Of a DNA stretch of 64,000 bases, positions 1-64,000 are shown one piece after another. The notes beneath the pieces were generated by a model, which worked only from the letters and a program-made list of their open reading frames with translations, was not told where the DNA came from and searched no databases. Made by a program: the position numbers and the translations under genes. The first letter of the stretch is position 1, and each line of letters starts with the position of its first letter. The stretch is from Chelatococcus sambhunathii (GTDB lineage Bacteria > Pseudomonadota > Alphaproteobacteria > Rhizobiales > Methylopilaceae): assembly GCA_031316315.1 (NCBI GenBank), contig JADBEO010000005.1:1-64000 (forward strand). Direction: 5' to 3'.

Positions 1-6
1 CCCTTA

Positions 7-29
7 CCCTCCCCTTTGCAAGGGGAGGG
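7..29. repeat. GC-rich intergenic palindrome, copy 1
   Basis: A 10-bp perfect inverted repeat (CCCTCCCCTT / AAGGGGAGGG, 3-nt loop) lies just downstream of the MFS gene. Similar C-run/G-run palindromes occur near 18700, 21021 and 21141, so it looks like one member of a dispersed REP-like family. It has no T tract, so it is not a classical terminator. Confidence 0.6.
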
Positions 30-49
30 ATCGCGACCAACCGTCGCCG

Positions 50-1273
50 CTACCCCCGCATCACCGCCGGCAGCAGCGCGGCGACGCCGAGGCCGATCGC
101 GGCGGCGATCCCGAAGCACCAGGCGAAGCCGAGGGCGTCGCCGAAGACGCCGACCAGCTGCCAGCCGATCAGGGAGACCACGCCGTCGGCGCACTGGAAC
201 AGGGTGAAGTCGACGCCGGCCTGGTCGAGCGAGGCGCGGCCCATCAGCTCGGCGTAGAGCGCGACAAAGCCCGCAGCCATGACGCCGGAGCTCGCGATGG
301 CGAGCGCGCCGAGGCCGGCGTCGGATTTCCATGTGGCGTAGGCGGCGACGGAGAGGGCCGCCGTGACAGCGACCTGCGCGAGCAGCGAGGCCATCATGAC
401 CGGCAGGGTCCCATGGCGCTTCGTCGCCCAGCCGCCGAGCAGCGCCCCGACGATCCCGACGCCAGCGCCCACGAATCCGTTGAGGATCCCGATCAGCGAC
501 AGGCTCATGCCGGCGTCGACCAGATAGGGCTGGATCAGCACCATCGCCCATTTCTGGCCGAGCACGTAGAGCCCGACGAGCGCGATGCCGAACCACACCT
601 CCCGGCGGCGGAAAGCGGCCTTCAGCGACGGCCGCTCGGCGTCAGAGCGATGAGGGCGGAGCGGATTGCGGCTCAGGAGAAAGGGCAGGCCGAGCGCGGC
701 GAGGACGCCGGCCATGATCAGCGTGGCGTCGCGCCAGCCGAGCTGGTCGATCAGGATGAGGAAGGCGCCGCCGCCGATCGCCGAGCCGAGATAGGCGCCG
801 CCGACCTGCGCCGCGTTGCCCCAGCCGCGATGTTTTTCGGCGAGGCTCTCGACCGCGTAGCCGTCGCAGGCGATGTCGACGGTGGCGGAGGCGAAGGCGC
901 CGACGACGAGCGCGGCCGTCACCGCGCCGAGCATGCTCGGGCCCGTCAGGGCCGCGGCGACGAGGGCCGCGACGCCGATCGCCCCGATGACGCCGACCAC
1001 CGGCCGAGAGCGGTTGCCGCCGGCAGCCGGCAGCCGGATGCGCTCGATCGCCGGCGCCCAGAGGAACTTGAACGACCAGGGCAGGACGGTCAGCAGGACG
1101 AAGGCGATCTCGTTGAGCGAGGCGCCGTCCTTGCGCAGCACCGCCGGGAGGCCCTGGAACGTCACGCCGCCGATGACCGACTGCGCGACATAGAGCCCGC
1201 CGACGCCCAGCACGACGGCGGCCGGCGAGGGCAGGGGGGGCTCCGCGCTCCGCGCCGCGGCGGCGTCGCTCAC
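50..1273 (-). CDS. MFS siderophore importer (RhtX/FptX-like, AmpG/PAT type)
   Basis: This 407-aa protein is strongly hydrophobic with about 12 predicted membrane segments and no signal peptide, as expected for an inner-membrane MFS permease. The N-terminal pattern (GLYVAQSVIGG, then FKFLWAPAIER) and the acidic motif DIACDGYAVE resemble the RhtX/FptX and AmpG group, which import siderophores or muropeptides. The GTG start overlaps the stop of the upstream TonB-dependent receptor gene by 4 nt (GTGA), so the two are probably translationally coupled. Together they would form an outer- plus inner-membrane route for one chelate. The substrate is not determined; a ferric siderophore is most likely by family, and a lanthanophore is possible given the lanmodulin gene nearby. 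Confidence 0.75.
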   Translation of the reverse strand: MSDAAAARSAEPPLPSPAAVVLGVGGLYVAQSVIGGVTFQGLPAVLRKDGASLNEIAFVLLTVLPWSFKFLWAPAIERIRLPAAGGNRSRPVVGVIGAIGVAALVAAALTGPSMLGAVTAALVVGAFASATVDIACDGYAVESLAEKHRGWGNAAQVGGAYLGSAIGGGAFLILIDQLGWRDATLIMAGVLAALGLPFLLSRNPLRPHRSDAERPSLKAAFRRREVWFGIALVGLYVLGQKWAMVLIQPYLVDAGMSLSLIGILNGFVGAGVGIVGALLGGWATKRHGTLPVMMASLLAQVAVTAALSVAAYATWKSDAGLGALAIASSGVMAAGFVALYAELMGRASLDQAGVDFTLFQCADGVVSLIGWQLVGVFGDALGFAWCFGIAAAIGLGVAALLPAVMRG

Positions 1274-3486
1274 CAGCGGTACTTGACGCTGGCGATGACC
1301 TTGCGGCCCTCGTCGTAGTAGCAGTAGCCCGAGGTGCAGACCTGCTTGACGGTGTCGAACAGGTTCGACGCGTTGACCTGCAGGCTGACGCCCTTCAGCT
1401 TCGGCGCGACATACTCGAAATCGTAGCTCGCCTTGGCGTCGACGAAGGCCCGCGCCTCATTGGAGATCACCGAGCGATTCAGGTTGTCGCCGAAGTTCTG
1501 CCCGGTGTAGCGCACCCCGGCGCCGAGGCTCAGCCCTCTGGCCGGCCCGGACTTGAAATCATAGCCGGCCCACACCGCAAAGGCGTGCTTCGGGATGCCG
1601 CTGATCTCGTTGCCTTCGGTGAACTGCGACAGCTTCAGGATCTTCGTGTCCGTGTAGGAGTAGGACGCGATCAGGTTCAGGCCATTGGCGAGCGAAGCGG
1701 TCGCGTCAAGCTCGAAGCCGCGGGAGCGGAAGTCGAGCTGGATCTGTCGGTTGAGGCCGGTAGAATCGACGTCGAAGATGACGCCGTCGACCTGCTTCAG
1801 CCAGAAGACCGAGCCGTTGATCGAGGCGTTGTAGCCCGGGACGTCGTATTTCAGCCCGGCCTCAGCGGTCTCGCCCTTGGTCGGCTTGGCGACCGAGGCG
1901 TTGACCACAGTGCCCGAGTTCGCGTTGAACGAGGTGCCGTAGCTCGCATAGGGCGTGAAGCCGTTCGGCGCGACGTAGCTGAGCGCAGCGCGGCCGGTGA
2001 ACTGGCCCTCGTCCTCGTAGAGGGTGCTCTTGGCGACCTTCGGATCGCCGTTCTTTTTCACGTCGGCGAACTCCTGCCCGAACTTGCTCTCGAGCCAGTC
2101 GTGACGGCCGCCGATGACCAGACGCCACCGGTCGAGCTTGATCTCGTCCTGCGCATAGACGCCGGTGATGGTCTGGGTCTGACGATTGAAGGTGGTCAGC
2201 GCGGGATCCATGAACAGCGGCTCGGCCGGCGGGGCGAGGTAAGGCCCGACGCCCTGTTGCGAGTTGTAAGTCAGATGGCCGACGTCGACGCCGGTGAGCA
2301 GAGTGTGTGAGGCAGGCCCTGTGTCGAACCTGGTCTTCAGGTAGCTGTCGACGCCAAACGCCCGGTTCCGCTCCTTCACCAGCCCGTTCGAGAACCCGCC
2401 GAAGTCGTCGAAGAAGGAGTATTCCTGGTCGGTGTTGAGGCCGGAGTAGCGAAGGTTCTGGCGGACCGAGACGCGGTCGTTGAACTCGTGCTCGAACTCG
2501 TAGCCGATGCGGCCCTGCTTCTGGTTGAAGTCGTTGTAGCGCGCGTCCGCGCCGAAATGTCGGTTCGCCCCGTAGGACCCGGTCAGCTGATCGGGGTTGC
2601 CGTCGCCGTCCACGTCAGGACCGAAGATCGGCTTGCCGTGCTTGTCGAACAGCAGGCCGTAATTGTTGTTGTAGGCCGCCGAGCCGCCGGTGGTCGCGTC
2701 CATGAATTCCGCAAGCACCGTGAGCTTTGTCTTGTCGCTCGGCTTGAAGGTGATCGAGGGCGCGATGAAAGCGCGGTCGTCCTTCACCGCCTTGCCGAGC
2801 CCGGTCTCCGCGTCGCGGAACAGGGCGGTGATACGGTAGGACACGCCGCCTTCTTCGTTGAGGGGGCCGCCAAAGTCGAAATTGCCCTGCTTTCGCTCGA
2901 ACGAGCCGCCCTGGACCTCGACCTCGCCGAACTTGTAGTCGGTGGGCCGCTTCGAGATCAGGTCGATGATGCCGGCGGACGCGCTGGCGCCGTAGATCGC
3001 GGAGGCCGGGCCCTTCAGGATCGAGATCGACTCAAGGCCATAGGGCTCCAGCCGGAACAGGCCGTTCGGACTGTTGAACTGGCGCAACCCGTCGCGGAAG
3101 ACGCCGGTGTAGGTGATGTCGACGCCGCGCACGAAGAACGAATCGTAGCGCGGGTCGAAGCCGAAGGCGCCGCCGCGCACGCCCGGCGTGTAGGCGAGCG
3201 CCTCCTGAAGGTTCTGTGGATTGCGGTCCTGTAGCTGCTTCGCCGTGACCGTGTTGATGGTCGCAGGCGTCTCGTGGACGGGAAGGTCCGTCTTCGTCGC
3301 CGTGCGCGTGGTCTTCGCCACATAGCCGTCCGAGGTGGCGACGCCGGGCGTGCCGCTCGTTCCGTTTCCGCCCCGGCCCTCGACGTTGATCGTGTCGAGC
3401 TGGGTGACCCCCGCCTCCTGGGATTTCGCCGCGAGGGGCAGGATCGAGACGGTCGCAGCCAGAGCGAAACGCAGACAGGTCGCCAC
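1270..3486 (-). CDS. TonB-dependent siderophore receptor (FhuA/FpvA-like)
   Basis: An outer-membrane TonB-dependent receptor of about 738 aa. After a signal peptide comes a plug domain (DLPVHETPATINTV, then the FVRGVDI and LKGPASAIYG plug motifs) and a beta-barrel ending in an aromatic residue (KYRW). The plug resembles the TonB-siderophore subfamily. A GTG at 3510 is possible, but the GTG at 3486 has GGAGG eight bases upstream and gives a cleaner signal peptide, so I chose it. Its stop overlaps the MFS importer start. The AT-rich upstream region carries short palindromes that could bind an iron regulator. Iron-siderophore uptake is inferred from family; the ligand is unknown. Confidence 0.85.
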   Translation of the reverse strand: MATCLRFALAATVSILPLAAKSQEAGVTQLDTINVEGRGGNGTSGTPGVATSDGYVAKTTRTATKTDLPVHETPATINTVTAKQLQDRNPQNLQEALAYTPGVRGGAFGFDPRYDSFFVRGVDITYTGVFRDGLRQFNSPNGLFRLEPYGLESISILKGPASAIYGASASAGIIDLISKRPTDYKFGEVEVQGGSFERKQGNFDFGGPLNEEGGVSYRITALFRDAETGLGKAVKDDRAFIAPSITFKPSDKTKLTVLAEFMDATTGGSAAYNNNYGLLFDKHGKPIFGPDVDGDGNPDQLTGSYGANRHFGADARYNDFNQKQGRIGYEFEHEFNDRVSVRQNLRYSGLNTDQEYSFFDDFGGFSNGLVKERNRAFGVDSYLKTRFDTGPASHTLLTGVDVGHLTYNSQQGVGPYLAPPAEPLFMDPALTTFNRQTQTITGVYAQDEIKLDRWRLVIGGRHDWLESKFGQEFADVKKNGDPKVAKSTLYEDEGQFTGRAALSYVAPNGFTPYASYGTSFNANSGTVVNASVAKPTKGETAEAGLKYDVPGYNASINGSVFWLKQVDGVIFDVDSTGLNRQIQLDFRSRGFELDATASLANGLNLIASYSYTDTKILKLSQFTEGNEISGIPKHAFAVWAGYDFKSGPARGLSLGAGVRYTGQNFGDNLNRSVISNEARAFVDAKASYDFEYVAPKLKGVSLQVNASNLFDTVKQVCTSGYCYYDEGRKVIASVKYRW

Positions 3487-3570
3487 GGGGAGGGCCTCCA
3501 GACGAAACACGGTTTCGCCGCGGATAGGCCACGTTCTCCCGCTCGCGCAACAAGATCAGAAAAGATTAGA

Positions 3571-3589
3571 ATTCCTCAATGTAAGGAAT
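3571..3589. promoter_or_regulatory. 19-bp palindrome upstream of siderophore receptor, possible Fur/Irr-type site
   Basis: ATTCCT-N7-AGGAAT lies about 85 bases upstream of the receptor start in an AT-rich patch (GGAAT and ATTCC recur to 3606). The size matches a Fur-like operator and the location suits iron control. It does not match a strict Fur, Irr or RirA consensus, so the regulator is a guess. Confidence 0.3.
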
Positions 3590-3748
3590 GTAATTATAAT
3601 AATTCCAGCATACAAGTTTAGGAAGAAATCGATCGTGTATTCAGTCGAGGGTAGACGTATTCCCAAGTCGACCCGGGCGTCGTTGCGCGGGAGCAACATT
3701 TCGACGCGAACATGAGATTGCGCCGTTTGACAGTCGCCGCGCTCGCGA

Positions 3749-5563
3749 TCAGTCCGGCAGGCCGAAGGCGATCACCGCGCCGCCCTGACGGAATCCCCAG
3801 ATCTGGCTTCCGCCGGCGGCGACCGCCACATAGTCCTTGTCGTCCAGGCGGTAGGCGATCGGCGGGGCGTTGACGCCGGCGCCCGTGTTGAAGCTCCAGA
3901 CCTTCTGGCCGTTCTTCACGTCGAAGGCCGAGAAGTCGCCATTGCCTTCTCCGGTGAAGACCACGCCGCCCTTCATGGCGAGCACGCCGCCGATCAGCGG
4001 CTCCGGCGTCTTCGTCTGCCACTTCAGCCGGCCGCCTTTGGCCAGGTCGATCGCGCTGAGAAGCCCGTACGTTCCCGAGGTCGCCGGCTCGATGTTGAAG
4101 TAGCGCACCTCCGGCTTGCCGTCGGCGGCCGGGATGACCTGCGAGCGGTAGGTCGCCGGCCAGTGCATGGCCGCGACATAGGCGACGCCTCCGGCGGCGT
4201 CGACGGAGGCCGGCGACCAGTTCGAGCCGCCCGCGACGCCGGGCGCGATGACGACGCCCTCGGGCGTCGGCGGCATGAACAGGTTGGACTGCGGCACGAA
4301 GGGCTCGGATTTGAACAGAAGCTCGCCGGTCTCTCGATCGTGGACGAAGTACCAGCCGAGCTTCGACGCCTGCCCGACCGCGGCGCGCTTCTTGCCGTCG
4401 ACCACGACGTCGAACAGGCTCGGCGGGCTCGCCACGTCGTAGCCCCACAGGTCGTGCGGCGTTTGCTGGTAGCTCCAGCGCACCCGGCCGGTCTTTGCGT
4501 CGAGCGCGACCAGCGACGAGGTGTAGAGATTGTCGCCGGGCCGGCTTTCGCCCGCGACCTGCGGCGACGGATTGCCGACGCCGAAGAACAGCAGGCCGCG
4601 CTCCGGATCGAGCGCCGGCGCGTGCCAGATCGAGCCGCCGCCATATTTCCAGGCGTCCTTGTGATCGGGCGCGGCGGCCTTCTCGGCAGCGACGTCGCGA
4701 TGCATCGGCACGCCATAGGCGGTCGCGACGCGGAATTCGCCCTCCCAGTCCGGCTTGGTCGTGTCGAAGCGCCAGAGCTGTTCGCCGGTCTTGGCGTCAT
4801 AGGCTGCGAGAAAGCCGGGCCGGCCATAGCGGCCGGCGACGCCGACCACGGCGCCGAGCGGCGCGCCCGGCCGCGGGCCGTCGAGGTGCAGGCCGTAGCC
4901 GACGCCGGTGATGCCGGCGAAGACCTTGCCGTCATAGACGAGCGGCGCGGAATTCGAGCCGACGCCGGTCGCCCCCGAAACCTGGCCCTTCATCACCGGA
5001 TCGTTCTGATCGAGCGTCCTGGCGTCCTCGCTGGTCAGGACGTCGTCGGCGTCGACCAGCGGCTTGTCCCAGACCGGCTTGCCGGTCTTGACGTCCAGCG
5101 CGACCAGCCGGGCGTCGACGGTCGCAACGAAGACCAGCCCGTAGCCGAGCGCGACGCCGCGGTTCGCGGGCCCGCAGCACAGCTTCTTCGCAGTGGATTT
5201 GTGCTCGTAGCGCCAGATCTCCCGGCCGGTTTTCGCGTCGATCGCCATGACATGGGAGAAGGGCGCCGAGAGGTACATGACGCCGTCGGCGACGAGCGGC
5301 GACGTCTGGAAGGTCGCCGCGTAGCCGGTCTGGTAGATCCACTTGGGGACGAGGCGCTTGACCGTCTCGGGCGTGATGCGGTCCAGCGGCGAGAAGCGCT
5401 GGCCGCCATAGTCCCGCCCCGGCAGTATCCAGTCGACGCGATCGGGGTCGCCCGCCGCGCGCAGCCGGGCGTCGTCGATCTGATCGGCGGCCGCCGCGCC
5501 GGCGAGAAGCGCGAGGGCGGCGAGCGTCGCGGCCGGCCGGCGCAAGGAGAAAGCAGGTTTCAT
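3749..5563 (-). CDS. Atypical PQQ-dependent dehydrogenase (quinoprotein)
   Basis: A periplasmic beta-propeller quinoprotein of 604 aa with a signal peptide (ALALLAGAAAA). Supporting motifs: DWILPGRDYGGQRFSPL, repeated W-docking motifs (DAKTGREIWRYE, DAKTGEQLWRF, DVKNGQKVWSF), the vicinal Cys-Cys pair of PQQ alcohol dehydrogenases at 129-130, SIWHAPALD around 312 and GVGNPSP around 328. Odd points: where methanol and ethanol dehydrogenases have W-D-x-(D/A), this protein reads LWGYD (372-376), with Gly in place of the usual catalytic Asp. The metal-ligand Glu segment (GAEFG-like) also reads AGRYGRPG. There is no CxxCH haem motif. A good Shine-Dalgarno (AAGGAGAG) precedes the ATG. Canonical MxaF or XoxF is unlikely; the substrate is unknown. 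Confidence 0.8.
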   Translation of the reverse strand: MKPAFSLRRPAATLAALALLAGAAAADQIDDARLRAAGDPDRVDWILPGRDYGGQRFSPLDRITPETVKRLVPKWIYQTGYAATFQTSPLVADGVMYLSAPFSHVMAIDAKTGREIWRYEHKSTAKKLCCGPANRGVALGYGLVFVATVDARLVALDVKTGKPVWDKPLVDADDVLTSEDARTLDQNDPVMKGQVSGATGVGSNSAPLVYDGKVFAGITGVGYGLHLDGPRPGAPLGAVVGVAGRYGRPGFLAAYDAKTGEQLWRFDTTKPDWEGEFRVATAYGVPMHRDVAAEKAAAPDHKDAWKYGGGSIWHAPALDPERGLLFFGVGNPSPQVAGESRPGDNLYTSSLVALDAKTGRVRWSYQQTPHDLWGYDVASPPSLFDVVVDGKKRAAVGQASKLGWYFVHDRETGELLFKSEPFVPQSNLFMPPTPEGVVIAPGVAGGSNWSPASVDAAGGVAYVAAMHWPATYRSQVIPAADGKPEVRYFNIEPATSGTYGLLSAIDLAKGGRLKWQTKTPEPLIGGVLAMKGGVVFTGEGNGDFSAFDVKNGQKVWSFNTGAGVNAPPIAYRLDDKDYVAVAAGGSQIWGFRQGGAVIAFGLPD

Positions 5564-5893
5564 GAAGCGTCTCTCCTTGCGGCCGTGTGATCTTTTAGAA
5601 CGCGTGGCGAAAGGCGAAGCTGCGAATTGGGCTACTCGCCAAAAGTAGAACGTCTCTACATGGAAACGAGCGCCTTGAGCGTCCGCTCCGAGCGATCACT
5701 TTGGCGATGACGCGTTAAAACAGTCAAACGCGCCTAAGCATTTAATAATAATGTTGTAAAACAGCATCTTAGCCGATCCAATAGTTCCCGCCACACTCAT
5801 GGCGGATTGATGGCCGGGCGGTCTCTCCCTTACACAATTCCGGCGACGGTCTGCGGCGCAGCGCGCGTGATTTGCGTTCGGGGGATGCTCCAA
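5564..5893. other. Divergent intergenic region between PQQ dehydrogenase and TonB receptor
   Basis: 330 bases that must hold the promoters of both divergent genes. It has an AT-rich stretch (about 5715-5770) and a small inverted repeat GTAGA-N5-TCTAC at 5645-5659. The reading frame of the TonB receptor extends into it, but without a signal peptide or ribosome site. I see no gene here. Confidence 0.5.
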
Positions 5894-8335
5894 ATGAAAA
5901 ACAAAATAGGCGTCGGGCTCCTGATCGGGACCGCGAGCATTCTGGCGCTCGCGCCCCGCGCGGCTTTCGCGCAGGAAGGCGGAACGACCCAGCTCGAGGA
6001 CATCGACGTCATCGGCACCACCCCGATCGGCGGCGACGGGCTGAACATCGACAAGATCCCCGGCAACGTCCGCAGCATCAAGGGCGACGCGCTCCGTTCG
6101 TCCGACTACGCCACGGTGCAGGAGGGCGTGGCGCAGCAGTCGCCCAGTCTTCACTCGAGCGACGTCACAGGCAATCCCTTCAACAAGGAGATCTTCTTCC
6201 GCGGCTTCCAGTCCTCGCCGACGGTCGGCGTGCCGCAGGGCCTTGCGGTCTATCAGAACGGCGTGCGCATCAACGAGGCGCTCGGCGACTCGGTCAACTA
6301 CGACCTGATCCCCTCGGTCGCGATCGACCGCACCGACATCTGGACCAACAATCCGGTCTTCGGCCTGAACGCGCTCGGCGGCGCCATCAGCTTCCAGACC
6401 AAGAACGGCTTCACCTATCAGGGGCTCGAATTCGAGACCCAGATGGGGTCGTTCGGCCGCTATCAGGGCTCGGCCCAGTGGGGCGTCCAGAAGGGGCCGT
6501 GGGCGGGCTACATCGCGATCGAGGGCGCGCGGGACGGCGGCTGGCGGGACTTCTCGGAGTCGAACAACAAGAAGGTGTTCGGCGACGTCGGCTACAAGTC
6601 CGACAAGGCCGAGATCCACCTCAACGTCACCTACGCCGACAGCAAGCTGGGCGTGGTCGGCCCGACGCCCTTCCAGCTTCTCGATCAGCGCCGCCGCGCG
6701 GTCTATACCGGCGACCAGATCAACGAAAACGAGATGGGCATGGTGAACTTGCAGGGCAAGTTCGAGGTGACGGACGCCTGGTCGATCCAGGCCAACGCCT
6801 ATTACCGCAAGTTCAATCGTGACGGCGTCGACGGCAACGACACCGACGTCGGGCCGTGCGAGAACAATCCGAAGTTCCTTTGCCTCGAGGCCGAGGAGTT
6901 TCCGGGCGTCGACGACGACGATCGTCGCCTCTGGGTTCGCGATCCGGTGACCGGCAAGCGCGTCAGGAACCGCTGGTTCCCTAACGACGAGAGCAAATTC
7001 GGCCCTGGCTCCACGCCCGGCTCGATCGAGCGCTCGCGCGTCCGCGCCGACCAGGCCGGCGGCACCTTCCAGGCGACCAACGAGTCCGAGTTCTTCGGCC
7101 GGAAGAACCACTTTGTGTTCGGCGTCAGCTACGACTACGGCAAGACCGACTTCAAGGGATGGAGCGAGATCTGCATCATCCCCGGCAACCTGCAGTGCAT
7201 CGGCACGGGCCAGCAGTACTACACCCAGATTCCGGGCGGCATCACGCCGGTCGACATCACCGGCACCAACCATTACGTCGGCCTCTACGCGACGGATACG
7301 CTGGATCTCACCGACCGGCTGTCCGCCACGCTCGGCGCGCGCTGGAACTACGCGCAGATCCAGATCGCCGACCACGGCGAGCTGTTCCCGATCAAGCCGA
7401 ACGGCCAGCGCGCCGGTCCGGGCCTCGACGGCACGCATGAGTTCAACCGCTTCAACCCGATGGGCGGCCTGACCTACAAGATCACGCCGGACATCACCGC
7501 GTTCGGCTCCTACTCCGAATCGAACCGCGCCCCGACGCCGCTCGAGCTCGGCTGCGCCAATCCGAACGTGCCGTGCCCGCTCGAGGCGACGCTGGTCTCC
7601 GACCCGCCGCTCAAGCAGGTCGTCACCCGGACCGGCGAAGCCGGCTTCCGCGGCAAGCACGAATTCTCCGGCGCGCTGGTGAACTGGAGCGCGGCGGTCT
7701 ACCGCGCCGAGAACAAGAACGATATCGTCAACGTCCCGAGCGCCATCACCGGCCGCGGCTACTTCGTCGACGGCGGCAAGACCCGCCGCCAGGGCGTCGA
7801 ACTGTCCGGCCAGCTCTCGGCCGAGCGCTGGGCGATCTACGCCAACTACTCCTATATCGACGCGACTTTCCGGAAGGGCGTCCGTCTCAACTCGAACAGC
7901 CCGGCCGCGAAGGGCGGCGTCATTCAGGTAAGCAGAGGCGACAAGCTGACCGGCATCCCGGATCACCAGCTCAAGTTCGGCGGCGCCTTCAAAGTGACTC
8001 CGAAGTGGAGCGTGGGCGCGGACGTGCTCGTCATGAGCGGCCAGCGCTATGTCGGCGACGAGAGCAACCAGTTCCCGAAGCTGCCGGGCTACGGCATCGT
8101 CAACGTCAACACCTCGTTCCAGGCGACGGAGCAGCTCAGGGTGTTCGGCGGGATTAAGAACCTGTTCGACAAGAAGTACGCCACCTACGGCACCTTCTTC
8201 GAGACCGACGACATCGGCTTCCTCAACCTAACCGACCCGCGCTCCATCACGCCGGCCCGGCCGATCACTTTCTATGGCGGGATCAACATGAAGTTCGCCG
8301 CCGAGGCCGCGCCGGTCCTCGTCACCAAGTACTGA
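5894..8335 (+). CDS. TonB-dependent receptor, substrate unknown (candidate for PQQ or metal-chelate uptake)
   Basis: An outer-membrane TonB-dependent receptor of 813 aa. I chose the ATG at 5894 because it gives a clean signal peptide (GLLIGTASILALAPRAAFAQ) and has GGGG about 8 bases upstream; upstream in-frame starts add a non-signal extension. The plug contains EIFFRGFQSSP, PQGLAVYQNGVRIN and NALGGAISF; barrel strands follow. A Cys-containing, acid-rich extracellular-type loop (GVDDDDRRLW) lies about residue 340. The plug type differs from the siderophore receptor at 1270-3486. It is divergent from the PQQ dehydrogenase, so uptake of PQQ (as for PqqU) or a metal chelate is a reasonable but unproven guess. 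A rho-independent terminator follows. Confidence 0.85.
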   Translation: MKNKIGVGLLIGTASILALAPRAAFAQEGGTTQLEDIDVIGTTPIGGDGLNIDKIPGNVRSIKGDALRSSDYATVQEGVAQQSPSLHSSDVTGNPFNKEIFFRGFQSSPTVGVPQGLAVYQNGVRINEALGDSVNYDLIPSVAIDRTDIWTNNPVFGLNALGGAISFQTKNGFTYQGLEFETQMGSFGRYQGSAQWGVQKGPWAGYIAIEGARDGGWRDFSESNNKKVFGDVGYKSDKAEIHLNVTYADSKLGVVGPTPFQLLDQRRRAVYTGDQINENEMGMVNLQGKFEVTDAWSIQANAYYRKFNRDGVDGNDTDVGPCENNPKFLCLEAEEFPGVDDDDRRLWVRDPVTGKRVRNRWFPNDESKFGPGSTPGSIERSRVRADQAGGTFQATNESEFFGRKNHFVFGVSYDYGKTDFKGWSEICIIPGNLQCIGTGQQYYTQIPGGITPVDITGTNHYVGLYATDTLDLTDRLSATLGARWNYAQIQIADHGELFPIKPNGQRAGPGLDGTHEFNRFNPMGGLTYKITPDITAFGSYSESNRAPTPLELGCANPNVPCPLEATLVSDPPLKQVVTRTGEAGFRGKHEFSGALVNWSAAVYRAENKNDIVNVPSAITGRGYFVDGGKTRRQGVELSGQLSAERWAIYANYSYIDATFRKGVRLNSNSPAAKGGVIQVSRGDKLTGIPDHQLKFGGAFKVTPKWSVGADVLVMSGQRYVGDESNQFPKLPGYGIVNVNTSFQATEQLRVFGGIKNLFDKKYATYGTFFETDDIGFLNLTDPRSITPARPITFYGGINMKFAAEAAPVLVTKY

Positions 8336-8361
8336 CTTCGGGCTTCCTGCCGGACGTCACT

Positions 8362-8392
8362 GGCCGGCTCCCGCGCGGGGCCGGCCTTTTTT
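8362..8392 (+). terminator. Rho-independent terminator of TonB receptor gene
   Basis: GGCCGGC (8362-8368) pairs with GCCGGCC (8380-8386) and is followed by six T residues. It starts 26 bases after the stop codon. Confidence 0.85.
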
Positions 8393-8885
8393 CATGCGAC
8401 GCCACAAGGGCTTCCGCCGGGCCGAAGCGATCGCGCGACCGCGGCGCCCTCTTTTTGGGCGCCGTGCGGCGTCTGCAGGCTGACGTCCACATGGGGACAA
8501 GGGACGATCGCTGCGGCGCAGCACGCTCGACGCACGATTTCAATTTCGCGCCTCGCCGGCCGTTTGGATCAGATGCAAATTACGATCGCTTCTGACGAAG
8601 AAATTCGTCGTCGCCGTTCTGCATATCTGGCGCGTGACCAGTGACCAGGTATCATCGATACGTCACACTTCGCCGGAATTAGGCGAATTTTAGTAAATAC
8701 GACGCACCAACGATGGCGCCGCTAGGGGTTACAGTTCTCTTTGAACTCTGTTCAATACAAACTGTGGCAAAAAAGCATCTTCCAAGAACGTTGAGTTGAA
8801 AGCCCAAAAATCGGGCTCGACTTTCTACCCCCTCGATCCGACTCTTCCGGCCAACCGCTGTCGTTTTCTGAATCGGGGAATACAA
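8393..8885. other. Long intergenic leader upstream of porin gene, with hairpin and dyad
   Basis: 493 bases without a supportable gene. A perfect 8-bp hairpin (CGGCGCCC / GGGCGCCG, loop TCTTTTT) sits at 8442-8464. A dyad GTATC-ATC-GATAC at 8649-8661 is flanked by GTGAC (8641) and GTCAC (8662) and preceded by a tandem GTGACCA GTGACCA; it looks like an operator. The stretch from about 8680 is AT-richer and probably holds the porin promoter. Confidence 0.45.
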
Positions 8886-9716
8886 ATGAACGGACTTGCC
8901 GGACTTGCTCTCAAGACGCTGACGGGCGTCGCGCTGGGAGCCATGCTCGTCGGCTCCGCCTCGGCCGCCGATCTCGCCGCTCCGGAGCCCGCCGTCGTGG
9001 CCGAGGTGCCGTCCATGATCGACGTCGCCTTCGGCGTCGCCGGCGTCACCGACTACCGCTTCCGCGGCATCACCAACTCCAAGAAGGATCCGGCGATCCA
9101 GGGCTACGCCGAGCTGCAGGTCGCCGACTGGTTCTACGCCGGCGTCTGGGGTTCGAGCGTCAACTTCCCGCGCCCGCTGAGCGATCCCTCCATGGAGATC
9201 GATTTCTACGGCGGCATCCGCCACTCGTTCGACTTCTTCTCGATCGACATCGGCGGCCTGTACTACTACTACCCGGGCGAGGCCAAGTTCGCGCGTGAGA
9301 CCGACTACTGGGAGCTCTACGCCAAGCCGGCCGTCTCGTTCGGCGATTTCGGCTCGATCACCGGCAACATCTACTGGACCTCGGACTTCGTGAACCTCGG
9401 CAACGACGCGCTCTACCTCTCGGTCATCCCGAAGGTGAACGTGCCGCTCGCCGCATTCCCGGACCTGTCCTTCTACGTCTCGGGCGAGCTCGGCAAGCAG
9501 TGGTTCGACAAGTCCCGCTTGGCCAATCCGCGTGACTACGTCACCTGGAACATCGGCGCCGGCGTGACCTACAAGGCCATGACCCTCGACGTGCGCTACA
9601 GCGACACCGACCTGACCAAGCGCGAATGCGCGCTCAACACCGGCGTCCGCGGCTGGTGCGGCGACGCCGTCGTCGGCAAGATCTCCTTCGACACCTCGCT
9701 CAGCAAGCTGAAGTGA
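8886..9716 (+). CDS. TorF-family putative outer-membrane porin
   Basis: A secreted 276-aa protein with signal peptide (MNGLAGLALKTLTGVALGAMLVG to SASA) and a beta-barrel composition. The mature part starts with the family hallmark pattern FGVAGVTDYRFRGITNS followed by PAIQGYAELQ and the WFYAGVWGSSVNF strand, typical of the TIGR02001 (TorF) family of about 240-280 aa. It ends with alternating strands rather than a terminal Phe. ATG 8886 is chosen because it begins the signal peptide and follows a GGGG-containing ribosome site. It stands alone, with its own long leader and a strong terminator. The transported solute is unknown. Confidence 0.85.
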   Translation: MNGLAGLALKTLTGVALGAMLVGSASAADLAAPEPAVVAEVPSMIDVAFGVAGVTDYRFRGITNSKKDPAIQGYAELQVADWFYAGVWGSSVNFPRPLSDPSMEIDFYGGIRHSFDFFSIDIGGLYYYYPGEAKFARETDYWELYAKPAVSFGDFGSITGNIYWTSDFVNLGNDALYLSVIPKVNVPLAAFPDLSFYVSGELGKQWFDKSRLANPRDYVTWNIGAGVTYKAMTLDVRYSDTDLTKRECALNTGVRGWCGDAVVGKISFDTSLSKLK

Positions 9717-9747
9717 TCGAACGGGCCTGACGGCCCGTCCCAGATGA

Positions 9748-9778
9748 AACGCCGCGCTCGAAGGAGCGCGGCGTTTTT
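9748..9778 (+). terminator. Rho-independent terminator of porin gene
   Basis: AACGCCGCGCTC (9748-9759), loop GAAG, GAGCGCGGCGTT (9764-9775) then a T run. A smaller GC hairpin (acgggcc / ggcccgt) precedes it. Confidence 0.9.
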
Positions 9779-9829
9779 CATTTGAAAGCTCGATCGGCGC
9801 CGGACGTCACGACGCCGCGCGAAGAAACC

Positions 9830-10333
9830 TCAGTCGCCGCCCTTGAGCTTGGCGTTGCACTGCGAATAGTAGCCGCCGCCCTTCTCGATCCACTTGGGCT
9901 GATCGACGCCGGCCTCCTTGTTCGACCGGTATTGGTCGAGGCAGGTGTGCATCCGCGCCTTGCCCGGCGTCTCACTGGCGTATTTCGGCGAAACGTCGCT
10001 CGGGAAGGACGCCTTTCCGGAGGCGGTCTTCTTCGGCGCGGCGGTCTTCTCGGTCGCCGGCTTGTCCGTGGCGGTCTTGGTCGCTGCGGACGGCTTCGGA
10101 GCGGTCTTGTCGGCCTCCTGCTCCGCCGCGGCGGCCTCGGCCTCGGAGGCGTCTTCGTCGGAACATTCCGCCTTGCGGAAGTCGTTCCATTTCATGCCCT
10201 TCAGCGTGTCGGCCTGTTTCGCGGCCTGATACTTCGCGCTGCATTCCTTCATTGTCAGCGCCATGGCGGGCGCCGGCATGGACAGGGCCGCCGCGAGCGC
10301 GGCCGCCGAACACAAGCTCAAGAGTCGCAGCAT
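9830..10333 (-). CDS. Secreted protein with two cysteine-bounded repeats, PsiF-like
   Basis: 167 aa with a signal peptide (LRLLSLCSAAALAAALSMPAPAMA). Two similar modules, C-x3-Y-x3-K...W...C, flank a low-complexity Ala/Lys/Thr linker (about residues 65-110). The first is ECSAKYQAAK...MKWNDFRKAEC, the second TCLDQYRSNK...PKWIEKGGGYYSQC. Each pair of Cys could form a disulphide in the periplasm. The pattern recalls PsiF-repeat proteins. ATG 10333 is chosen because it begins the signal peptide and follows GAAGGAAAC; a longer frame upstream has no such site. Function unknown. Confidence 0.7.
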   Translation of the reverse strand: MLRLLSLCSAAALAAALSMPAPAMALTMKECSAKYQAAKQADTLKGMKWNDFRKAECSDEDASEAEAAAAEQEADKTAPKPSAATKTATDKPATEKTAAPKKTASGKASFPSDVSPKYASETPGKARMHTCLDQYRSNKEAGVDQPKWIEKGGGYYSQCNAKLKGGD

Positions 10334-10464
10334 GGGATCGTTTCCTTCAAGCGGCGGCTGGACAGCCGCGCGAGCGCCCCGGCGATTACACCGCCGCAGC
10401 ATGGTATAGGGCACGCCCGCCGAGCGTCGCCCCTGCGCGACTCCGACGAAAGATCAGTCGGCGT

Positions 10465-10818
10465 TCAGGCCGGCGGCGTCTTGAGCTCGCCCTCGGGGCT
10501 GGCCTGGTCGACCGCTTCCGGCAGACGCCCGGCGAGCACCTCCAAGGCCTGGTCGACCGGCAGGCCGAGACGCTCGGCGACGGCGCGGACCTGCTCGTTG
10601 CTGAGCGCGTTGCGCAGGTCCTCGACCGTGATCGGCTGGTTCGAGCCGCGCCCGAGCCACGAATTGACCTGCTGGCCGAGGCCCGAACTCGACAGCTGAT
10701 CGAGCACGCTCTGCAGGCCGCCCGGCAGCAGTTTTTCGATGAGGCCCGGGAGCGCCGCCCGCCCCGCCTCCCCGAGCGGGCCGCCGAGGCCGCCCTTCGC
10801 CTGATCCAGCCAGCTCAT
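10465..10818 (-). CDS. YidB family (DUF937) protein
   Basis: A 117-aa cytosolic protein with the YidB/DUF937 pattern: Gly/Leu-rich N-terminus (LIEKLLPGGLQSVLDQL), then GQQVNSWLGRGSNQPIT and the helical core VEDLRNALSNEQVRAVAERLGL ahead of a short tail. The pattern Q-x-V-x-S-W-l-g-x-G-x-N is diagnostic of the family. ATG 10818 follows GGGAGA; an in-frame start at 10860 adds 14 basic residues and is less likely. The biological role of YidB-like proteins is unknown. Confidence 0.8.
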   Translation of the reverse strand: MSWLDQAKGGLGGPLGEAGRAALPGLIEKLLPGGLQSVLDQLSSSGLGQQVNSWLGRGSNQPITVEDLRNALSNEQVRAVAERLGLPVDQALEVLAGRLPEAVDQASPEGELKTPPA

Positions 10819-10924
10819 CCCAGATCTCCCTGTTCGTCGTCGCGCGGCCGTTTCGACCATCGGGCGACCCCGCCGACGAGCATAACGCCTGGAGCTTCAG
10901 CGCCCAGCGCCAGGACGCATGGGA

Positions 10925-11671
10925 TCAGCGCGTCGCCTGCACGCTGCGCATCCGGTCCTCGAAGATCACGAGCCCGGTGAGCAGGCCGGTCCGGAACGCG
11001 CCGGTGTCGAGATTGACGCGGTGCGGATGGTTCAGGTCGAGCGGGATCGTCGGCGTATGTCCGTGGATCACGGCGACCTTCTCCGGATAAGGGCCGGCGC
11101 TGTCGAGCCACGGCCATCGCGTCCACATCAGGGTATGGTCGCTCTGATGGTCGAGCGGGACGTCGGGATCGATGCCGGCATGGGCGAACAGGAGATCGCC
11201 GAGCCGGACCTTGCGCGGCAGGGCCGCGAGCCAGCCGATCAGGTCGGGCCCGAGGGCGTCGGCGAAACGTTCGGGCCAGTCTCGGTCGTCGGCGTCGACG
11301 CCGGACGAGGCGAGCGTCTCGACGCCGCCGAAGCCGAGCCAGGCTTCGCGTTCGTGCGGATCGCGTCCGAAGATTGCGCGAAGCATGCGGTCCTCGTGGT
11401 TGCCCATGACGGCGATGGTCGGCGTTCCGGCGAGGCCCGCGCGCGCCCGCTTCAGGGCGGAAAGACTCGCAGGGCCCCTGTCGACCAGATCGCCGAGCTG
11501 CACGATGCGCGCCGATGCGGCGCCGGCGAGATCTTCGGCGACGGCGTCGCCAACCGCCGCGAACAGGTCGTCATGGCCGTGGACGTCGCCGATCGCAGCG
11601 ACCGCCTGGCCGGGCGCGAGCGGGCGGATGGCGGGCCGCCACGGTCCGCGACGGATGGCGATGGCGCTCAT
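10925..11671 (-). CDS. PPP-family metallophosphoesterase (bis(5'-nucleosyl)-tetraphosphatase / Ser-Thr phosphatase type)
   Basis: 248 aa with all metal-binding motifs of the PPP superfamily in order: GDVHGH (about 28), GDLVDRG (about 60), GNHE (about 90), FAHAGID (about 163) and IHGHT (about 202). These ligate a di-metal centre that hydrolyses phosphoesters. The short length and lack of extra domains fit bacterial symmetrical Ap4A hydrolases and PrpA/PrpB-type protein phosphatases alike; sequence alone does not separate them. It is a single gene, downstream of lanmodulin on the same strand but separated from it by a terminator. Confidence 0.85.
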   Translation of the reverse strand: MSAIAIRRGPWRPAIRPLAPGQAVAAIGDVHGHDDLFAAVGDAVAEDLAGAASARIVQLGDLVDRGPASLSALKRARAGLAGTPTIAVMGNHEDRMLRAIFGRDPHEREAWLGFGGVETLASSGVDADDRDWPERFADALGPDLIGWLAALPRKVRLGDLLFAHAGIDPDVPLDHQSDHTLMWTRWPWLDSAGPYPEKVAVIHGHTPTIPLDLNHPHRVNLDTGAFRTGLLTGLVIFEDRMRSVQATR

Positions 11672-11709
11672 GAGGCGAGACCTATGGCGCTCACGCGCCG
11701 CGCGCCAAG

Positions 11710-11737
11710 AAAAAAGCCCGCGCCTTGCGGCGCGGGC
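11710..11737 (-). terminator. Rho-independent terminator of lanmodulin gene
   Basis: Read on the minus strand: GCCCGCGCC, loop GCAA, GGCGCGGGC, then six T residues. It starts about 20 bases after the lanmodulin stop codon. Confidence 0.9.
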
Positions 11738-11758
11738 CGAACGGGACCGAAGTCCGGA

Positions 11759-12169
11759 TTACTTGACGATCATCAGGATGACGGCCTGGCCGGCCGGCGT
11801 GTCCAGCTCGGCGGCGTCGAGCGAGCCGTCCTTGTCGGGATTCGCCTTGGCGAAGCGTTTGCGCAGGATCGAGAGCCACTCGTCCATCTCCAGCGTCTTG
11901 TCGCCGTCCTTGTTGGCCTGCTTCCACTCCTTCTCGGTGATGCGGCCGGCGGTCTCGTTGCTCTCGAGGGTCGTGTCGCCGTCCGGATTGATCTCCGCGA
12001 ACAGTTTCACGCCGAGGTTGATCACCTCCGCGAGCTCGAGCGTCTGATCGTTGTCCTTGTTGTATTTCTTGATGACGTCAGCGCCGGACATCTTGGACTG
12101 GGCGAAGGCCGGCGCGGCGGTCAGGGCAACGGCGGCGAGGGCGGCGCCGGCGGCGAGGCGGAAGTTCAT
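11759..12169 (-). CDS. lanM: Lanmodulin-like periplasmic lanthanide-binding EF-hand protein
   Basis: 136 aa: a signal peptide (to about residue 24) and four 12-residue EF-hand loops at 37-48 (NKDNDQTLELAE), 61-72 (NPDGDTTLESNE), 86-97 (NKDGDKTLEMDE) and 110-121 (NPDKDGSLDAAE). The inter-loop spacing of 12, 13 and 12 residues is the lanmodulin signature; calmodulin-type pairs are spaced about twice as far. The C-terminus (TPAGQAVILMIVK) also matches lanmodulins. Pro at loop position 2 occurs only in loops 2 and 4; position 1 is Asn in all; position 9 is Glu in loops 1-3. From memory this pattern is closer to the Hansschlegelia-type lanmodulin than to that of Methylorubrum. It binds rare-earth ions in the periplasm. 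The gene has its own ribosome site (AAGAGGAG) and terminator. Confidence 0.88.
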   Translation of the reverse strand: MNFRLAAGAALAAVALTAAPAFAQSKMSGADVIKKYNKDNDQTLELAEVINLGVKLFAEINPDGDTTLESNETAGRITEKEWKQANKDGDKTLEMDEWLSILRKRFAKANPDKDGSLDAAELDTPAGQAVILMIVK

Positions 12170-12540
12170 GAGAGGCTCCTCTTAATAATAAGAACGGACT
12201 GGCGACATTGTGGTTACGTCAGCCGCGGATACAGCGAGTCGATCTGTGCTGCGGCGCGCACATACGCAAGGTGAACTTGATAAGAAACAAATAAAGTCAA
12301 GACGGCAGTCTTCAAGCGCGTGACGCGGCGAACGGACGCAAACTTTGCGCGGCGTGGCGCGGCGCTCGACCATGCGACCGTTGTTGGAGCCGTTCCAAAA
12401 AGATCAAGGGGTGAGGCGGACCCGCCGACGCGCGCGGCAGCGATGCGCGCCCAAATACGCGCGCGAGCAAGCCGAACCGGACGTCGGCGCCCCAGCGCGC
12501 GCTTCTGGTCCGCTCCGCCCTGATCCCTCGCGGGGACGCT
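12170..12540. other. Intergenic region upstream of lanmodulin
   Basis: 371 bases between the end of phaZ and the start of lanM, both on the minus strand. The AT-richer part (12180-12310) should hold the lanM promoter and leader. The rest is very GC-rich with no supportable gene. The ribosome site lies in AGAGG-AG-CCTCT, a short dyad directly before the ATG. Confidence 0.45.
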
Positions 12541-14046
12541 TCAGTCGACGGCTTCGCTTTGCGGCGTCTGCGCGCCCGCTCGTCTTGATGCGGCCTTCCG
12601 CTTCGGAGCCGGATCGGGGCTCTCGGGGGCGTCCCCCGAAACGAGCGGGGCGATCGGCGGAACGTCCTCACCCGCGGAGACGCCCTCCGTCTCGGCCGGG
12701 CGCGGCGTCGGCCCCGGCTTCGCGGCGGCGCGCGGTTCGTTCGACAGGATGAAGTCGCCGATGCGCGGCGCGATCTCCGCGCGGAAGCGCGAGCCGTTGA
12801 ACACGCCGTAATGGCCGACGCGCTCCTGGAGGTAGTGGACCTTCTTGTCCTCGGGCAGGCTGGAGCAGAGCGTCTGCGCGGCTTGCGTCTGGCCGACGCC
12901 GGAGATGTCGTCCCGCTCGCCCTCGACGGTCATCAGCGCGCAGCGGCGGATCTTCGAGCAATCGACGAGCTTGCCGCGATGGGTCATCTCGCCCTTCGGC
13001 AGCGCATGGCGCACGAAGACGGTCTCGACGGTCTGAAGGTAGAACTCGGCCGTCAGGTCCATCACCGCGAGATACTCGTCGTAGAACTCGCGGTGCTTCT
13101 CGGCCGAGTCGCCGTCGCCGTCGACGAGATGGTTGAAGAAGTCGTAGTGCGCCGACATGTGGCGGTCGAGGTTCATCGACACGAAGCCGGTGAGCTGCAG
13201 AAAGCCCGGATAGACCTGCCGCATCATGCCCGGATGGGGCCAGGGCACGACGGTGACGACGTTGCGCGCGAACCAAGCGGTGCCGCGCTCGATCGCCAGC
13301 TGGTTCACGGCGGTCGGGTTGGCGCGCGTGTCGATCGGGCCGCCCATCAGCGTCATCGACCGCGGCACGAAGGGATCGTCCTCGGCCTCCATCCGGGCGA
13401 CGGCCGCGAGCACCGGCACGGCGGGCTGGCAGACCGCCATGACGTGGATCTCGCCCTTCAGGAAGCGGAACATCGAGATCAGGTAGTCGATGTAGTCGTC
13501 GAGGTCGAAGGCGCCCTCGGTGAGCGGCACAAGCCGGGCGTCGGTCCAGTCGGTGACGTAGACGTCGTGGTCGGGCAGCATCGCCTCGACCGTGCCGCGC
13601 AGCAGCGTGGCGTAGTGGCCGGACATGGGCGCCACGATCAGCAGCTTCGGCTGCTTGCGGGAGCGCTCCCCGAGCCCCCGCTCGAAGCGGATGAGATCGC
13701 AGAACGGCCTGCTCCAGACGACGCGCTCGGTGACCGGCACGCGCTCGCCGCGCACGGACGTCTCCCTGATGCCGAACTCGGGCTTGCCGTAGCGGCGGGT
13801 CGCGCGCTCGAACACTTCGCACATCGCGCCGATCTTGCGGCCCCATTCGGTGTGGGCGGCGGGATTGATCGGGTTCTTGAAATACAGGCGGCCGGCGTCG
13901 GCCATGGCGCGCGCCGGCCCGAGCGAGGCCTGCGCGGCCTCGAACATCCAGTAGAGCGGCATCGATGTCGCCGAGCCGCCCCACTCCGTCTGGATCGGGG
14001 CCCCGCCGAACTCGCCGATCCCGCCTCTCTTGCCGTCCCGAGCCAT
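12541..14046 (-). CDS. phaZ: Intracellular polyhydroxyalkanoate depolymerase
   Basis: A 501-aa alpha/beta-hydrolase-type PHB depolymerase (TIGR01849 type). It has the N-terminal pattern MPLYWMFEAAQASLGPAR, then KLLIVAPMSGHYATLLRGTVE, VYVTDWTDAR, and the nucleophile region MAVCQPAVPVLAA. That nucleophile is Cys instead of Ser, typical of this family. HYGVFNGSRFR near the C-terminus supplies the catalytic His. A proline/alanine-rich tail of about 60 residues follows. ATG 14046 follows GAGGGGCG; an upstream in-frame extension is not credible. It would mobilise carbon stored from serine-cycle acetyl-CoA. It is divergent from the redox kinase gene. Confidence 0.9.
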   Translation of the reverse strand: MARDGKRGGIGEFGGAPIQTEWGGSATSMPLYWMFEAAQASLGPARAMADAGRLYFKNPINPAAHTEWGRKIGAMCEVFERATRRYGKPEFGIRETSVRGERVPVTERVVWSRPFCDLIRFERGLGERSRKQPKLLIVAPMSGHYATLLRGTVEAMLPDHDVYVTDWTDARLVPLTEGAFDLDDYIDYLISMFRFLKGEIHVMAVCQPAVPVLAAVARMEAEDDPFVPRSMTLMGGPIDTRANPTAVNQLAIERGTAWFARNVVTVVPWPHPGMMRQVYPGFLQLTGFVSMNLDRHMSAHYDFFNHLVDGDGDSAEKHREFYDEYLAVMDLTAEFYLQTVETVFVRHALPKGEMTHRGKLVDCSKIRRCALMTVEGERDDISGVGQTQAAQTLCSSLPEDKKVHYLQERVGHYGVFNGSRFRAEIAPRIGDFILSNEPRAAAKPGPTPRPAETEGVSAGEDVPPIAPLVSGDAPESPDPAPKRKAASRRAGAQTPQSEAVD

Positions 14047-14194
14047 GCTCGCCCCTCTGGTCTTGCTGCGCTGCGGTAGGCGCCGACGTTCGGCCGGAAG
14101 CCGCGGTCGGTCAATGGGCCCTTGGTCTTGACGCCAATGGCCGACGTCGGAGCGTCGCATTCAGCGCGGTCCGGCGCTCATATATGGTCGCGCG

Positions 14195-15514
14195 ATGGCC
14201 CTCGACCTCACCACCGCCTCGGTCCAGCTGCGCGCGCAGAGGGACTTGCGCCTCGACACGCTGATCCGCCTCAGATGGCTCGCCGTCGCGGGCCAGACCG
14301 CGGCGCTGCTCGGCGTGCACTTCGTTCTCGGCTTCCGCCTGCCCCTGCTCGCGGGCCTGCTGGTGATCGCGCTCTCCGCCGCCCTGAACGTCGCCCTGCG
14401 GATCGCCTATCCGGTCAGCCAACGTCTCTCCGGCGTCGCCGCCGGCGCGCTGCTCGCCTACGACGTGCTCCAGCTGGCCGCGCTGCTCTACCTGACCGGG
14501 GGCCTCGAAAATCCCTTCAGCATCCTGTTCCTTGCGCCGGTGATGATCTCAGCGACGGCGCTCTCGCCCGGGATCACCCTGCTCCTCGGCGCGCTGGTCG
14601 CGGTCTGTGCGAGCGTGCTCGCCCTCAGCCGGTTTCCGCTGCCCTGGCCCTCGGTCGGTTCATTGGAGCTGCCTCTGCTCTATGTCGCCGGCATCTGGTG
14701 CGCGCTGATGCTCGCGCTCGCCTTCATCGGCGTCTACGCCTGGCGCGTCTCCGAGGAGGGACGCGAAATCGCCCAGGCGCTCGCCGCGACGGAACTCGTG
14801 CTCGCCCGCGAGCAGCATCTGTCGGCGCTGGACGGGCTCGCCGCAGCCGCCGCCCACGAGCTCGGCACGCCGCTCGCCACCATCGCGCTGGTCGCGAAAG
14901 AGCTCGAGCGTGCGCTCGTCCCCGGCCCGCACGACGACGACATGGCGCTGCTGCGCGAACAGGTGTCGCGCTGTCGAGACATCCTGAAGAAGCTGACCTC
15001 GCTCGACGAACAGGGCGCGCCTTTCGAGACCATGCCCGTCGGCCATCTGCTGGACGACATCGTCGAGCCGCACCGCAATTTCGGGGTCGCGCTCGACATC
15101 CGGGGCGAGGGGCCCCGGCCGGAGCCGCGCTGCCTGCGCAATCCAAGCGTGCTTTATGGACTCGGCAACATCGTCGAAAACGCGGTCGACTTCGCCGCCT
15201 CGCGCGTCGAAGTCTCCGCCCGCTGGGACGCCGACAAGGTCGAGATCGAGGTTCTCGACGACGGTCCGGGCTTCGCGCCGGAAATCCTGACGCGTCTCGG
15301 CGAGCCTTATGTGTCGAGCCGGTCGGCCGACCGCGAGGCGACGAGCGAGGGCGGCGGGCTGGGGCTGGGTTTCTTCATCGCCAAGACCCTGCTGGAACGC
15401 TCGGGCGCCCGGCTGACCCTCGGCAACCGCGCCGGAGGAGGGAGCGGCGCACGCGTCAGGATCGTCTGGCCGCGTCTGCGCTTCGAGGCCCAGCCGCGCC
15501 AGGCCGCCGAATAG
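14195..15514 (+). CDS. regB: RegB/ActS/PrrB-type redox sensor histidine kinase
   Basis: 439 aa: about six membrane segments (residues 28-182) carrying the quinone-sensing motif GGLENPF (102-108), a dimerisation/phospho-acceptor segment [14 protein letters not shown] (His221), and the ATPase boxes N (NIVENAVDF), D (DDGPGF) and G ([12 protein letters not shown]). Cys260 in [10 protein letters not shown] matches the redox-active Cys of RegB. The family controls CO2 fixation, respiration and nitrogen metabolism through the partner RegA/ActR; no response regulator is adjacent here. Divergent from phaZ with 148 bases between. Confidence 0.88.
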
Positions 15515-15683
15515 AACCGGCGCCGCCGCGAGAGCATTGACGCTGCGCCGCTCTGTTGCTACGAGACCGCGCATTCGCGGCGGGCTCGAAGTCCGCCGCT
15601 TGTCGTTTCGCGCACGCCCGGCCGGTCCGTGGCGAGCCGTCCGGCCCGGAGCCGGGCAAGACCGTTTAAGGACTGACACCGCT

Positions 15684-15950
15684 ATGGCCAATACGCCGTC
15701 GGCCAAGAAGGCCGCTCGCAAGATCCTCCGCCGCACCACGGTCAACGGCGCCCGCCGCAGCCGCGTCCGCACCTTCCTGCGCAAGGTCGAGGAGGCGATC
15801 GCCTCCGGCAAGGCGGAGGACGCCAAGACGGCGCTCCGCGCGGCCGAGCCCGAAATCATGCGCGCCGCCCAGAAGGGCGTGCTGCACAAGAACACCGCCT
15901 CGCGAAAGGTGTCGCGCCTCGCGGCGCGGGTGAAGGCGCTCAGCGCCTGA
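15684..15950 (+). CDS. rpsT: 30S ribosomal protein S20
   Basis: An 88-aa basic protein starting [18 protein letters not shown] with the three-helix S20 pattern ([46 protein letters not shown]). It binds 16S rRNA early in 30S assembly. AAGGA lies upstream of the ATG at 15684. The position upstream of dnaA is usual in Hyphomicrobiales. A rho-independent terminator follows. Confidence 0.97.
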
Positions 15951-15975
15951 AATCACGACGATTTTGCGACGTCCT

Positions 15976-16001
15976 AAAGCCCGGCCCTGCGCCGGGCTTT
16001 T
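15976..16001 (+). terminator. Rho-independent terminator of rpsT
   Basis: AAAGCCCGGC (15976-15985) pairs with GCCGGGCTTT (15991-16000), followed by further T. It lies 26 bases after the rpsT stop. Confidence 0.9.
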
Positions 16002-16137
16002 CGTTTCTGCGCGCCCGGCCTTCGCCGATATATGTGTTCTTACGTACGCAGATTCGGGCTTGACTCGACGAAGTTGATCACGCGCGCGCCATCTCGACGG
16101 ACGGAGAGTCTAGCCTCCTGAAACGCTCAAAAAAACC

Positions 16138-16160
16138 CCTTAAATGTCAGACATTTGAGG
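16138..16160. promoter_or_regulatory. 23-bp palindrome upstream of rhodanese-dnaA
   Basis: CCT-T-AAATGTC-A-GACATTT-G-AGG is symmetric except for one pair around a central A. Such a site suits a dimeric repressor or replication-control protein. The regulator is unknown. Confidence 0.5.
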
Positions 16161-16611
16161 GCAGGTGGCGGAGAGGGACCTAGAATCTCGCGTTCATCGA
16201 ACCGTCACGACCGAGACCAGCGCTAACCGTTGAAAAAAGAATCGGAACGCCCCGTCGCGGCGGCTCCGTAAAGGATTTGCTGGCTATAGAGGGTCTTCCC
16301 GTCAGCCGCCGGCCGGTCTGGGGAGCGCGAATCGCGGCGCCCGACCGATTCGCCGATGGAGGGCCATTGCGCCTCCGGAGCGCCCCGTTGTATCTTGCCT
16401 CGCATGGACGGAGTTGAACTAAATCACATAAAGCGGGCTTAGTAAGACTTCGATCTCTCAATAATCAACAGAAATGCTCTGCAGACCGAAAGTTGTGCGA
16501 TGACGCAATATTCGGAACAGTGGGGTTCGACAAGCGGGATGTAGACCCTTCCCTCGGGTTCTTTGGGCGAGAGGGATCTTTCATCTAAAATTTGCGGGTA
16601 AGGAGCGCCGA

Positions 16612-16629
16612 ATGCGGATTCGGCGATAG
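16612..16629 (+). other. Five-codon leader reading frame ahead of the rhodanese gene
   Basis: ATG CGG ATT CGG CGA TAG has a near-ideal Shine-Dalgarno (AAGGAG, 6 bases upstream) and ends 7 bases before the rhodanese ATG, which has no good ribosome site of its own. Reinitiation after this mini-frame is a plausible way to translate the rhodanese. Confidence 0.35.
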
Positions 16630-16636
16630 CGGGCGC

Positions 16637-17080
16637 ATGTCTTCTTCGAACAGGCCTTACGCTGGAGACGTCACGCCGAAAGAGGCGTGGGCGACGCTTG
16701 GCGCCGAGCCTTCCGCGGCGCTTGTCGACGTCCGGACGGTGGCCGAGTGGTCCTTCGTCGGCGTCCCGGATCTGGGTGGGCTCGGGAAAAGCCCGCTGTT
16801 CCAGGAGTGGCAGAGCTATCCGACCATGCAGGTCGACCCGTCCTTCGCGGACCGCGTCGCCGACGCGCTGGGCGCCGCCGGCGCGACCGGCGATACGCCA
16901 GTGTTCTTCCTGTGCCGGAGCGGCGCGCGCAGCCAGGCCGCCGCGGCGGCGCTGACGGCGCGGGGCTTCGCTCAATGCTTCAACGTCGTCGGCGGCTTCG
17001 AAGGTCCGCTCGACGCGTCTCGCCATCGCGGCGGCTCGGCCGGCTGGAAAGCCGACGGCCTGCCGTGGATGCAATCCTGA
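16637..17080 (+). CDS. Rhodanese-like sulfurtransferase domain protein
   Basis: A 147-aa single rhodanese domain: the start PYAGDVTPKEAWATL, the conserved ALVDVRTVAEWSFVG substrate-side motif, and the active-site loop CRSGARSQAAAAAL with the persulphide-forming Cys (about 98). A C-terminal GGFEGPLD completes the fold. Such proteins transfer sulphane sulphur to thiophilic acceptors, often thiol relays for tRNA or cofactor sulphuration. It lies just upstream of dnaA on the same strand with a 63-base gap. The ATG at 16637 is chosen by domain start; an in-frame TTG at 16592 would add 15 residues without support. Confidence 0.85.
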   Translation: MSSSNRPYAGDVTPKEAWATLGAEPSAALVDVRTVAEWSFVGVPDLGGLGKSPLFQEWQSYPTMQVDPSFADRVADALGAAGATGDTPVFFLCRSGARSQAAAAALTARGFAQCFNVVGGFEGPLDASRHRGGSAGWKADGLPWMQS

Positions 17081-17143
17081 TCCGCGGCGTCCGCCGCTCA
17101 AAATCGTCAATCACCGGGACCGCCGGTCGTTCGGGGAGGTCTG

Positions 17144-18610
17144 ATGTTGTCTGCGCAGTCCGTGGCGTTCGCTAAGAACCCGCTCCCGTCGGAAACCTCC
17201 GGCCCTGTCGAAGGCGCGGCCTGGCGGCAGGTCTCGGGCCGCCTTCGGGCCGAGTTCGGCGAGGACGTCTTCACGAGCTGGTTCCAGGGCCTCATGCTCG
17301 ATCGCGTGGAAGGCGGCGTCGCGCACCTCACCGTGCCGACCCGGTTCCTGAAGACCTGGATCCAGACCCATTACGCCGAGCGAATCGCGGCCCTGTTCGC
17401 CGATGAGAGCGCCGAGGTCGAGCGGGTTTCGATCGGCGTCAGGACGGCGGCGGCGAAGCTCGCCGTGCAGAGCCGCGACGTGGTGTCCGCGCCGGTTCCG
17501 GCCGAGCGCGTCGAGCCGCGTCCGGCGCCGCAGCTCGCGACCGTGCAGCGCCTCGAGCCGAACCGGCTGACCGGCTCGCCGCTCGACCGGCGGCTGACCT
17601 TCGACACCTTCCTCGTCGGCCGCTCCAACCAGCTCGCCTACGCCGCCGCGCGTCAGATCGCCGAAGCGCGTCCGGGCGACGCCGTCCGCTTCAATCCGCT
17701 CGTGATCCACGCCGCGGTCGGGCTCGGCAAGACCCATCTGCTGCAGGCGACCGCCCATGCGGTGGAGGCCGTAGGCCGGCGCGTGCTGTACTTGACCGCC
17801 GAGCGCTTCATGTTCGATTTCGTCGCGGCGCTGAAGGCGCAGACGGCGCTCGCCTTCAAGGACAAGCTTCGCCAGATCGACCTGCTCGTCATCGACGACC
17901 TGCAGTTCCTGCAGGGCAAGACCGTGCAGCAGGAGTTCGGCCACACGCTGAACGCGCTGCTCGACGGCGGCCAGCAGGTGCTGATCGCCGGCGACCGCCC
18001 GCCCTCCGAGCTCGAGGGGGTCGATGAGCGGCTGCGCTCGCGTCTCGCCGGCGGCCTGACGCTCGAGCTCGGGGCGCTGGACGAGGAGTTGCGCGCCAAG
18101 ATCCTCGGCGTCCGCATCGCCGCCGCCAAGGCCGTGCATCCGAAGTTCGAGGTTCCGGAAGAGGTCGTCGCCTACACCGCGCGCGTCATCACCGCGAACG
18201 GCCGCGATCTCGACGGCGCCGTGAACCGGCTGCTTGCGCACAACACGCTGACCAACGCCCCGATCACGGTGGAGATGGCGGAGGCCGCGCTGCGCGACCT
18301 CGTCCGCCAGGTCGAGCCGAAGCGCGTCAAGATCGAGGACATACAGCGCATCGTCGCCAAGCATTATCAGGTGAGCCGCGCCGACGTTCTCTCCTCCCGC
18401 CGCACCCAGAACGTCGTGCGCCCGCGGCAGGTCGCGATGTTCCTGTCGAAGCAGCTCACCTTGCGTTCGCTGCCGGAGATCGGCCGGCGCTTCGGCGGCC
18501 GCGACCACACCACGGTGCTGCACGCGGTCCGCAAGATCGACGAGCTGGTGAAGACCGATCAGGCCCTGTTCGACGAGGTCGAACTGCTGAAGCGCATGCT
18601 GCTGGAGTGA
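17144..18610 (+). CDS. dnaA: Chromosomal replication initiator DnaA
   Basis: 488 aa. Domain I starts [23 protein letters not shown]; a linker follows; domain III is an AAA+ ATPase with [17 protein letters not shown] (Walker A) and [14 protein letters not shown] (Walker B/initiator motif). Domain IV ends with the DNA-binding signature [15 protein letters not shown]. It opens the origin and melts DNA in its ATP form. ATG 17144 has GGGGAGGT just upstream. dnaN, recF and gyrB follow in the usual order but mscS intervenes on the other strand. Confidence 0.97.
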
Positions 18611-18699
18611 GGCCAGTCAGGGAGAGTCGTCGGGCGTGACGCGGACCCTCCCCTCTCCCGTTCACGAGGCCCCTGCGAAAGCGCCCGGGATCTCTTGTT

Positions 18700-18721
18700 C
18701 CCCTCCCGCAAGAGGGAGGGG
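18700..18721. repeat. GC-rich intergenic palindrome, copy 2
   Basis: CCCCTCCC (18700-18707) pairs with GGGAGGGG (18714-18721), loop GCAAGA. It lies between the convergent dnaA and mscS genes. It resembles the palindromes at 7-29, 21021-21060 and 21141-21170. Confidence 0.6.
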
Positions 18722-18793
18722 GACACGGACAGCGGCCATCCCAGAGGCTTCGCGAGCGGGAGAGGGGGCGGAAACGTCGCGCCGCTGCGATCT

Positions 18794-19585
18794 TCACTCC
18801 GCCGGCTGAAGAGAGCGTCGGCCCTGCCTGCGCTCGGCGACATAGCGGCCGAGCTCGACCTTCAGCGCGTCGGTCTGGCGCACGGGGGCCCAGGCCTTGA
18901 CGGCGAGCTCGACGCCGCCCTCCGCATAGGCCGCCGGTTTCACGTCCGGCGCCGGATCGTCCAGCGCGTTCGGATTGTCGCGCAGGAAGGCCTTGATGTC
19001 GCGGGCGACGGCCTCGGGATCCTCGTCCGGCGCGGCGGTCACCGAGGCCTCGACGCGGCGCGTCGGATAGGCCGAGTAGTTGATCAGCGCCTGCCCCCAG
19101 ACCGCGGCGTTCGGGATCAGGATCTGGACGTTGTCGCCGCCGGCGAGCTCGGTGACGAAGAAGTTCAGGTCCCTGACCACACCGTTCTTGCCGCCGACCT
19201 CGATGTGGTCGCCGATTCGGAACGGGCGGAACAGCAGCAGCATCACGCCGGCCGCCATGTTGGACAGCGTGCCCTGCAGAGCGAGGCCGATGGCCAGCGA
19301 GGCGGCGCCGAGCACCGCGATGAGGCTCGTGGCCTGGATGCCGACAAGCTGCAGGATCGCGACCAGCGTGACCGCCAGCAGCCCGTACTTCACGAGGCTG
19401 GCCAGGAACCCCGCGACAGTGAGGTCCATGCGCTTGGACGCATGCAGCGCGCGGCTCACCGTCCGCTCCGCGGCGCCCGCGATCCAGAAGCCGATGATCG
19501 CGAGCAGCGTCGCTCCGATCAGGTTCATCCCGTAGACGACGACGAGATTGGTCAGAAAGGTGAGGTCGACGGGGACGTGCGGCAT
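18794..19585 (-). CDS. mscS: Small-conductance mechanosensitive channel (MscS)
   Basis: 263 aa: three N-terminal membrane segments, the pore-lining TM3 rich in Gly/Ala (ASLAIGLALQGTLSNMAAGVMLLLFRPFRIGDHI, in pieces) and the cytosolic beta domain (VGGKNGVVRDLNFF, QILIPNAAVWGQALINYSAYPTRRV). This is the minimal MscS architecture that releases solutes on hypo-osmotic shock. ATG 19585 follows AAGGAGATC; 26 further in-frame residues upstream are unsupported. It is convergent with dnaA and divergent from dnaN. Confidence 0.92.
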   Translation of the reverse strand: MPHVPVDLTFLTNLVVVYGMNLIGATLLAIIGFWIAGAAERTVSRALHASKRMDLTVAGFLASLVKYGLLAVTLVAILQLVGIQATSLIAVLGAASLAIGLALQGTLSNMAAGVMLLLFRPFRIGDHIEVGGKNGVVRDLNFFVTELAGGDNVQILIPNAAVWGQALINYSAYPTRRVEASVTAAPDEDPEAVARDIKAFLRDNPNALDDPAPDVKPAAYAEGGVELAVKAWAPVRQTDALKVELGRYVAERRQGRRSLQPAE

Positions 19586-19832
19586 GGGCGATCTCCTTGC
19601 GCGGAGCGGCTCGCGCGAAGGACGCGCTTGAGGCCGGCGGGCGCCTGGGGTGATGGCCTCCACTTAGGCGGGGATCGCCGGGATGACACCCCATCGGCGG
19701 CTTGAATCCCCGGTTTCGCTGGGGCAATGTCCGCAGTCCCTAAGCGGGACCTCCCGCCAAAACCCAGAACGGCCCGCGACGCCCGAAGGCGAGGCGCGGC
19801 CGCAACGCCCCACCGGACGGAGCGGGACGAAA

Positions 19833-20951
19833 ATGCGAGCGACCCTCGAGCGAGCGGCCCTGCTGAAGGCACTCGCCCATGTCCACCGCGTCGTCGAGCG
19901 GCGGAACACGATCCCGATCCTCGCCAACGTGCTGCTGAAGGCGGCCGACGGCGCGCTGAAGCTGCAGGCCACCGATCTCGACCTCGAGATCGTCGAGACC
20001 ACGCCGGCCGAGGTTGCGCAAGCCGGCGCGACCACTGTTCCCGCGCACACGCTCTACGACATTGTCCGCAAGCTGCCCGACGGCAGCCAGGTGGCTCTGG
20101 AGATGGCCGGGGAGCGCGGCCAGCTGACCATCCGCGCCGGCCGCTCGCGCTTTACGCTGCAGACCCTGCCGGACAGCGATTTCCCGGATCTCGCCGCGGG
20201 GGAGCTTCCGGTCCGCTTCGAGATCGGAGCGGCTGAGCTCCGCCGCCTGATCGACAAGACGCAGTTTGCGATCTCCAACGAGGAGACCCGCTACTACCTC
20301 AACGGCATCTATCTCCACGTCGCCGAGGCCGGCGGCGCGTCGCTGCTCAGGGCCGTCGCGACCGACGGTCACCGCCTCGCGCGGGTCGAGCTGCCGGCGC
20401 CGGCGGGCGCCAAGGGCATGCCGGGCGTCATCGTGCCGCGCAAGACGGTCGCCGAGATCCAGCGCCTGCTGGAGGATCCGGACGGCCAGGTCGCCGTCGA
20501 GCTGTCCGCGACCAAGATCCGCGTCTCCTTCGGCCAGGCGGTGCTGACCTCCAAGCTGATCGATGGCACCTTCCCGGACTACAACCGCGTCATTCCGACC
20601 GGTAACGACAAGCGCCTCACCGTCGACCGCGCCGAGTTCGCGTCGGCCGTAGACCGCGTCTCGACGATTTCCTCCGAGCGCGGCCGCGCGGTGAAGCTCT
20701 CGCTCGCCGACCGCCGGCTGGTGCTCACCGTCACCAACCCGGACTCGGGGAACGCCACCGAGGAGATCGAGGTCGACTACGAGTCGGAACCGCTCGATAT
20801 CGGCTTCAACTCCCGCTACCTGCTCGACATCGCGGGCCAGCTGGAAGGCGACACGGCGCTGATCCGCCTCGCTGACCCGGGCTCTCCGACCCTCGTCCAG
20901 GACCGCGACGACGCGCCGGCGCTCTACGTGCTGATGCCGATGCGGGTGTGA
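19833..20951 (+). CDS. dnaN: DNA polymerase III beta sliding clamp
   Basis: A 372-aa clamp subunit with three repeated domains: MRATLERAALLKALAHVHRVVERRNTIPILANV at the N-terminus, the central FLIDKTQFAISNEETRYYLNGIYLH-type segment and the C-terminal PLDIGFNSRYLLDIAG ... YVLMPMRV end. It encircles DNA and tethers Pol III. The ATG at 19833 is set by homology and follows GGAGCGGGACG; the longer in-frame frame upstream is not coding. Confidence 0.97.
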   Translation: MRATLERAALLKALAHVHRVVERRNTIPILANVLLKAADGALKLQATDLDLEIVETTPAEVAQAGATTVPAHTLYDIVRKLPDGSQVALEMAGERGQLTIRAGRSRFTLQTLPDSDFPDLAAGELPVRFEIGAAELRRLIDKTQFAISNEETRYYLNGIYLHVAEAGGASLLRAVATDGHRLARVELPAPAGAKGMPGVIVPRKTVAEIQRLLEDPDGQVAVELSATKIRVSFGQAVLTSKLIDGTFPDYNRVIPTGNDKRLTVDRAEFASAVDRVSTISSERGRAVKLSLADRRLVLTVTNPDSGNATEEIEVDYESEPLDIGFNSRYLLDIAGQLEGDTALIRLADPGSPTLVQDRDDAPALYVLMPMRV

Positions 20952-21020
20952 GGGACGGACTCTTCAGGTTCACGTCGAAGCCAGGCGCCTCGGCTTTCGG
21001 CCGAGCCTTGACGCCGCCGT

Positions 21021-21060
21021 CCCCCTCTCCCCTCGCGGGAGAGGGTAAGGGTGAGGGGGC
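21021..21060. repeat. GC-rich intergenic palindrome, copy 3
   Basis: CCCCCTCTCCCCTCGCGGG followed by AGAGGGTAAGGGTGAGGGGG forms an imperfect long hairpin (CCCTCTCCC / GGGAGAGGG core). It lies in the 220-base dnaN-recF gap. Confidence 0.6.
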
Positions 21061-21140
21061 GCCCCAAGATGCGGCGCTGACGTGGGCGTCGAGCTCAATT
21101 CTGCGCCGCCCCCTCGTCCGACCGCCGGCTCGCGCCGCCG

Positions 21141-21170
21141 GCCACCTTCCCCCGCAAGGGGAGAAGGAAA
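21141..21170. repeat. GC-rich intergenic palindrome, copy 4, carrying the recF ribosome site
   Basis: CCACCTTCCCCC, loop GCAA, then GGGGAGAAGGAAAGGTG makes a hairpin whose right arm supplies the Shine-Dalgarno (GGAGAAGGAAAG) directly before the recF GTG at 21172. This ties the repeat to the translation of recF. Confidence 0.55.
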
Positions 21171-21171
21171 G

Positions 21172-22323
21172 GTGACGTCCCGCCGCGCCGCCGTCACGCG
21201 GCTGAAGCTGTCCAACTTCCGCTCCTACGCCGCGCTCGATCTCGCCTGCGGCGCGGCGTCGGTCGCGCTGGTCGGGCCTAACGGCGCGGGCAAGACCAAC
21301 ATCCTTGAGGCGATCTCGTTGCTGGCGCCCGGCCGGGGCCTGAGGCGCGCGCCGCACGCCGAGTTCGCGCGCGTCGATCGCGATGGCGTCTCGTCCGGGG
21401 CCTGGGCGATCGCCGCCGAGGTCGACGGCGCGAGCGGACCGGCGCGGCTCGGAACCGGCGTCGAGCCAGGCTCAGGGGAGGGCGCCCGCCGCTGCCGGAT
21501 CAACGGCGCGAATGTCGGCTCGGCCGGCGCCTTCTCCGAACATCTCCGGCTGGTCTGGCTGACGCCCGATCTCGACGGCCTGTTCCGAGGCTCGGCGAGC
21601 GAGCGGCGTCGCTTCCTCGACCGGCTGGTGGTGGCGGCCGATCCGGAGCACGCCGCGCGCGTCTCCGGCCTCGAGAGGGCGTTGCGCGACCGCAACCGGC
21701 TGCTCGAGGATCCGTCCGCCGACGCCCGCTGGCTCGACGCCGTCGAGCATGAGGTCGCGGAACTGGGCGTCGCCGTCGCCGCCGCACGCGCGGAGACGGT
21801 CCGGCGCCTCGCCGCGCTGATCGCCGAGACGGCGGACCCCGACGACCATTTCCCCGCCGCCAGGCTCGCCATGGAAGGCGCGCTGGAGGCTGAACTCGAC
21901 GCCTCCCCGGCCTCCGCCGTGGAAGACGCCTATCGGGCCCGCCTCGCCCGTATGCGGCCGCGCGACCGGGCGGCGGGCCGCACGTTGGAAGGGCCGCACC
22001 TCAGCGACCTCGTCGTGCGCCACCGAGCCAAGGAGATGCCGGCCGAAAAATGCTCGACCGGCGAGCAGAAGGCGCTGCTGGTCGGCCTCGTGCTCGCCCA
22101 TGTCCGCCTAATCTCGCGCTTCGACGGGTTCGCGCCCGTGGTGCTGCTCGACGAGGTCGCCGCGCATCTCGATCCGGACCGGCGCGAGGCGCTGTTTCAG
22201 ACGCTCGACGGCCTCTCCGCGCAGTCCTGGATGACGGGCGCCGACCCGCAGGCCTTCGCCGGGATCGGCGATCGGGCGCGGCGATTCGCGGTTTCGGACG
22301 GGGCGGTCCGCGAGATCGTGTGA
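21172..22323 (+). CDS. recF: DNA replication and repair protein RecF
   Basis: 383 aa of the SMC-like RecF family: TRLKLSNFRSYAALDL at the N-terminus, Walker A GPNGAGKTNILEAISLLAPGRGLR, a coiled helical middle with the arginine-rich ERRRFLDRLV, the signature CSTGEQKALLVGLVLAH and Walker B PVVLLDEVAAHLD. It helps load RecA at gaps and restart forks. The GTG at 21172 is the likely start because the conserved N-terminus begins there and a strong ribosome site precedes it; the frame remains open upstream through the repeat. Confidence 0.93.
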   Translation: MTSRRAAVTRLKLSNFRSYAALDLACGAASVALVGPNGAGKTNILEAISLLAPGRGLRRAPHAEFARVDRDGVSSGAWAIAAEVDGASGPARLGTGVEPGSGEGARRCRINGANVGSAGAFSEHLRLVWLTPDLDGLFRGSASERRRFLDRLVVAADPEHAARVSGLERALRDRNRLLEDPSADARWLDAVEHEVAELGVAVAAARAETVRRLAALIAETADPDDHFPAARLAMEGALEAELDASPASAVEDAYRARLARMRPRDRAAGRTLEGPHLSDLVVRHRAKEMPAEKCSTGEQKALLVGLVLAHVRLISRFDGFAPVVLLDEVAAHLDPDRREALFQTLDGLSAQSWMTGADPQAFAGIGDRARRFAVSDGAVREIV

Positions 22324-22565
22324 CGGGGCCGAGACGGCTGCCGCGCGTCTCTGGCGAAGCGCCGGAAAATTCTTATATGACAATGGCTTGCCGGCGGCGG
22401 AATTTGTCCCCGGAGAACCTCGCTCGAAACGCCCGAAAATTCGCTTTTCAGGCGCGGGCGGGGTAGAACTCGGCAGCCGAAAACATCTGAATCCTGCGCG
22501 CTTTGCGCGGGCGCCGGATAGGCGGGCCGGACCCGCCCGACCGGCGCAGCAACCAAGAGCTCTGA

Positions 22566-25777
<3,212 letters not shown>

Positions 25778-25865
25778 GGGGGCTCGCCTTCGCCGAATCG
25801 GCATGTCTAAAGTCGGCCGCGCCGTCGATTCGTGACGGTGATTTGGGGGCTTGTCCGGGCGATCC

Positions 25866-26639
25866 ATGTCGTTGCTGCGTGCGTTTCGTGCCCGAATCTC
25901 GCCACGGTCGCCCGACGAGCGGACGACGGATGACTCGCTGACCGTCGCGACCCGCTTCGGCAAGATCCGGGTCGCCGTCCGGCGGTCCGCGCAGGCCCGC
26001 CGCATGACGTTGAGGGTCCGCTCCGCGGCGCGGGACGTGACCCTGACGCTCCCGGCGCGCACGGCGCCGGCGGCGGCGCACGATTTCGTCCAGCGCCATG
26101 TCGGCTGGATCGAGCAGCGGCTGGCGCGCCTGCCGGAGCGCATCCCCTTCCTGCCGGGGGAGGTCATCCCCCTGCGGGGCGTCGCCCATCGCATCGAGCT
26201 GCGCCCCGGCATGCGCGGCCTTGTGCGCATCGAGCCGGGCCTCCGCGGCGAGCCGCCGGTGATCGCCGTCCATGGGCTGCCCGAACACGCGCCGCGCCGC
26301 ATCGCGGACTTCCTCAAGCGCGAAGCCCGCGCCGATCTGCTCGCGGCCGCCGCCCACCATGCCGCCGCGCTCGGCGTCACGATCGGCCGCGTCACCATCA
26401 AGGACACCACCAGCCGCTGGGGCTCCTGCTCGGCGATCGGGGACCTGTCCTTCTCGTGGCGGCTCGTTCTGGCGCCGGCTTATGTGCTCGACTATCTCGC
26501 GGCGCATGAGGTGGCGCATCGGCGCGAGATGAACCACGGCCCGCGCTACTGGGCGAATGTCGCCCGGCTGATGCCCGACTACGAGCACGCCGAGGCCTGG
26601 TTGAAGGCCCACGGCGCGACGCTGCACCGCTACGGGTGA
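25866..26639 (+). CDS. YgjP-like zinc metalloprotease (DUF45/WLM-type M48 family)
   Basis: 257 aa. The DUF45 hallmarks are RRMTLRVRSAARDVTLTLP near the N-terminus, HVGWIEQRLARLP, the core DTTSRWGSCSAIGDLSFSWRLVLAPAYVLDYLAAHEVAH (in pieces) with the HEVAH zinc site (about 212-216), and the downstream MNHGPRYWANVARLMPDY. The protein is predicted soluble. Family members are thought to be metallopeptidases of unknown target. The ATG at 25866 has only a weak ribosome site. The next gene follows after 8 bases. Confidence 0.85.
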   Translation: MSLLRAFRARISPRSPDERTTDDSLTVATRFGKIRVAVRRSAQARRMTLRVRSAARDVTLTLPARTAPAAAHDFVQRHVGWIEQRLARLPERIPFLPGEVIPLRGVAHRIELRPGMRGLVRIEPGLRGEPPVIAVHGLPEHAPRRIADFLKREARADLLAAAAHHAAALGVTIGRVTIKDTTSRWGSCSAIGDLSFSWRLVLAPAYVLDYLAAHEVAHRREMNHGPRYWANVARLMPDYEHAEAWLKAHGATLHRYG

Positions 26640-26647
26640 GCCGGCCG

Positions 26648-27376
26648 ATGCGCGTCCTGGTCTTCCAGCATCTCGCCGTCGAGCATCCGGGCTCCTTCCG
26701 CGACTTTTGGGCGGAGCGCGGCGTGGAATGGACGGCCGTCGAGCTCGACGCCGGCGAGCCGATTCCGCTGCTCGAGGGTTTCGACCTGCTCGCCGTCATG
26801 GGCGGGCCGATGGACGTCTGGGAGGAGGACGAGCATCCTTGGCTCGTCGCGGAGAAGACCGCGATCCGTCGCTGGGTGACGGAGCTTGGTAGGCCCTATT
26901 TCGGAATCTGCCTCGGCCATCAGTTGCTCGCCGTCGCTTGCGGCGGCGAGGCCGCGCGCATGGCGCGGCCGGAGGTTGGCCTTGGAGCGGTCGAGCTCAC
27001 CGAGGAGGGGGGCGCCGATCCGCTGTTCGCCGATCTGCCGCGCAAGCTCGAGACCTTCCAGTGGCATGGCGTCGAGGTGACGAAGCTCCCCGAGAGGGGC
27101 GTCGCGCTTGCGCGCAACGGCGCCTGCGCGGTGCAAGCGATGCGCGTCGGCCGGCATGCCTATGGCGTGCAGTTCCATCCCGAGATCGTCGCCGAAACGG
27201 TCGCCGACTGGGAGCGCATCCCGGAATATATGGCGAGCCTGGTCAAGGCGCTCGGCGCGGAGGCGGCCGGCGCGCTGGCCGCAGTCGTGACGCCGCGCCT
27301 GCCGGCCTTCGCCGAAACGGCGCGGCGGCTTGAGCGCAATCTCGTCGCAGTGATCGAGAACGCGAAGACGTCCTGA
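26648..27376 (+). CDS. Class I glutamine amidotransferase (GMP-synthase-like)
   Basis: 242 aa. A triad-type GATase: the nucleophile in YFGICLGHQLL (Cys88), the catalytic His-Glu pair in GVQFHPEIV, and VMGGPMDVWEEDEHPWL, which is typical of the stand-alone GuaA-like amidotransferase family used on small molecules. No synthetase domain is attached. The start at 26648 follows the metalloprotease stop by 8 bases; a GTG at 26636 overlapping that stop is also possible. Role unknown; it may act on a glutamyl conjugate. Confidence 0.85.
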   Translation: MRVLVFQHLAVEHPGSFRDFWAERGVEWTAVELDAGEPIPLLEGFDLLAVMGGPMDVWEEDEHPWLVAEKTAIRRWVTELGRPYFGICLGHQLLAVACGGEAARMARPEVGLGAVELTEEGGADPLFADLPRKLETFQWHGVEVTKLPERGVALARNGACAVQAMRVGRHAYGVQFHPEIVAETVADWERIPEYMASLVKALGAEAAGALAAVVTPRLPAFAETARRLERNLVAVIENAKTS

Positions 27377-27388
27377 CGGCGGTCCGTC

Positions 27389-28408
27389 TCACCAGACTTT
27401 GGTGACGGCGTAGCCTTGGCCGCGCAGCAGCTCTACGAGGCCGTTACGCCCCGGCAGGTGCAGCGCGCCGACCGCGACGAAGGCCGAGCCCTTGTCGATC
27501 AGCGCCTTGGAGCGTTCGAGCATCAGCCGGTTGCGCCGGTCAACGATGTCCTCGACGAAGTCCTTGTAGGCGTCCAGATCGAACGCCTCTCCGAACGTGT
27601 CAGCCTTCGTGGCGAAGTACCAGCCGACGCGGCGGGCGCGGTAGAGCGCGAGCGTCGTGGCTTGCATGTCGTCGCTCATCGTCTCGGTGGAGACGGCGTC
27701 GCGGATCATCCGCCGGGCGGTCTCCGGAGCGATCTTCGAGATCGCGCCGAGCTGTTCTTCGACCGTCTCGAGCCCGACGACGTCGGCGCCGGCCTCGCGG
27801 CCGATCTTCTCGACCGTCCCGTCGACCGTCAGCTTGCCCGAGGCCATCTGGCGGAGTTCGCAGGCGGAGGTCGACAGCGTGACGCCCAGGAACCAGGGCT
27901 TGAGCATCGGCGCGATCTCGGCCGGCAGGCCGGACGCCTGGAGCCGCTTGCGGACCGCCGCGGCCTGGGCCTCGGTCAGACCGTCGAGGCCCTTGCCGGT
28001 CGTGTCGATCGCGTTCTGGCTGACATAGGCGACGATCTTGGCCTGGGTGTCGGCGGCGTCGCCGCGGACGATCTCGACGGCGACCGACCTCGCCTGGCCG
28101 AGGGCCTCGCGCACCGGTCCGGCGAGATCGACCAGGTCGGCCTCGGTGGAATGCATGGTGCCGAACAGGTAGGAGGCCGGCGCCCCCTTGGTCTCGATCC
28201 GCCAGAGCAGCCCCTCCGCGTTCGGAATCTTGCGCGCCTCCGCCTCGAAGGCCGCATACTGCTCGGGCTTCTCGGCCTTGGCCTTGGCGATCACGTCCTC
28301 GCCCTTGCAGCCGGGCTCCTGCGCCTGCGCGGGGAGGGCGGGCCAGCCCATGGACAGGCCGGCGAGCAGGACGCCGGCGAGGGCTGCGCGGCGGCGGAGG
28401 ATCGTCAT
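27389..28408 (-). CDS. TraB/GumN family protein, secreted
   Basis: 339 aa with a signal peptide (RRAALAGVLLAGLSMGWPALPAQAQ). The family motifs are YLFGTMHSTEADLVDL (GTMHS, about 92) and FVAVGALHLPGRNGLVELL near the C-terminus. TraB/GumN proteins share the TIKI fold of a putative metalloprotease. The ATG at 28408 is chosen because it starts the signal peptide and follows GGAG; an upstream in-frame ATG adds an acidic stretch. It is divergent from the ThiF/MoeB gene. Function in this organism is unknown. Confidence 0.85.
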   Translation of the reverse strand: MTILRRRAALAGVLLAGLSMGWPALPAQAQEPGCKGEDVIAKAKAEKPEQYAAFEAEARKIPNAEGLLWRIETKGAPASYLFGTMHSTEADLVDLAGPVREALGQARSVAVEIVRGDAADTQAKIVAYVSQNAIDTTGKGLDGLTEAQAAAVRKRLQASGLPAEIAPMLKPWFLGVTLSTSACELRQMASGKLTVDGTVEKIGREAGADVVGLETVEEQLGAISKIAPETARRMIRDAVSTETMSDDMQATTLALYRARRVGWYFATKADTFGEAFDLDAYKDFVEDIVDRRNRLMLERSKALIDKGSAFVAVGALHLPGRNGLVELLRGQGYAVTKVW

Positions 28409-28511
28409 CGGAGGCTCCGTTGAACTCGGTTCGGGTCGCATATCAGCCCCTCGCTGCGAAAGGCTTAAGCCGATCGGGGACTTCCCGTTCGATCTGGGCT
28501 AGAACGGCGCC

Positions 28512-29339
28512 ATGCCGCTGTCGCCCGACGAAGTCGAACGTTACGCCCGCCATATCGTGCTGCGCGAGATCGGTGGTCCCGGCCAGCAGAAACTGAAGGC
28601 GGCGCGCGTGCTGCTCGTCGGCGCTGGCGGCCTCGGCAGCCCGCTCGCCCTTTATCTCGCGGCGGCCGGCGTCGGGACGATCGGCGTCGTCGACGACGAC
28701 ATGGTGTCGCTGTCGAACCTGCAGCGGCAGGTGCTGCATGCGACCGGCGCCGTCGGGCGGCCAAAGATAGACAGCGCCGCCGAGGCGCTGGCGCGTATCA
28801 ATCCGCACGTGGTCTTCGAGGGGCATCCGCAGCGGCTGACGGCCGAGAACGCCATGGAGCTCGTGGCGGCCTACGACGTGATCGCGGACGGATCGGACAA
28901 CTTCGCGACCCGCTATCTCGTGGCGGACGCCTGCGCGCTCGCGGGACGTCCGCTCGTGACGGCCTCCCTCGGGACCTTCGACGCGACGCTGACCACGATC
29001 CGGGCGCATGAGCGCCAGCCGGACGGGACGCCGAACCCCACCTGGCGCTGCCTGTTTCCGGAGCCGCCTCCCCCCGGGACCGTGCCGAGCTGCGCCGAGG
29101 CTGGGGTGCTCGGCGCGCTCGCGGGGATGATCGGTTCGATGATGGCGATCGAGGTCGTGCGCGAGATCGTCGGCTTCGGGCAGGGGCTCGTCGGACGCCT
29201 GCTCGTCGTGGACGCCCGCGACATGCGCTTCGAGACGCTCACCTACGAGTGGGATCCGGAGAATCCGGTCACCGGCCGCGCGCCGACGATCCGCGATCTC
29301 TCCGTCCACGCACGGCGAGCGCCGGCGCCGGTCGGCTGA
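28512..29339 (+). CDS. HesA/MoeB/ThiF family adenylyltransferase
   Basis: 275 aa. An E1-like NAD/ATP fold: RYARHIVLREIGGPGQQKL, the nucleotide loop VGAGGLGSPLALYL, DMVSLSNLQRQVL, ADGSDNFATRYLV and the crossover Cys segment VPSCAEAGVLGALAG. It adenylates the C-terminal glycine of a sulphur-carrier such as MoaD or ThiS for molybdopterin or thiazole synthesis. Only one Cys of the usual zinc CxxC pairs is obvious (WRCLFPE) and there is no rhodanese domain, so it is closer to MoeB-like forms without the fused sulphurtransferase. The partner is not in the window. Confidence 0.85.
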   Translation: MPLSPDEVERYARHIVLREIGGPGQQKLKAARVLLVGAGGLGSPLALYLAAAGVGTIGVVDDDMVSLSNLQRQVLHATGAVGRPKIDSAAEALARINPHVVFEGHPQRLTAENAMELVAAYDVIADGSDNFATRYLVADACALAGRPLVTASLGTFDATLTTIRAHERQPDGTPNPTWRCLFPEPPPPGTVPSCAEAGVLGALAGMIGSMMAIEVVREIVGFGQGLVGRLLVVDARDMRFETLTYEWDPENPVTGRAPTIRDLSVHARRAPAPVG

Positions 29340-29346
29340 CGCCGCG

Positions 29347-29703
29347 TCAGCGACGCCAGGTGAAGGCGCCCGTGCGGCGAAGGACGCGGATCGAGCCGTC
29401 CTCGCCGGCGAGCGCGACATAGCAACTCTCCTGCTTCGCTTCTCCGAGCGTCATGCAGAAGCCCTCGGCGTCAAGCCGCCAGCGGCCTTCGCCGCCTGAG
29501 CCTGCGCGGCTTCCGGTGCGCGTAAGCGTGCCGTCGGATTTAAAGGAGAAGTCCGACTTGCCGCCGCGCGGGCCGACGGTGGAGACCGTCCGCCCGTCGA
29601 GCCAGTCACGTTTGAGAACCTGCGGCGGCACCAGTTCGGCCGCCGACGCGGCGACGGTCAGAAGCGCTGCGAAGGCGACGGCGAGAGCGAGAAGGAAAGG
29701 CAT
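29347..29703 (-). CDS. Small secreted protein, hypothetical
   Basis: 118 aa with a signal peptide (MPFLLALAVAFAALLTVAASA), a mature part with a DGTLTRTGSRAGSGGEGRW turn-rich stretch, and two Cys (in EGFCMTL and QESCYVAL) that may form a disulphide. I do not recognise a domain; the GRWRLDAEGFCMTL pattern looks like a small beta-barrel of secreted DUF995-type proteins, but this is weak. It is convergent with the ThiF/MoeB gene with a 7-base gap. Confidence 0.6.
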   Translation of the reverse strand: MPFLLALAVAFAALLTVAASAAELVPPQVLKRDWLDGRTVSTVGPRGGKSDFSFKSDGTLTRTGSRAGSGGEGRWRLDAEGFCMTLGEAKQESCYVALAGEDGSIRVLRRTGAFTWRR

Positions 29704-29824
29704 GATGCATGTCCATCCGTTCGAAGTATGTTCGAGTAATGTTCTTCAATAGACATCGATTGTCGAGTCCGAATTTTGCACGCGTCTCGCGTCGGCGCGG
29801 GCCGGTCGCCCTGTCGCACGAACG

Positions 29825-29850
29825 AAAACGGGCCCGCTCGTACGGGCCCG
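29825..29850 (-). terminator. Rho-independent terminator of rpoH paralogue
   Basis: On the minus strand CGGGCCCG, loop TACGAG, CGGGCCCG then TTTTCG. It lies about 28 bases after the rpoH stop. Confidence 0.8.
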
Positions 29851-29877
29851 ATGTCGTTGTCCAAGGCTTCGGTTCGC

Positions 29878-30756
29878 TCAGACCATGGCCGCTTCGGAGG
29901 CCGCCGAGGGATGGCGCTCGACCAAGGCGCGGCGAAGCTTTTCCAGCGCGCGGTTCTCGATCTGGCGGACGCGTTCCTTAGAGATGCCGAGCCGCTCGCC
30001 CAGCGCCTCGAGCGTCACCGCGTTCTCGGCGAGCCGGCGGGCGCGCACGATCTTGAGCTCGCGCTCGTTGAGCACGTCGAGCGCGCCGCGAAGCCAGCGC
30101 ACACGCCTCTCGGTGTCGATCGAATCTCCGACCGTCTCGTCCGGCAACGGGGCGCCGTCGACGAGAAAGTCCATGCGCTCCGAAGAAGAGTTCGGGTCGC
30201 TGTCGATCATCGGCGCGTTGAGCGACATGTCAGGGCCGGACAGGCGCGAGTCCATCAGCGCGACGTCCTTGACCGACACGCCAACGGCTTCGGCGATCTT
30301 ATCGTGCAGGGCGCCCGGAGCCATCGCCTCGCCGTTCCGCGACAGCCGCGCGCGAAGGCGGCGGAGGTTGAAGAACAGCGCCTTCTGGGCCGACGAGGTT
30401 CCGCCGCGCACGATCGACCAGTTGCGCAGGATATGGTCCTGGATCGCGGCGCGGATCCACCACGTGGCGTAGGTCGAGAAGCGCACCTCGCGTTCGGGCT
30501 CAAAACGGGCCGCGGCCTCCAGCAGGCCGACATGGCCTTCCTGGATCAGATCCGGCATCGGCAGTCCATAGTGACGGAAGCGAGCGGCGATGGCGATCAC
30601 GAGCCGCATGTGCGCGGCGGCGAGACGATGGAGCGCCTCCTCGTCCTGGTTCTCTTTCCAGGACACCGCAAGCTGGTGTTCCTCCTCCCGTTCCAGAAAG
30701 GGCGCCTCCATGGCGGCCCGAACGAAACGACGGCGAACGCCAGACATTTGCGACAT
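29878..30756 (-). CDS. rpoH2: RNA polymerase sigma-32-type factor (RpoH paralogue)
   Basis: 292 aa with sigma regions 2.1-2.4 (HMRLVIAIAARFRHYGLPMPDLIQEGHVGLLEAAARFEPEREVRFSTYATWWIRAAIQDHI, in pieces), the RpoH-box-like AQKALFFNLRRL, and region 4.2 (TLEALGERLGISKERVRQIENRALEKL). The RpoH box differs from the canonical QRKLFFNLR of the second copy at 51243-52124. It directs polymerase to heat or oxidative-stress promoters. ATG 30756 follows GGGGAG; the longer frame to 30837 is unlikely. carD lies upstream on the same strand. Confidence 0.88.
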   Translation of the reverse strand: MSQMSGVRRRFVRAAMEAPFLEREEEHQLAVSWKENQDEEALHRLAAAHMRLVIAIAARFRHYGLPMPDLIQEGHVGLLEAAARFEPEREVRFSTYATWWIRAAIQDHILRNWSIVRGGTSSAQKALFFNLRRLRARLSRNGEAMAPGALHDKIAEAVGVSVKDVALMDSRLSGPDMSLNAPMIDSDPNSSSERMDFLVDGAPLPDETVGDSIDTERRVRWLRGALDVLNERELKIVRARRLAENAVTLEALGERLGISKERVRQIENRALEKLRRALVERHPSAASEAAMV

Positions 30757-30937
30757 CGTGGAACTCCCCAGGTCCGCATCGCCGGCGGACGACGCTTCGG
30801 TGCAGGAACGTCCGAGCGCGGAAAAAGGCCCTCGCAAAAATGGAAATTGGCGTTCACGGTTTCGTGATCAAGTCCGGCTGACACTTGCCGAACGGCTCTA
30901 GGGATCCATGCGCACGCGGATGGCCTTAGCTTGCGCA

Positions 30938-30970
30938 ATAAAAAAGCCCGGCCGAGGCCGGGCTTTTTTT
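30938..30970 (-). terminator. Strong terminator after carD
   Basis: A run of A, GCCCGGC, loop CGAG, GCCGGGC, then seven T. Read on the minus strand it follows carD; the A/T symmetry makes it able to work both ways, but no plus-strand gene enters it. Confidence 0.88.
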
Positions 30971-30995
30971 CAACAGTGCGACAATGCGATCTCGC

Positions 30996-31571
30996 TCAGG
31001 CGGCCTCGTCCTGCGCGTCCTCGAGCTCGGCCTCCTCCGACTTCGGAGCGCGGCGCGGACCCTTGGCGAGCTGCGCCTCGATTAGCTTCTGGGCCTCAGA
31101 GTCGGTCAGCTTCTGCACCGCCGCGACCTCGCGCATCATGCGGTCGAGGGCGGACTCGTAGAGCTGCCGCTCACTGTACGACTGCTCCGGCTGGGTATCG
31201 GCGCGGAATAGGTCGCGGACCACCTCGGCGATCGCGATCAGGTCGCCCGAGTTGATCTTCGCCTCGTATTCCTGCGCGCGGCGGCTCCACATGGTCTTCT
31301 TCACGCGAGCGCGGCCGGTCAGCGTCTCGAGGCCCTTGGTCACGAGATCGGGCTCGGACAACTTACGCATGCCGGCGGAAGTCACCTTCGCCACGGGCAC
31401 GCGCAGGGTCATCTTGTCCTTCTCGAAGGAGATGACGAACAGCTCGAGCGAATGTCCGGCGATCGACTGCTCCTCGATCGCGACGATCCGGCCCACGCCG
31501 TGGGACGGATAGACGACATGCTCGCCGGTCTTGAAACCCTGCTTGCCCTGCGACGTCTTCTTGATGGTCAT
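30996..31571 (-). CDS. carD: CarD/CdnL-type transcription regulator
   Basis: 191 aa: an RNA-polymerase-interacting Tudor-like domain (FKTGEHVVYPSHGVGRIVAIEEQSIAG ... MTLRVPVAKVTSAGMRKLS, in pieces) and a helical DNA-binding domain (RRAQEYEAKINSGDLIAIAEVVRDL, YSERQLYESALDRMMREVAA) with a short acidic tail. It binds RNAP beta subunit and stabilises open complexes, mainly at rRNA and stress promoters. The ATG at 31571 follows GGGAGTGCGGA; an extension to 31661 is not supported. It sits between fdxA and rpoH, a common order in Hyphomicrobiales. Confidence 0.93.
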   Translation of the reverse strand: MTIKKTSQGKQGFKTGEHVVYPSHGVGRIVAIEEQSIAGHSLELFVISFEKDKMTLRVPVAKVTSAGMRKLSEPDLVTKGLETLTGRARVKKTMWSRRAQEYEAKINSGDLIAIAEVVRDLFRADTQPEQSYSERQLYESALDRMMREVAAVQKLTDSEAQKLIEAQLAKGPRRAPKSEEAELEDAQDEAA

Positions 31572-31891
31572 TCCGATCCGCACTCCCTGTCGCCCCGGCC
31601 GAACGGGCCGAACTCCGACGAAACCGGCGGACAGCGCCGGCGCTCCAGTCGTCACGCGCAAGCGGCCTCAACAGCTGGGCTGCGAGGCCATCGCCCTTTC
31701 GACCGTCAAGACGAGCCTTACCCGCCGTGCGAACGGCGGCGCGGAAGGCGATCGTCATCAGGATGAGTGCCGAAAGTTTCCCGTCACATCACGGACGGTG
31801 CGGCGTCACATTCGACCGTGCGTCTTATGTACCACAGAGATGGGCAAAAATCAATCAATCGGGCCGCGGCGGAGCGCGCGAGGGCCGGCGC
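31572..31891. other. carD-fdxA intergenic region
   Basis: 320 bases on the minus strand between fdxA and carD. The AT-rich stretch (31835-31860) near the fdxA end probably contains the carD promoter. No gene or clear repeat is visible. Confidence 0.4.
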
Positions 31892-32230
31892 TCAGTCTCC
31901 TTCGCCGGGCTCGGGCGAAAAATACTGCTCCAGCTTGTTCGGCTTGCCGTCGAACTCCTTGGCGTCCGCCGGAGGGTCGCGCTTGATCGTGATGTTCGGC
32001 CAGCTGCGCGCATATTCGCCGTTGAGCTTGACCCAGGACTCCAGGCCCGACTCCGTGTCGGGCTTGATCGCCTCGGCCGGGCATTCCGGCTCGCACACCC
32101 CGCAGTCGATGCATTCGTCCGGATGGATGACGAGCATGTTCTCGCCCTCGTAGAAACAGTCCACGGGGCAGACCTCGACGCAGTCCATGTACTTGCAGCG
32201 GATGCAGTTGTCGGTGACCACGTAGGTCAT
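31892..32230 (-). CDS. fdxA: Seven-iron ferredoxin
   Basis: 112 aa. Two clusters: [14 protein letters not shown] (3Fe-4S / 4Fe-4S side) and [12 protein letters not shown] (4Fe-4S). The C-terminal extension ([17 protein letters not shown]) is typical of FdxA from alphaproteobacteria. It is a cytosolic electron carrier. It lies in the conserved order S4 protein - fdxA - carD - rpoH, here separated from the S4 gene by a transporter and a carbonic-anhydrase fragment. Confidence 0.95.
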
Positions 32231-32346
32231 CGCGCTCTCCTCGAATACGAGCGCTCGACGTAGCGAAGGCGCCGGGAGCGCGCAAGGCCCCGGCGCCTCT
32301 GGACTGTCATGCGTTCGTCTGGAGCGACGTTTCGGTCAGCTCCGCG

Positions 32347-33897
32347 TCACCCGCTGACGCCGGAAAGCGCGGCCGCGAGGCGTCGTTCGTGCGGCGTCTT
32401 GCGCCCGGCGATCTTCACGGTCGATCCCTCCGCGCGGCGCCCGGCCCATTCGGTGATGAGCTCCCGCGTCGTGTGGTCGATGTAGTCGAGCCGCTTGGTT
32501 TCGATGGTCACGCGCGTGCCCGCCGGCACCGCCGCCAGCTCTCGCTCGAGCGCGGGCAGCTGCAGGAAGGTCGCCGAGCCCGCGAGCTTGAGCGCGACCT
32601 CGCCGTCGCCGCTCTCATGGCTGCGGACGACGAGATAGCGGCGCTTGAGATGCGGCAGCACCTCGACAAGGGCGAGGCCGAGCCCGACGAGGACGCCGGT
32701 CAGCAGGTCGACCGCCACCACGACGATCAGCGTCGCCGCCCAGACCGCGGCCGGCAGCGGCCCGTGCCGGCGCAACAGCCCACGGGCGTGCTCGAATTGG
32801 ATCAGGCGCCAGCCGGTGACCACGAGGATGCCGGCGAGCGCCGCCGTCGGCACGAGCTCCAGCGCGGACGGCATCGCGGCGACGAAGGCGAGCAACCAGA
32901 CGCCGTGCAGGATCGCCGACCAGCGCGACGCCGCGCCGGCCTGCACGTTCGCCGAGGAGCGCACGATCACGCCCGTCATCGGCAGCGCGCCGAACATTCC
33001 GCAGACCGCGTTGCCGACGCCCTGCGCCGAGAGCTCGCGATTGTAGGCCGCACGCGGTCCGTCATGCATCTTGTCGACGGCGGCCGCCGACAGCATCGTC
33101 TCAGCGCTCGCGATCACCGCAATGACGACGACGGCGAGGAGAACGTTGAGGTCTGCGAGCCGGCCGAACTCGGCGAGGCCGGGCAGGCTGGTCACGCCGG
33201 CGAAGACGTTCTCCGGCGCCTTCACGTGCTTGATCGGCAGAGTGAGCAGGTTCGCGACCAGCGTGCCGGCCGCGACGCCCACCAGCGCGCCGGGCAGCAG
33301 CTTCAGGCGCTGCGGCCTGAGCTTCTCCCAGCCGATCATAGCGAGGATTGTGATCAGGCCGACGGGCAGCGCCAAGGCGCCGGTCGGGGTCGCGAGCTTC
33401 AACACGTCGCCGAAAGCGCCCGGAATCGCGATGAGGCTCTCAAGCGCGGTCGGCAACGGCGCGGCGTCGATCAGCACGTGGAGCTGGACCACGACGATCA
33501 GCACGCCGATGCCCGCGAGCATGCCCTGGACGACCGCGGGCGAGATGGCGCGGAACCATGCGCCGAAGCCGAGCATGCCGGCCGCGATCTGGAGCAGCCC
33601 TGCGGCGAGCACGATCGGGCCGAGCGACGCGATCCCGTGCTCGCGAACGATCTCGAACACGACGACGGCGAGGCCCGCCGCCGGCCCGCTGACCTGCAGC
33701 GGCGCGCCGCCGATCAGGCCGACGAGTATGCCTCCGACGACGCCGGAGATGATGCCGGCTTCCGCCGGAACGCCCGAGGCGAGCGCGATGCCGAGGCAGA
33801 GCGGGATCGCCACCATGAAGACGACGATGGAGACCGGCAGGTCGCGGGAGAGCGTCGCCGGCAGGGACAAGCGCGATGAAGCGGAGGAAGGTTTCAT
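32347..33897 (-). CDS. SulP-family anion transporter with STAS domain
   Basis: 516 aa. A SulP/SLC26 permease core with about 12-14 membrane segments: LPVSIVVFMVAIPLCLGIALASGVPAEAGIISGVVGG at TM1-2 (in pieces) and the signature GAPLQVSGPAAGLAVVV, then a C-terminal STAS domain (TFLQLPALERELAAVPAGTRVTIETKRLDYIDHTTRELI, in pieces). The carbonic-anhydrase-like gene directly upstream (12-base gap) suggests bicarbonate as substrate, as in known SulP-carbonic anhydrase pairs. This pair is inserted between the S4 gene and fdxA. Confidence 0.85.
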   Translation of the reverse strand: MKPSSASSRLSLPATLSRDLPVSIVVFMVAIPLCLGIALASGVPAEAGIISGVVGGILVGLIGGAPLQVSGPAAGLAVVVFEIVREHGIASLGPIVLAAGLLQIAAGMLGFGAWFRAISPAVVQGMLAGIGVLIVVVQLHVLIDAAPLPTALESLIAIPGAFGDVLKLATPTGALALPVGLITILAMIGWEKLRPQRLKLLPGALVGVAAGTLVANLLTLPIKHVKAPENVFAGVTSLPGLAEFGRLADLNVLLAVVVIAVIASAETMLSAAAVDKMHDGPRAAYNRELSAQGVGNAVCGMFGALPMTGVIVRSSANVQAGAASRWSAILHGVWLLAFVAAMPSALELVPTAALAGILVVTGWRLIQFEHARGLLRRHGPLPAAVWAATLIVVVAVDLLTGVLVGLGLALVEVLPHLKRRYLVVRSHESGDGEVALKLAGSATFLQLPALERELAAVPAGTRVTIETKRLDYIDHTTRELITEWAGRRAEGSTVKIAGRKTPHERRLAAALSGVSG

Positions 33898-33909
33898 GGC
33901 GCGCTCCTC

Positions 33910-34245
33910 TTATTCCGCCGCCGCGATGACGGCCGGAATCGCCGCGCGCGACGCCGGGGCGATTCCGGCCGTCACCTCGAGAGCCGTCACGCCGTATTCG
34001 GCCGCGGAGGGCGCCCCGCCGGTCATCCGGGCGAAGGGCGGGACGATGTCGCCGGCGTTGCGGCGAACGAAGAGTTCGCCCGGCTGCGCCTGCGCGATCA
34101 GCTCGGGCGCGACCCGGCTGTCGGCGCAGGCGACGACGAGGGCGTTGGAGTTTTGTCCGTCCCGCGCAAGGCGCTGGTAGAGCGCCTCGTCGCGGCTCAA
34201 GGCCTCGCGCTGGAAACGTGAGGCGGCGCGGATGATGTCGGCCAT
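33910..34245 (-). pseudogene. Truncated beta-class carbonic anhydrase
   Basis: 111 aa. The N-terminal half of a beta-carbonic anhydrase is clear: ADIIRAASRFQREAL, ALVVACADSRVAPELI with the zinc/catalytic CxDSR motif (Cys40, Asp42, Arg44), and FVRRNAGDIVPP. The second half, with the other zinc ligands in the H-S-x-C-G motif, is absent: after AAEYGVTALE the frame runs into an Ala-rich tail and stops. Family members are normally about 200-230 aa. Catalysis is therefore not expected. The end of the coding sequence contains a 17-bp inverted repeat. AAGGAG precedes the ATG at 34245, and sulP follows after 12 bases, so transcription and coupling seem intact. Confidence 0.75.
33927..33974. repeat. 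17-bp perfect inverted repeat in the carbonic anhydrase 3' end
   Basis: TGACGGCCGGAATCGCC (33927-33943) and its exact complement (33958-33974) flank a 14-base loop. It lies at the truncation point of the carbonic-anhydrase gene and directly before sulP. It could be the scar of a palindromic element or an RNA hairpin controlling sulP. Confidence 0.75.
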
Positions 34246-34580
34246 TTGCGGCTCCTTCGATCCTGGGTTTCGTTGCGTATCCCGCACTGCACAAACGGAA
34301 GGCCGCAGATCGCATTTTCCCGGGCGTGGACAACCGCTCACACGCCGTCGTGACAGTTCAAAGATTGTGCGATCTGAATAAATCTTCAGCAGACGCGCGG
34401 GCGTTGTCGATTTGCCGCAGCGCCGCGAACAAATCGCCTTCTTGGATGCCAATAATTGCTAAGCCCGCCGCGTTAGACAGCGTTGAACGTCAGGTTAGAG
34501 TTCGGTGAGAAGTTTGTTGTTTGACAGCCCGACGCCGAAGCAGTTTGCGTCGATTATTATGAAAATGACAGAATGGACGA
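34246..34580. other. Intergenic region between carbonic anhydrase fragment and S4 protein
   Basis: 335 bases, AT-richer than the neighbours, presumably with the promoter for the carbonic anhydrase-sulP pair. No gene, repeat or terminator could be supported. Confidence 0.4.
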
Positions 34581-34895
34581 TTACGGGCTCTGCTGCGGCG
34601 CAGTCGAAATCGGCGGCTGGAGCTGTCTGTAGAGCCCTTGCGCCTCCTCCGCCGGCCCGCGGCGAGCGCCGAAAGCGATCACTTCGAGGACCCGGACGGC
34701 GCTGTCGAGCGCGATGGTGAGCGTGTCGCCGACGATGAGGCCGCGCCCGGGCGACTTCTCGCGCGCGCCGTTGACGCGGACATGGCCGGACTTCACGAGC
34801 TTCGCGGCGAGCGCCCGCGTCTTGACGACCCGCGCGCGCCAGAGCCAGACGTCCAGCCGCGCGCGCGGCTGAGGGGCCTGATCCCGCTCAGCCAT
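34581..34895 (-). CDS. S4-domain RNA-binding protein (Hsp15-like)
   Basis: 104 aa. The S4 fold starts RARLDVWLWRARVVKTRALAAKLVKSGHVRVNGA (in pieces), then GDTLTIAL. Hsp15/HslR-type proteins recognise stalled 50S subunits with nascent peptide-tRNA. The gene starts 20 bases after the helicase gene ends and is probably co-transcribed with it. Confidence 0.88.
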   Translation of the reverse strand: MAERDQAPQPRARLDVWLWRARVVKTRALAAKLVKSGHVRVNGAREKSPGRGLIVGDTLTIALDSAVRVLEVIAFGARRGPAEEAQGLYRQLQPPISTAPQQSP

Positions 34896-34915
34896 GCGCG
34901 CGGCTCGTCATCCGG

Positions 34916-37900
34916 TCATCCGTTGCGCGGCTTTCCGGAGTCGTCGCGGGTCTTGGGCGACGCCTTGTCCTGCTCGAGCTGGGCCTTCAGCGCCGCGAGC
35001 TTGGCGAAGGGGCTGTCCGGATCCGGCGCGCGCTCCTGGCGGCGCGGCTGCTGGGCGCCGCCGGCGGGCGCGTCGCGGCGCTGGCGGTCGCGGTCCCGGA
35101 ACTCCTGGCGACGGTCGTCGCGGCCACGGTCGGGGCGGCCCTGACGCTGCGGGCGTCCGCCCTCGCCGCCGGCGCGCTGGCCTTCCGGCCGGGGGCCGTC
35201 CGGCCGATTGCCGTCCCGACGCGGAGGCCGTCCGCCTTGGCGCTCGCGGTTCCGCTCGCCGTCCCGGCCGCCATCCCGAGGTCCTTGGCGTTCGGAACGC
35301 TCGCCGCCGCCCTCGCGCCGGCGCTGCTGGTCCGGCCGGCGCGGCCCGCGCTCGCGGCGCTGGAAACCGCCCGGCCGCCAGATCTCGATGAATTCGGGCT
35401 CGGCCTCCGCGGCTTCCACGGTGGGAGTCTGCAACGGCTCTGCGGGCGCAGCGTCCTCGGCCGCCTCGACGACGCCTTCCGCCGCGAGTTCGGCTTCAGC
35501 CGCGTCGGTCTCGACGGGCGCTGGCTCGCTTTCGGCGATCTCTTCCGACGCCTCGGGCGCGACCTCGTCGGAGGCGGCGGGGTCGAGCAGGGCCGGCGCA
35601 TCCTCGGCGACGTCGAAGACCGGGACGTCCTCGGAGGTTTCCTCCGCCGCGACTTCCTCGGCGGTCGCCTCTGCCGGATCGACGGTCTCTTCCGTTGCGA
35701 CGTCGAAACCTGCGCCTTCGGTCGACGTGTCGGCCTCGGCGACGTCGGGCGCCGCGGTCTCGACCGTCTCGGCCACGTCGGCGTCGGCTGGGGTTTCGCT
35801 TGCATCGGCGGCCGGCGCTGTCGCGGCGTCGGGACCCGGAGCGGGCGCCGCGGCGGGCGGCTTCGGTTTGCGCTCCATGCGGTAGCCGAGGGCGCGCAGG
35901 ATGGCGGCGAAATCCTCGCCGGAGCAGCCGGCGAGCGAGGTCATGGCGACCGTCACGGTGAAGCCGTTGCCGTCGGCGGCGCCGGCGGGCGGATTGCCCG
36001 GCGCGCCCGGCTTCCAGGCAATGGCAGGGCGGATGAGGTCGGCGAGACGCTCGAGGATGTCGACGCGGATCGCCCGCGCGCCGCAAACCCTGTAGCCGAG
36101 CGAGCGATAAAGACCCTTGTCGATCGCGGGATCGGCCGGCATCGAGGTCCGGCCGGCGTTGGCGAGATGCACGACGTCGTCCACGCCCGCCTCGCCCTCG
36201 ACCTCGTGGGTCAGCGCCCAGAGTTGGGCGGCGAAGGCGCGCGGGGCCGGCTTCATCAGCGCCGGCAGATAGATGTGGTGGGCGCCGAAGCGCACGCCCT
36301 GCTTGCGCAGCGCCGCGCGGGCGGTCTGGTCGAGGCCCTTGACCTCCTCCGCGACCCGCGCTCGGTCGAGCACGCCGAGCTCTTCGACGATCTGGAAGGC
36401 GACCCCCCGTGCGACGCCGGTCACGTCCTCCGCCTGCTCCAGCGCTTGCAGGCCGCCGAGATGTTTGGTCACCAGCGCCCGGATCCACTGGTCGAGCCGC
36501 TTCTCGACCTGCTCGCGGGCAGCGCCCGTGAGCTGGTCGTCGGCGATCACGCGGATCCTCGGGGCAAGCGTCTTGTCGCCCTTGACAAGCCGACCGACCA
36601 GCTCGCCGAGCCAGCGCACGGCGCCGTCCGCGGCGAGCACGATGTCTGCGTCCGAAGAGTTGGAGAAGCGGTTCGCCCTGGCTTCGATCTCGCCGGCGAG
36701 CGCCTTGGAGGCCGCCGCACGCAGCGCCTTGCCGTCTGGCCCGTCGCCGGTCGCGTCGGGCGCGAACTGGAAGCCCGCGAGCCGGCCGACATGGTGGCCT
36801 TCCACGGAGACATCGCCGTTCTTGTCGATCTCGGCTTCGAGCATCTGATTTTCCCTGAGGCGGCGCATCAGCACGCTGGTGCGCCGGTCGACGAAGCGTT
36901 GGGCGAGCCGTTCGTGCAGGGCGTCGGAGAGTCGATCCTCGACGCCGCGCGTCGTCTCCTGCCAGTGCTCCGGGTCGTCCAGCCAGTCCGGACGGTTCGC
37001 GACGTAGGTCCAGGTCCTGATGTGCGCGATCCGGGCCGACAGCGTGTCGATGTCGCCTTCCGTGCGATCCGTCAAGGCGACGTTCTTCGCGAACCACTCG
37101 GTCGGGACCTTACCCGGCCGCGCCAGGAAGCCATAGAGCTCGCGCAGCAGGTCCGTGTGCTGCGCCGGGGCGATCTTCCGGTAGTCGGGAACCTGGCAGA
37201 CGTCCCAGAGCAGTTCGACAGCTCGTTTCCCGTGGGCGAGCGACCGGACCTCGTGGTCGCGCATCAGCGCCATGAGGGCGCGGACGTCGTCGGCGTCGGG
37301 GGCGCGGGTAAGGCCGGCCTCGGCCGGCGGACGCGATAGACTGTCGAGCAACGCCCCGGCCGAGGCGAAGTCGAGCCGGGAGTTCCGCCACTGCAGCACC
37401 TTCACGCTGTCGAAGGAATGGCCCTCCAGGCGTTCGACGAGCTCCGGCTCCAAAGGCGCGCAACGGCCGGTGGTGCCGAAGGTCCCGTCCTTGAGATGCC
37501 GTCCGGCGCGCCCGGCGATCTGGGCCATTTCCGACGGGTTCAGCCTTCGGAACTGGTGTCCGTCGAACTTCCGGTCGCCGGCGAAGGCGACGTGGTCCAC
37601 GTCGAGATTGAGGCCCATGCCGATCGCGTCGGTCGCGACGAGGTAGTCGACGTCGCCCGACTGGTACATCGCGACCTGCGAATTGCGGGTGCGTGGACTG
37701 AGCGCGCCGAGCACGACGGCCGCGCCGCCCCGCTGGCGGCGGATCAGCTCGGCGATGGCGTAGACCTCCTCCGCGGAGAAGGCGACGATCGCGCTCCTCG
37801 GCGGCAGGCGGGTGACCTTCTTCTCGCCCGCGAAAATAAGGTTCGAGAGCCGCGGCCGCGTCACGATGTTGGCGCCGGGCATCAGCTTCTCGATCAGCGG

Positions 37901-38341
37901 CCGCATCGTCGCGGCCCCGAGGGCCAGCGTCTCGTAGCGGCCGCGCAGGTTCAGCAGGCGGTCGGTAAAGACATGGCCGCGGTCGAGGTCGGCGCAGAGC
38001 TGGATCTCGTCGACGGCCACGAAGTCGACGTCGAGGCCGCGCGGCATGGCCTCCACGGTCGCGACCCAGTAACGGGCGCCCTCGGGCTTGATCTTCTCCT
38101 CGCCGGTGACCAGCGCGACCTTGGCGGCGCCGAGCTTCTCGACCAGCCGGCCGTAGACTTCGCGCGCGAGCAGGCGCAGCGGCAGGCCGATCAGGCCCGA
38201 ACCGTGGCTCGCCATCCGCTCGATCGCGAGATGCGTCTTGCCGGTGTTGGTCGGGCCGAGCACCGCCGTGACGCCCCGCCCGCGTGCGGGCGCAAGGATG
38301 TCGGAGGCCGGGGCCGGCGCGAGGTCCGCGACGTCGCTCAT
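34916..38341 (-). CDS. SUV3-like DEAD/DEAH-box RNA helicase with long disordered tail
   Basis: 1141 aa. Helicase core: Walker A GPTNTGKT (29-36), VDEIQL motif II (about 112), a GALSPRTR segment and the motif VI QIAGRAGRH. The middle (about 400-830) is the alphaproteobacterial mgpS/SUV3-like region. The last 310 residues are low-complexity: an acidic Ala/Glu/Val stretch (about 840-960), then a basic Arg/Gly/Asp-rich stretch (about 980-1100), then a short helix (SPFAKLAALKAQLEQ). The tail is suited to RNA or protein binding. Homologues in Hyphomicrobiales precede the S4 gene in the same way. Confidence 0.9.
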   Translation of the reverse strand: MSDVADLAPAPASDILAPARGRGVTAVLGPTNTGKTHLAIERMASHGSGLIGLPLRLLAREVYGRLVEKLGAAKVALVTGEEKIKPEGARYWVATVEAMPRGLDVDFVAVDEIQLCADLDRGHVFTDRLLNLRGRYETLALGAATMRPLIEKLMPGANIVTRPRLSNLIFAGEKKVTRLPPRSAIVAFSAEEVYAIAELIRRQRGGAAVVLGALSPRTRNSQVAMYQSGDVDYLVATDAIGMGLNLDVDHVAFAGDRKFDGHQFRRLNPSEMAQIAGRAGRHLKDGTFGTTGRCAPLEPELVERLEGHSFDSVKVLQWRNSRLDFASAGALLDSLSRPPAEAGLTRAPDADDVRALMALMRDHEVRSLAHGKRAVELLWDVCQVPDYRKIAPAQHTDLLRELYGFLARPGKVPTEWFAKNVALTDRTEGDIDTLSARIAHIRTWTYVANRPDWLDDPEHWQETTRGVEDRLSDALHERLAQRFVDRRTSVLMRRLRENQMLEAEIDKNGDVSVEGHHVGRLAGFQFAPDATGDGPDGKALRAAASKALAGEIEARANRFSNSSDADIVLAADGAVRWLGELVGRLVKGDKTLAPRIRVIADDQLTGAAREQVEKRLDQWIRALVTKHLGGLQALEQAEDVTGVARGVAFQIVEELGVLDRARVAEEVKGLDQTARAALRKQGVRFGAHHIYLPALMKPAPRAFAAQLWALTHEVEGEAGVDDVVHLANAGRTSMPADPAIDKGLYRSLGYRVCGARAIRVDILERLADLIRPAIAWKPGAPGNPPAGAADGNGFTVTVAMTSLAGCSGEDFAAILRALGYRMERKPKPPAAAPAPGPDAATAPAADASETPADADVAETVETAAPDVAEADTSTEGAGFDVATEETVDPAEATAEEVAAEETSEDVPVFDVAEDAPALLDPAASDEVAPEASEEIAESEPAPVETDAAEAELAAEGVVEAAEDAAPAEPLQTPTVEAAEAEPEFIEIWRPGGFQRRERGPRRPDQQRRREGGGERSERQGPRDGGRDGERNRERQGGRPPRRDGNRPDGPRPEGQRAGGEGGRPQRQGRPDRGRDDRRQEFRDRDRQRRDAPAGGAQQPRRQERAPDPDSPFAKLAALKAQLEQDKASPKTRDDSGKPRNG

Positions 38342-38558
38342 TCAGCGATCCTTAACGGATGGTCGCGGCTAAGGCGACCCGCGGCCCCCAGCCGGCGGAG
38401 GCGGGTTTTGCGAACGGCCCCGGAACGGAGGCGGGCCGAATCGGCGACCTGCGAGGAATTCGCGATTCGTTCCAACTGGTTAGCGTCGCGCGGCGTACTC
38501 TTGATTAACCATAGCGGATGAATCGGAGACGAAGCCCGCGACGGAATGAGCGCGCCGT

Positions 38559-39440
38559 TCAGAGAGCCGCGCTCTTCTCGACCACGAAGGACGTCGCAGT
38601 GATGACGGCGAGGCCAAGCTCCGTACGCACGGAGATCTTCCACGGGAACAGGGTCCGCGTGCCCTCGATCGGGGCAAGCCAGACCTCCATGTCCTTGTTG
38701 TTCTCCATGAAGACGACGTTCTCGCGGCCGGGTCGATGGCCGGCGATCGCCTTGTAGCGCGCCTTGCAGACGACGACCTTGCCTTCATAGCCGGCCTTGG
38801 CGTTCGGGTCGGCGTTGTCGCTCGTATCCGGCTTGGCCGTCTCCATGCGATCGTAAGTTAACGTGACGTCGTAGCGCTGGCGGCCGTCAAACACCGGGAT
38901 CGTGCGGTCGCAAGCGGCGGGCGACAGCGGGTCGCCCGAGCCGGCCACCGGCATAACGAGCGCGCTCAAGGGGTCGACGACGTTCTTCTTGTCTGCGTCG
39001 GTGACCTGGACGATGTCGCGGCGCGGCTTCGGCGGCGGCTCGACCGAGAGCTGGCGCACCGCGCCGCCGGCGAGAGCGAAGCGGACCACCTGGCCCTTGT
39101 CGTTCGCCCGGGTGTTCAGCGCATAGGCGCTCGGCAGGACGCGCGCGTCCTGATAGGCGCCGCGCGAGGTCGCCGCGCCCTTGCCGTTCGTGAAGAACTT
39201 CACGATCCCGGACATGCGCACCGACAGGTTTACGTCGTAGCGGGCCTTGTCGACGCCGGTCTGCATCGTCGCCGTGCCGATGTCGAAGCCTGCGAGGGTG
39301 AGCGCGTAGCGGGCGCGAAGCCGCGTCTCGGCGGAGGCGGCCGACGGCGCCGCGAGGGTGACGAACGCCGCCGCGGCGAAGGCCGCGCCCAGGGCGCGGG
39401 CGGCGATGCGGGGCCTTGCGGCCATCAAGGGAAGCGGCAT
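38559..39440 (-). CDS. DUF3108 secreted protein
   Basis: 293 aa with a signal peptide ([24 protein letters not shown]). DUF3108 pattern: [40 protein letters not shown] (in pieces), the basic PPPKPRRDI stretch, [10 protein letters not shown], and a C-terminal [24 protein letters not shown]. The fold is a beta-barrel-like lipid/ligand-binding domain in the periplasm. Function unknown. It is divergent from rpmB. Confidence 0.85.
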
Positions 39441-39726
39441 CGGGTCTCGAACATCTCGCTCGGGCGGCAGGAGGATTTCGCGCCGCTCATCTGCGCGCCG
39501 AACCGGCGACGCAATGAGGTTAGCCGAGATTCGGCCTATTGTGAGGCCCGAACTGGAAGCGGGAAAGGCGGAACGCGCACGAATTCGCCGTGTCGCTCGC
39601 CTGCTTTCCTTGACCCGGCGGCGGGCCTCGTCTATAGCGCCGCCTTCTCATTCACGGCCCGCTTCGCGCGCGTCCGGCCTCGGACGCCGCGCTCGCTTTG
39701 GACCGGAACCTAAGGAGTTGCGCCCC

Positions 39727-40032
39727 ATGTCGCGGCGTTGCGAACTGACCGGCAAGGCGGTCCTCACCGGCCACAAGGTCAGCCATTCGAACCACAAGAC
39801 CAAGCGGACCTTCCGTCCGAACCTCCTTCAGGTCTCGCTGATCTCGGAGGCGCTGGGCCGCTCTGTGCGGCTCAAGGTGTCGGCGAACGCGCTGCGTTCG
39901 GTCGAGCATCGCGGCGGCCTCGACGCCTTCCTCGCCAAGGCTTCCGAGCTCGAGCTCAGCCAGAACGCCCGCGAGCTGAAGCGCAAGATCGCCAAGGCCG
40001 CCGCCGGCGAGGCGCAGGCCGTCGCTTCCTGA
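39727..40032 (+). CDS. rpmB: 50S ribosomal protein L28
   Basis: 101 aa. [38 protein letters not shown] is the L28 N-terminus. The Ala/Lys-rich C-terminal extension is typical of alphaproteobacteria. AAGGAG precedes the ATG at 39727. The transporter gene starts 5 bases downstream. Confidence 0.97.
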
Positions 40033-40037
40033 CGGCC

Positions 40038-40661
40038 ATGAGGTCCGGTCCGGCCGGAGCGCCGGCCGTCCCGCTCCGAGATCTGATCCTTCCCGCAGCC
40101 GCGATGACGACCGTCGTCGCGGCTGCGAACGTTCTGGTCCAGCATCCCGTCGAGGCTTTCGGTCTCCAGGACAAGCTGACCTGGGGCGCCTTCGCCTATC
40201 CCTTCGCCTTTCTCGTCACCGACCTGACCAACCGCCGGTTCGGCCCCTCCGCGGCGCGGCGGGCGGTCTATATCGGTTTCGCGCTCGCGGTCGCGCTGTC
40301 GGTCGCGGTCGCGACGCCGCGCATCGCGCTCGCTTCCGGAACGGCCTTCCTGCTCGGTCAACTGCTCGACGTCGCCGTGTTTTCGCGGCTGCGGCGCATG
40401 GCCTGGTGGCGCGCGCCGCTTGCGGCGAGCGTGGCGGGATCGGCGATCGACACTGCGCTGTTCTTCTCGATCGCCTTCGCCGGCGTCTCGGAGATGTCGG
40501 CGCCGGTTTACTTCGCCGGACTCGCGGTCGTTCCTCTCTGGATCAGTCTGGCGGCCTATGATTTTGCGGTGAAGCTGGCGTTCGCCGGACTTCTGCTTGC
40601 GCCCTACGGCGCTTTGATGGGCGCGGTCCGGCCGTTCGAGGGCGTTCCTACGCGTCGATGA
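40038..40661 (+). CDS. Queuosine precursor transporter (VUT/YhhQ family)
   Basis: 207 aa with about six membrane segments. The VUT family signature is present: a conserved WGAFAYPFAFLVTDLTNRRFGP near the first helices and GTAFLLGQLLDVAVFSRLRR in the middle, then a hydrophobic C-terminal half. YhhQ-type proteins import preQ0/preQ1 for tRNA queuosine modification. The ATG at 40038 lies 5 bases after the rpmB stop, so it may be co-transcribed. It lacks extra domains. Confidence 0.87.
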   Translation: MRSGPAGAPAVPLRDLILPAAAMTTVVAAANVLVQHPVEAFGLQDKLTWGAFAYPFAFLVTDLTNRRFGPSAARRAVYIGFALAVALSVAVATPRIALASGTAFLLGQLLDVAVFSRLRRMAWWRAPLAASVAGSAIDTALFFSIAFAGVSEMSAPVYFAGLAVVPLWISLAAYDFAVKLAFAGLLLAPYGALMGAVRPFEGVPTRR

Positions 40662-40995
40662 GGCGACTTCGTCCGCGCCGAAACCCTGCTAAAGTTCCTG
40701 TCGTATCGGGGCTGCGTCTTGTTCATGGTCTGCCGCGCGCGTCGGCGTCGCCGAAAACGCTTGCGCGGAGAGGGGATTCAGGGCACGAAGCGGCAAGTCT
40801 AGATCGATTGGAAAAATCTATCTATCAATCAAAAACATGAGCCTATATTGCGCCTAACGGATTAAATACTTTTTCTTAATCGCATCAACAGAAGCACTAA
40901 AAGATAAGGTTCAATCTAGCGTGACTAGCTGTCGCATCGTGTAGACAAGCACTTCCGATATAGTGCCGAGCCAAGAAGGGTTCATGGAGGAGACA
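40662..40995. other. Promoter region of the serine-cycle operon
   Basis: 334 bases directly upstream of sgaA, with a very AT-rich part (40815-40915) unlike the flanks. It contains the 22-bp palindrome at 40860-40881 and the dyad CTAG-N5-CTAG at 40917-40929. No gene is supported. The AT-rich part is the likely promoter and activator-binding zone. Confidence 0.5.
40860..40881. promoter_or_regulatory. 22-bp palindrome upstream of sgaA, candidate LysR/QscR-type site
   Basis: GATTAA-N10-TTAATC lies about 115 bases before the sgaA start. LysR-type regulators such as QscR, which control serine-cycle genes in Methylorubrum, bind T-N11-A dyads of similar size. The match to QscR is inferred from position and symmetry only. 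Confidence 0.35.
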
Positions 40996-42204
40996 ATGGC
41001 GAGACGCCCCGGCCGCAATTTTCTGTTCGTTCCTGGTCCGACCAATGTGCCGGAGCGCGTGCTCCGCGCGATGGTCGTGTCGCAGGAAGACCATCGCTCG
41101 CCGATCTTTCCGGAGCTGACCAAGCCGCTCTACGAGGGGCTGAAGAAGGTCTTCAAGACCAAGGACGGCCAGGTCTTCATCTTTCCGTCGTCGGGCACCG
41201 GCGGCTGGGAGGCGGCGCTCACCAATACTCTCGCGCCGGGAGACAAGGTTCTCACCGCTCGCTTCGGCCAGTTCTCGCATCTGTGGACCGACATGGCCCA
41301 GCGCCTCGGCCTCGACGTCGAGGTGCAGGAGGAGGAGTGGGGCACGGGCGCGCATGAGGAGAAGATCGAGGAAGCCCTCGTCGCCGACAAGGAGCACCGG
41401 ATCAAGGCCGTCATGGTCGTGCACAACGAGACCGCGACCGGCGTCACCTCCAACATCGGCGCGATCCGCAAGGCGATGGACGCGGCCGGCCATCCGGCTC
41501 TGCTGTTCGTCGACTCCGTCTCCGGCCTCGCCTCGATCGACTTCCGCTTCGACGAGTGGAAGGTGGACTGCGCGGTCTCGGGCTCCCAGAAGGGCCTGAT
41601 GCTGCCGGCGGGTCTCGGCTTCGTCTGCGTCAGCCAGAAGGCGCTCGGCGTGCGCAAGAACGCCGGACTGAACAAGGTCTATTTCGACTTCCAGGACCAC
41701 ATCAACACCAACCCTTCGGGCTACTTCCCCTACACGCCCGCGACGCCGCTGCTGCACGGCCTGCGCGAGGCGCTGCAGTGCATCGAGGACGAGGGTCTGG
41801 AGAACATCTTCCATCGCCACCACGTGCTCGCCGAGGCTACGCGCCGGGCGGTCAACGCCTGGGGGCTGAAGCTGTGCGCGAAGTCGGAGCGCTGGCACTC
41901 GGACACTGTGAGCGCGATCATGGTTCCGGAGGGGATCGACGCCGCGAAGATCATTCGCCACGCCTATGATCGCTACAACCTCGCGCTCGGCGCGGGCCTG
42001 TCCAAGGTCGCCGGCAAGGTGTTCCGCATCGGCCATATCGGCGATCTCAACGAGCTCATGCTGCTCGGCGCGATCGCGGGCGCCGAGATGTCGATGCTCG
42101 ACAACGGCGTGAAGATTCAGGCTGGCTCCGGCGTCGGCGCCGCCCAGGAGTACCTGCGCGACAACCCGATCGAGCGTCAGGCCGCGACCCCGAAGGCTGC
42201 GTGA
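40996..42204 (+). CDS. sgaA: Serine-glyoxylate aminotransferase
   Basis: 402 aa, class V PLP-dependent aminotransferase: RRPGRNFLFVPGPTNVPERVLRAM at the N-terminus, PSSGTGGWEAALTN, HNETATGVTSNI, DSVSGLASIDFRFDEWKVDC (in pieces), and the PLP lysine in SGSQKGLMLPAGL. It transfers the amino group of serine to glyoxylate giving hydroxypyruvate and glycine, the first committed steps of the serine cycle. I chose ATG 40996 because of the ideal GGAGGAGACA just before it. It starts the serine-cycle gene run. Confidence 0.95.
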   Translation: MARRPGRNFLFVPGPTNVPERVLRAMVVSQEDHRSPIFPELTKPLYEGLKKVFKTKDGQVFIFPSSGTGGWEAALTNTLAPGDKVLTARFGQFSHLWTDMAQRLGLDVEVQEEEWGTGAHEEKIEEALVADKEHRIKAVMVVHNETATGVTSNIGAIRKAMDAAGHPALLFVDSVSGLASIDFRFDEWKVDCAVSGSQKGLMLPAGLGFVCVSQKALGVRKNAGLNKVYFDFQDHINTNPSGYFPYTPATPLLHGLREALQCIEDEGLENIFHRHHVLAEATRRAVNAWGLKLCAKSERWHSDTVSAIMVPEGIDAAKIIRHAYDRYNLALGAGLSKVAGKVFRIGHIGDLNELMLLGAIAGAEMSMLDNGVKIQAGSGVGAAQEYLRDNPIERQAATPKAA

Positions 42205-42220
42205 CGTGATTAAGTCGTTC

Positions 42221-42245
42221 GCGGCGCGCTAAATAGGCGCGCCGC
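42221..42245. terminator. Hairpin in the sgaA-hprA gap, no T tract
   Basis: GCGGCGCGC (42221-42229) pairs with GCGCGCCGC (42237-42245) around TAAATAG. It begins about 17 bases after the sgaA stop. With no T tract it is probably an mRNA-stabilising or attenuating hairpin rather than a full terminator. Confidence 0.5.
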
Positions 42246-42324
42246 GGAGACTTTCCGCGCCATATTCCGCCTCTCGCCGCAGGCAGGCGCCGTTGCGCGC
42301 CGGCCCAACAACGGGGTTCAAGCC

Positions 42325-43266
42325 GTGACGCACAGAATCGTCTTTCTCGATCGCGAAAGCGTGGACGCGAAGGTCCGCCGTCCGAACTTCGATCACGAGT
42401 ACACCGAATACGACTCGACCTGGACGCATGACGAGATCGTCGAGCGTCTCAAGGACGCCGACATCGCGCTGATCAACAAGGTGCCGATGCGGGCGGAGAC
42501 GCTGAAGGCGCTGCCCAATCTCAAGCTGATCGCCGTCGCCGCGACCGGAACGGACATCATCGACAAGGCGCAGGCCAAGGCGCAGGGGATCACGATCTCC
42601 AACATCCGCGGCTACGCCTTCAACACGGTGCCCGAGCACGTCATCGGCCTGATGTTCGCCCTGCGCCGCTCGATCGTGCCCTACGCCAACTCGGTGAAGC
42701 GCGGCGACTGGAACAAGTCGAGCCAGTTCTGCTACTTCGACTATCCGATCTACGACATCGCCGGTTCGACCCTCGGCATCGTCGGCTACGGCGCGCTCGG
42801 CAAATCGATCGGCAAGCGCGCCGAGGCGCTCGGCATGAAGATCCTGCCCTTCGACGTGTTTCCGCAGGAGGGGCTGGTCGACTTCGAGACGGTGCTGCGC
42901 GAGAGCGACATCATCACAATCCACGTGCCGCTCACCCCCGACACCAAGAACATGTTCGGCGCCGAGCAGTTCAAGAAGATGAAGAACCACGCGCTGCTGA
43001 TCAACACCGCGCGAGGGGGGCTCGTCGACGAGCAGGCGCTGCTCGACGCGCTGAAGTCGGGCGAGATCGGCGGCGCAGGCTTCGACGTCGTGGCGCAGGA
43101 GCCGCCGAAGAACGGCAACATCCTGTGCGATGCGGACCTGCCGAACCTGATCGTGACACCGCATGTCGCCTGGGCCTCCAAGGAGGCGATGCAGATCCTC
43201 GCCGATCAGCTGATCGACAACGTCGAGAACTACGTGGCCGGCAAACCCTCCAACGTCGTGGAGTGA
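42325..43266 (+). CDS. hprA: Hydroxypyruvate reductase
   Basis: 313 aa of the D-2-hydroxyacid dehydrogenase family: TGTDIIDKAQAKAQGITISNIRGYAFNTVPEHV (in pieces), nucleotide loop GSTLGIVGYGALGKSIGKR, NTARGGLVDEQALLDAL and TPHVAWASKEAM (catalytic His). It reduces hydroxypyruvate to glycerate in the serine cycle. The start is GTG at 42325, chosen because the conserved start (HRIVFLDRESVDAKV) begins there; no strong ribosome site is visible. Confidence 0.95.
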   Translation: MTHRIVFLDRESVDAKVRRPNFDHEYTEYDSTWTHDEIVERLKDADIALINKVPMRAETLKALPNLKLIAVAATGTDIIDKAQAKAQGITISNIRGYAFNTVPEHVIGLMFALRRSIVPYANSVKRGDWNKSSQFCYFDYPIYDIAGSTLGIVGYGALGKSIGKRAEALGMKILPFDVFPQEGLVDFETVLRESDIITIHVPLTPDTKNMFGAEQFKKMKNHALLINTARGGLVDEQALLDALKSGEIGGAGFDVVAQEPPKNGNILCDADLPNLIVTPHVAWASKEAMQILADQLIDNVENYVAGKPSNVVE

Positions 43267-43273
43267 CGCCGCG

Positions 43274-43462
43274 ATGACCGAGACTCCCGCACGTCCAAAA
43301 ACGCTCGACAGGCTCAAGGACGCGTTCCTCAGGAACGCGATCCGGTCGGACGAGCGCGGCTGCGATCTGCGGGAGACGGTCCTCGTCCATGAACCCGACC
43401 CCGCCACGGAGACATCGGCGCTGAGCGCCGACAAGACCAAGCCCGCCGAGAGCAGGGCCTAA
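43274..43462 (+). CDS. Small hypothetical protein between hprA and mtdA
   Basis: 62 aa, charged, Pro/Glu-rich, no signal or membrane segment: it begins MTETPARPKTLDRLKDAF. It starts 8 bases after hprA and ends 9 bases before mtdA, so it fits the operon tightly and is read in the same direction. The ribosome site is weak. I do not recognise a family; coding status is plausible but not certain. Confidence 0.5.
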   Translation: MTETPARPKTLDRLKDAFLRNAIRSDERGCDLRETVLVHEPDPATETSALSADKTKPAESRA

Positions 43463-43471
43463 GGGAAGACG

Positions 43472-44338
43472 ATGACCAAGAAACTGCTGTTCCAGTTCGA
43501 CACCGATCCGACCCCGAGCGTGTTCGACGTGGTGGTCGGCTATGACGGCGGCGCCGACCACATCCATGGTTATGGCGGCGTGACGCCGGAGAACGTCGGC
43601 GCCTATGTCGACGGCACGATCTACACGCGCGGCGGCTCCGAGAAGAAGTCGACCGCGATCTTCGTCGGCGGCGGCGACATGGCGGCCGGCGAGGCGGTGT
43701 TCGACGCCGTCAAGAAGCGCTTCTTCGGTCCCTTCCGCGTCTCGACTATGCTCGACTCGAACGGCTCGAACACGACGGCCGCAGCCGGCGTCGCGCTCGC
43801 GGTCAAGGCGGCGGGCGGCGACATCAAGGGCAAGAAGGCTGTGATCCTCGCCGGCACCGGCCCGGTCGGCATGCGTTCTGCCGCGATGCTCGGCAAGGAG
43901 GGCGCGACCGTGGCCATCGTCGGCCGCGCGCTCGACAAGGCCCAGAAGTCGGCCGACGCCATTGAGAAGCGCTTCGGCATCAAGGTCGAGGCGATCGAGG
44001 CCAAGTCCGGCGAGGACCGCGCCAAGGCCGTCGCCGGCTCCAACCTCGTCTTCTCGGCCGGCGCGATCGGCCTCGAACTCCTCGCCGAGGACGTCTGGAA
44101 GTCGGAGAGCTCGATCGAGATCGTCGTCGACTACAACGCCCAGCCGCCGCTCGGCATCGGCGGCATCGACGCCATGGACAAGGGCAAGGAGCGCCACGGC
44201 AAGCTCGCGATCGGCGCGCTCGGTCTCGGCGGCCTAAAGCTCAAGCTCCACCGCACGCTGATCGGCAAGCTGTTCGAAGCGGCCGACCAGTCGTTCGACG
44301 CCGACGAGATCTACGCGCTCGCCAAGGAAATGGCGTGA
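43472..44338 (+). CDS. mtdA: NADP-dependent methylene-tetrahydromethanopterin/methylene-tetrahydrofolate dehydrogenase
   Basis: 288 aa. MtdA pattern: KKLLFQFDTDPTPSVFDVVVGYDGGADHIHGYGGVTPEN (in pieces), the NADP loop VILAGTGPVGMRSAAMLGKEGATVAIVGR (in pieces) and a C-terminal GGIDAMDKGKERHGK. It oxidises methylene-H4MPT and reduces methylene-H4F, setting the C1 flux into the serine cycle. ATG 43472 follows AAGGGAAGACG. Its stop overlaps the fchA start (TGATG). Confidence 0.96.
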   Translation: MTKKLLFQFDTDPTPSVFDVVVGYDGGADHIHGYGGVTPENVGAYVDGTIYTRGGSEKKSTAIFVGGGDMAAGEAVFDAVKKRFFGPFRVSTMLDSNGSNTTAAAGVALAVKAAGGDIKGKKAVILAGTGPVGMRSAAMLGKEGATVAIVGRALDKAQKSADAIEKRFGIKVEAIEAKSGEDRAKAVAGSNLVFSAGAIGLELLAEDVWKSESSIEIVVDYNAQPPLGIGGIDAMDKGKERHGKLAIGALGLGGLKLKLHRTLIGKLFEAADQSFDADEIYALAKEMA

Positions 44339-44973
44339 TGGCGGAGGCGCAAGCCCAGGCCCTCGGCGAGTTCCTCGACGACCTCGCCAGCGAGCGCCCG
44401 ACGCCGGGCGGCGGCGGCGCGGCGGCGATCTCCGGCGCGATGGGCGCGGCGCTCGTCTCGATGGTCTGCAACCTCACCATCGGCAAGCCGAAATATGTCG
44501 AGGTCGAGGGCGAGCTGAAGGAGGTGCTCGTCAGGTCCGAGAGGCTCCGCGGCGAGCTGACCAAGGCGATCGGCGACGACGTAAAAGCCTTTGACGCCGT
44601 CATGGGCGCCTACGGCCTGCCGAAGGGGGAGACCGACGAGGGCAAGGCCGCCCGCACCGCCAAGATCCAGGCGGCGCTCAAGGAGGCGACGGACGTCCCG
44701 CTCGAATGCGCGCGTCTTTGCGCCGAGGTGATCAAGCTCGCCGAAGTCACCGCCGAGAAGGGCAACCTGAACGTCATCTCCGACGCCGGCGTCGCGGTGC
44801 AGTCGGCCTATGCCGGCCTGATGTCGGCCGCGCTGAACGTCCGCGTCAACGCCGCGTCGATCAAGGATCGCGAATTCGCGGACGGTCGACTGTCCGAACT
44901 GGAGGCGCTGCTCGGCGAAGCCGGATCGACCACCTTGAAGACCTATGATGTCGTGAAGTCGAAACTGGGCTGA
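44338..44973 (+). CDS. fchA: Methenyl-tetrahydrofolate cyclohydrolase (FchA)
   Basis: 211 aa. The FTCD-like cyclodeaminase/cyclohydrolase fold: FLDDLASERPTPGGGGAAAISGAMGAALVSMVCNLT (in pieces), then helical segments and LNVISDAGVAVQSAYAGLMSAALNVRVNA. It interconverts methenyl- and formyl-tetrahydrofolate. The start overlaps the mtdA stop by one base, so translation is coupled. Confidence 0.95.
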   Translation: MAEAQAQALGEFLDDLASERPTPGGGGAAAISGAMGAALVSMVCNLTIGKPKYVEVEGELKEVLVRSERLRGELTKAIGDDVKAFDAVMGAYGLPKGETDEGKAARTAKIQAALKEATDVPLECARLCAEVIKLAEVTAEKGNLNVISDAGVAVQSAYAGLMSAALNVRVNAASIKDREFADGRLSELEALLGEAGSTTLKTYDVVKSKLG

Positions 44974-45052
44974 TCGATAGAATATATCGGCCGATCGCGT
45001 TCATTTATGAGGGCTTTTACCAAAGTCTGGAATGACCTCGATCGGCTTATAT

Positions 45053-45067
45053 GTAAGAATTACTTAC
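45053..45067. promoter_or_regulatory. Palindrome GTAAG-N5-CTTAC upstream of mtkA
   Basis: Located about 50 bases before the mtkA start in the AT-rich 144-base fchA-mtkA gap. The symmetry suggests a second control point, possibly the same LysR-type regulator as at sgaA. No binding evidence. Confidence 0.35.
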
Positions 45068-45118
45068 GGAGCTAAAAACAAAAATAAGATAAGCTGAAGA
45101 GCGGAGAGGAGGTCTGCC

Positions 45119-46297
45119 ATGGACGTGCACGAGTACCAGGCGAAAGAGTTGCTCTCGAGCTTCGGCGTGGCTGTCGCGAAGGGCGCCGTCGCGTTCAGCC
45201 CCGACCAGGCCGTCTACGCCGCGACGGAGCTCGGAGGATCCTATTGGGCCGTGAAGGCCCAGATCCACGCCGGCGCCCGCGGCAAGGCCGGCGGGATCAA
45301 GCTCTGCCGGACATACAACGAGGTCCGCGACGCCGCGAAGAGCATGCTCGGCAAGCGGCTGGTCACCAAGCAGACCGGCCCCGAGGGCAAGCCCGTCCAG
45401 CGCGTCTATGTCGAGGTCGCCGATCCGTTCGAGCGGGAGCTCTATCTCGGCTACGTGCTCGACCGGAAGGCGGAGCGCGTGCGCGTCATTGCCTCCCAGG
45501 AAGGCGGCATGGAGATCGAGGAGATCGCGGAGAAGAACCCCGAGGCGCTGATCCAGGTCGTGGTCGAGCCGGCGGTCGGCCTGCAGCAGTTCGAGGCCCG
45601 CGAGATCGCCTTCAAGCTCGGCCTCAACATCAAGCAGGTGTCGGCGGCGGTCAAAACGATCATGAACGCCTATCGCTGCTTCCGCGACACCGACTGCCAG
45701 ATGCTCGAGATCAATCCGCTCGTCGTCACCAAGGACGACCGGGTGCTCGCGCTCGACGCCAAGATGTCGTTCGACGACAATGCGCTGTTCCGGCGGAGCA
45801 ACGTCGCCGACATGCACGATCCCTCGCAGTCCGACCCGCGCGAGGCGCAGGCGGCCGAGCACAGCCTCAACTATATCGGCCTCGAGGGCGAGATCGGGTG
45901 CATCGTCAATGGCGCGGGCCTCGCCATGGCCACCATGGACATGATCAAGCACGCCGGCGGCAGCCCCGCGAACTTCCTTGACGTCGGCGGCGGCGCCTCG
46001 CCGGAGCGCGTCGCGACGGCCTTCAACCTCGTCCTGTCGGACCAGAACGTGAAGGCGATCCTGGTAAACATCTTCGCCGGCATCAACCGCTGCGACTGGG
46101 TCGCCCAAGGCGTGGTCCAGGCGGCGAAGGAGGTCGACATCAAGGTCCCGCTGATCGTCCGCCTCGCCGGCACGAACGTGGAGGCCGGCCAGAAAATCCT
46201 CAAGGACAGCGGGCTCGACCTGATCACCGCCGACACGCTCTCCGAAGCCGCGCAGAAGGCCGTCGAAGCCTGCGACGGCGTCAAGAACGCGGCCTGA
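45119..46297 (+). CDS. mtkA: Malate-CoA ligase (malate thiokinase) beta subunit
   Basis: 392 aa, ATP-grasp, SucC-like. [40 protein letters not shown], the metal-binding [18 protein letters not shown] and [33 protein letters not shown] (in pieces). With MtkB it converts malate, CoA and ATP to malyl-CoA. Its place after fchA and before mtkB-ppc-mclA identifies it as the methylotrophic enzyme rather than the TCA-cycle SucC. It has its own AT-rich upstream region. Confidence 0.95.
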
Positions 46298-46320
46298 GAC
46301 AGGGAAGGGAGGACATCGCG

Positions 46321-47220
46321 ATGAGCATTCTGATCGACGAGAAGACCCCGATCATCGTCCAGGGCATTACGGGCGACAAAGGCACCTTCCACGCCAAGGA
46401 GATGATCGAGTACGGCACCAACGTCGTCGGCGGCGTGACGCCCGGCAAAGGCGGCCGGACCCATCTCGGCCTGCCGGTGTTCAACACCGTCAAGGACGCG
46501 GTGCGCGAGACCGGCGCGACCACCTCGATCACCTTCGTCGCGCCGCCCTTCGCGGCCGACGCGCTGATGGAGGCGGCGGACGCCGGCCTCAAGCTGGTCT
46601 GTTCGATCACCGACGGCATACCAGCGCAGGACATGATGCGCGTGAAGCGCTACTTGTTCCGCTATCCGAAGGCCCAGCGCACCATGATCGTCGGCCCGAA
46701 CTGCGCCGGCATCATTTCGCCCGGCAAGGCCATGCTCGGGATCATGCCCGGCCACATCTACAAGAAGGGCAATGTCGGCGTGATCTCGCGCTCGGGCACG
46801 CTCGGCTACGAGGCGGCGAGCCAGATGAAGGCGCTCGACATCGGCATCTCGACCTCGGTCGGCATCGGCGGCGACCCGATCAACGGCTCCTCCTTCCTCG
46901 ACCATCTGGCCCTCTTTGAGCAGGACCCGGAGACCGAGGCCGTGCTGATGATCGGCGAGATCGGCGGCCCGCAGGAGGCGGAGGCCTCGGCCTGGATCAA
47001 GGAGAACTTCTCCAAGCCCGTCATCGGCTTCGTCGCAGGGCTGACGGCGCCGAAGGGGCGCCGCATGGGCCACGCCGGCGCGATCATCTCCGCGACCGGA
47101 GACAGCGCCGCGGAGAAGGCCGAGATCATGCGCTCCTACGGCCTGACTGTGGCGCCGGATCCGGGCTCGTTTGGCCGCACCGTCGCCGAGGTTCTGAACC
47201 GCACGCGCAAGGCCGCCTGA
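46321..47220 (+). CDS. mtkB: Malate-CoA ligase (malate thiokinase) alpha subunit
   Basis: 299 aa, SucD-like. MSILIDEKTPIIVQGITGDKGTFHAKEMIEYGTNVVGGVTPGKGG (in pieces), GNVGVISRSGTLGYEAASQ and the phospho-His segment RRMGHAGAIISATGD. It binds CoA and carries the phosphohistidine. Partner of MtkA, with a 23-base gap. It ends before a hairpin at 47232-47262. Confidence 0.95.
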   Translation: MSILIDEKTPIIVQGITGDKGTFHAKEMIEYGTNVVGGVTPGKGGRTHLGLPVFNTVKDAVRETGATTSITFVAPPFAADALMEAADAGLKLVCSITDGIPAQDMMRVKRYLFRYPKAQRTMIVGPNCAGIISPGKAMLGIMPGHIYKKGNVGVISRSGTLGYEAASQMKALDIGISTSVGIGGDPINGSSFLDHLALFEQDPETEAVLMIGEIGGPQEAEASAWIKENFSKPVIGFVAGLTAPKGRRMGHAGAIISATGDSAAEKAEIMRSYGLTVAPDPGSFGRTVAEVLNRTRKAA

Positions 47221-47231
47221 GACCTCAACCG

Positions 47232-47262
47232 GAGACGCCCGGCTTCACTGTCCGGGCGTCTC
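47232..47262. terminator. Hairpin in the mtkB-ppc gap
   Basis: GAGACGCCCGG (47232-47242) pairs exactly with CCGGGCGTCTC (47252-47262), 9-nt loop. No T tract follows, so it may mark partial termination or mRNA processing between mtkAB and ppc. Confidence 0.5.
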
Positions 47263-47365
47263 TGCGTGATAATCCCCGCCGACGCGCCGCTCGCGCTTCC
47301 CCCCGCCGGCGCGTTGGCTTGCATGGGGCCGTCGAAGGCCCTGAATTTCCGAGTGGAGTCCCGAC

Positions 47366-50131
47366 ATGGCCCTGATCGCTGAAGTCGCGACGCCGATCGC
47401 CGACGCGAGCTTCGTGCCGCCCGCCATCACCGGGACCGAGCCGGACGTCGCGACCGAGATCCTCTATCGCGCGCTGCTGGAGATCTGCCGCCGGCACGAG
47501 CCGGACCTCGAGGCGGTGCTGAAGGGCGAGGCCGATATCGCGCGGCTCACCCCCGAGCGCATCGGCCGGGCGCTGCAGCTGCAGGCCATCTGGTTCCGGC
47601 TGCTGTCGATCGTGGAGGAGAACACCGCGATGCGCCGGCGCCGCCATGTCGAGCGTGGCCAGGGCCGCGCCGAGGTCGGCGGCACCTTCTCGCGCGTCTT
47701 CGCGGAGGCGGCGGCGGACGGGGTCAAGGCGCCGGCGATCCAGGAGCTGCTGAGGACGCTCCGCATCCGGCCGACGATCACGGCCCACCCGACCGAGGCC
47801 AAGCGCGTCACGGTGCTGGAGAAGCTGCGCAAGATCTATCTGCTGCTGCGCGAGCTGGAGCTGCCCCGTTACACCGAGCGCGAGCGCACCGCGCTGATGT
47901 CGGACCTTTCCGACCAGATCGAGCTCATTTTCCTCACCGGCGAGCTGCAGCTTGAGAAGGCCACGGTGGTTCGCGAGGTGTCCTGGGCGCTCCACTTCTT
48001 CGACGAAGCGCTGTTCGAGATGCTGCCGGAGCTGCTCTACTCGCTGGAATCCTCGCTCGCCGAATATTACCCGGACGAAAATTTCGAGGTGCCGCCCTTC
48101 TTCCAGTTCGGTTCCTGGGTCGGCGGCGACCGTGACGGCAACCCCTTCGTCACCGCCGACGTCACCCGCACCACGCTGAAGCGCAATGCCCGCGCCAGCA
48201 TGCGGCGCTTCCGCACCCGCATCAACGACCTCGGCAAGCTGCTCTCGATCACCGAGCGTGTGCTGCCGACGCCGCCCGGCTTCCGCCGCGAGCTGAAGGC
48301 GCTGCTCGACGCCAGCGGCGACGGCACGGCGATCGCCGAGCGCAATCCGGGCGAGCACTTCCGCCAGTTCCTGACCTGCATCCTGCGCAAGCTCGACGCC
48401 ACGATCGAACGCAACAAGGAGGAGCCGGTCGAACTGCCCGGACCCTACTACAGCGACGCCGACCAGTTGATTCAGGATCTCAAGACGCTGGAGCAGGGTC
48501 TGATCCAGGGCGGCTGCCGGTCGCTCGCGGTCAATCAGGTCCGGCCGGTGCGGCGCATGGTCGAGCTGTTCCGGTTCTCGACCGTGCATCTCGACCTGCG
48601 CGAGAATTCCGGCCGTACCACCAAGGCGCTGCGCGAGATCTGGGCGTCGGTCGAGGGTCGGGAGCCCGACGAGGCGCCGGAGCTCGAAACCATCGAATGG
48701 CGCGCCTGGCTCACCTCCGAGCTGACGAAGCCGCGGACCAAGCCCCGCGACCTGCCGAAGCTGTCGGATGAGGCGAGGGAGACGCTCGCGACCTTCGCGC
48801 TGGTTGGGGAGATGCGCGCCGAGCTCGATCGCGAGGCGGTCGGCTCCTTCATCCTGTCGATGACGCGCTCGGTGGACGACATTCTCGGCGTCTACCTGCT
48901 CGCCAAGGAGGCGCGGATCTATCTCGACGCGCCGGGCGTCGAGATCTGCCAGCTGCCGATCATCCCGCTGTTCGAGACGATCGAGGACCTGCGCGCCGCG
49001 CCCGCCATCATGAAGGAGCTGCTCTCCATCCCCCTCATCCGGCGCTCGGTGCGCTGGCAGGGCGGGCTGCAGGAGGTGATGGTCGGCTATTCGGACTCGA
49101 ACAAGGACGGCGGCTACTTCGCCTCCAACTGGGAGCTCTACAAGGCTCAGGCGAAGCTCACCGAAGTCGGAAACCAGGCTGGCGTGCCGATCGCCTTCTT
49201 CCACGGCCGCGGCGGCTCGGTCTCGCGCGGCGGCGCTCCGACGGCGCGAGCCATCGAGGCGCTGCCGCCGGGCTCGATCAACCGCCAGTACCGCGTCACC
49301 GACCAGGGGGAGGTCGTCTCGTTCAAATATTCGAACCGTGGGACGGCGGCCTACCAGATGGAGCTGACGGCCGCCTCGGTGATCCAGCACGCGCTGAATT
49401 CGACCCGATCCGTCTCGCCGGCGCGCAGCGAATTCGAGGACGCCATGGAGGCGCTCTCCGGCGCCTCGCGCGCGGTCTACACCCAGCTCATCGGCCATGA
49501 CGGCTTCGTGGAGTATTTTCAAAACGCCAGCCCGCTCGACGAGCTGACGCTCCTGAACATCGGCTCGCGTCCGGCGCGCCGAACCGGGGCGAGGACGCTG
49601 TCGGACCTGCGGGCCATCCCCTGGGTGTTCGCCTGGGCGCAGAACCGGCACATCATCACCGGCTGGTACGGCATCGGCTCGGGCCTCAAGAACTTCATCG
49701 AGGTGCGTGGCGAGCCTGGCGAGCAGCTGCTGAAGCGCATGTTCGAGAACTTCAAGCCGTTCAGGCTCATCCTCGACGAGGTCGAGAAGACGCTGCGGAT
49801 GGTCGATCTCTCCATCGCGCGGGAATACTCGCTGCTCGCGCCCAACGCGGAGACGCGCGATCAGATCTTCAAGCTGATCGAGGACGAGTACGCGCTCACC
49901 TGCGAGATGTGCCTGCGCGTCTCGGGCGGCGGCGAGATCGCCTTCCGCTACCCGGCCTTCCGCGAGCGGCTGGCCGAGCGCCTGCCCGTCATCAATCAGG
50001 TCAGCCGCGAACAGGTCGAGCTGCTGCGCAGCTACCGGGCCGAGACCGACGAGTTCAAGCGCGAGGAAGCCAAGTCCGCGCTGCTTCTGTCCATCAACTG
50101 CATATCGGTCGGCTTCGGCGCGACCGGCTGA
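47366..50131 (+). CDS. ppc: Phosphoenolpyruvate carboxylase
   Basis: 921 aa. Catalytic motifs in order: TITAHPTEAKRVT (about 139, active His), GSWVGGDRDGNPFVT, the loop GYSDSNKDGGYF (about 573) and FFHGRGGSVSRGGAPT (about 612). The C-terminus ends GFGATG. It carboxylates PEP to oxaloacetate in the CO2-fixing branch of the serine cycle. Its location between mtkB and mclA matches Methylorubrum ppcA. Ala/Arg usage is as in the neighbours. Confidence 0.96.
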   Translation: MALIAEVATPIADASFVPPAITGTEPDVATEILYRALLEICRRHEPDLEAVLKGEADIARLTPERIGRALQLQAIWFRLLSIVEENTAMRRRRHVERGQGRAEVGGTFSRVFAEAAADGVKAPAIQELLRTLRIRPTITAHPTEAKRVTVLEKLRKIYLLLRELELPRYTERERTALMSDLSDQIELIFLTGELQLEKATVVREVSWALHFFDEALFEMLPELLYSLESSLAEYYPDENFEVPPFFQFGSWVGGDRDGNPFVTADVTRTTLKRNARASMRRFRTRINDLGKLLSITERVLPTPPGFRRELKALLDASGDGTAIAERNPGEHFRQFLTCILRKLDATIERNKEEPVELPGPYYSDADQLIQDLKTLEQGLIQGGCRSLAVNQVRPVRRMVELFRFSTVHLDLRENSGRTTKALREIWASVEGREPDEAPELETIEWRAWLTSELTKPRTKPRDLPKLSDEARETLATFALVGEMRAELDREAVGSFILSMTRSVDDILGVYLLAKEARIYLDAPGVEICQLPIIPLFETIEDLRAAPAIMKELLSIPLIRRSVRWQGGLQEVMVGYSDSNKDGGYFASNWELYKAQAKLTEVGNQAGVPIAFFHGRGGSVSRGGAPTARAIEALPPGSINRQYRVTDQGEVVSFKYSNRGTAAYQMELTAASVIQHALNSTRSVSPARSEFEDAMEALSGASRAVYTQLIGHDGFVEYFQNASPLDELTLLNIGSRPARRTGARTLSDLRAIPWVFAWAQNRHIITGWYGIGSGLKNFIEVRGEPGEQLLKRMFENFKPFRLILDEVEKTLRMVDLSIAREYSLLAPNAETRDQIFKLIEDEYALTCEMCLRVSGGGEIAFRYPAFRERLAERLPVINQVSREQVELLRSYRAETDEFKREEAKSALLLSINCISVGFGATG

Positions 50132-50154
50132 AACAACATAGGAGGAAACCCCCG

Positions 50155-51132
50155 ATGAGCTTCACCCTGATCCAGCAGGCGACGCCACGCCTGCATCGTT
50201 CCGAGCTGGCCGTGCCCGGCTCGAACCCGACCTTCATGGAGAAGTCGGCCAAGTCGAACGCCGACGTCATCTTCCTCGACCTCGAGGACGCCGTCGCGCC
50301 CGACGACAAGGAGCAGGCGCGCAAGAACATCATCCAGGCCCTGAACGACATCGACTGGGGCACGAAGACCATGATGATCCGCATCAATGGTCTCGACACG
50401 CACTACATGTACCGGGACGTCATCGACATCGTCGAGAAGTGCCCGCGCCTCGACATGATCCTGATCCCGAAGGTCGGCGTGCCGGCCGACGTCTATGCGG
50501 TCGACATGCTGACCACGCAGGTGGAGCAGTCGATCAAGCGCGAGAAGAAGATCGGCTTCGAGGTCCTGATCGAGACGGCGCTCGGCATGGCGAACGTCGA
50601 GGCGATCGCGCAGTCCTCCAAGCGCCTCGAGGCGATGTCGTTCGGCGTCGCCGACTACGCGGCCTCCTGCCGGACTCGTTCGACCATCATCGGCGGCGTG
50701 AACCCGGACTATTCGGTGCTCACCGACAAGGACGACGCGGGCGCCCGCGAGACCCACTGGCAGGACCCGTGGCTTTTCGCCCAGCAGCGCATGCTCGTCG
50801 CCTGCCGCGCCTATGGCCTTCGCCCCGTCGACGGGCCGTTCGGCGATTTCTCCGATCCTGACGGCTACCTCTCCGCCGCCCGCCGCTGCGCCGCGGCCGG
50901 CTATGAGGGCAAGTGGGCGATCCACCCCTCCCAGATCGATCTCGCCAACGACGTGTTCACGCCCTCCGAGGCCGAGGTGACCAAGGCGCGCCGCATCCTC
51001 GAGGCGATGGAAGAGGCCGCCAAGGCCGGCAAGGGCGCCGTCTCGCTCGACGGCCGCCTGATCGACATCGCCTCGATCCGCATGGCCGAGGCGCTGATCA
51101 ACAAGGCCGACGCGATGAAGGCGGCGGCCTGA
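50155..51132 (+). CDS. mclA: Malyl-CoA lyase / beta-methylmalyl-CoA lyase
   Basis: 325 aa, CitE/HpcH aldolase family: RLHRSELAVPGSNPTFMEKSAKSNADVIFLDLEDAVAPDDK (in pieces), MIRINGLDTHYMYRD, FEVLIETALGMANVEAIAQSSKRLEAMSFGVADYAAS (in pieces) and EGKWAIHPSQID. It cleaves malyl-CoA to acetyl-CoA and glyoxylate, closing the serine cycle. ATG 50155 follows AGGAGGAAA; earlier in-frame codons overlap ppc and are not used. It is the last gene of the cluster. Confidence 0.95.
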   Translation: MSFTLIQQATPRLHRSELAVPGSNPTFMEKSAKSNADVIFLDLEDAVAPDDKEQARKNIIQALNDIDWGTKTMMIRINGLDTHYMYRDVIDIVEKCPRLDMILIPKVGVPADVYAVDMLTTQVEQSIKREKKIGFEVLIETALGMANVEAIAQSSKRLEAMSFGVADYAASCRTRSTIIGGVNPDYSVLTDKDDAGARETHWQDPWLFAQQRMLVACRAYGLRPVDGPFGDFSDPDGYLSAARRCAAAGYEGKWAIHPSQIDLANDVFTPSEAEVTKARRILEAMEEAAKAGKGAVSLDGRLIDIASIRMAEALINKADAMKAAA

Positions 51133-51139
51133 GGAATTG

Positions 51140-51170
51140 CCGTCATCCCGGGAGAAGCCCGGGATGACGG
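51140..51170. repeat. Palindrome after mclA, REP-like
   Basis: CCGTCATCCCGGG and its exact complement, loop AGAAG, 13-bp stem without a T tract. The CGTCATCCCGGG core is a common dispersed palindrome type in alphaproteobacteria and differs from the C-run family at 7, 18700 and 21021. Confidence 0.6.
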
Positions 51171-51190
51171 CGGCGCATCGTGCGCCAGCC

Positions 51191-51222
51191 AAACAAAAAC
51201 GGCGGCCTCTCGGCCGCCGTTT
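51191..51222 (-). terminator. Terminator between mclA and rpoH (mainly for rpoH)
   Basis: AAACGGCGGCC, loop TCTC, GGCCGCCGTTT. On the minus strand it is followed by a GTTTTTGTTT tail, so it terminates rpoH well; on the plus strand the T tract is short, so it is weaker for mclA. Confidence 0.8.
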
Positions 51223-51242
51223 CGCATTTCTTCGCCTGATCG

Positions 51243-52124
51243 TCAGGCGCGCGCTTCGATCGCCGCCACATTCTTGCGGACGGCGGCCTGCACCTTTTCG
51301 AAGGCGCGCACCTCGATCTGGCGCACCCGCTCGCGGCTGACGTTGAACTCGCCGGACAGCTCCTCCAGCGTCAGCGGATCGTCGGCGAGGCGCCGCGCCT
51401 CGAAGATGCGGCGCTCGCGGTCATTCAGCACCTTGAGCGCGCCGGCCAGCGCCGTGCGCCGGTTGTCGAGCTCTTCCGTGTCGGCGAGCCTCGTCTCCTG
51501 GCTTTCGCTCTCGTCGACCAGCCAGTCCTGCCACTCGGACGAGCCCTCGTCCTCGCGCAATGGCGAGTTGAGCGAGGCGTCGCCGCCGAGGCGCCGGTTC
51601 ATGTCGATCACGTCGGTCTCGGTGACGCCGAGCTTGGTCGCGATCTGCTTGACCTGATCGGGCCTCAGGTCGCCCTCGTCGAGCGCCGAGATCTGGCTCT
51701 TCGCCTTGCGCAAGTTGAAGAACAGCTTCTTCTGGTTCGCGGTGGTGCCCATCTTCACGAGCGACCAGGAGCGGAGAATGTACTCCTGGATCGACGCGCG
51801 GATCCACCACATCGCGTAGGTCGCGAGCCGGAAGCCCTTTTCGGGCTCGAAGCGCTTGACGGCCTGCATCAGGCCGACATTGCCCTCGCTCACGACCTCG
51901 CCGATCGGCAGGCCGTAGCCACGATATCCCATCGCGATCTTCGCCACGAGGCGGAGATGGCTGGTCACGAGCTTGTGCGCCGCGTCCTTGTCGCCATGCT
52001 CCCGCCAGCGCTTGGCGAGCATGTACTCCTGCTGCGGCTCCAGCATCGGAAATTTGCGGATCTCGTCCAGGTAGCGGCTGAGGCCGCCGTCTGAGACGAG
52101 CACCGGAAGTGCGGCTGACGCCAT
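51243..52124 (-). CDS. rpoH1: Heat-shock sigma factor RpoH
   Basis: 293 aa. Regions 1.2-2.4 (SRYLDEIRKFPMLEPQQEYMLAKRW, HLRLVAKIAMGYRGYGLPIGEVVSEGNVGLMQAVKRFEPEKGFRLATYAMWWIRASIQEYILRSWSLVK, in pieces), the canonical RpoH box NQKKLFFNLRKAK, and region 4.2 (TLEELSGEFNVSRERVRQIEVRAFEK). This is the primary heat-shock sigma. A divergent copy sits at 29878-30756. GGAGG lies 8-12 bases before the ATG. Confidence 0.95.
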   Translation of the reverse strand: MASAALPVLVSDGGLSRYLDEIRKFPMLEPQQEYMLAKRWREHGDKDAAHKLVTSHLRLVAKIAMGYRGYGLPIGEVVSEGNVGLMQAVKRFEPEKGFRLATYAMWWIRASIQEYILRSWSLVKMGTTANQKKLFFNLRKAKSQISALDEGDLRPDQVKQIATKLGVTETDVIDMNRRLGGDASLNSPLREDEGSSEWQDWLVDESESQETRLADTEELDNRRTALAGALKVLNDRERRIFEARRLADDPLTLEELSGEFNVSRERVRQIEVRAFEKVQAAVRKNVAAIEARA

Positions 52125-52312
52125 GTCATGCGCCTCCTCTGGAAGGACCCCCGCGAACCGCGGCGGGTCCGGGTCGCGACCGCCACAAGGCCGATCGCTT
52201 CGATAGACTTATACCCCAATTCGGATCGGAATTGGGCATCGTTACACGCGTGGCGGCTGTGCAAATTTGCATGAGGGCTTCGTGATCGATCCCCCGATCT
52301 CTTGCACGAGCG

Positions 52313-53344
52313 CTAACTCCGCTCCCCGCGCTCGGTTCCGAGCGCCGAGATCAATTCGGCGAAAGCTTCCGGAAGCGGGCTCTTGAAGATCATCGTCGCG
52401 GCTGTGCGGGGATGGGCGAAGCCGAGCGTCTCCGCGTGGAGCGCTTGCCGGCCGAGCGCGCGAAGGGCTGCGTCCGCGCGCGCATCGAGGCGCGCGGCCT
52501 TGGTTCGATGACCCGAGCCGTAGACCTCGTCGCCGAGCAGCGGGCTGCCGATCGACGCCAGATGGACGCGGATCTGGTGCGTGCGCCCGGTCTCCAGCCG
52601 GCACTCGATCAGCCCGGCGTCGGCGCTGGGGTATCGCTCCAGCACCTGCCAATGGGTGATCGCCTCGCGCCCGTCGGAGCGGATCGCGATCTTCTCGCGG
52701 TTCTTCTCGGAGCGGCCGAGGGGGGCGTTCACCACGCCGCGCGGCCGGTCCGGCGGGCTCCAGGCGAGCGCCAGATAGGATCTGACCAGCGGACCGGTGC
52801 GGCCGTGATCCGCGAACTGCGCGCTCAGGGCATGATGCGCCACGTCGGTTTTGGCGACGACCATCAACCCGCTGGTGTCCTTGTCGAGACGGTGGACGAT
52901 GCCCGGCCGCGCGACGCCGCCGACGCCTGACAGGCTTTTTCCGCAATGCGCGATCAGGGCGTTGACCAGCGTGCCGTCGGCATGGCCCGCCGCCGGATGG
53001 ACGACGAGGCCCGCCGGCTTGTCGATGACGATGAGGTCGTCGTCCTCATAAACCACCGCCAGCGGGATCTTTTGCCCGACCGGCTCGGCCGGTTCCGGCG
53101 GCGGAGGGACCACGACGATCTCCGCCGCCCCCGGGCCGAGCGCGTTGATTTTGGCGGAGGGGTCTTCTAGCGTCCGGCCGCCCGCGCTGACCGCGCCCTG
53201 ACGCATCAGCGCCTGGATGCGGGCGCGCGACAGCTCCGGCAGCTTCGCGGCGAGAAACCGGTCGATCCGCTCGGGCGCGTCCTCGGGCGAGACCGCAACG
53301 ACGAGTCTCAGCGTCGGCTCGTCGTCATTGGATGGAACGGACAT
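52313..53344 (-). CDS. rluD: RluD-type 23S rRNA pseudouridine synthase
   Basis: 343 aa. An S4 domain (ERIDRFLAAKLPELSRARIQALMRQGAV) then the RluA-family catalytic core with YEDDDLIVIDKPAGLVVHPAAGH, the catalytic Asp in HRLDKDTSGLMVVAKT, and the RCLETGRTHQIRVH-type motif (reads ECRLETGRTHQIRVHL). It isomerises uridines in helix 69 of 23S rRNA. The ATG (53342-53344) has AAGGG upstream and overlaps the divergent gene's ATG within CATG. Confidence 0.92.
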   Translation of the reverse strand: MSVPSNDDEPTLRLVVAVSPEDAPERIDRFLAAKLPELSRARIQALMRQGAVSAGGRTLEDPSAKINALGPGAAEIVVVPPPPEPAEPVGQKIPLAVVYEDDDLIVIDKPAGLVVHPAAGHADGTLVNALIAHCGKSLSGVGGVARPGIVHRLDKDTSGLMVVAKTDVAHHALSAQFADHGRTGPLVRSYLALAWSPPDRPRGVVNAPLGRSEKNREKIAIRSDGREAITHWQVLERYPSADAGLIECRLETGRTHQIRVHLASIGSPLLGDEVYGSGHRTKAARLDARADAALRALGRQALHAETLGFAHPRTAATMIFKSPLPEAFAELISALGTERGERS

Positions 53345-53732
53345 GGCGGCCCTTGGGCGGATTGAAAAGGACGACGAGGTCCCCGGCCTCGCCGAGGACG
53401 AGGACCCGCGCATCCGCCGCGTCTATCAGAGGCTGCGCACGCTCACCATCATCGCGGCGCTGACCATGGGCCTCGGCTTCATCGCGGTGATGTCGGTGAT
53501 CGCCTACCGGCTGGTCAAGGGTCCCTCGACGGGCGCGAACCTCGTCCCCAGGACGCTCGCACTGCCGGCCGGCGCCCGCGTCGTCTCGACCCAGGCCGAC
53601 GGGGGCCGCCTCGCGGTGACGGTCGAGGAGCACGGACGCACGGTGGTGCACGTCTTCGATCTCGGCTCGCTTGCGCCGACCGGCCGCCTCGAGATCGGCC
53701 CCGCCGCCCCGGACGCCCCGCCGCTGCGCTGA
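53343..53732 (+). CDS. Small single-pass membrane protein, DUF6476-like
   Basis: 129 aa. An acidic cytoplasmic N-terminus (EKDDEVPGLAEDEDPRIRRVYQRLRTLT) is followed by one membrane helix (IIAALTMGLGFIAVMSVIAYRLV, about 39-61) and a short extracytoplasmic beta-rich domain (VVSTQADGGRLAVTVEEHGRTVVHVFDL). I recognise this as DUF6476-like, a family of unknown role next to rluD and rpoH in alphaproteobacteria. Its ATG (53343-53345) overlaps the divergent rluD ATG. Confidence 0.7.
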   Translation: MAALGRIEKDDEVPGLAEDEDPRIRRVYQRLRTLTIIAALTMGLGFIAVMSVIAYRLVKGPSTGANLVPRTLALPAGARVVSTQADGGRLAVTVEEHGRTVVHVFDLGSLAPTGRLEIGPAAPDAPPLR

Positions 53733-53827
53733 TCGGGCGTGTTAGAGTTTCGGGGCGCCGCACTTTCGCAGCCCCGGCGGCTTGATGCGCGGCCCCGACG
53801 CCGCTATAGCAACGCCTCCCGCCAGCG

Positions 53828-53903
53828 GCTCCCATCGTCTAGCGGTCTAGGACGTCGCCCTCTCACGGCGAAAACAGGGGTTCGAGTCCCCTTGGGAGCG
53901 CCA
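53828..53903 (+). tRNA. tRNA-Glu (anticodon CTC)
   Basis: Acceptor stem GCTCCCA pairs with TGGGAGC; discriminator G; the CCA end is encoded. D-arm GTCTAGCGGTCTAGGAC, anticodon stem-loop TCGCC-CTCTCAC-GGCGA with anticodon CTC at 53862-53864, and a T-arm CAGGGGTTCGAGTCCCCTT are all present. The mobile element begins directly after it, so its 3' end is a probable integration site. Confidence 0.95.
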
Positions 53904-54114
53904 CGGAAATTCTAATAACATCAGAGACTTCGCCTTCGCCGCGCCCGGCGGGGCGATTTTCGCTGTCGTTTTCGTTGTCGGCAAAACCGCGTGATAGTGG
54001 CAGCACGCCTTCACGGAAGCGTGATTGTTTGTTTGGCCGGTGCATCAAGCGGCTTTTCGGAGGTCGCACGCTTAGGCAAGTACCCTTGCCGTCTCGTCTT
54101 TCGGGCGCATGATC

Positions 54115-54153
54115 AGACATACAAAACAGACATACAGTTTAGACATACAGGCA
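54115..54153 (+). repeat. Three iteron-like tandem repeats, 13-bp period
   Basis: AGACATACA begins at 54115, 54128 and 54141, exactly 13 bases apart. Related single copies, always on the plus strand, occur at 57404-57412, 57680-57689 and 57707-57716. This is a pattern for a replication initiator or a regulator of the element. Confidence 0.75.
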
Positions 54154-54221
54154 CATCGGCGTAGAATTCCATAAGTCGGCACGGGTAGACATGTAGCGGA
54201 TTAGCAAGTCGTCGGCGATAA

Positions 54222-54251
54222 TGTGCTCCATGGTCAAACACGTGGAGCACA
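54222..54251. promoter_or_regulatory. Operator-like palindrome over the excisionase ribosome site
   Basis: TGTGCTCCA (54222-54230) and TGGAGCACA (54243-54251) form a perfect 9-bp inverted repeat separated by 12 bases. The right arm contains the GGAG ribosome site of the downstream gene, and the ATG starts just after it. A bound repressor or a hairpin would block translation. Confidence 0.6.
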
Positions 54252-54252
54252 C

Positions 54253-54465
54253 ATGAGCGCTTCAACGAACGTAACGGCGGGTCAGGGCAATGCCGCCGCG
54301 GTCTTTACGGTTCCGGAGGCCGCGGTCTACCTGCGGATTTCCCGAGCCAGCGTCTACCGACTGTTCGACAAGGGCGAACTCCGCGCCGCCAGGATCGGAG
54401 GCCGAACGCTTGTCCGGCGCATCGACGCCGACGCGCTGCTCGAGCGAGCGGTCTCCGGAAGCTGA
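54253..54465 (+). CDS. Excisionase-like HTH (MerR/AlpA type) DNA-binding protein
   Basis: 70 aa. A winged-HTH of the excisionase family: VFTVPEAAVYLRISRASVYRLFDKGELRAARIGGRTLVRRIDADALLE (in pieces). Such proteins direct excision or repress/activate the element. It is the first gene after the tRNA end and sits under a palindromic operator. Its stop overlaps the next gene's ATG (TGATG). Regulatory versus excision role cannot be separated here. Confidence 0.8.
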   Translation: MSASTNVTAGQGNAAAVFTVPEAAVYLRISRASVYRLFDKGELRAARIGGRTLVRRIDADALLERAVSGS

Positions 54466-55109
54466 TGGCGAGCACGACCACAGGGGCCCGGCCGCACCCG
54501 GCGAGCTTCCTGGCCTTCGGCTGTAGCGCGCTGGCGTACGACGAGGCGCTGAGAGAGCTCGTCGGCGCGGATCCCGAACCGGGAGACGTCGAGCGCGTCC
54601 GGAAACAGTGGATCGCCGACGTCGAGCGCCAGGACTGCGCCGAGCGCTACTCGGCGCGTGTGGCGTTGAGCACGTTCCTCGGCATCGGAAACCGAAATCC
54701 AATTGACACCGCGGCGGTGCTGAACCGCGGCGTTCCGGCAAGCGAAGCTCACGCCGTGTTTGCGCCGGAAGACGTGCTTCCCGCGATCGAGCAGGCCGTG
54801 GGGGGCATCATCGAACCCACCAGTTGCAGCCGTCTCCTGGGCAAGGAAGTTCTGCTCCGTACGTTCGGGCAGTGGAATGTCTGGCAAGGGGCCGCACTTG
54901 AAATTCTGTGGCGGGAGGCCTCGACGCGGCCCGACTTCCGACGCCGAAAGCTCTCGTCGAGCGCGCGAGCGAGAGAGCTCATCCGCGAAACCTCGCTGCT
55001 GCCGTTACCGGATGGGATCCCGGAGAACGCCGTCCTTGAAGCTCACGTGGAGCTTCTCCGGCTGGTGCAGCGGATCTTAGCCAAGCCGCCCACTCGGGCA
55101 GCCGCCTGA
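54465..55109 (+). CDS. Mobile-element protein of unknown function
   Basis: 214 aa, soluble, mostly helical, with Cys/Trp-containing segments (ALAYDEALRELVGADPEP, RVALSTFLGIGNRNPIDTAAVL, SRLLGKEVLLRTFGQWNVW). I do not recognise a domain. It begins by one-base overlap with the HTH gene, so it should be translated together with it. A hairpin (55166-55197) lies between it and the replication gene. Confidence 0.6.
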   Translation: MASTTTGARPHPASFLAFGCSALAYDEALRELVGADPEPGDVERVRKQWIADVERQDCAERYSARVALSTFLGIGNRNPIDTAAVLNRGVPASEAHAVFAPEDVLPAIEQAVGGIIEPTSCSRLLGKEVLLRTFGQWNVWQGAALEILWREASTRPDFRRRKLSSSARARELIRETSLLPLPDGIPENAVLEAHVELLRLVQRILAKPPTRAAA

Positions 55110-55165
55110 AGGAGTGATCAATAGAAGGAGCCGAAGGCGCGGCCGATGCTGCGCTTAAACGTAGA

Positions 55166-55197
55166 AACGCCAGCCCAGGTGGCGCTGAGCTGGCGTT
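55166..55197. terminator. Hairpin upstream of the replication gene
   Basis: AACGCCAGC (55166-55174) pairs with GCTGGCGTT (55189-55197), 14-nt loop. It lies between the second and third element genes and has no T tract; it may attenuate read-through. Confidence 0.45.
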
Positions 55198-55213
55198 AAG
55201 GGGCATTCGAATT

Positions 55214-57463
55214 ATGGTAGCTGAAAATATACGCCTAGCAGACCGTGAAAGTCAATCAGCAAACGGCGTCAAGGAATGGTTGATTGGGTCTGCGACTGTC
55301 GGGCGTCACTCGACATTTCAGTTCTTCTTTGACGGCGGTTACGACGGGCTCGTTCCTGTCATACCGGCAAGCGCAGGCATTCGGGCGGCGGGGAAGTGTC
55401 CGGGCCTCAAGGGCCGGGACGGCTGGTATCCCGTCAAGGTCACGACGCTGGCCACGACGCCCCAGACGATTGCGGCCTGGACCGAGATGGGCGCCGGCGT
55501 CGGGATCCGTTGCGACAAGGACGTGATCGCGATCGACATCGACACGCTCTCAGGCGGACACGCCGAGCGGGCCCATCAGCTCGCGGTGCAGCTTCTTGGG
55601 CCGTCATGGCCGCGCATCGGCCGCGCCCCGAAAGTCCTGCTCCCCTACCGGGTCAAAGAGGAGCTCGCCTATCGGCAATACCGCTTCGAAGACGGTGTGA
55701 AGCACGACGCGCCCGGCCTGATCGAGCTGCTCGCTGGGCCGACCCGCTGGTTCGTCGCGGACAATGTGCATCCGAAGACGGGCAAGCCCTACCACTGGCC
55801 GCAGGGCGTGCCCCCGAAGGCCGAGCTCACCGAGATCACCCGCGCGCAGCTCGACGCCTACTTCGCCGCCATCACGGCCGAGTTCAAAGCTGCAAAGGGT
55901 TCGTCCGGCTCGACCGTCGACCGTTCGAAGGTGAACCAGGAGACGCTGAAGGGCGACCCGGCGCTCATCCGCGAGGCGATGGAGGCGCTCCCGAACGACG
56001 CCTCTGAGTTCCGCTACCCGGAATGGTCTAGGGTCGCGGCCGCGCTCCGCGGGGCGTGCCAGGACTTCCCCGACCTCGGCCGCGACCTGTTCGAGGAGTG
56101 GTCCGACAAGGTTGATCCGTCGGCCTTCGGTAGGGATTCAGAGCCGCAGGATCCGGGGCGGATATACGACTCCTTCACGCCCCCGTTCGGCCTAGGCGCC
56201 GGCTACCTCTACGCGCTCGCGGAAACGCACTCCGGCGGGAAGTTCTCGCGTGCCGAGGCGTGGTTCGACCACGAGGCGGCCGCAGCGGCGGAATTAAGCC
56301 AAGTCCCGTCCGGCGAGGACGCCGCAAACCGCTTTCGCTTTGAGACTATGGACGATCTCGCCGTCGCCGCGCTCCACGACGGCCCTATCCCGCTGATCAA
56401 AGGATTCCTCGACCAAGGCGCCATGTCGGTCCTTTACGGCGAGTCCAACGTCGGCAAGACCTTTGTCGCCTTGGACATCGCTTGCCATATCGCGCTGGGG
56501 AAGGGATGGGGCGGCCTCAAGGTCACGCAGGGCGCCGTCGTCTATGTCGCCGCGGAGGGCGGCCGCGGCGTCGCGAAACGCGTGGCCGCGCTATGCGCGA
56601 AGCTAGGCCACTCGCCAAATTTCATCGTTCTGCGCCTGAGTGTCGATCTGCTTCACGAGGGGGCCGACCTCCAACCCCTTATCGCGGCCATTAAAGCGTT
56701 GGGTCGGCCTGTCTCGCTCGTGGTCATCGACACGCTCTCGAGAGCTATGGCGGGCGGCGACGAGAACGCCAGCACCGACATGGGCGCGATGGTTAAGAAC
56801 CTGGACGCTATCCGCCAGGCGACCTCGGCTCACCTGATGGTCGTGCATCACAGCGGAAAGGATCGGGCGAAGGGCGCTCGCGGACACTCGCTGCTGCGCG
56901 CGGCGACCGATACCGAGATTGAGGTTTCCGAGGGCAAGTTCCGGGCGACGAAACAACGCGATCTGGACCGCAACGTCTCTTTCGCCTTCGGCCTGGAGCC
57001 GATCACGCTCGGCGTCGACAGCGATGGAGATCCGATCTCGTCCTGCACGGTGCGGCTACTGCCGCCAAACGACGAAGCGGCGGCTGGCTCGGCAGTCGAC
57101 AGCGAACGGCAGCGGAGGGTCGCCCTAGCGGCACTCAGGTCGCTCGACGGCAAGTCACGCGCGAAGCAGAACGATTTGATGGGCCGCTTGGTCGAAGAGC
57201 TCGCGAAGGTCGGCGCTCTAGGCGGCGCTTCGTCTCCCACGGTCAGAAAGACACTTTTCGAAGCCCTGGGGGCGTCGGGCGCCGAAGTCGAAGACGACGG
57301 GCTAACTTTCCGTCTCTTTTTTGAGAAGGACGGTCAGCACGAAAAGGCTCCGTATGTCTTGACCGCGCTGCGCGTTCCGACGGACGGCGGACAGGAGAGT
57401 TCTGACATACAGGGCGATGCTGGAAAGCTAGAAAGCTCTGAAAACGCGGAGCTGTTTTCATGA
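55214..57463 (+). CDS. Bifunctional primase-polymerase / RepA-type ATPase (element replication protein)
   Basis: 749 aa. N-terminal PrimPol-like domain (about 40-220): KCPGLKGRDGWYPVKVTTLATTP, the metal-binding pair in IAIDIDT (108, 110). A middle PriCT-type helical region (about 255-335) then a RecA-like AAA_25/RepA helicase: Walker A GESNVGKT (409-416), Walker B LVVIDTLSRA and HHSGKD (545-550). The C-terminal 130 residues are lower complexity and vary in base content. This is the replication initiator/primase-helicase expected of plasmid-like or satellite elements. Its ATGA overlap couples the next gene. Confidence 0.85.
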   Translation: MVAENIRLADRESQSANGVKEWLIGSATVGRHSTFQFFFDGGYDGLVPVIPASAGIRAAGKCPGLKGRDGWYPVKVTTLATTPQTIAAWTEMGAGVGIRCDKDVIAIDIDTLSGGHAERAHQLAVQLLGPSWPRIGRAPKVLLPYRVKEELAYRQYRFEDGVKHDAPGLIELLAGPTRWFVADNVHPKTGKPYHWPQGVPPKAELTEITRAQLDAYFAAITAEFKAAKGSSGSTVDRSKVNQETLKGDPALIREAMEALPNDASEFRYPEWSRVAAALRGACQDFPDLGRDLFEEWSDKVDPSAFGRDSEPQDPGRIYDSFTPPFGLGAGYLYALAETHSGGKFSRAEAWFDHEAAAAAELSQVPSGEDAANRFRFETMDDLAVAALHDGPIPLIKGFLDQGAMSVLYGESNVGKTFVALDIACHIALGKGWGGLKVTQGAVVYVAAEGGRGVAKRVAALCAKLGHSPNFIVLRLSVDLLHEGADLQPLIAAIKALGRPVSLVVIDTLSRAMAGGDENASTDMGAMVKNLDAIRQATSAHLMVVHHSGKDRAKGARGHSLLRAATDTEIEVSEGKFRATKQRDLDRNVSFAFGLEPITLGVDSDGDPISSCTVRLLPPNDEAAAGSAVDSERQRRVALAALRSLDGKSRAKQNDLMGRLVEELAKVGALGGASSPTVRKTLFEALGASGAEVEDDGLTFRLFFEKDGQHEKAPYVLTALRVPTDGGQESSDIQGDAGKLESSENAELFS
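57404..57437 (+). repeat. Iteron-like copy and GAAA-GCT-GAAA motif within the replication gene end
   Basis: GACATACAG at 57404-57412 and GGAAAGCTAGAAAGCT at 57422-57437. The second motif recurs at 57509-57526 and 57577-57594 as GAAAAGCTAGAAAAG and GAAAAGCTTGAAAG. Both repeat types lie in coding DNA of the element operon. Confidence 0.55.
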
Positions 57464-57768
57464 GTTACAAGATTGAAAAAACTAAAGAATTTGGCGGTGA
57501 AAGCTCCCTAGAAAAGCTAGAAAAGGGGGTTCATTTTTCTAGGCCGAAAAACGTCAATGAAATCAACGATGTAAGCTGGAAAAGCTTGAAAGCACCCTAT
57601 GGGCGGGGACGCCGCTTTCTAGGCGGCGGCCTCCGCCTCGGGAGGTGGGCCGAGAATGATCGGCCGAGCTCCCTCGGACAGACATACAGACTGGCGGCCG
57701 AGTACCAGACATACAGGCCCGGACGGACGATAACCCAAGGCGGCACATCTCAGAGGGGCTTCCTGTGA
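57460..57768 (+). CDS. 102-aa orphan in the element operon
   Basis: Starts by ATGA overlap with the replication gene and ends by GTGA overlap with the next gene, which strongly suggests it is translated. The first half is AT-rich and Lys/Glu-rich (EKTKEFGGESSLEKLEKG); the second half is GC-rich and Arg/Gly-rich (YGRGRRFLGGGLRLGRW) and ends QTYRPGRTITQGG. No known domain. The codon shift inside suggests a composite or recently formed gene. Confidence 0.55.
   Translation: MSYKIEKTKEFGGESSLEKLEKGVHFSRPKNVNEINDVSWKSLKAPYGRGRRFLGGGLRLGRWAENDRPSSLGQTYRLAAEYQTYRPGRTITQGGTSQRGFL
57507..57543. repeat. Inverted repeat CCTAGAAAA / TTTTCTAGG
   Basis: A perfect 9-bp inverted repeat with a 19-base loop inside the AT-rich first half of the 102-aa gene. 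One arm overlaps the GAAAAGCTAGAAAAG motif, so it may be part of a protein-binding site or an RNA hairpin. Confidence 0.5.
57680..57716 (+). repeat. Two iteron-like copies, 27-bp spacing
   Basis: AGACATACAG at 57680-57689 and 57707-57716, the same orientation as the tandem array at 54115. Inside the 102-aa gene they encode QTYR twice. Confidence 0.6.
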
Positions 57769-58388
57769 GAGGGCGCCGAATAGCAACGCCGGCCCAACTC
57801 GCGTGGCGCCGCAGCGCCCGCTTCCGTGCAATGGGCCTCGCGCAGATGGCCAAGATCAACGCGCGGCGAGCGCAGGCGCCCAAATGCGGCGCCCATGCGA
57901 GATCCTCGGGACAGCCGTGCCGGCAACTCCCGGTCGCTGGCGGTAACGGGCGATGCCGGTTTCACGGCGGCCTCGTTCCGAAAGGCGATCAGTGGCACGT
58001 TCGGCAGTTCAGAAGCGGCCGCTCCCCGGCCGCCGCCGAGCGCCGGATTGCGCGCAAGCTGAAGGACCGTGAGCTTGCCGAGCATCATCGCCGGCTGCGG
58101 CTCGCGGGGCTCTCAGAGGAGGAACGGGCAGCCCATGAGCTCTGGTCAGCCACGCATAAGCCTGGCCCGGCCGCCGACCGCCATCGGGCGCGCAGGGCCC
58201 GTGTCGACGCGGCTTGGATGCAGGAGTTGATGGCGCAGGAGACCACGCCGAGCGCCGAGCTCCAAGCCCTGGAACGGCTGCTCGAGCAGGCCAAGGGCCG
58301 TCTCAACCGCCTCGCTGAAACCGAAGCTCAATCCGGGGCTTCCGACGACCCTATTCCCGACGACGATGATGAAGGGGCTCTATCATGA
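57765..58388 (+). CDS. HGGxTG-type zinc-motif phage/element protein
   Basis: 207 aa. An N-terminal Cys/His cluster (Cys41-Gly-Ala-His44 ... Cys52 ... Cys64-Arg-Phe-His67-Gly-Gly) typical of the HGGxTG proteins found beside phage replication or packaging genes. The rest is basic and coiled-coil-like (LKDRELAEHHRRLRLAGLSEEERAAHELWSA) with an acidic tail. The start is GTG 57765, with AGAGGGG upstream, overlapping the previous stop. Binding of DNA is plausible; function not proven. Confidence 0.7.
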   Translation: MRGRRIATPAQLAWRRSARFRAMGLAQMAKINARRAQAPKCGAHARSSGQPCRQLPVAGGNGRCRFHGGLVPKGDQWHVRQFRSGRSPAAAERRIARKLKDRELAEHHRRLRLAGLSEEERAAHELWSATHKPGPAADRHRARRARVDAAWMQELMAQETTPSAELQALERLLEQAKGRLNRLAETEAQSGASDDPIPDDDDEGALS

Positions 58389-58705
58389 AAAATGAACGCC
58401 AATCCGTATTCGCCCTCGTCGAGGATCAGGGCCTGCGCGCGGCCGTCACCGCTGCGATAGAGGTCTGCGCCGACCGGGATGCTCCCGCACCGGCGCGCGC
58501 GACTGCTGCCGGCTTACTCCTCAGAGCCGGGGCTTTTGGAGGCTTCGGCGCCAACGGCGCAGACGAGCGCGGCACGGACAATAAAGACCTCGACGACATG
58601 ACGCCGGAAGAGCTCAACGCGGCCGTTGTGAAGGCGCTGGCGTACCTGGAAGGCCGGGGTTCCCAAGCGGCGGCCGAGGGCGCAGAGCCCGACATTTTCG
58701 ACTGA
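58385..58705 (+). CDS. Small acidic element protein, unknown
   Basis: 106 aa: MKNERQSVFALVEDQGLRAAVTAAIEV then an Ala-rich helix and acidic end (DLDDMTPEELNAAVVKALAYLEGRG ... EPDIFD, in pieces). ATGA overlap with the HGGxTG gene, the third 4-nt overlap in the chain. The size and position recall small terminase subunits or accessory proteins, but no motif proves it. A 15-bp hairpin follows. Confidence 0.6.
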   Translation: MKNERQSVFALVEDQGLRAAVTAAIEVCADRDAPAPARATAAGLLLRAGAFGGFGANGADERGTDNKDLDDMTPEELNAAVVKALAYLEGRGSQAAAEGAEPDIFD

Positions 58706-58719
58706 GGCGAGGAGGCAAG

Positions 58720-58753
58720 AGCTGTCCGCGAGGCTCGTGCCTCGCGGACAGCT
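58720..58753. terminator. Hairpin between convergent element genes
   Basis: AGCTGTCCGCGAGGC pairs exactly with GCCTCGCGGACAGCT around TCGT, a 15-bp stem. It lies between 58705 (plus) and 58784 (minus) and can stop both, although it has no T tract. Confidence 0.65.
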
Positions 58754-58783
58754 GAGTTACTCGCGCCCGCCAGGCTCTTGGGT

Positions 58784-59275
58784 TCAGCACCGTTCGACGG
58801 CAAGCATTTCCGGCGAGTTCTGACGCGCTTCGTGCAAGAGCAGCTTCCACTCTTGCTCGGGGAGCCTCACCTTTCCCTCGACAACGCCACGAGCAGGAAG
58901 ATCGGCAGCCGGGCCGTCGCAGTACAAAGGGGCGGCCAAGTCGAAAAGAAGCTCGTACTCGGCCTGCAACATAGTGATGCGCCCATCGCTATCCGGCGTG
59001 CGCTCGCTCACAGCACTCCTCTCCAGCGCTCTTTGTCGTTCATTGAATTTTTTCGACCATTTAGCGAAGTCGTACTCAGATAGAGTTCGACCAATGGAAT
59101 CGCGCAGATCTCTATCAGACGCATCTGGTGAAATATTCTCCAGCAAGCATCCCAGCTCTACGACTAGGAACATCAAATCATCTTCTCTCTTGGTCAGCTT
59201 CGCCTTGTCGAGATCAGTTACAAGCTGGGCGTATCGCAGCCAGTAGCGCTCAAGCTGAGAGTATCCCTTTGTCAC
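58784..59275 (-). CDS. Element protein, unknown, lower-GC
   Basis: 163 aa, helical and charged (YSQLERYWLRYAQLVTDLDKAKLTKREDDLMFLVVELGCLLENI). The best start is GTG 59275 with AGAGGTG upstream; a TTG further up is unsupported. The gene and its 5' flank are more AT-rich than the core genome, suggesting transfer. No family recognised. It is convergent with the element operon. Confidence 0.55.
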   Translation of the reverse strand: MTKGYSQLERYWLRYAQLVTDLDKAKLTKREDDLMFLVVELGCLLENISPDASDRDLRDSIGRTLSEYDFAKWSKKFNERQRALERSAVSERTPDSDGRITMLQAEYELLFDLAAPLYCDGPAADLPARGVVEGKVRLPEQEWKLLLHEARQNSPEMLAVERC

Positions 59276-59569
59276 GGTTTCACCTCTTGGGTCATTTTTC
59301 ACTGAAGGCAACCGTCATGCACAAGCTTATGATCGTAAATATGTAACAAGGTCCAAATTGACGTCTGGACAAAATCGAATATTATGTAAATCGAAGCGTC
59401 TCAAAGCTCCTATTTATACTTAACATCCGCACTGACAAACAGGACAAACGAGAGCGTTGATGCTCTCGAGTGAGCACAAATACGCTGCCGTTCACTTGAT
59501 GGATGCCTATAGGCCGCGATGGTGAACAAGGACCGAGAGCCCTGCGGTATCGGCTGCGATCAAGAGCCG
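59276..59569. other. AT-rich gap between the unknown gene and the recombinase
   Basis: 294 bases, AT-rich, with a small CGAGAGC / GCTCTCG hairpin at 59449-59468 that could end the minus-strand recombinase. Nothing else is supported. Confidence 0.4.
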
Positions 59570-60154
59570 CTATAGGTGGGTAGCTTGCGACTGGCCGGCG
59601 GACGTCTCTTTGACGATGCGGTGGATCGAGGTCCGGCCAATGTTAAGGCGCCGGGCGATCTCCACGGGACCAACGCCTTCGGCGAGCAGCGCCCGGACTT
59701 CATCCGCTTTCGCTCGAGCCGTTGGCTTGCGGCCCTTGTACTTCCCTTCGTCCCTGGCCTTAGCGATGCCCTCGCGCTGACGCTCCAGCATCATTTCGCG
59801 CTCGAATTGCGCGACGCTGCCGAGCACGTTCAGCATGAGCCGGCCGGTAGGCGTGGCCGTGTCCAGGTTCATGGCGAGGATACGAAGCGCCGCGCCCTTG
59901 GCTTCGATGCGGTCGACGATCGAGATCAGGTCCCGCATCGACCGCGCCAGGCGATCGAGCTTCGTGACCGCGAGCGTGTCGCCGTCGCGCAGATAATCCA
60001 AGGCGACGTCGAGCTGTTCGCGATGAGCGACGGATGAGACCTGTTCGGAAAAGGTGCGCTTGCAGCCGAGAGCGTTGAGCTCGCGCTTCTGCGCTTCAAG
60101 CCCCGCTTCCTGCTCGACGGTCGATGTGCGGGCGTAGCCAATGAGGACGGACAT
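59570..60154 (-). CDS. Serine recombinase (resolvase/invertase family)
   Basis: 194 aa. Catalytic N-terminal domain SVLIGYARTSTVEQEAGLEAQ with Ser11 and Arg9, SVAHREQLDVALDYLRDGDTLAVTKLDRLARSMRDLI (in pieces), GRLMLNVLGSVAQFEREMMLERQREGI and a C-terminal helix-turn-helix (LAEGVGPVEIARRLNIGRTSIHRIVKE). The length is that of small resolvases or DNA invertases such as Pin/Hin. The ATG at 60154 is set by the domain start. Repeated GTTCCAA/TTGGAAC motifs lie just upstream. A resolution or inversion role is expected. Confidence 0.9.
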   Translation of the reverse strand: MSVLIGYARTSTVEQEAGLEAQKRELNALGCKRTFSEQVSSVAHREQLDVALDYLRDGDTLAVTKLDRLARSMRDLISIVDRIEAKGAALRILAMNLDTATPTGRLMLNVLGSVAQFEREMMLERQREGIAKARDEGKYKGRKPTARAKADEVRALLAEGVGPVEIARRLNIGRTSIHRIVKETSAGQSQATHL

Positions 60155-60550
60155 CAGTTCGTTCCGGGGTTTGAGAGCGTCTGTTCCAATGAAGTTATAG
60201 ACGTCATACCCGGTGCGTTCCAAAATGTCAAAATAATTCTATTGGAACATCACCCTTTGGGGGACTGTTCCGCACCGCGGTGGTCCGCAGGGGCTTGGTC
60301 TATTGGAACGGGCGGGCCGACGTGGGGAGCGCGCGCTTGGCGTGCGAGCTGGCCCGGCGCGTCACGCGCAGCAAGCCGCTGCGGCAGCCAAGGCGAGCGA
60401 CGCGCCCGCCTCCCGGTCCGGCCCCTGGCCCACCCCGTGGGGGCACTCGGAACGTGCGAGCCGAAGCGGCCGGAACCGGCGACAGAAAAATTCGCCCGCG
60501 CCGAACTCGGGCCGCGAAGCCGATCCGCCTGGAGCGTCAGCTAAAGCAGG
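60155..60550. other. Region upstream of the serine recombinase with recombination-site-like repeats
   Basis: 396 bases. The first 155 bases hold four TTGGAAC/GTTCCAA units (see separate feature); the remainder is GC-rich with short frames lacking ribosome sites or domains. I see no gene. Confidence 0.5.
60183..60309. repeat. Clustered GTTCCAA / TTGGAAC repeats next to the recombinase
   Basis: GTTCCAAT at 60183-60190, GTTCCAA at 60217-60223, then TCTATTGGAAC at 60238-60248 and again at 60299-60309 (an 11-bp direct repeat). Two units face each way. This arrangement is expected of accessory and crossover sites for a serine recombinase or of its operator. Confidence 0.6.
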
Positions 60551-60805
60551 TCACTCCTCCGGCTTCTTCGAAATCGCCGGCGCCTCGATCACGACGAAAT
60601 GTAGGGCGAACAGGATCAGCCCCGACTCGTCGGTGACCTCCATCCGCCATTCCGGGCCAAGGCCCTCCCGTCGGCCGGCGTCCTCCAGCAACTCGCCAGA
60701 ATACCGGATCGCTTCGCGCCGGGCGAAGACGAGGTCGGGCAGTTCTGTGCCGGCTTCGTCGATGCTGGTCTCGCCGTCATAGACGTTGAAGTGAAAGCGC
60801 GGCAT
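60551..60805 (-). CDS. DUF6894-type small protein
   Basis: 84 aa. MPRFHFNVYDGETSIDEAGTELPDLVFARREAIRYSGELLEDAGRR (in pieces), then WRMEVTDESGLILFALHFVV. This is the compact alpha/beta family common in alphaproteobacteria. The ATG at 60805 follows GGAGGGGGAG. Function unknown. Confidence 0.8.
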   Translation of the reverse strand: MPRFHFNVYDGETSIDEAGTELPDLVFARREAIRYSGELLEDAGRREGLGPEWRMEVTDESGLILFALHFVVIEAPAISKKPEE

Positions 60806-61076
60806 GGCGGCTCCCCCTCCGGTAGCGAGCGGGAGCAAGTGCACTCTCAGCCGCCGACGCTCTGGGGCAGGCCCTTTGCCGACGATGATGGAAGCATACA
60901 CGCATTCGCCGCGCCTGTCCGAACAGATCGGAGCGAGCGGCTTTCGTCGGCTTTTTGCCGATCGCTTAAGGTAGCAAAAACGTCTGGAAACTGAGCGCTC
61001 TGCGGCATCCGTCGCACCATAGCCGGGCCGCTGAACCCGATGGTATTCTTGGCCCGAGCTGAAGCAGGGCCGCGAC

Positions 61077-62090
61077 GTGAAAACATCCGCCGACTCCGAA
61101 CAGGAATCCGAGCACGACCCGGCCTTCGGCCTTGGGCTCGCAGTGCAGCTCCTGGAACAGGCCGCGACGCGCGAAGCGTTCGAAGACGCCGCGTTTTCCA
61201 TCGGTTTGGCGCTCAAGCTGCTGCGGCTGCGCGAGAACCAGCGCAATCCGCGGGATCTGAGCGACCGGGAAGCGGCCGAACTCACCAGCGCCGTTCACGA
61301 ACTCAGAATGGCCGCGCGCTGGTGGGATCATCATGAAGCCGCAGACGCCCTGCTCGAGGGCATCCCCGCGATCCTGGGAATGATTGAACTGAGGGCCGGC
61401 AAGGTCGCCGACGCGGACCGGCCGGAGGTGCTTCAAAAATTCCATGCTGTCCGGGAAGCGCTAGCGACGTACGTCCGCAGCCCGGAGTCCGTCGAGCACG
61501 ACCGCGTCCGCGCTGAAAAGTGCCGTGAGCAAGCAAGGCTCGCGAAGGAAACGCCCCCCGCCGCTGAGCCGCGACCGCAGTCGGATTTCGCGAAGCTGCG
61601 CACCCTGCCATTCGCGGCCTACTACAACCTCCCGGCCACAGCGCCAGGCCGATCGCAGATCGACGCGGCCGAAGAGAACGTCGCCCTGGCCGCGAGCGGC
61701 GAATTTCCGGTCGCCCGCATGTCGCTCGCGCTCAGGCATTTCGTGCTGTCGGCCATAAATGGCGAGCATGAGCTGGTCGGCTATGACCCGGAGCGGTTTA
61801 CCAAAAGACTTCCCTGGATCGCGGTGGAAATCATCCAGGCGGCTCCCGACCTTCTCAAGACGCGCGTCTTCGAGGTTCTGGCGCTCGTGGATGGGTTGGC
61901 TTGGGCGCTCTACCACAAGCGACCTGTTCCGTTCCTCGTCGACCAGCTCGACCAAATCGCCCTGTTCGCCAGCGAGCTCGACGTCGTCGCACGGCGCCAA
62001 GCGATCAGCCTCCGCGGCGCGCCGCTCGCTCGAGCGTCCCTAATCGTCCACGCGCTCGACGCCCCTCAGGGCGACGCGGCGCTTAATTAG
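61077..62090 (+). CDS. Element/phage-associated protein, unknown
   Basis: 337 aa, mostly helical and acidic-to-neutral: GLGLAVQLLEQAATREAFEDAAFSIGLALKLLRLREN at the N-terminus (in pieces), a proline-rich middle (TPPAAEPRPQ), and MSLALRHFVLSAINGEHELVG later. The start codon is GTG at 61077; no in-frame ATG near the start improves it. No domain recognised. A 10-base gap precedes the next gene. Confidence 0.55.
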   Translation: MKTSADSEQESEHDPAFGLGLAVQLLEQAATREAFEDAAFSIGLALKLLRLRENQRNPRDLSDREAAELTSAVHELRMAARWWDHHEAADALLEGIPAILGMIELRAGKVADADRPEVLQKFHAVREALATYVRSPESVEHDRVRAEKCREQARLAKETPPAAEPRPQSDFAKLRTLPFAAYYNLPATAPGRSQIDAAEENVALAASGEFPVARMSLALRHFVLSAINGEHELVGYDPERFTKRLPWIAVEIIQAAPDLLKTRVFEVLALVDGLAWALYHKRPVPFLVDQLDQIALFASELDVVARRQAISLRGAPLARASLIVHALDAPQGDAALN

Positions 62091-62100
62091 GCCTGACCCA

Positions 62101-63486
62101 ATGCCGATCCGACCCAACCCGGCCAACGGCGATCCGTACATCGCCCAAGCGATGGACAACCTCGCCAAGGCGTTCGCGCCGCTGAGCGGATCGGACGTCG
62201 CCGGTTATGCGAACGCCAAGGCCACGCGAGAGGAAGCAGCCCGTCTTGCCGACGCCTGGCGGATCATGAACGACCCGAACGCGACCTGGGATCAGCGCGA
62301 CCGCGCCGCGGCCGGCGCCAAGCTCTACGCCCCGAGCCAGAGCCGGTACGCGGTCGATCAGGATATCGTCGCCAGGCACTTCGCGGCCGAGCGCGCTGCG
62401 AAGGCGGCCGAGTACGGTTCCGATCGGACCTATGCGGCCTCGACGGAGAACAACGTCCGGGACAACGCCCGTGCGCTGCAGACGAACGCCGCCGATAACG
62501 ATCGGGCGGTAGCGACGAACAGGCTCGACAATCAGCGCCAGGCCGTCACGAGCCTCTATCAGCCGTTAAACCCTGGCCAGGTCGCTCCGGCGGTGCCTGT
62601 CGAGATGATGACGGCTATGGGCCTGCCCGGCATCGGGGAGCGTCGCGGCGCCGAGCCGATCCTGTCGAAGGATCAGGCCGAAGCCCAGGCGTTCAGAACG
62701 CTCCCGCCGGAGCAGCAGCGTGCCGTCGCCTTCGGGAACACGCCGATCGACCCCGTGCTCGACCACTTCACGGGCAAGCCGATCTACGCGACGCGGCCGG
62801 ACGCGATTGGCAGGCAGCCCGCGGCCGACTTCACCAAGCAGGGCGAGGCGGCGGGCAAGATCCGCGGCGAGATTGCCCAGCTGCCGAGCTACAAGAACTA
62901 CGCGCAGGCCGCTCCGGTTTACCGCTCGATGATGGAGACGGCGGATCGGGACACGAAGGCGAGCGACCTGAACCTGATTTACGGGCTCGCGAAGATCCTC
63001 GATCCCGGCTCCGTGGTCCGCGAGAGCGAGATCGTCATGGCGCAGGACACCCAGGGGACCGCCGACCGCCTGAACGGCATGGTGAACGCCGTGATCGGCG
63101 GCTCGCGATTGATGCCCGAAGCGCGCGTCGCCTTGATGCGCGAGGCGCAATCCAGAATGGCAGCCTACGAAGACATCTATGGCGCCGACCTGGATCGTTA
63201 CGGCGGCATTGTCGACCGGGCCGGGCTCAGCCGCGCCGACGTCCTGCCGCAGCTCGAGCGGTCGAAGCCTTTCGAGCTTCCGCAGAACCCCGACGCCGCC
63301 AAGTCCGCGGCGCCAGCCGCGGCCGCATCGACCGCGGCTCCCGTGAAGGTGGCGACGCCGGCGGAAGCGATGAAGCTCGCGCCGGGAACGCCGATCGAGC
63401 TTCCGGACGGTTCGCAGGGCGTTGTGCCGCCGCCGGCGAAGGCCCAGCCGGCGCCGCGCGCGGCCGGCGCGTCGGGAGGCTGGTGA
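62101..63486 (+). CDS. Phage structural/ejection-type protein, likely
   Basis: 461 aa. Ala/Gln/Asp-rich, heptad-containing N-terminal half (NVRDNARALQTNAADNDRAVATNRLDNQRQAV) and a conserved-looking region (ASDLNLIYGLAKILDPGSVVRESEIVMAQDTQGTADRLNGMVNAVIGG). The second part recalls internal virion or DNA-ejection proteins of podophages in Hyphomicrobiales; this is family resemblance only. The C-terminus is Ala/Pro-rich. It overlaps the following gene by one base (TGATG). Confidence 0.55.
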   Translation: MPIRPNPANGDPYIAQAMDNLAKAFAPLSGSDVAGYANAKATREEAARLADAWRIMNDPNATWDQRDRAAAGAKLYAPSQSRYAVDQDIVARHFAAERAAKAAEYGSDRTYAASTENNVRDNARALQTNAADNDRAVATNRLDNQRQAVTSLYQPLNPGQVAPAVPVEMMTAMGLPGIGERRGAEPILSKDQAEAQAFRTLPPEQQRAVAFGNTPIDPVLDHFTGKPIYATRPDAIGRQPAADFTKQGEAAGKIRGEIAQLPSYKNYAQAAPVYRSMMETADRDTKASDLNLIYGLAKILDPGSVVRESEIVMAQDTQGTADRLNGMVNAVIGGSRLMPEARVALMREAQSRMAAYEDIYGADLDRYGGIVDRAGLSRADVLPQLERSKPFELPQNPDAAKSAAPAAAASTAAPVKVATPAEAMKLAPGTPIELPDGSQGVVPPPAKAQPAPRAAGASGGW

Positions 63487-64000
63487 TGGCCGACGAATGG
63501 GCCGCGTTCCGAACGCAACCGGTCACCGCGCCTGCGGATGACGAGTGGGCGGCGTTCCGTACGTCGCCGTTGCGGAGCCCCGGCAGCTCAGCGACGCCGT
63601 CGCCTGCGCGAGACGCGGCCTTGGCCTTCCCGAGCGGCATCGCACGCGGCGCGGCCGAGCTCGCCATGTTCCCCGTGACCGCCAACAGGCTCCTTCAGTC
63701 CGGCGTCGATTATCTGTGGGATAGGGCGGACCCGGTGGTTCGGCATTTCCTCGGCGCGCGGCCGCTCCCGGAAGGCGAGCTGCAGCGCCGTCGAGACGCT
63801 GCGCCGAGCCTCGATCGAGACGTGTTCGGGGCCCAGGACGTCGCCCGCGGTGCGATGAACAGCGTCCTCTATGAGCCGAAGACGACGGCCGGCGAGTATG
63901 CTCGCACGATCGGTGAGTTCGCGCCGTCGGCCGCGATCGGCCCCGGCAGCGCCGCCTTCAAAGCCGCCGGGAACGCGTTGATTCCGGCGATCACGTCCGA
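63486..64000 (+). CDS. Large phage-type protein, N-terminal part, runs off the window
   Basis: Open to the window edge with no stop (171 complete codons). The N-terminus carries a duplicated octapeptide DEWAAFRT at 3-10 and 19-26, then a helical stretch (PSGIARGAAELAMFPVTANRLL), and TTAGEYARTIGEFAPSAAIGPGSAAF. The duplicated DEWAAFRT start and the EYARTIGEFAP pattern are seen in large virion/tail-associated proteins of alphaproteobacterial phages. The ATG overlaps the upstream stop. Confidence 0.6.
   Translation, partial: MADEWAAFRTQPVTAPADDEWAAFRTSPLRSPGSSATPSPARDAALAFPSGIARGAAELAMFPVTANRLLQSGVDYLWDRADPVVRHFLGARPLPEGELQRRRDAAPSLDRDVFGAQDVARGAMNSVLYEPKTTAGEYARTIGEFAPSAAIGPGSAAFKAAGNALIPAITS

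Follow-up and report, generated by a model that had tools for sequence, protein, structure and literature searches.

Lanmodulins are recognized by a small set of hallmarks: as set out in the excerpted text of PMC10232371, a protein of <200 residues carries four EF loops, adjacent EF hands lie 12-13 residues apart, at least one EF hand has a proline at position 2 (Pro2), the fold is a three-helix bundle with peripheral metal sites, and lanthanides are bound very tightly and in preference to Ca. In Hans-LanM from Hansschlegelia quercus (structures 8dq2 and 8fnr), the EF hands form the pairs EF1-EF4 and EF2-EF3, and La is bound at EF1-3 through N1, D3, D5, E9 and E12 plus a backbone carbonyl (PMC10232371). 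Arg100 of one monomer touches Asp85 and Glu91 in the EF3 of its partner, with Asp93 as a buttress, and an R100K substitution yields more monomer, most so with La (PMC10232371). These four residues are fully conserved in a published cluster of 20 Hans-type sequences that includes Methylopila, and single-stage Nd/Dy separation has been achieved with Hans-LanM (PMC10232371).

Here we describe a further, well-supported member of this already published cluster, encoded at 11759-12169 on the minus strand of the window, i.e., the 64,000-nucleotide stretch of DNA analyzed. From its ATG start codon, the ORF encodes 136 amino acids. Residues 1-24 (12098-12169, minus strand) are a putative N-terminal signal peptide with a hydrophobic start and an AxA-type end (AFAQ), and the coinciding residues 1-23 have a pLDDT <50 in the structure model. 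The loop alignment places four EF loops on the same strand: EF1 (NKDNDQTLELAE, residues 37-48, 12026-12061, N1/D3/D5/E9/E12), EF2 (NPDGDTTLESNE, residues 61-72, 11954-11989, N1/P2/D3/D5/E9/E12), EF3 (NKDGDKTLEMDE, residues 86-97, 11879-11914, whose D11 is the equivalent of Hans Asp93) and a complete, Mex-type EF4 (NPDKDGSLDAAE, residues 110-121, 11807-11842, N1/P2/D3/D5/D9/E12). The first-pass annotation had described four loops spaced 12, 13 and 12 residues apart, with Asn at position 1 of all four, Pro2 in two and Glu instead of Asp at position 9 of loops 1-3, and each of these points was borne out, with Pro2 falling in EF2 and EF4 and Asp9 in EF4. The array is not a product of chance: exactly one four-loop 12/13/12 array occurs in the six frames of the window, and when the protein sequence was shuffled 200,000 times, the array never reappeared.

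The window protein thus combines the length, loop number, spacing and Pro2 expected of a lanmodulin, and its predicted model matches the lanmodulin fold, a three-helix bundle with peripheral metal sites. It also shows the traits of the Hans type, i.e., N1 and E9 in EF1-3 and, in the alignment, the residues of the Arg100-EF3 network. In a phmmer search against PDB chains, four sequences matched at E ≤ 0.01, led by Hans-LanM (8dq2, E = 3e-44) and a lanthanum-bound protein from Ancylobacter lacus (9pi2, E = 4.8e-39) and followed by the two Mex-LanM entries (8fns, E = 3.1e-20; 6mi5, E = 3.5e-20). The alignment with Methylorubrum and Hansschlegelia lanmodulins proposed in the first-pass annotation placed the protein closer to the latter, as that annotation had supposed. 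An AlphaFold2 model built from a 13-sequence alignment (the window protein and 12 relatives, including the H. quercus protein L017) reached a mean pLDDT of 84, and the only PDB structures that Foldseek matched to it at E ≤ 0.001 were the lanmodulins 8dq2, 8fnr, 8fns and 6mi5. The model agreed with 8dq2 at TMt 0.97 (TMq 0.79, rmsd 0.9, 66% identity) and with Nd-bound Mex-LanM 8fns at TMt 0.91 (rmsd 1.2, 39% identity), while calmodulin-type structures, ranking after these four, reached a TMq of only ~0.3. Taken with the trees described below, these results leave us highly confident that the gene encodes a lanmodulin of the Hans subtype.

The window protein scored 115.1 bits against the NCBIfam lanmodulin equivalog NF053806, below the curated cut-off of 135 bits, as did H. 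quercus LanM itself (102.4 bits), the best-studied Hans-type lanmodulin, so that by this cut-off neither counts as a member. In all, six Hans-type proteins besides that of the window, H. quercus LanM among them and two entered as partial stretches, scored 101.5-117.9 bits, and both Mex-type proteins tested exceeded the cut-off. Within its own genome, the window gene was the only match to a LanM query at E ≤ 0.001. A Pfam EF-hand search of the same genome did not list it and returned three other EF-hand proteins, on contigs C5, C29 and C13, with loop spacings of 12/27/12, 12/26/11 and 19, respectively, and no Pro2.

We next placed the protein among its relatives. The source genome belongs to the same genus group as Methylopila and Hansschlegelia. 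Within the genus, the search covered 13 genomes, counting the one that carries the window, and every one had a lanM match; outside the genus, one of five genomes of the same family matched weakly (E = 7.3e-5), through a protein whose loops have no Pro2. Order-wide, 61 of 397 genomes matched a Hans-type profile at E ≤ 1e-6, with full-length Hans-type proteins above 200 bits, Mex-range proteins at 69-114 bits and other EF-hand proteins at up to about 48 bits; a frameshifted Hans-type gene scored 139 bits. The named genomes contributed 15 loci, from Methylopila, Hansschlegelia, Xanthobacter, Ancylobacter and Chenggangzhangella. Two copies occur in Hansschlegelia beijingensis (L036 and L038, both Hans-type, one in the phaZ slot described below and the other elsewhere), and the lanM of Chenggangzhangella methanolivorans (G008, L045 10001-10386) is frameshifted in the assembly.

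A maximum likelihood tree of 34 rows with the EF4 columns removed (tree 1; 18 Hans-type rows and 16 Mex-type rows chosen from 39 extracted, mostly with four regular loops) split Hans-type from Mex-type proteins at 100/100, with the window protein inside the former. Its neighbors there are the LanMs of an uncultured Methylopila MAG (L010, identical to L031; 89% identity to the window protein) and of genome G012 (L011; 86%). Both share EF2, EF3 and EF4 with it and differ at EF1 position 4, the MAG protein also at EF1 position 6, with further small changes outside EF1. A second tree with the EF4 columns kept (tree 2; 18 Hans-type, all 39 Mex-range and 11 other EF-hand rows) again united the 18 Hans-type rows at 100/100, although its columns are few for the number of rows and several branches are long. 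From both trees we omitted G007, whose protein is that of M. capsulata G009. Outside the Hans clade of tree 2, three proteins of family f2 (L091, L106 and L107) form a group of their own at 100/94; they have Hans-like NPDGD-type loops with Glu9 in EF2 and EF4 and an aberrant EF1 or EF3.

The ligands of EF2 and EF3 and the dimer network are constant among the Hans-type proteins. EF2 has N1, P2 and E9 in all 18 rows; in EF3, N1 is present in all 18 rows as well, and E9 in 17 of 17. Equivalents of Asp85, Glu91, Asp93 and Arg100 are kept in all 17 readable rows, including the window protein, where the alignment identifies them as D88, E94, D96 and R103 (11861-11863, minus strand). Arg103 corresponds to the residue at the Hans-LanM dimer interface (PMC10232371). 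The network is nevertheless not a strict Hans marker, as Arg occupies the Arg100 place in one of the 39 Mex-range rows (L087) and Asp the Asp93 place in several. By analogy with Hans-LanM, we propose that the window protein would reside in the periplasm and have little helical structure before it binds lanthanides tightly, its main sites predicted to be EF1-3 through N1, D3, D5, E9 and E12, and that light lanthanides probably favor a dimer by way of the Arg103-EF3 network.

Hans-LanM shares with the window protein the predicted fold, the spacing, the EF1-3 ligands and the network, at 66% identity over the aligned mature part, and differs in EF4, which reads DANKDGKLTAAE there. The Ancylobacter lacus protein likewise has Hans-type EF1-3 and the Arg100 equivalent, but its EF4 is DKNKDGKLTAKE and none of the window's close lanM neighbors occurs within 10 kb of it; our literature search found no paper on 9pi2. 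Mex-LanM of Methylorubrum extorquens (6mi5, 8fns) shares the predicted fold, the spacing and an EF4 of the form N-P-D-x-D-G-x-x-D-x-x-E, and departs from the window protein in its own EF1-3 (D1, P2, D9) and in a Glu at the Arg100 place.

EF4 sets the window protein apart from Hans-LanM, and the complete fourth loop pointed out in the first-pass annotation is real, if not unique. Among the 17 Hans-type rows readable in frame, Pro2 and Asp9 occur together in EF4 of four (window, L031, L011 and Hansschlegelia plantiphila), and the remaining 13 have Thr9 and no Pro2. We also considered that EF4 variability might be confined to the Hans type, and dropped this idea: EF4 varies in the 39 Mex-range rows too, far less often to Thr, with Asp at position 9 in 34, Glu in four and Thr in one (L087), and Pro at position 2 in 36. 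That the window protein has a complete EF4 is a genuine difference, though a modest one, and a few relatives share it. In the publications and passages searched, we found no description of a Hans-type LanM with an intact EF4; Supplementary Fig. 23 of PMC10232371 may already show one.

The intact EF4 of the window protein may be either retained or regained. EF4 state changes at least three times on a tree of five neighbor genes from 12 genomes and at least twice on the LanM tree from which the EF4 columns had been removed, both counts including C. methanolivorans, which is scored intact from the out-of-frame L029 and is therefore a weak data point. On the latter tree, one can place all degenerate rows in a single clade (AU p = 0.133), or all intact rows (p = 0.066), without either arrangement being rejected. 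Tree 2 draws the intact-EF4 rows as early branches of the Hans clade, a placement that is circular because the EF4 columns were left in.

Two readings differ on what this complete loop does. EF4 may serve here as a fourth site, weaker than the others and comparable to that of Mex-LanM, and we judge the case for such a site to be about evenly balanced. The alternative is a Hans-type lanmodulin with a functionally silent EF4 that behaves just like Hans-LanM. It draws on the complete EF4 of Mex-LanM, which binds with only micromolar affinity, and on the La-Hans-LanM structure, in which EF4 was modelled with Na, and has to be set against crystals that show Nd in EF4 of Mex-LanM and Dy in that of Hans-LanM, degenerate though the latter is (PMC10232371), as well as against the joint presence of Pro2 and Asp9 in the window protein and three relatives, neither residue being found in the 13 Thr9 rows. 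Weighing these points, we give the silent-loop alternative an equal chance of being right or wrong. A natural ortholog that keeps the dimer network and also has a complete EF4 lends itself to comparisons aimed at the role of this loop.

A broader, more tentative proposal concerns the subtype as a whole. EF1 is Hans-like (N1, E9) in 15 of 18 Hans-type rows, and H. plantiphila and C. methanolivorans have a Mex-like one (D1, D9); given the EF1-EF4 pairing, the variable loops form one structural pair. Hans-type LanMs might then consist of an invariant EF2-EF3 pair with the dimer switch and a labile EF1-EF4 pair that can be Hans-like, Mex-like or dead, and the window protein might be a four-site dimerizing hybrid with Hans selectivity and a Mex-type EF4, a scheme that we regard as possible though rather unlikely. 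If true, the Mex-type EF4 of the hybrid would change stoichiometry or cooperativity. As a separate observation, the LanM of Ancylobacter crimeensis (L044 10001-10282) has a degenerate EF1 (GKKPTDTLTVQE) and retains the Hans-type ligands of EF2 and EF3.

The first-pass annotation had also taken the 12/13/12 spacing as typical of lanmodulin, which stands only in part: the spacing is present here, but five EF-hand proteins of the same order without Pro2 (L025, L108, L109, L111 and L114) have it too, so that spacing by itself is no proof of lanmodulin. Because of these five, spacing alone does not decide against the reading that the gene encodes a generic calcium-type EF-hand protein of bacteria with only the short spacing in common with lanmodulins. 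This reading is highly improbable and was rejected on profile scores, structure match and tree: L108, L109, L111 and L114 score only 33-48 bits on the Hans-type profile and L025 misses its E threshold of 1e-6, the two of the five tested against NF053806 reach 46.5 and 57.4 bits compared with 115.1 for the window protein, all five lie across a 100/100 branch from it in tree 2, and the window protein groups with a protein of solved lanthanide-bound structure. The grouping with calcium-type EF-hand proteins that had been named as a refutation was absent. In tree 2, the five and L116 make up a single group at 100/100, separate from the lanmodulins.

The Hans-type assignment extends to genomic position. 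The order phaZ-lanM-metallophosphatase found in the window is the slot of H. quercus lanM; phaZ adjoins lanM in 10 of the 15 named loci, H. quercus included, and in G012, and in 9 of these 11 phaZ-lanM loci the metallophosphatase follows lanM as in the window; for the remaining two, M. turkensis and M. jiangsuensis, it had no match on the far side of lanM. Histidine kinase, rpsT, rhodanese and dnaA genes lie near lanM in all 11, on the opposite side of it in H. quercus, H. plantiphila and H. beijingensis. None of the window's lanM neighbors occurs within the searched flanks of the second H. beijingensis copy or of the Xanthobacter and Ancylobacter loci. Given this conserved phaZ neighborhood, the window gene is the positional ortholog of the Hans-LanM gene. 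Just downstream of lanM lies an intrinsic-terminator-like hairpin (11715-11738, minus strand) whose place and strand fit lanM, although by number it is weak evidence, with one such hairpin found compared with 0.9 expected in shuffles; no sigma-70-type promoter was found in 11600-12600.

The genome also encodes candidate partners. It carries two PQQ methanol dehydrogenases, an XoxF-like one with the motif WDYD (contig C27) and an MxaF-like one with WDYA (contig C13), the second Asp of WDYD being the mark of lanthanide-type methanol dehydrogenases. On the plus strand of the window, 5807-8335 encodes a LutH-like TonB-dependent receptor, 39% identical to a plasmid-borne TonB receptor of M. nodulans whose gene lies one gene from that of a lanmodulin-like EF-hand protein; it is the only match to that receptor in the genome at E ≤ 0.001. 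The receptor gene lies 3.4 kb from lanM and is not adjacent to it, four supported or conserved ORFs standing between them (a TorF-like porin, a conserved hypothetical protein, a YidB-like protein and the metallophosphatase). In M. extorquens, lanM and lutH adjoin within the lut cluster (PMC7391723, excerpted text). We also looked in this genome for lanM in an operon with lut genes and found none. Genes near the xoxF-like gene on C27 include those for an ABC-2 permease, an ABC ATPase, a beta-propeller protein and a periplasmic binding protein, a set that recalls a lut cluster. We suggest that the window LanM, if exported, would buffer or carry periplasmic lanthanides, imported via the LutH-like receptor, for XoxF. 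The cellular role of LanM is unsettled even among other lanM carriers, since in one methanotroph the protein was not confidently detected under Ce or ore treatment, according to the excerpted text of PMC12482762.

A PQQ alcohol-dehydrogenase-family protein is encoded at 3749-5563 on the minus strand, divergently from the LutH-like receptor gene, with orthologs at L031 (93% identical) and in G012 (88%). It has TPHDLWGYD where the two methanol dehydrogenases of the genome have TPHDEWDYD and TPHDEWDYA, the Gly presumably standing in place of the usual catalytic Asp, and from this motif the protein may be inactive as a classical alcohol dehydrogenase.
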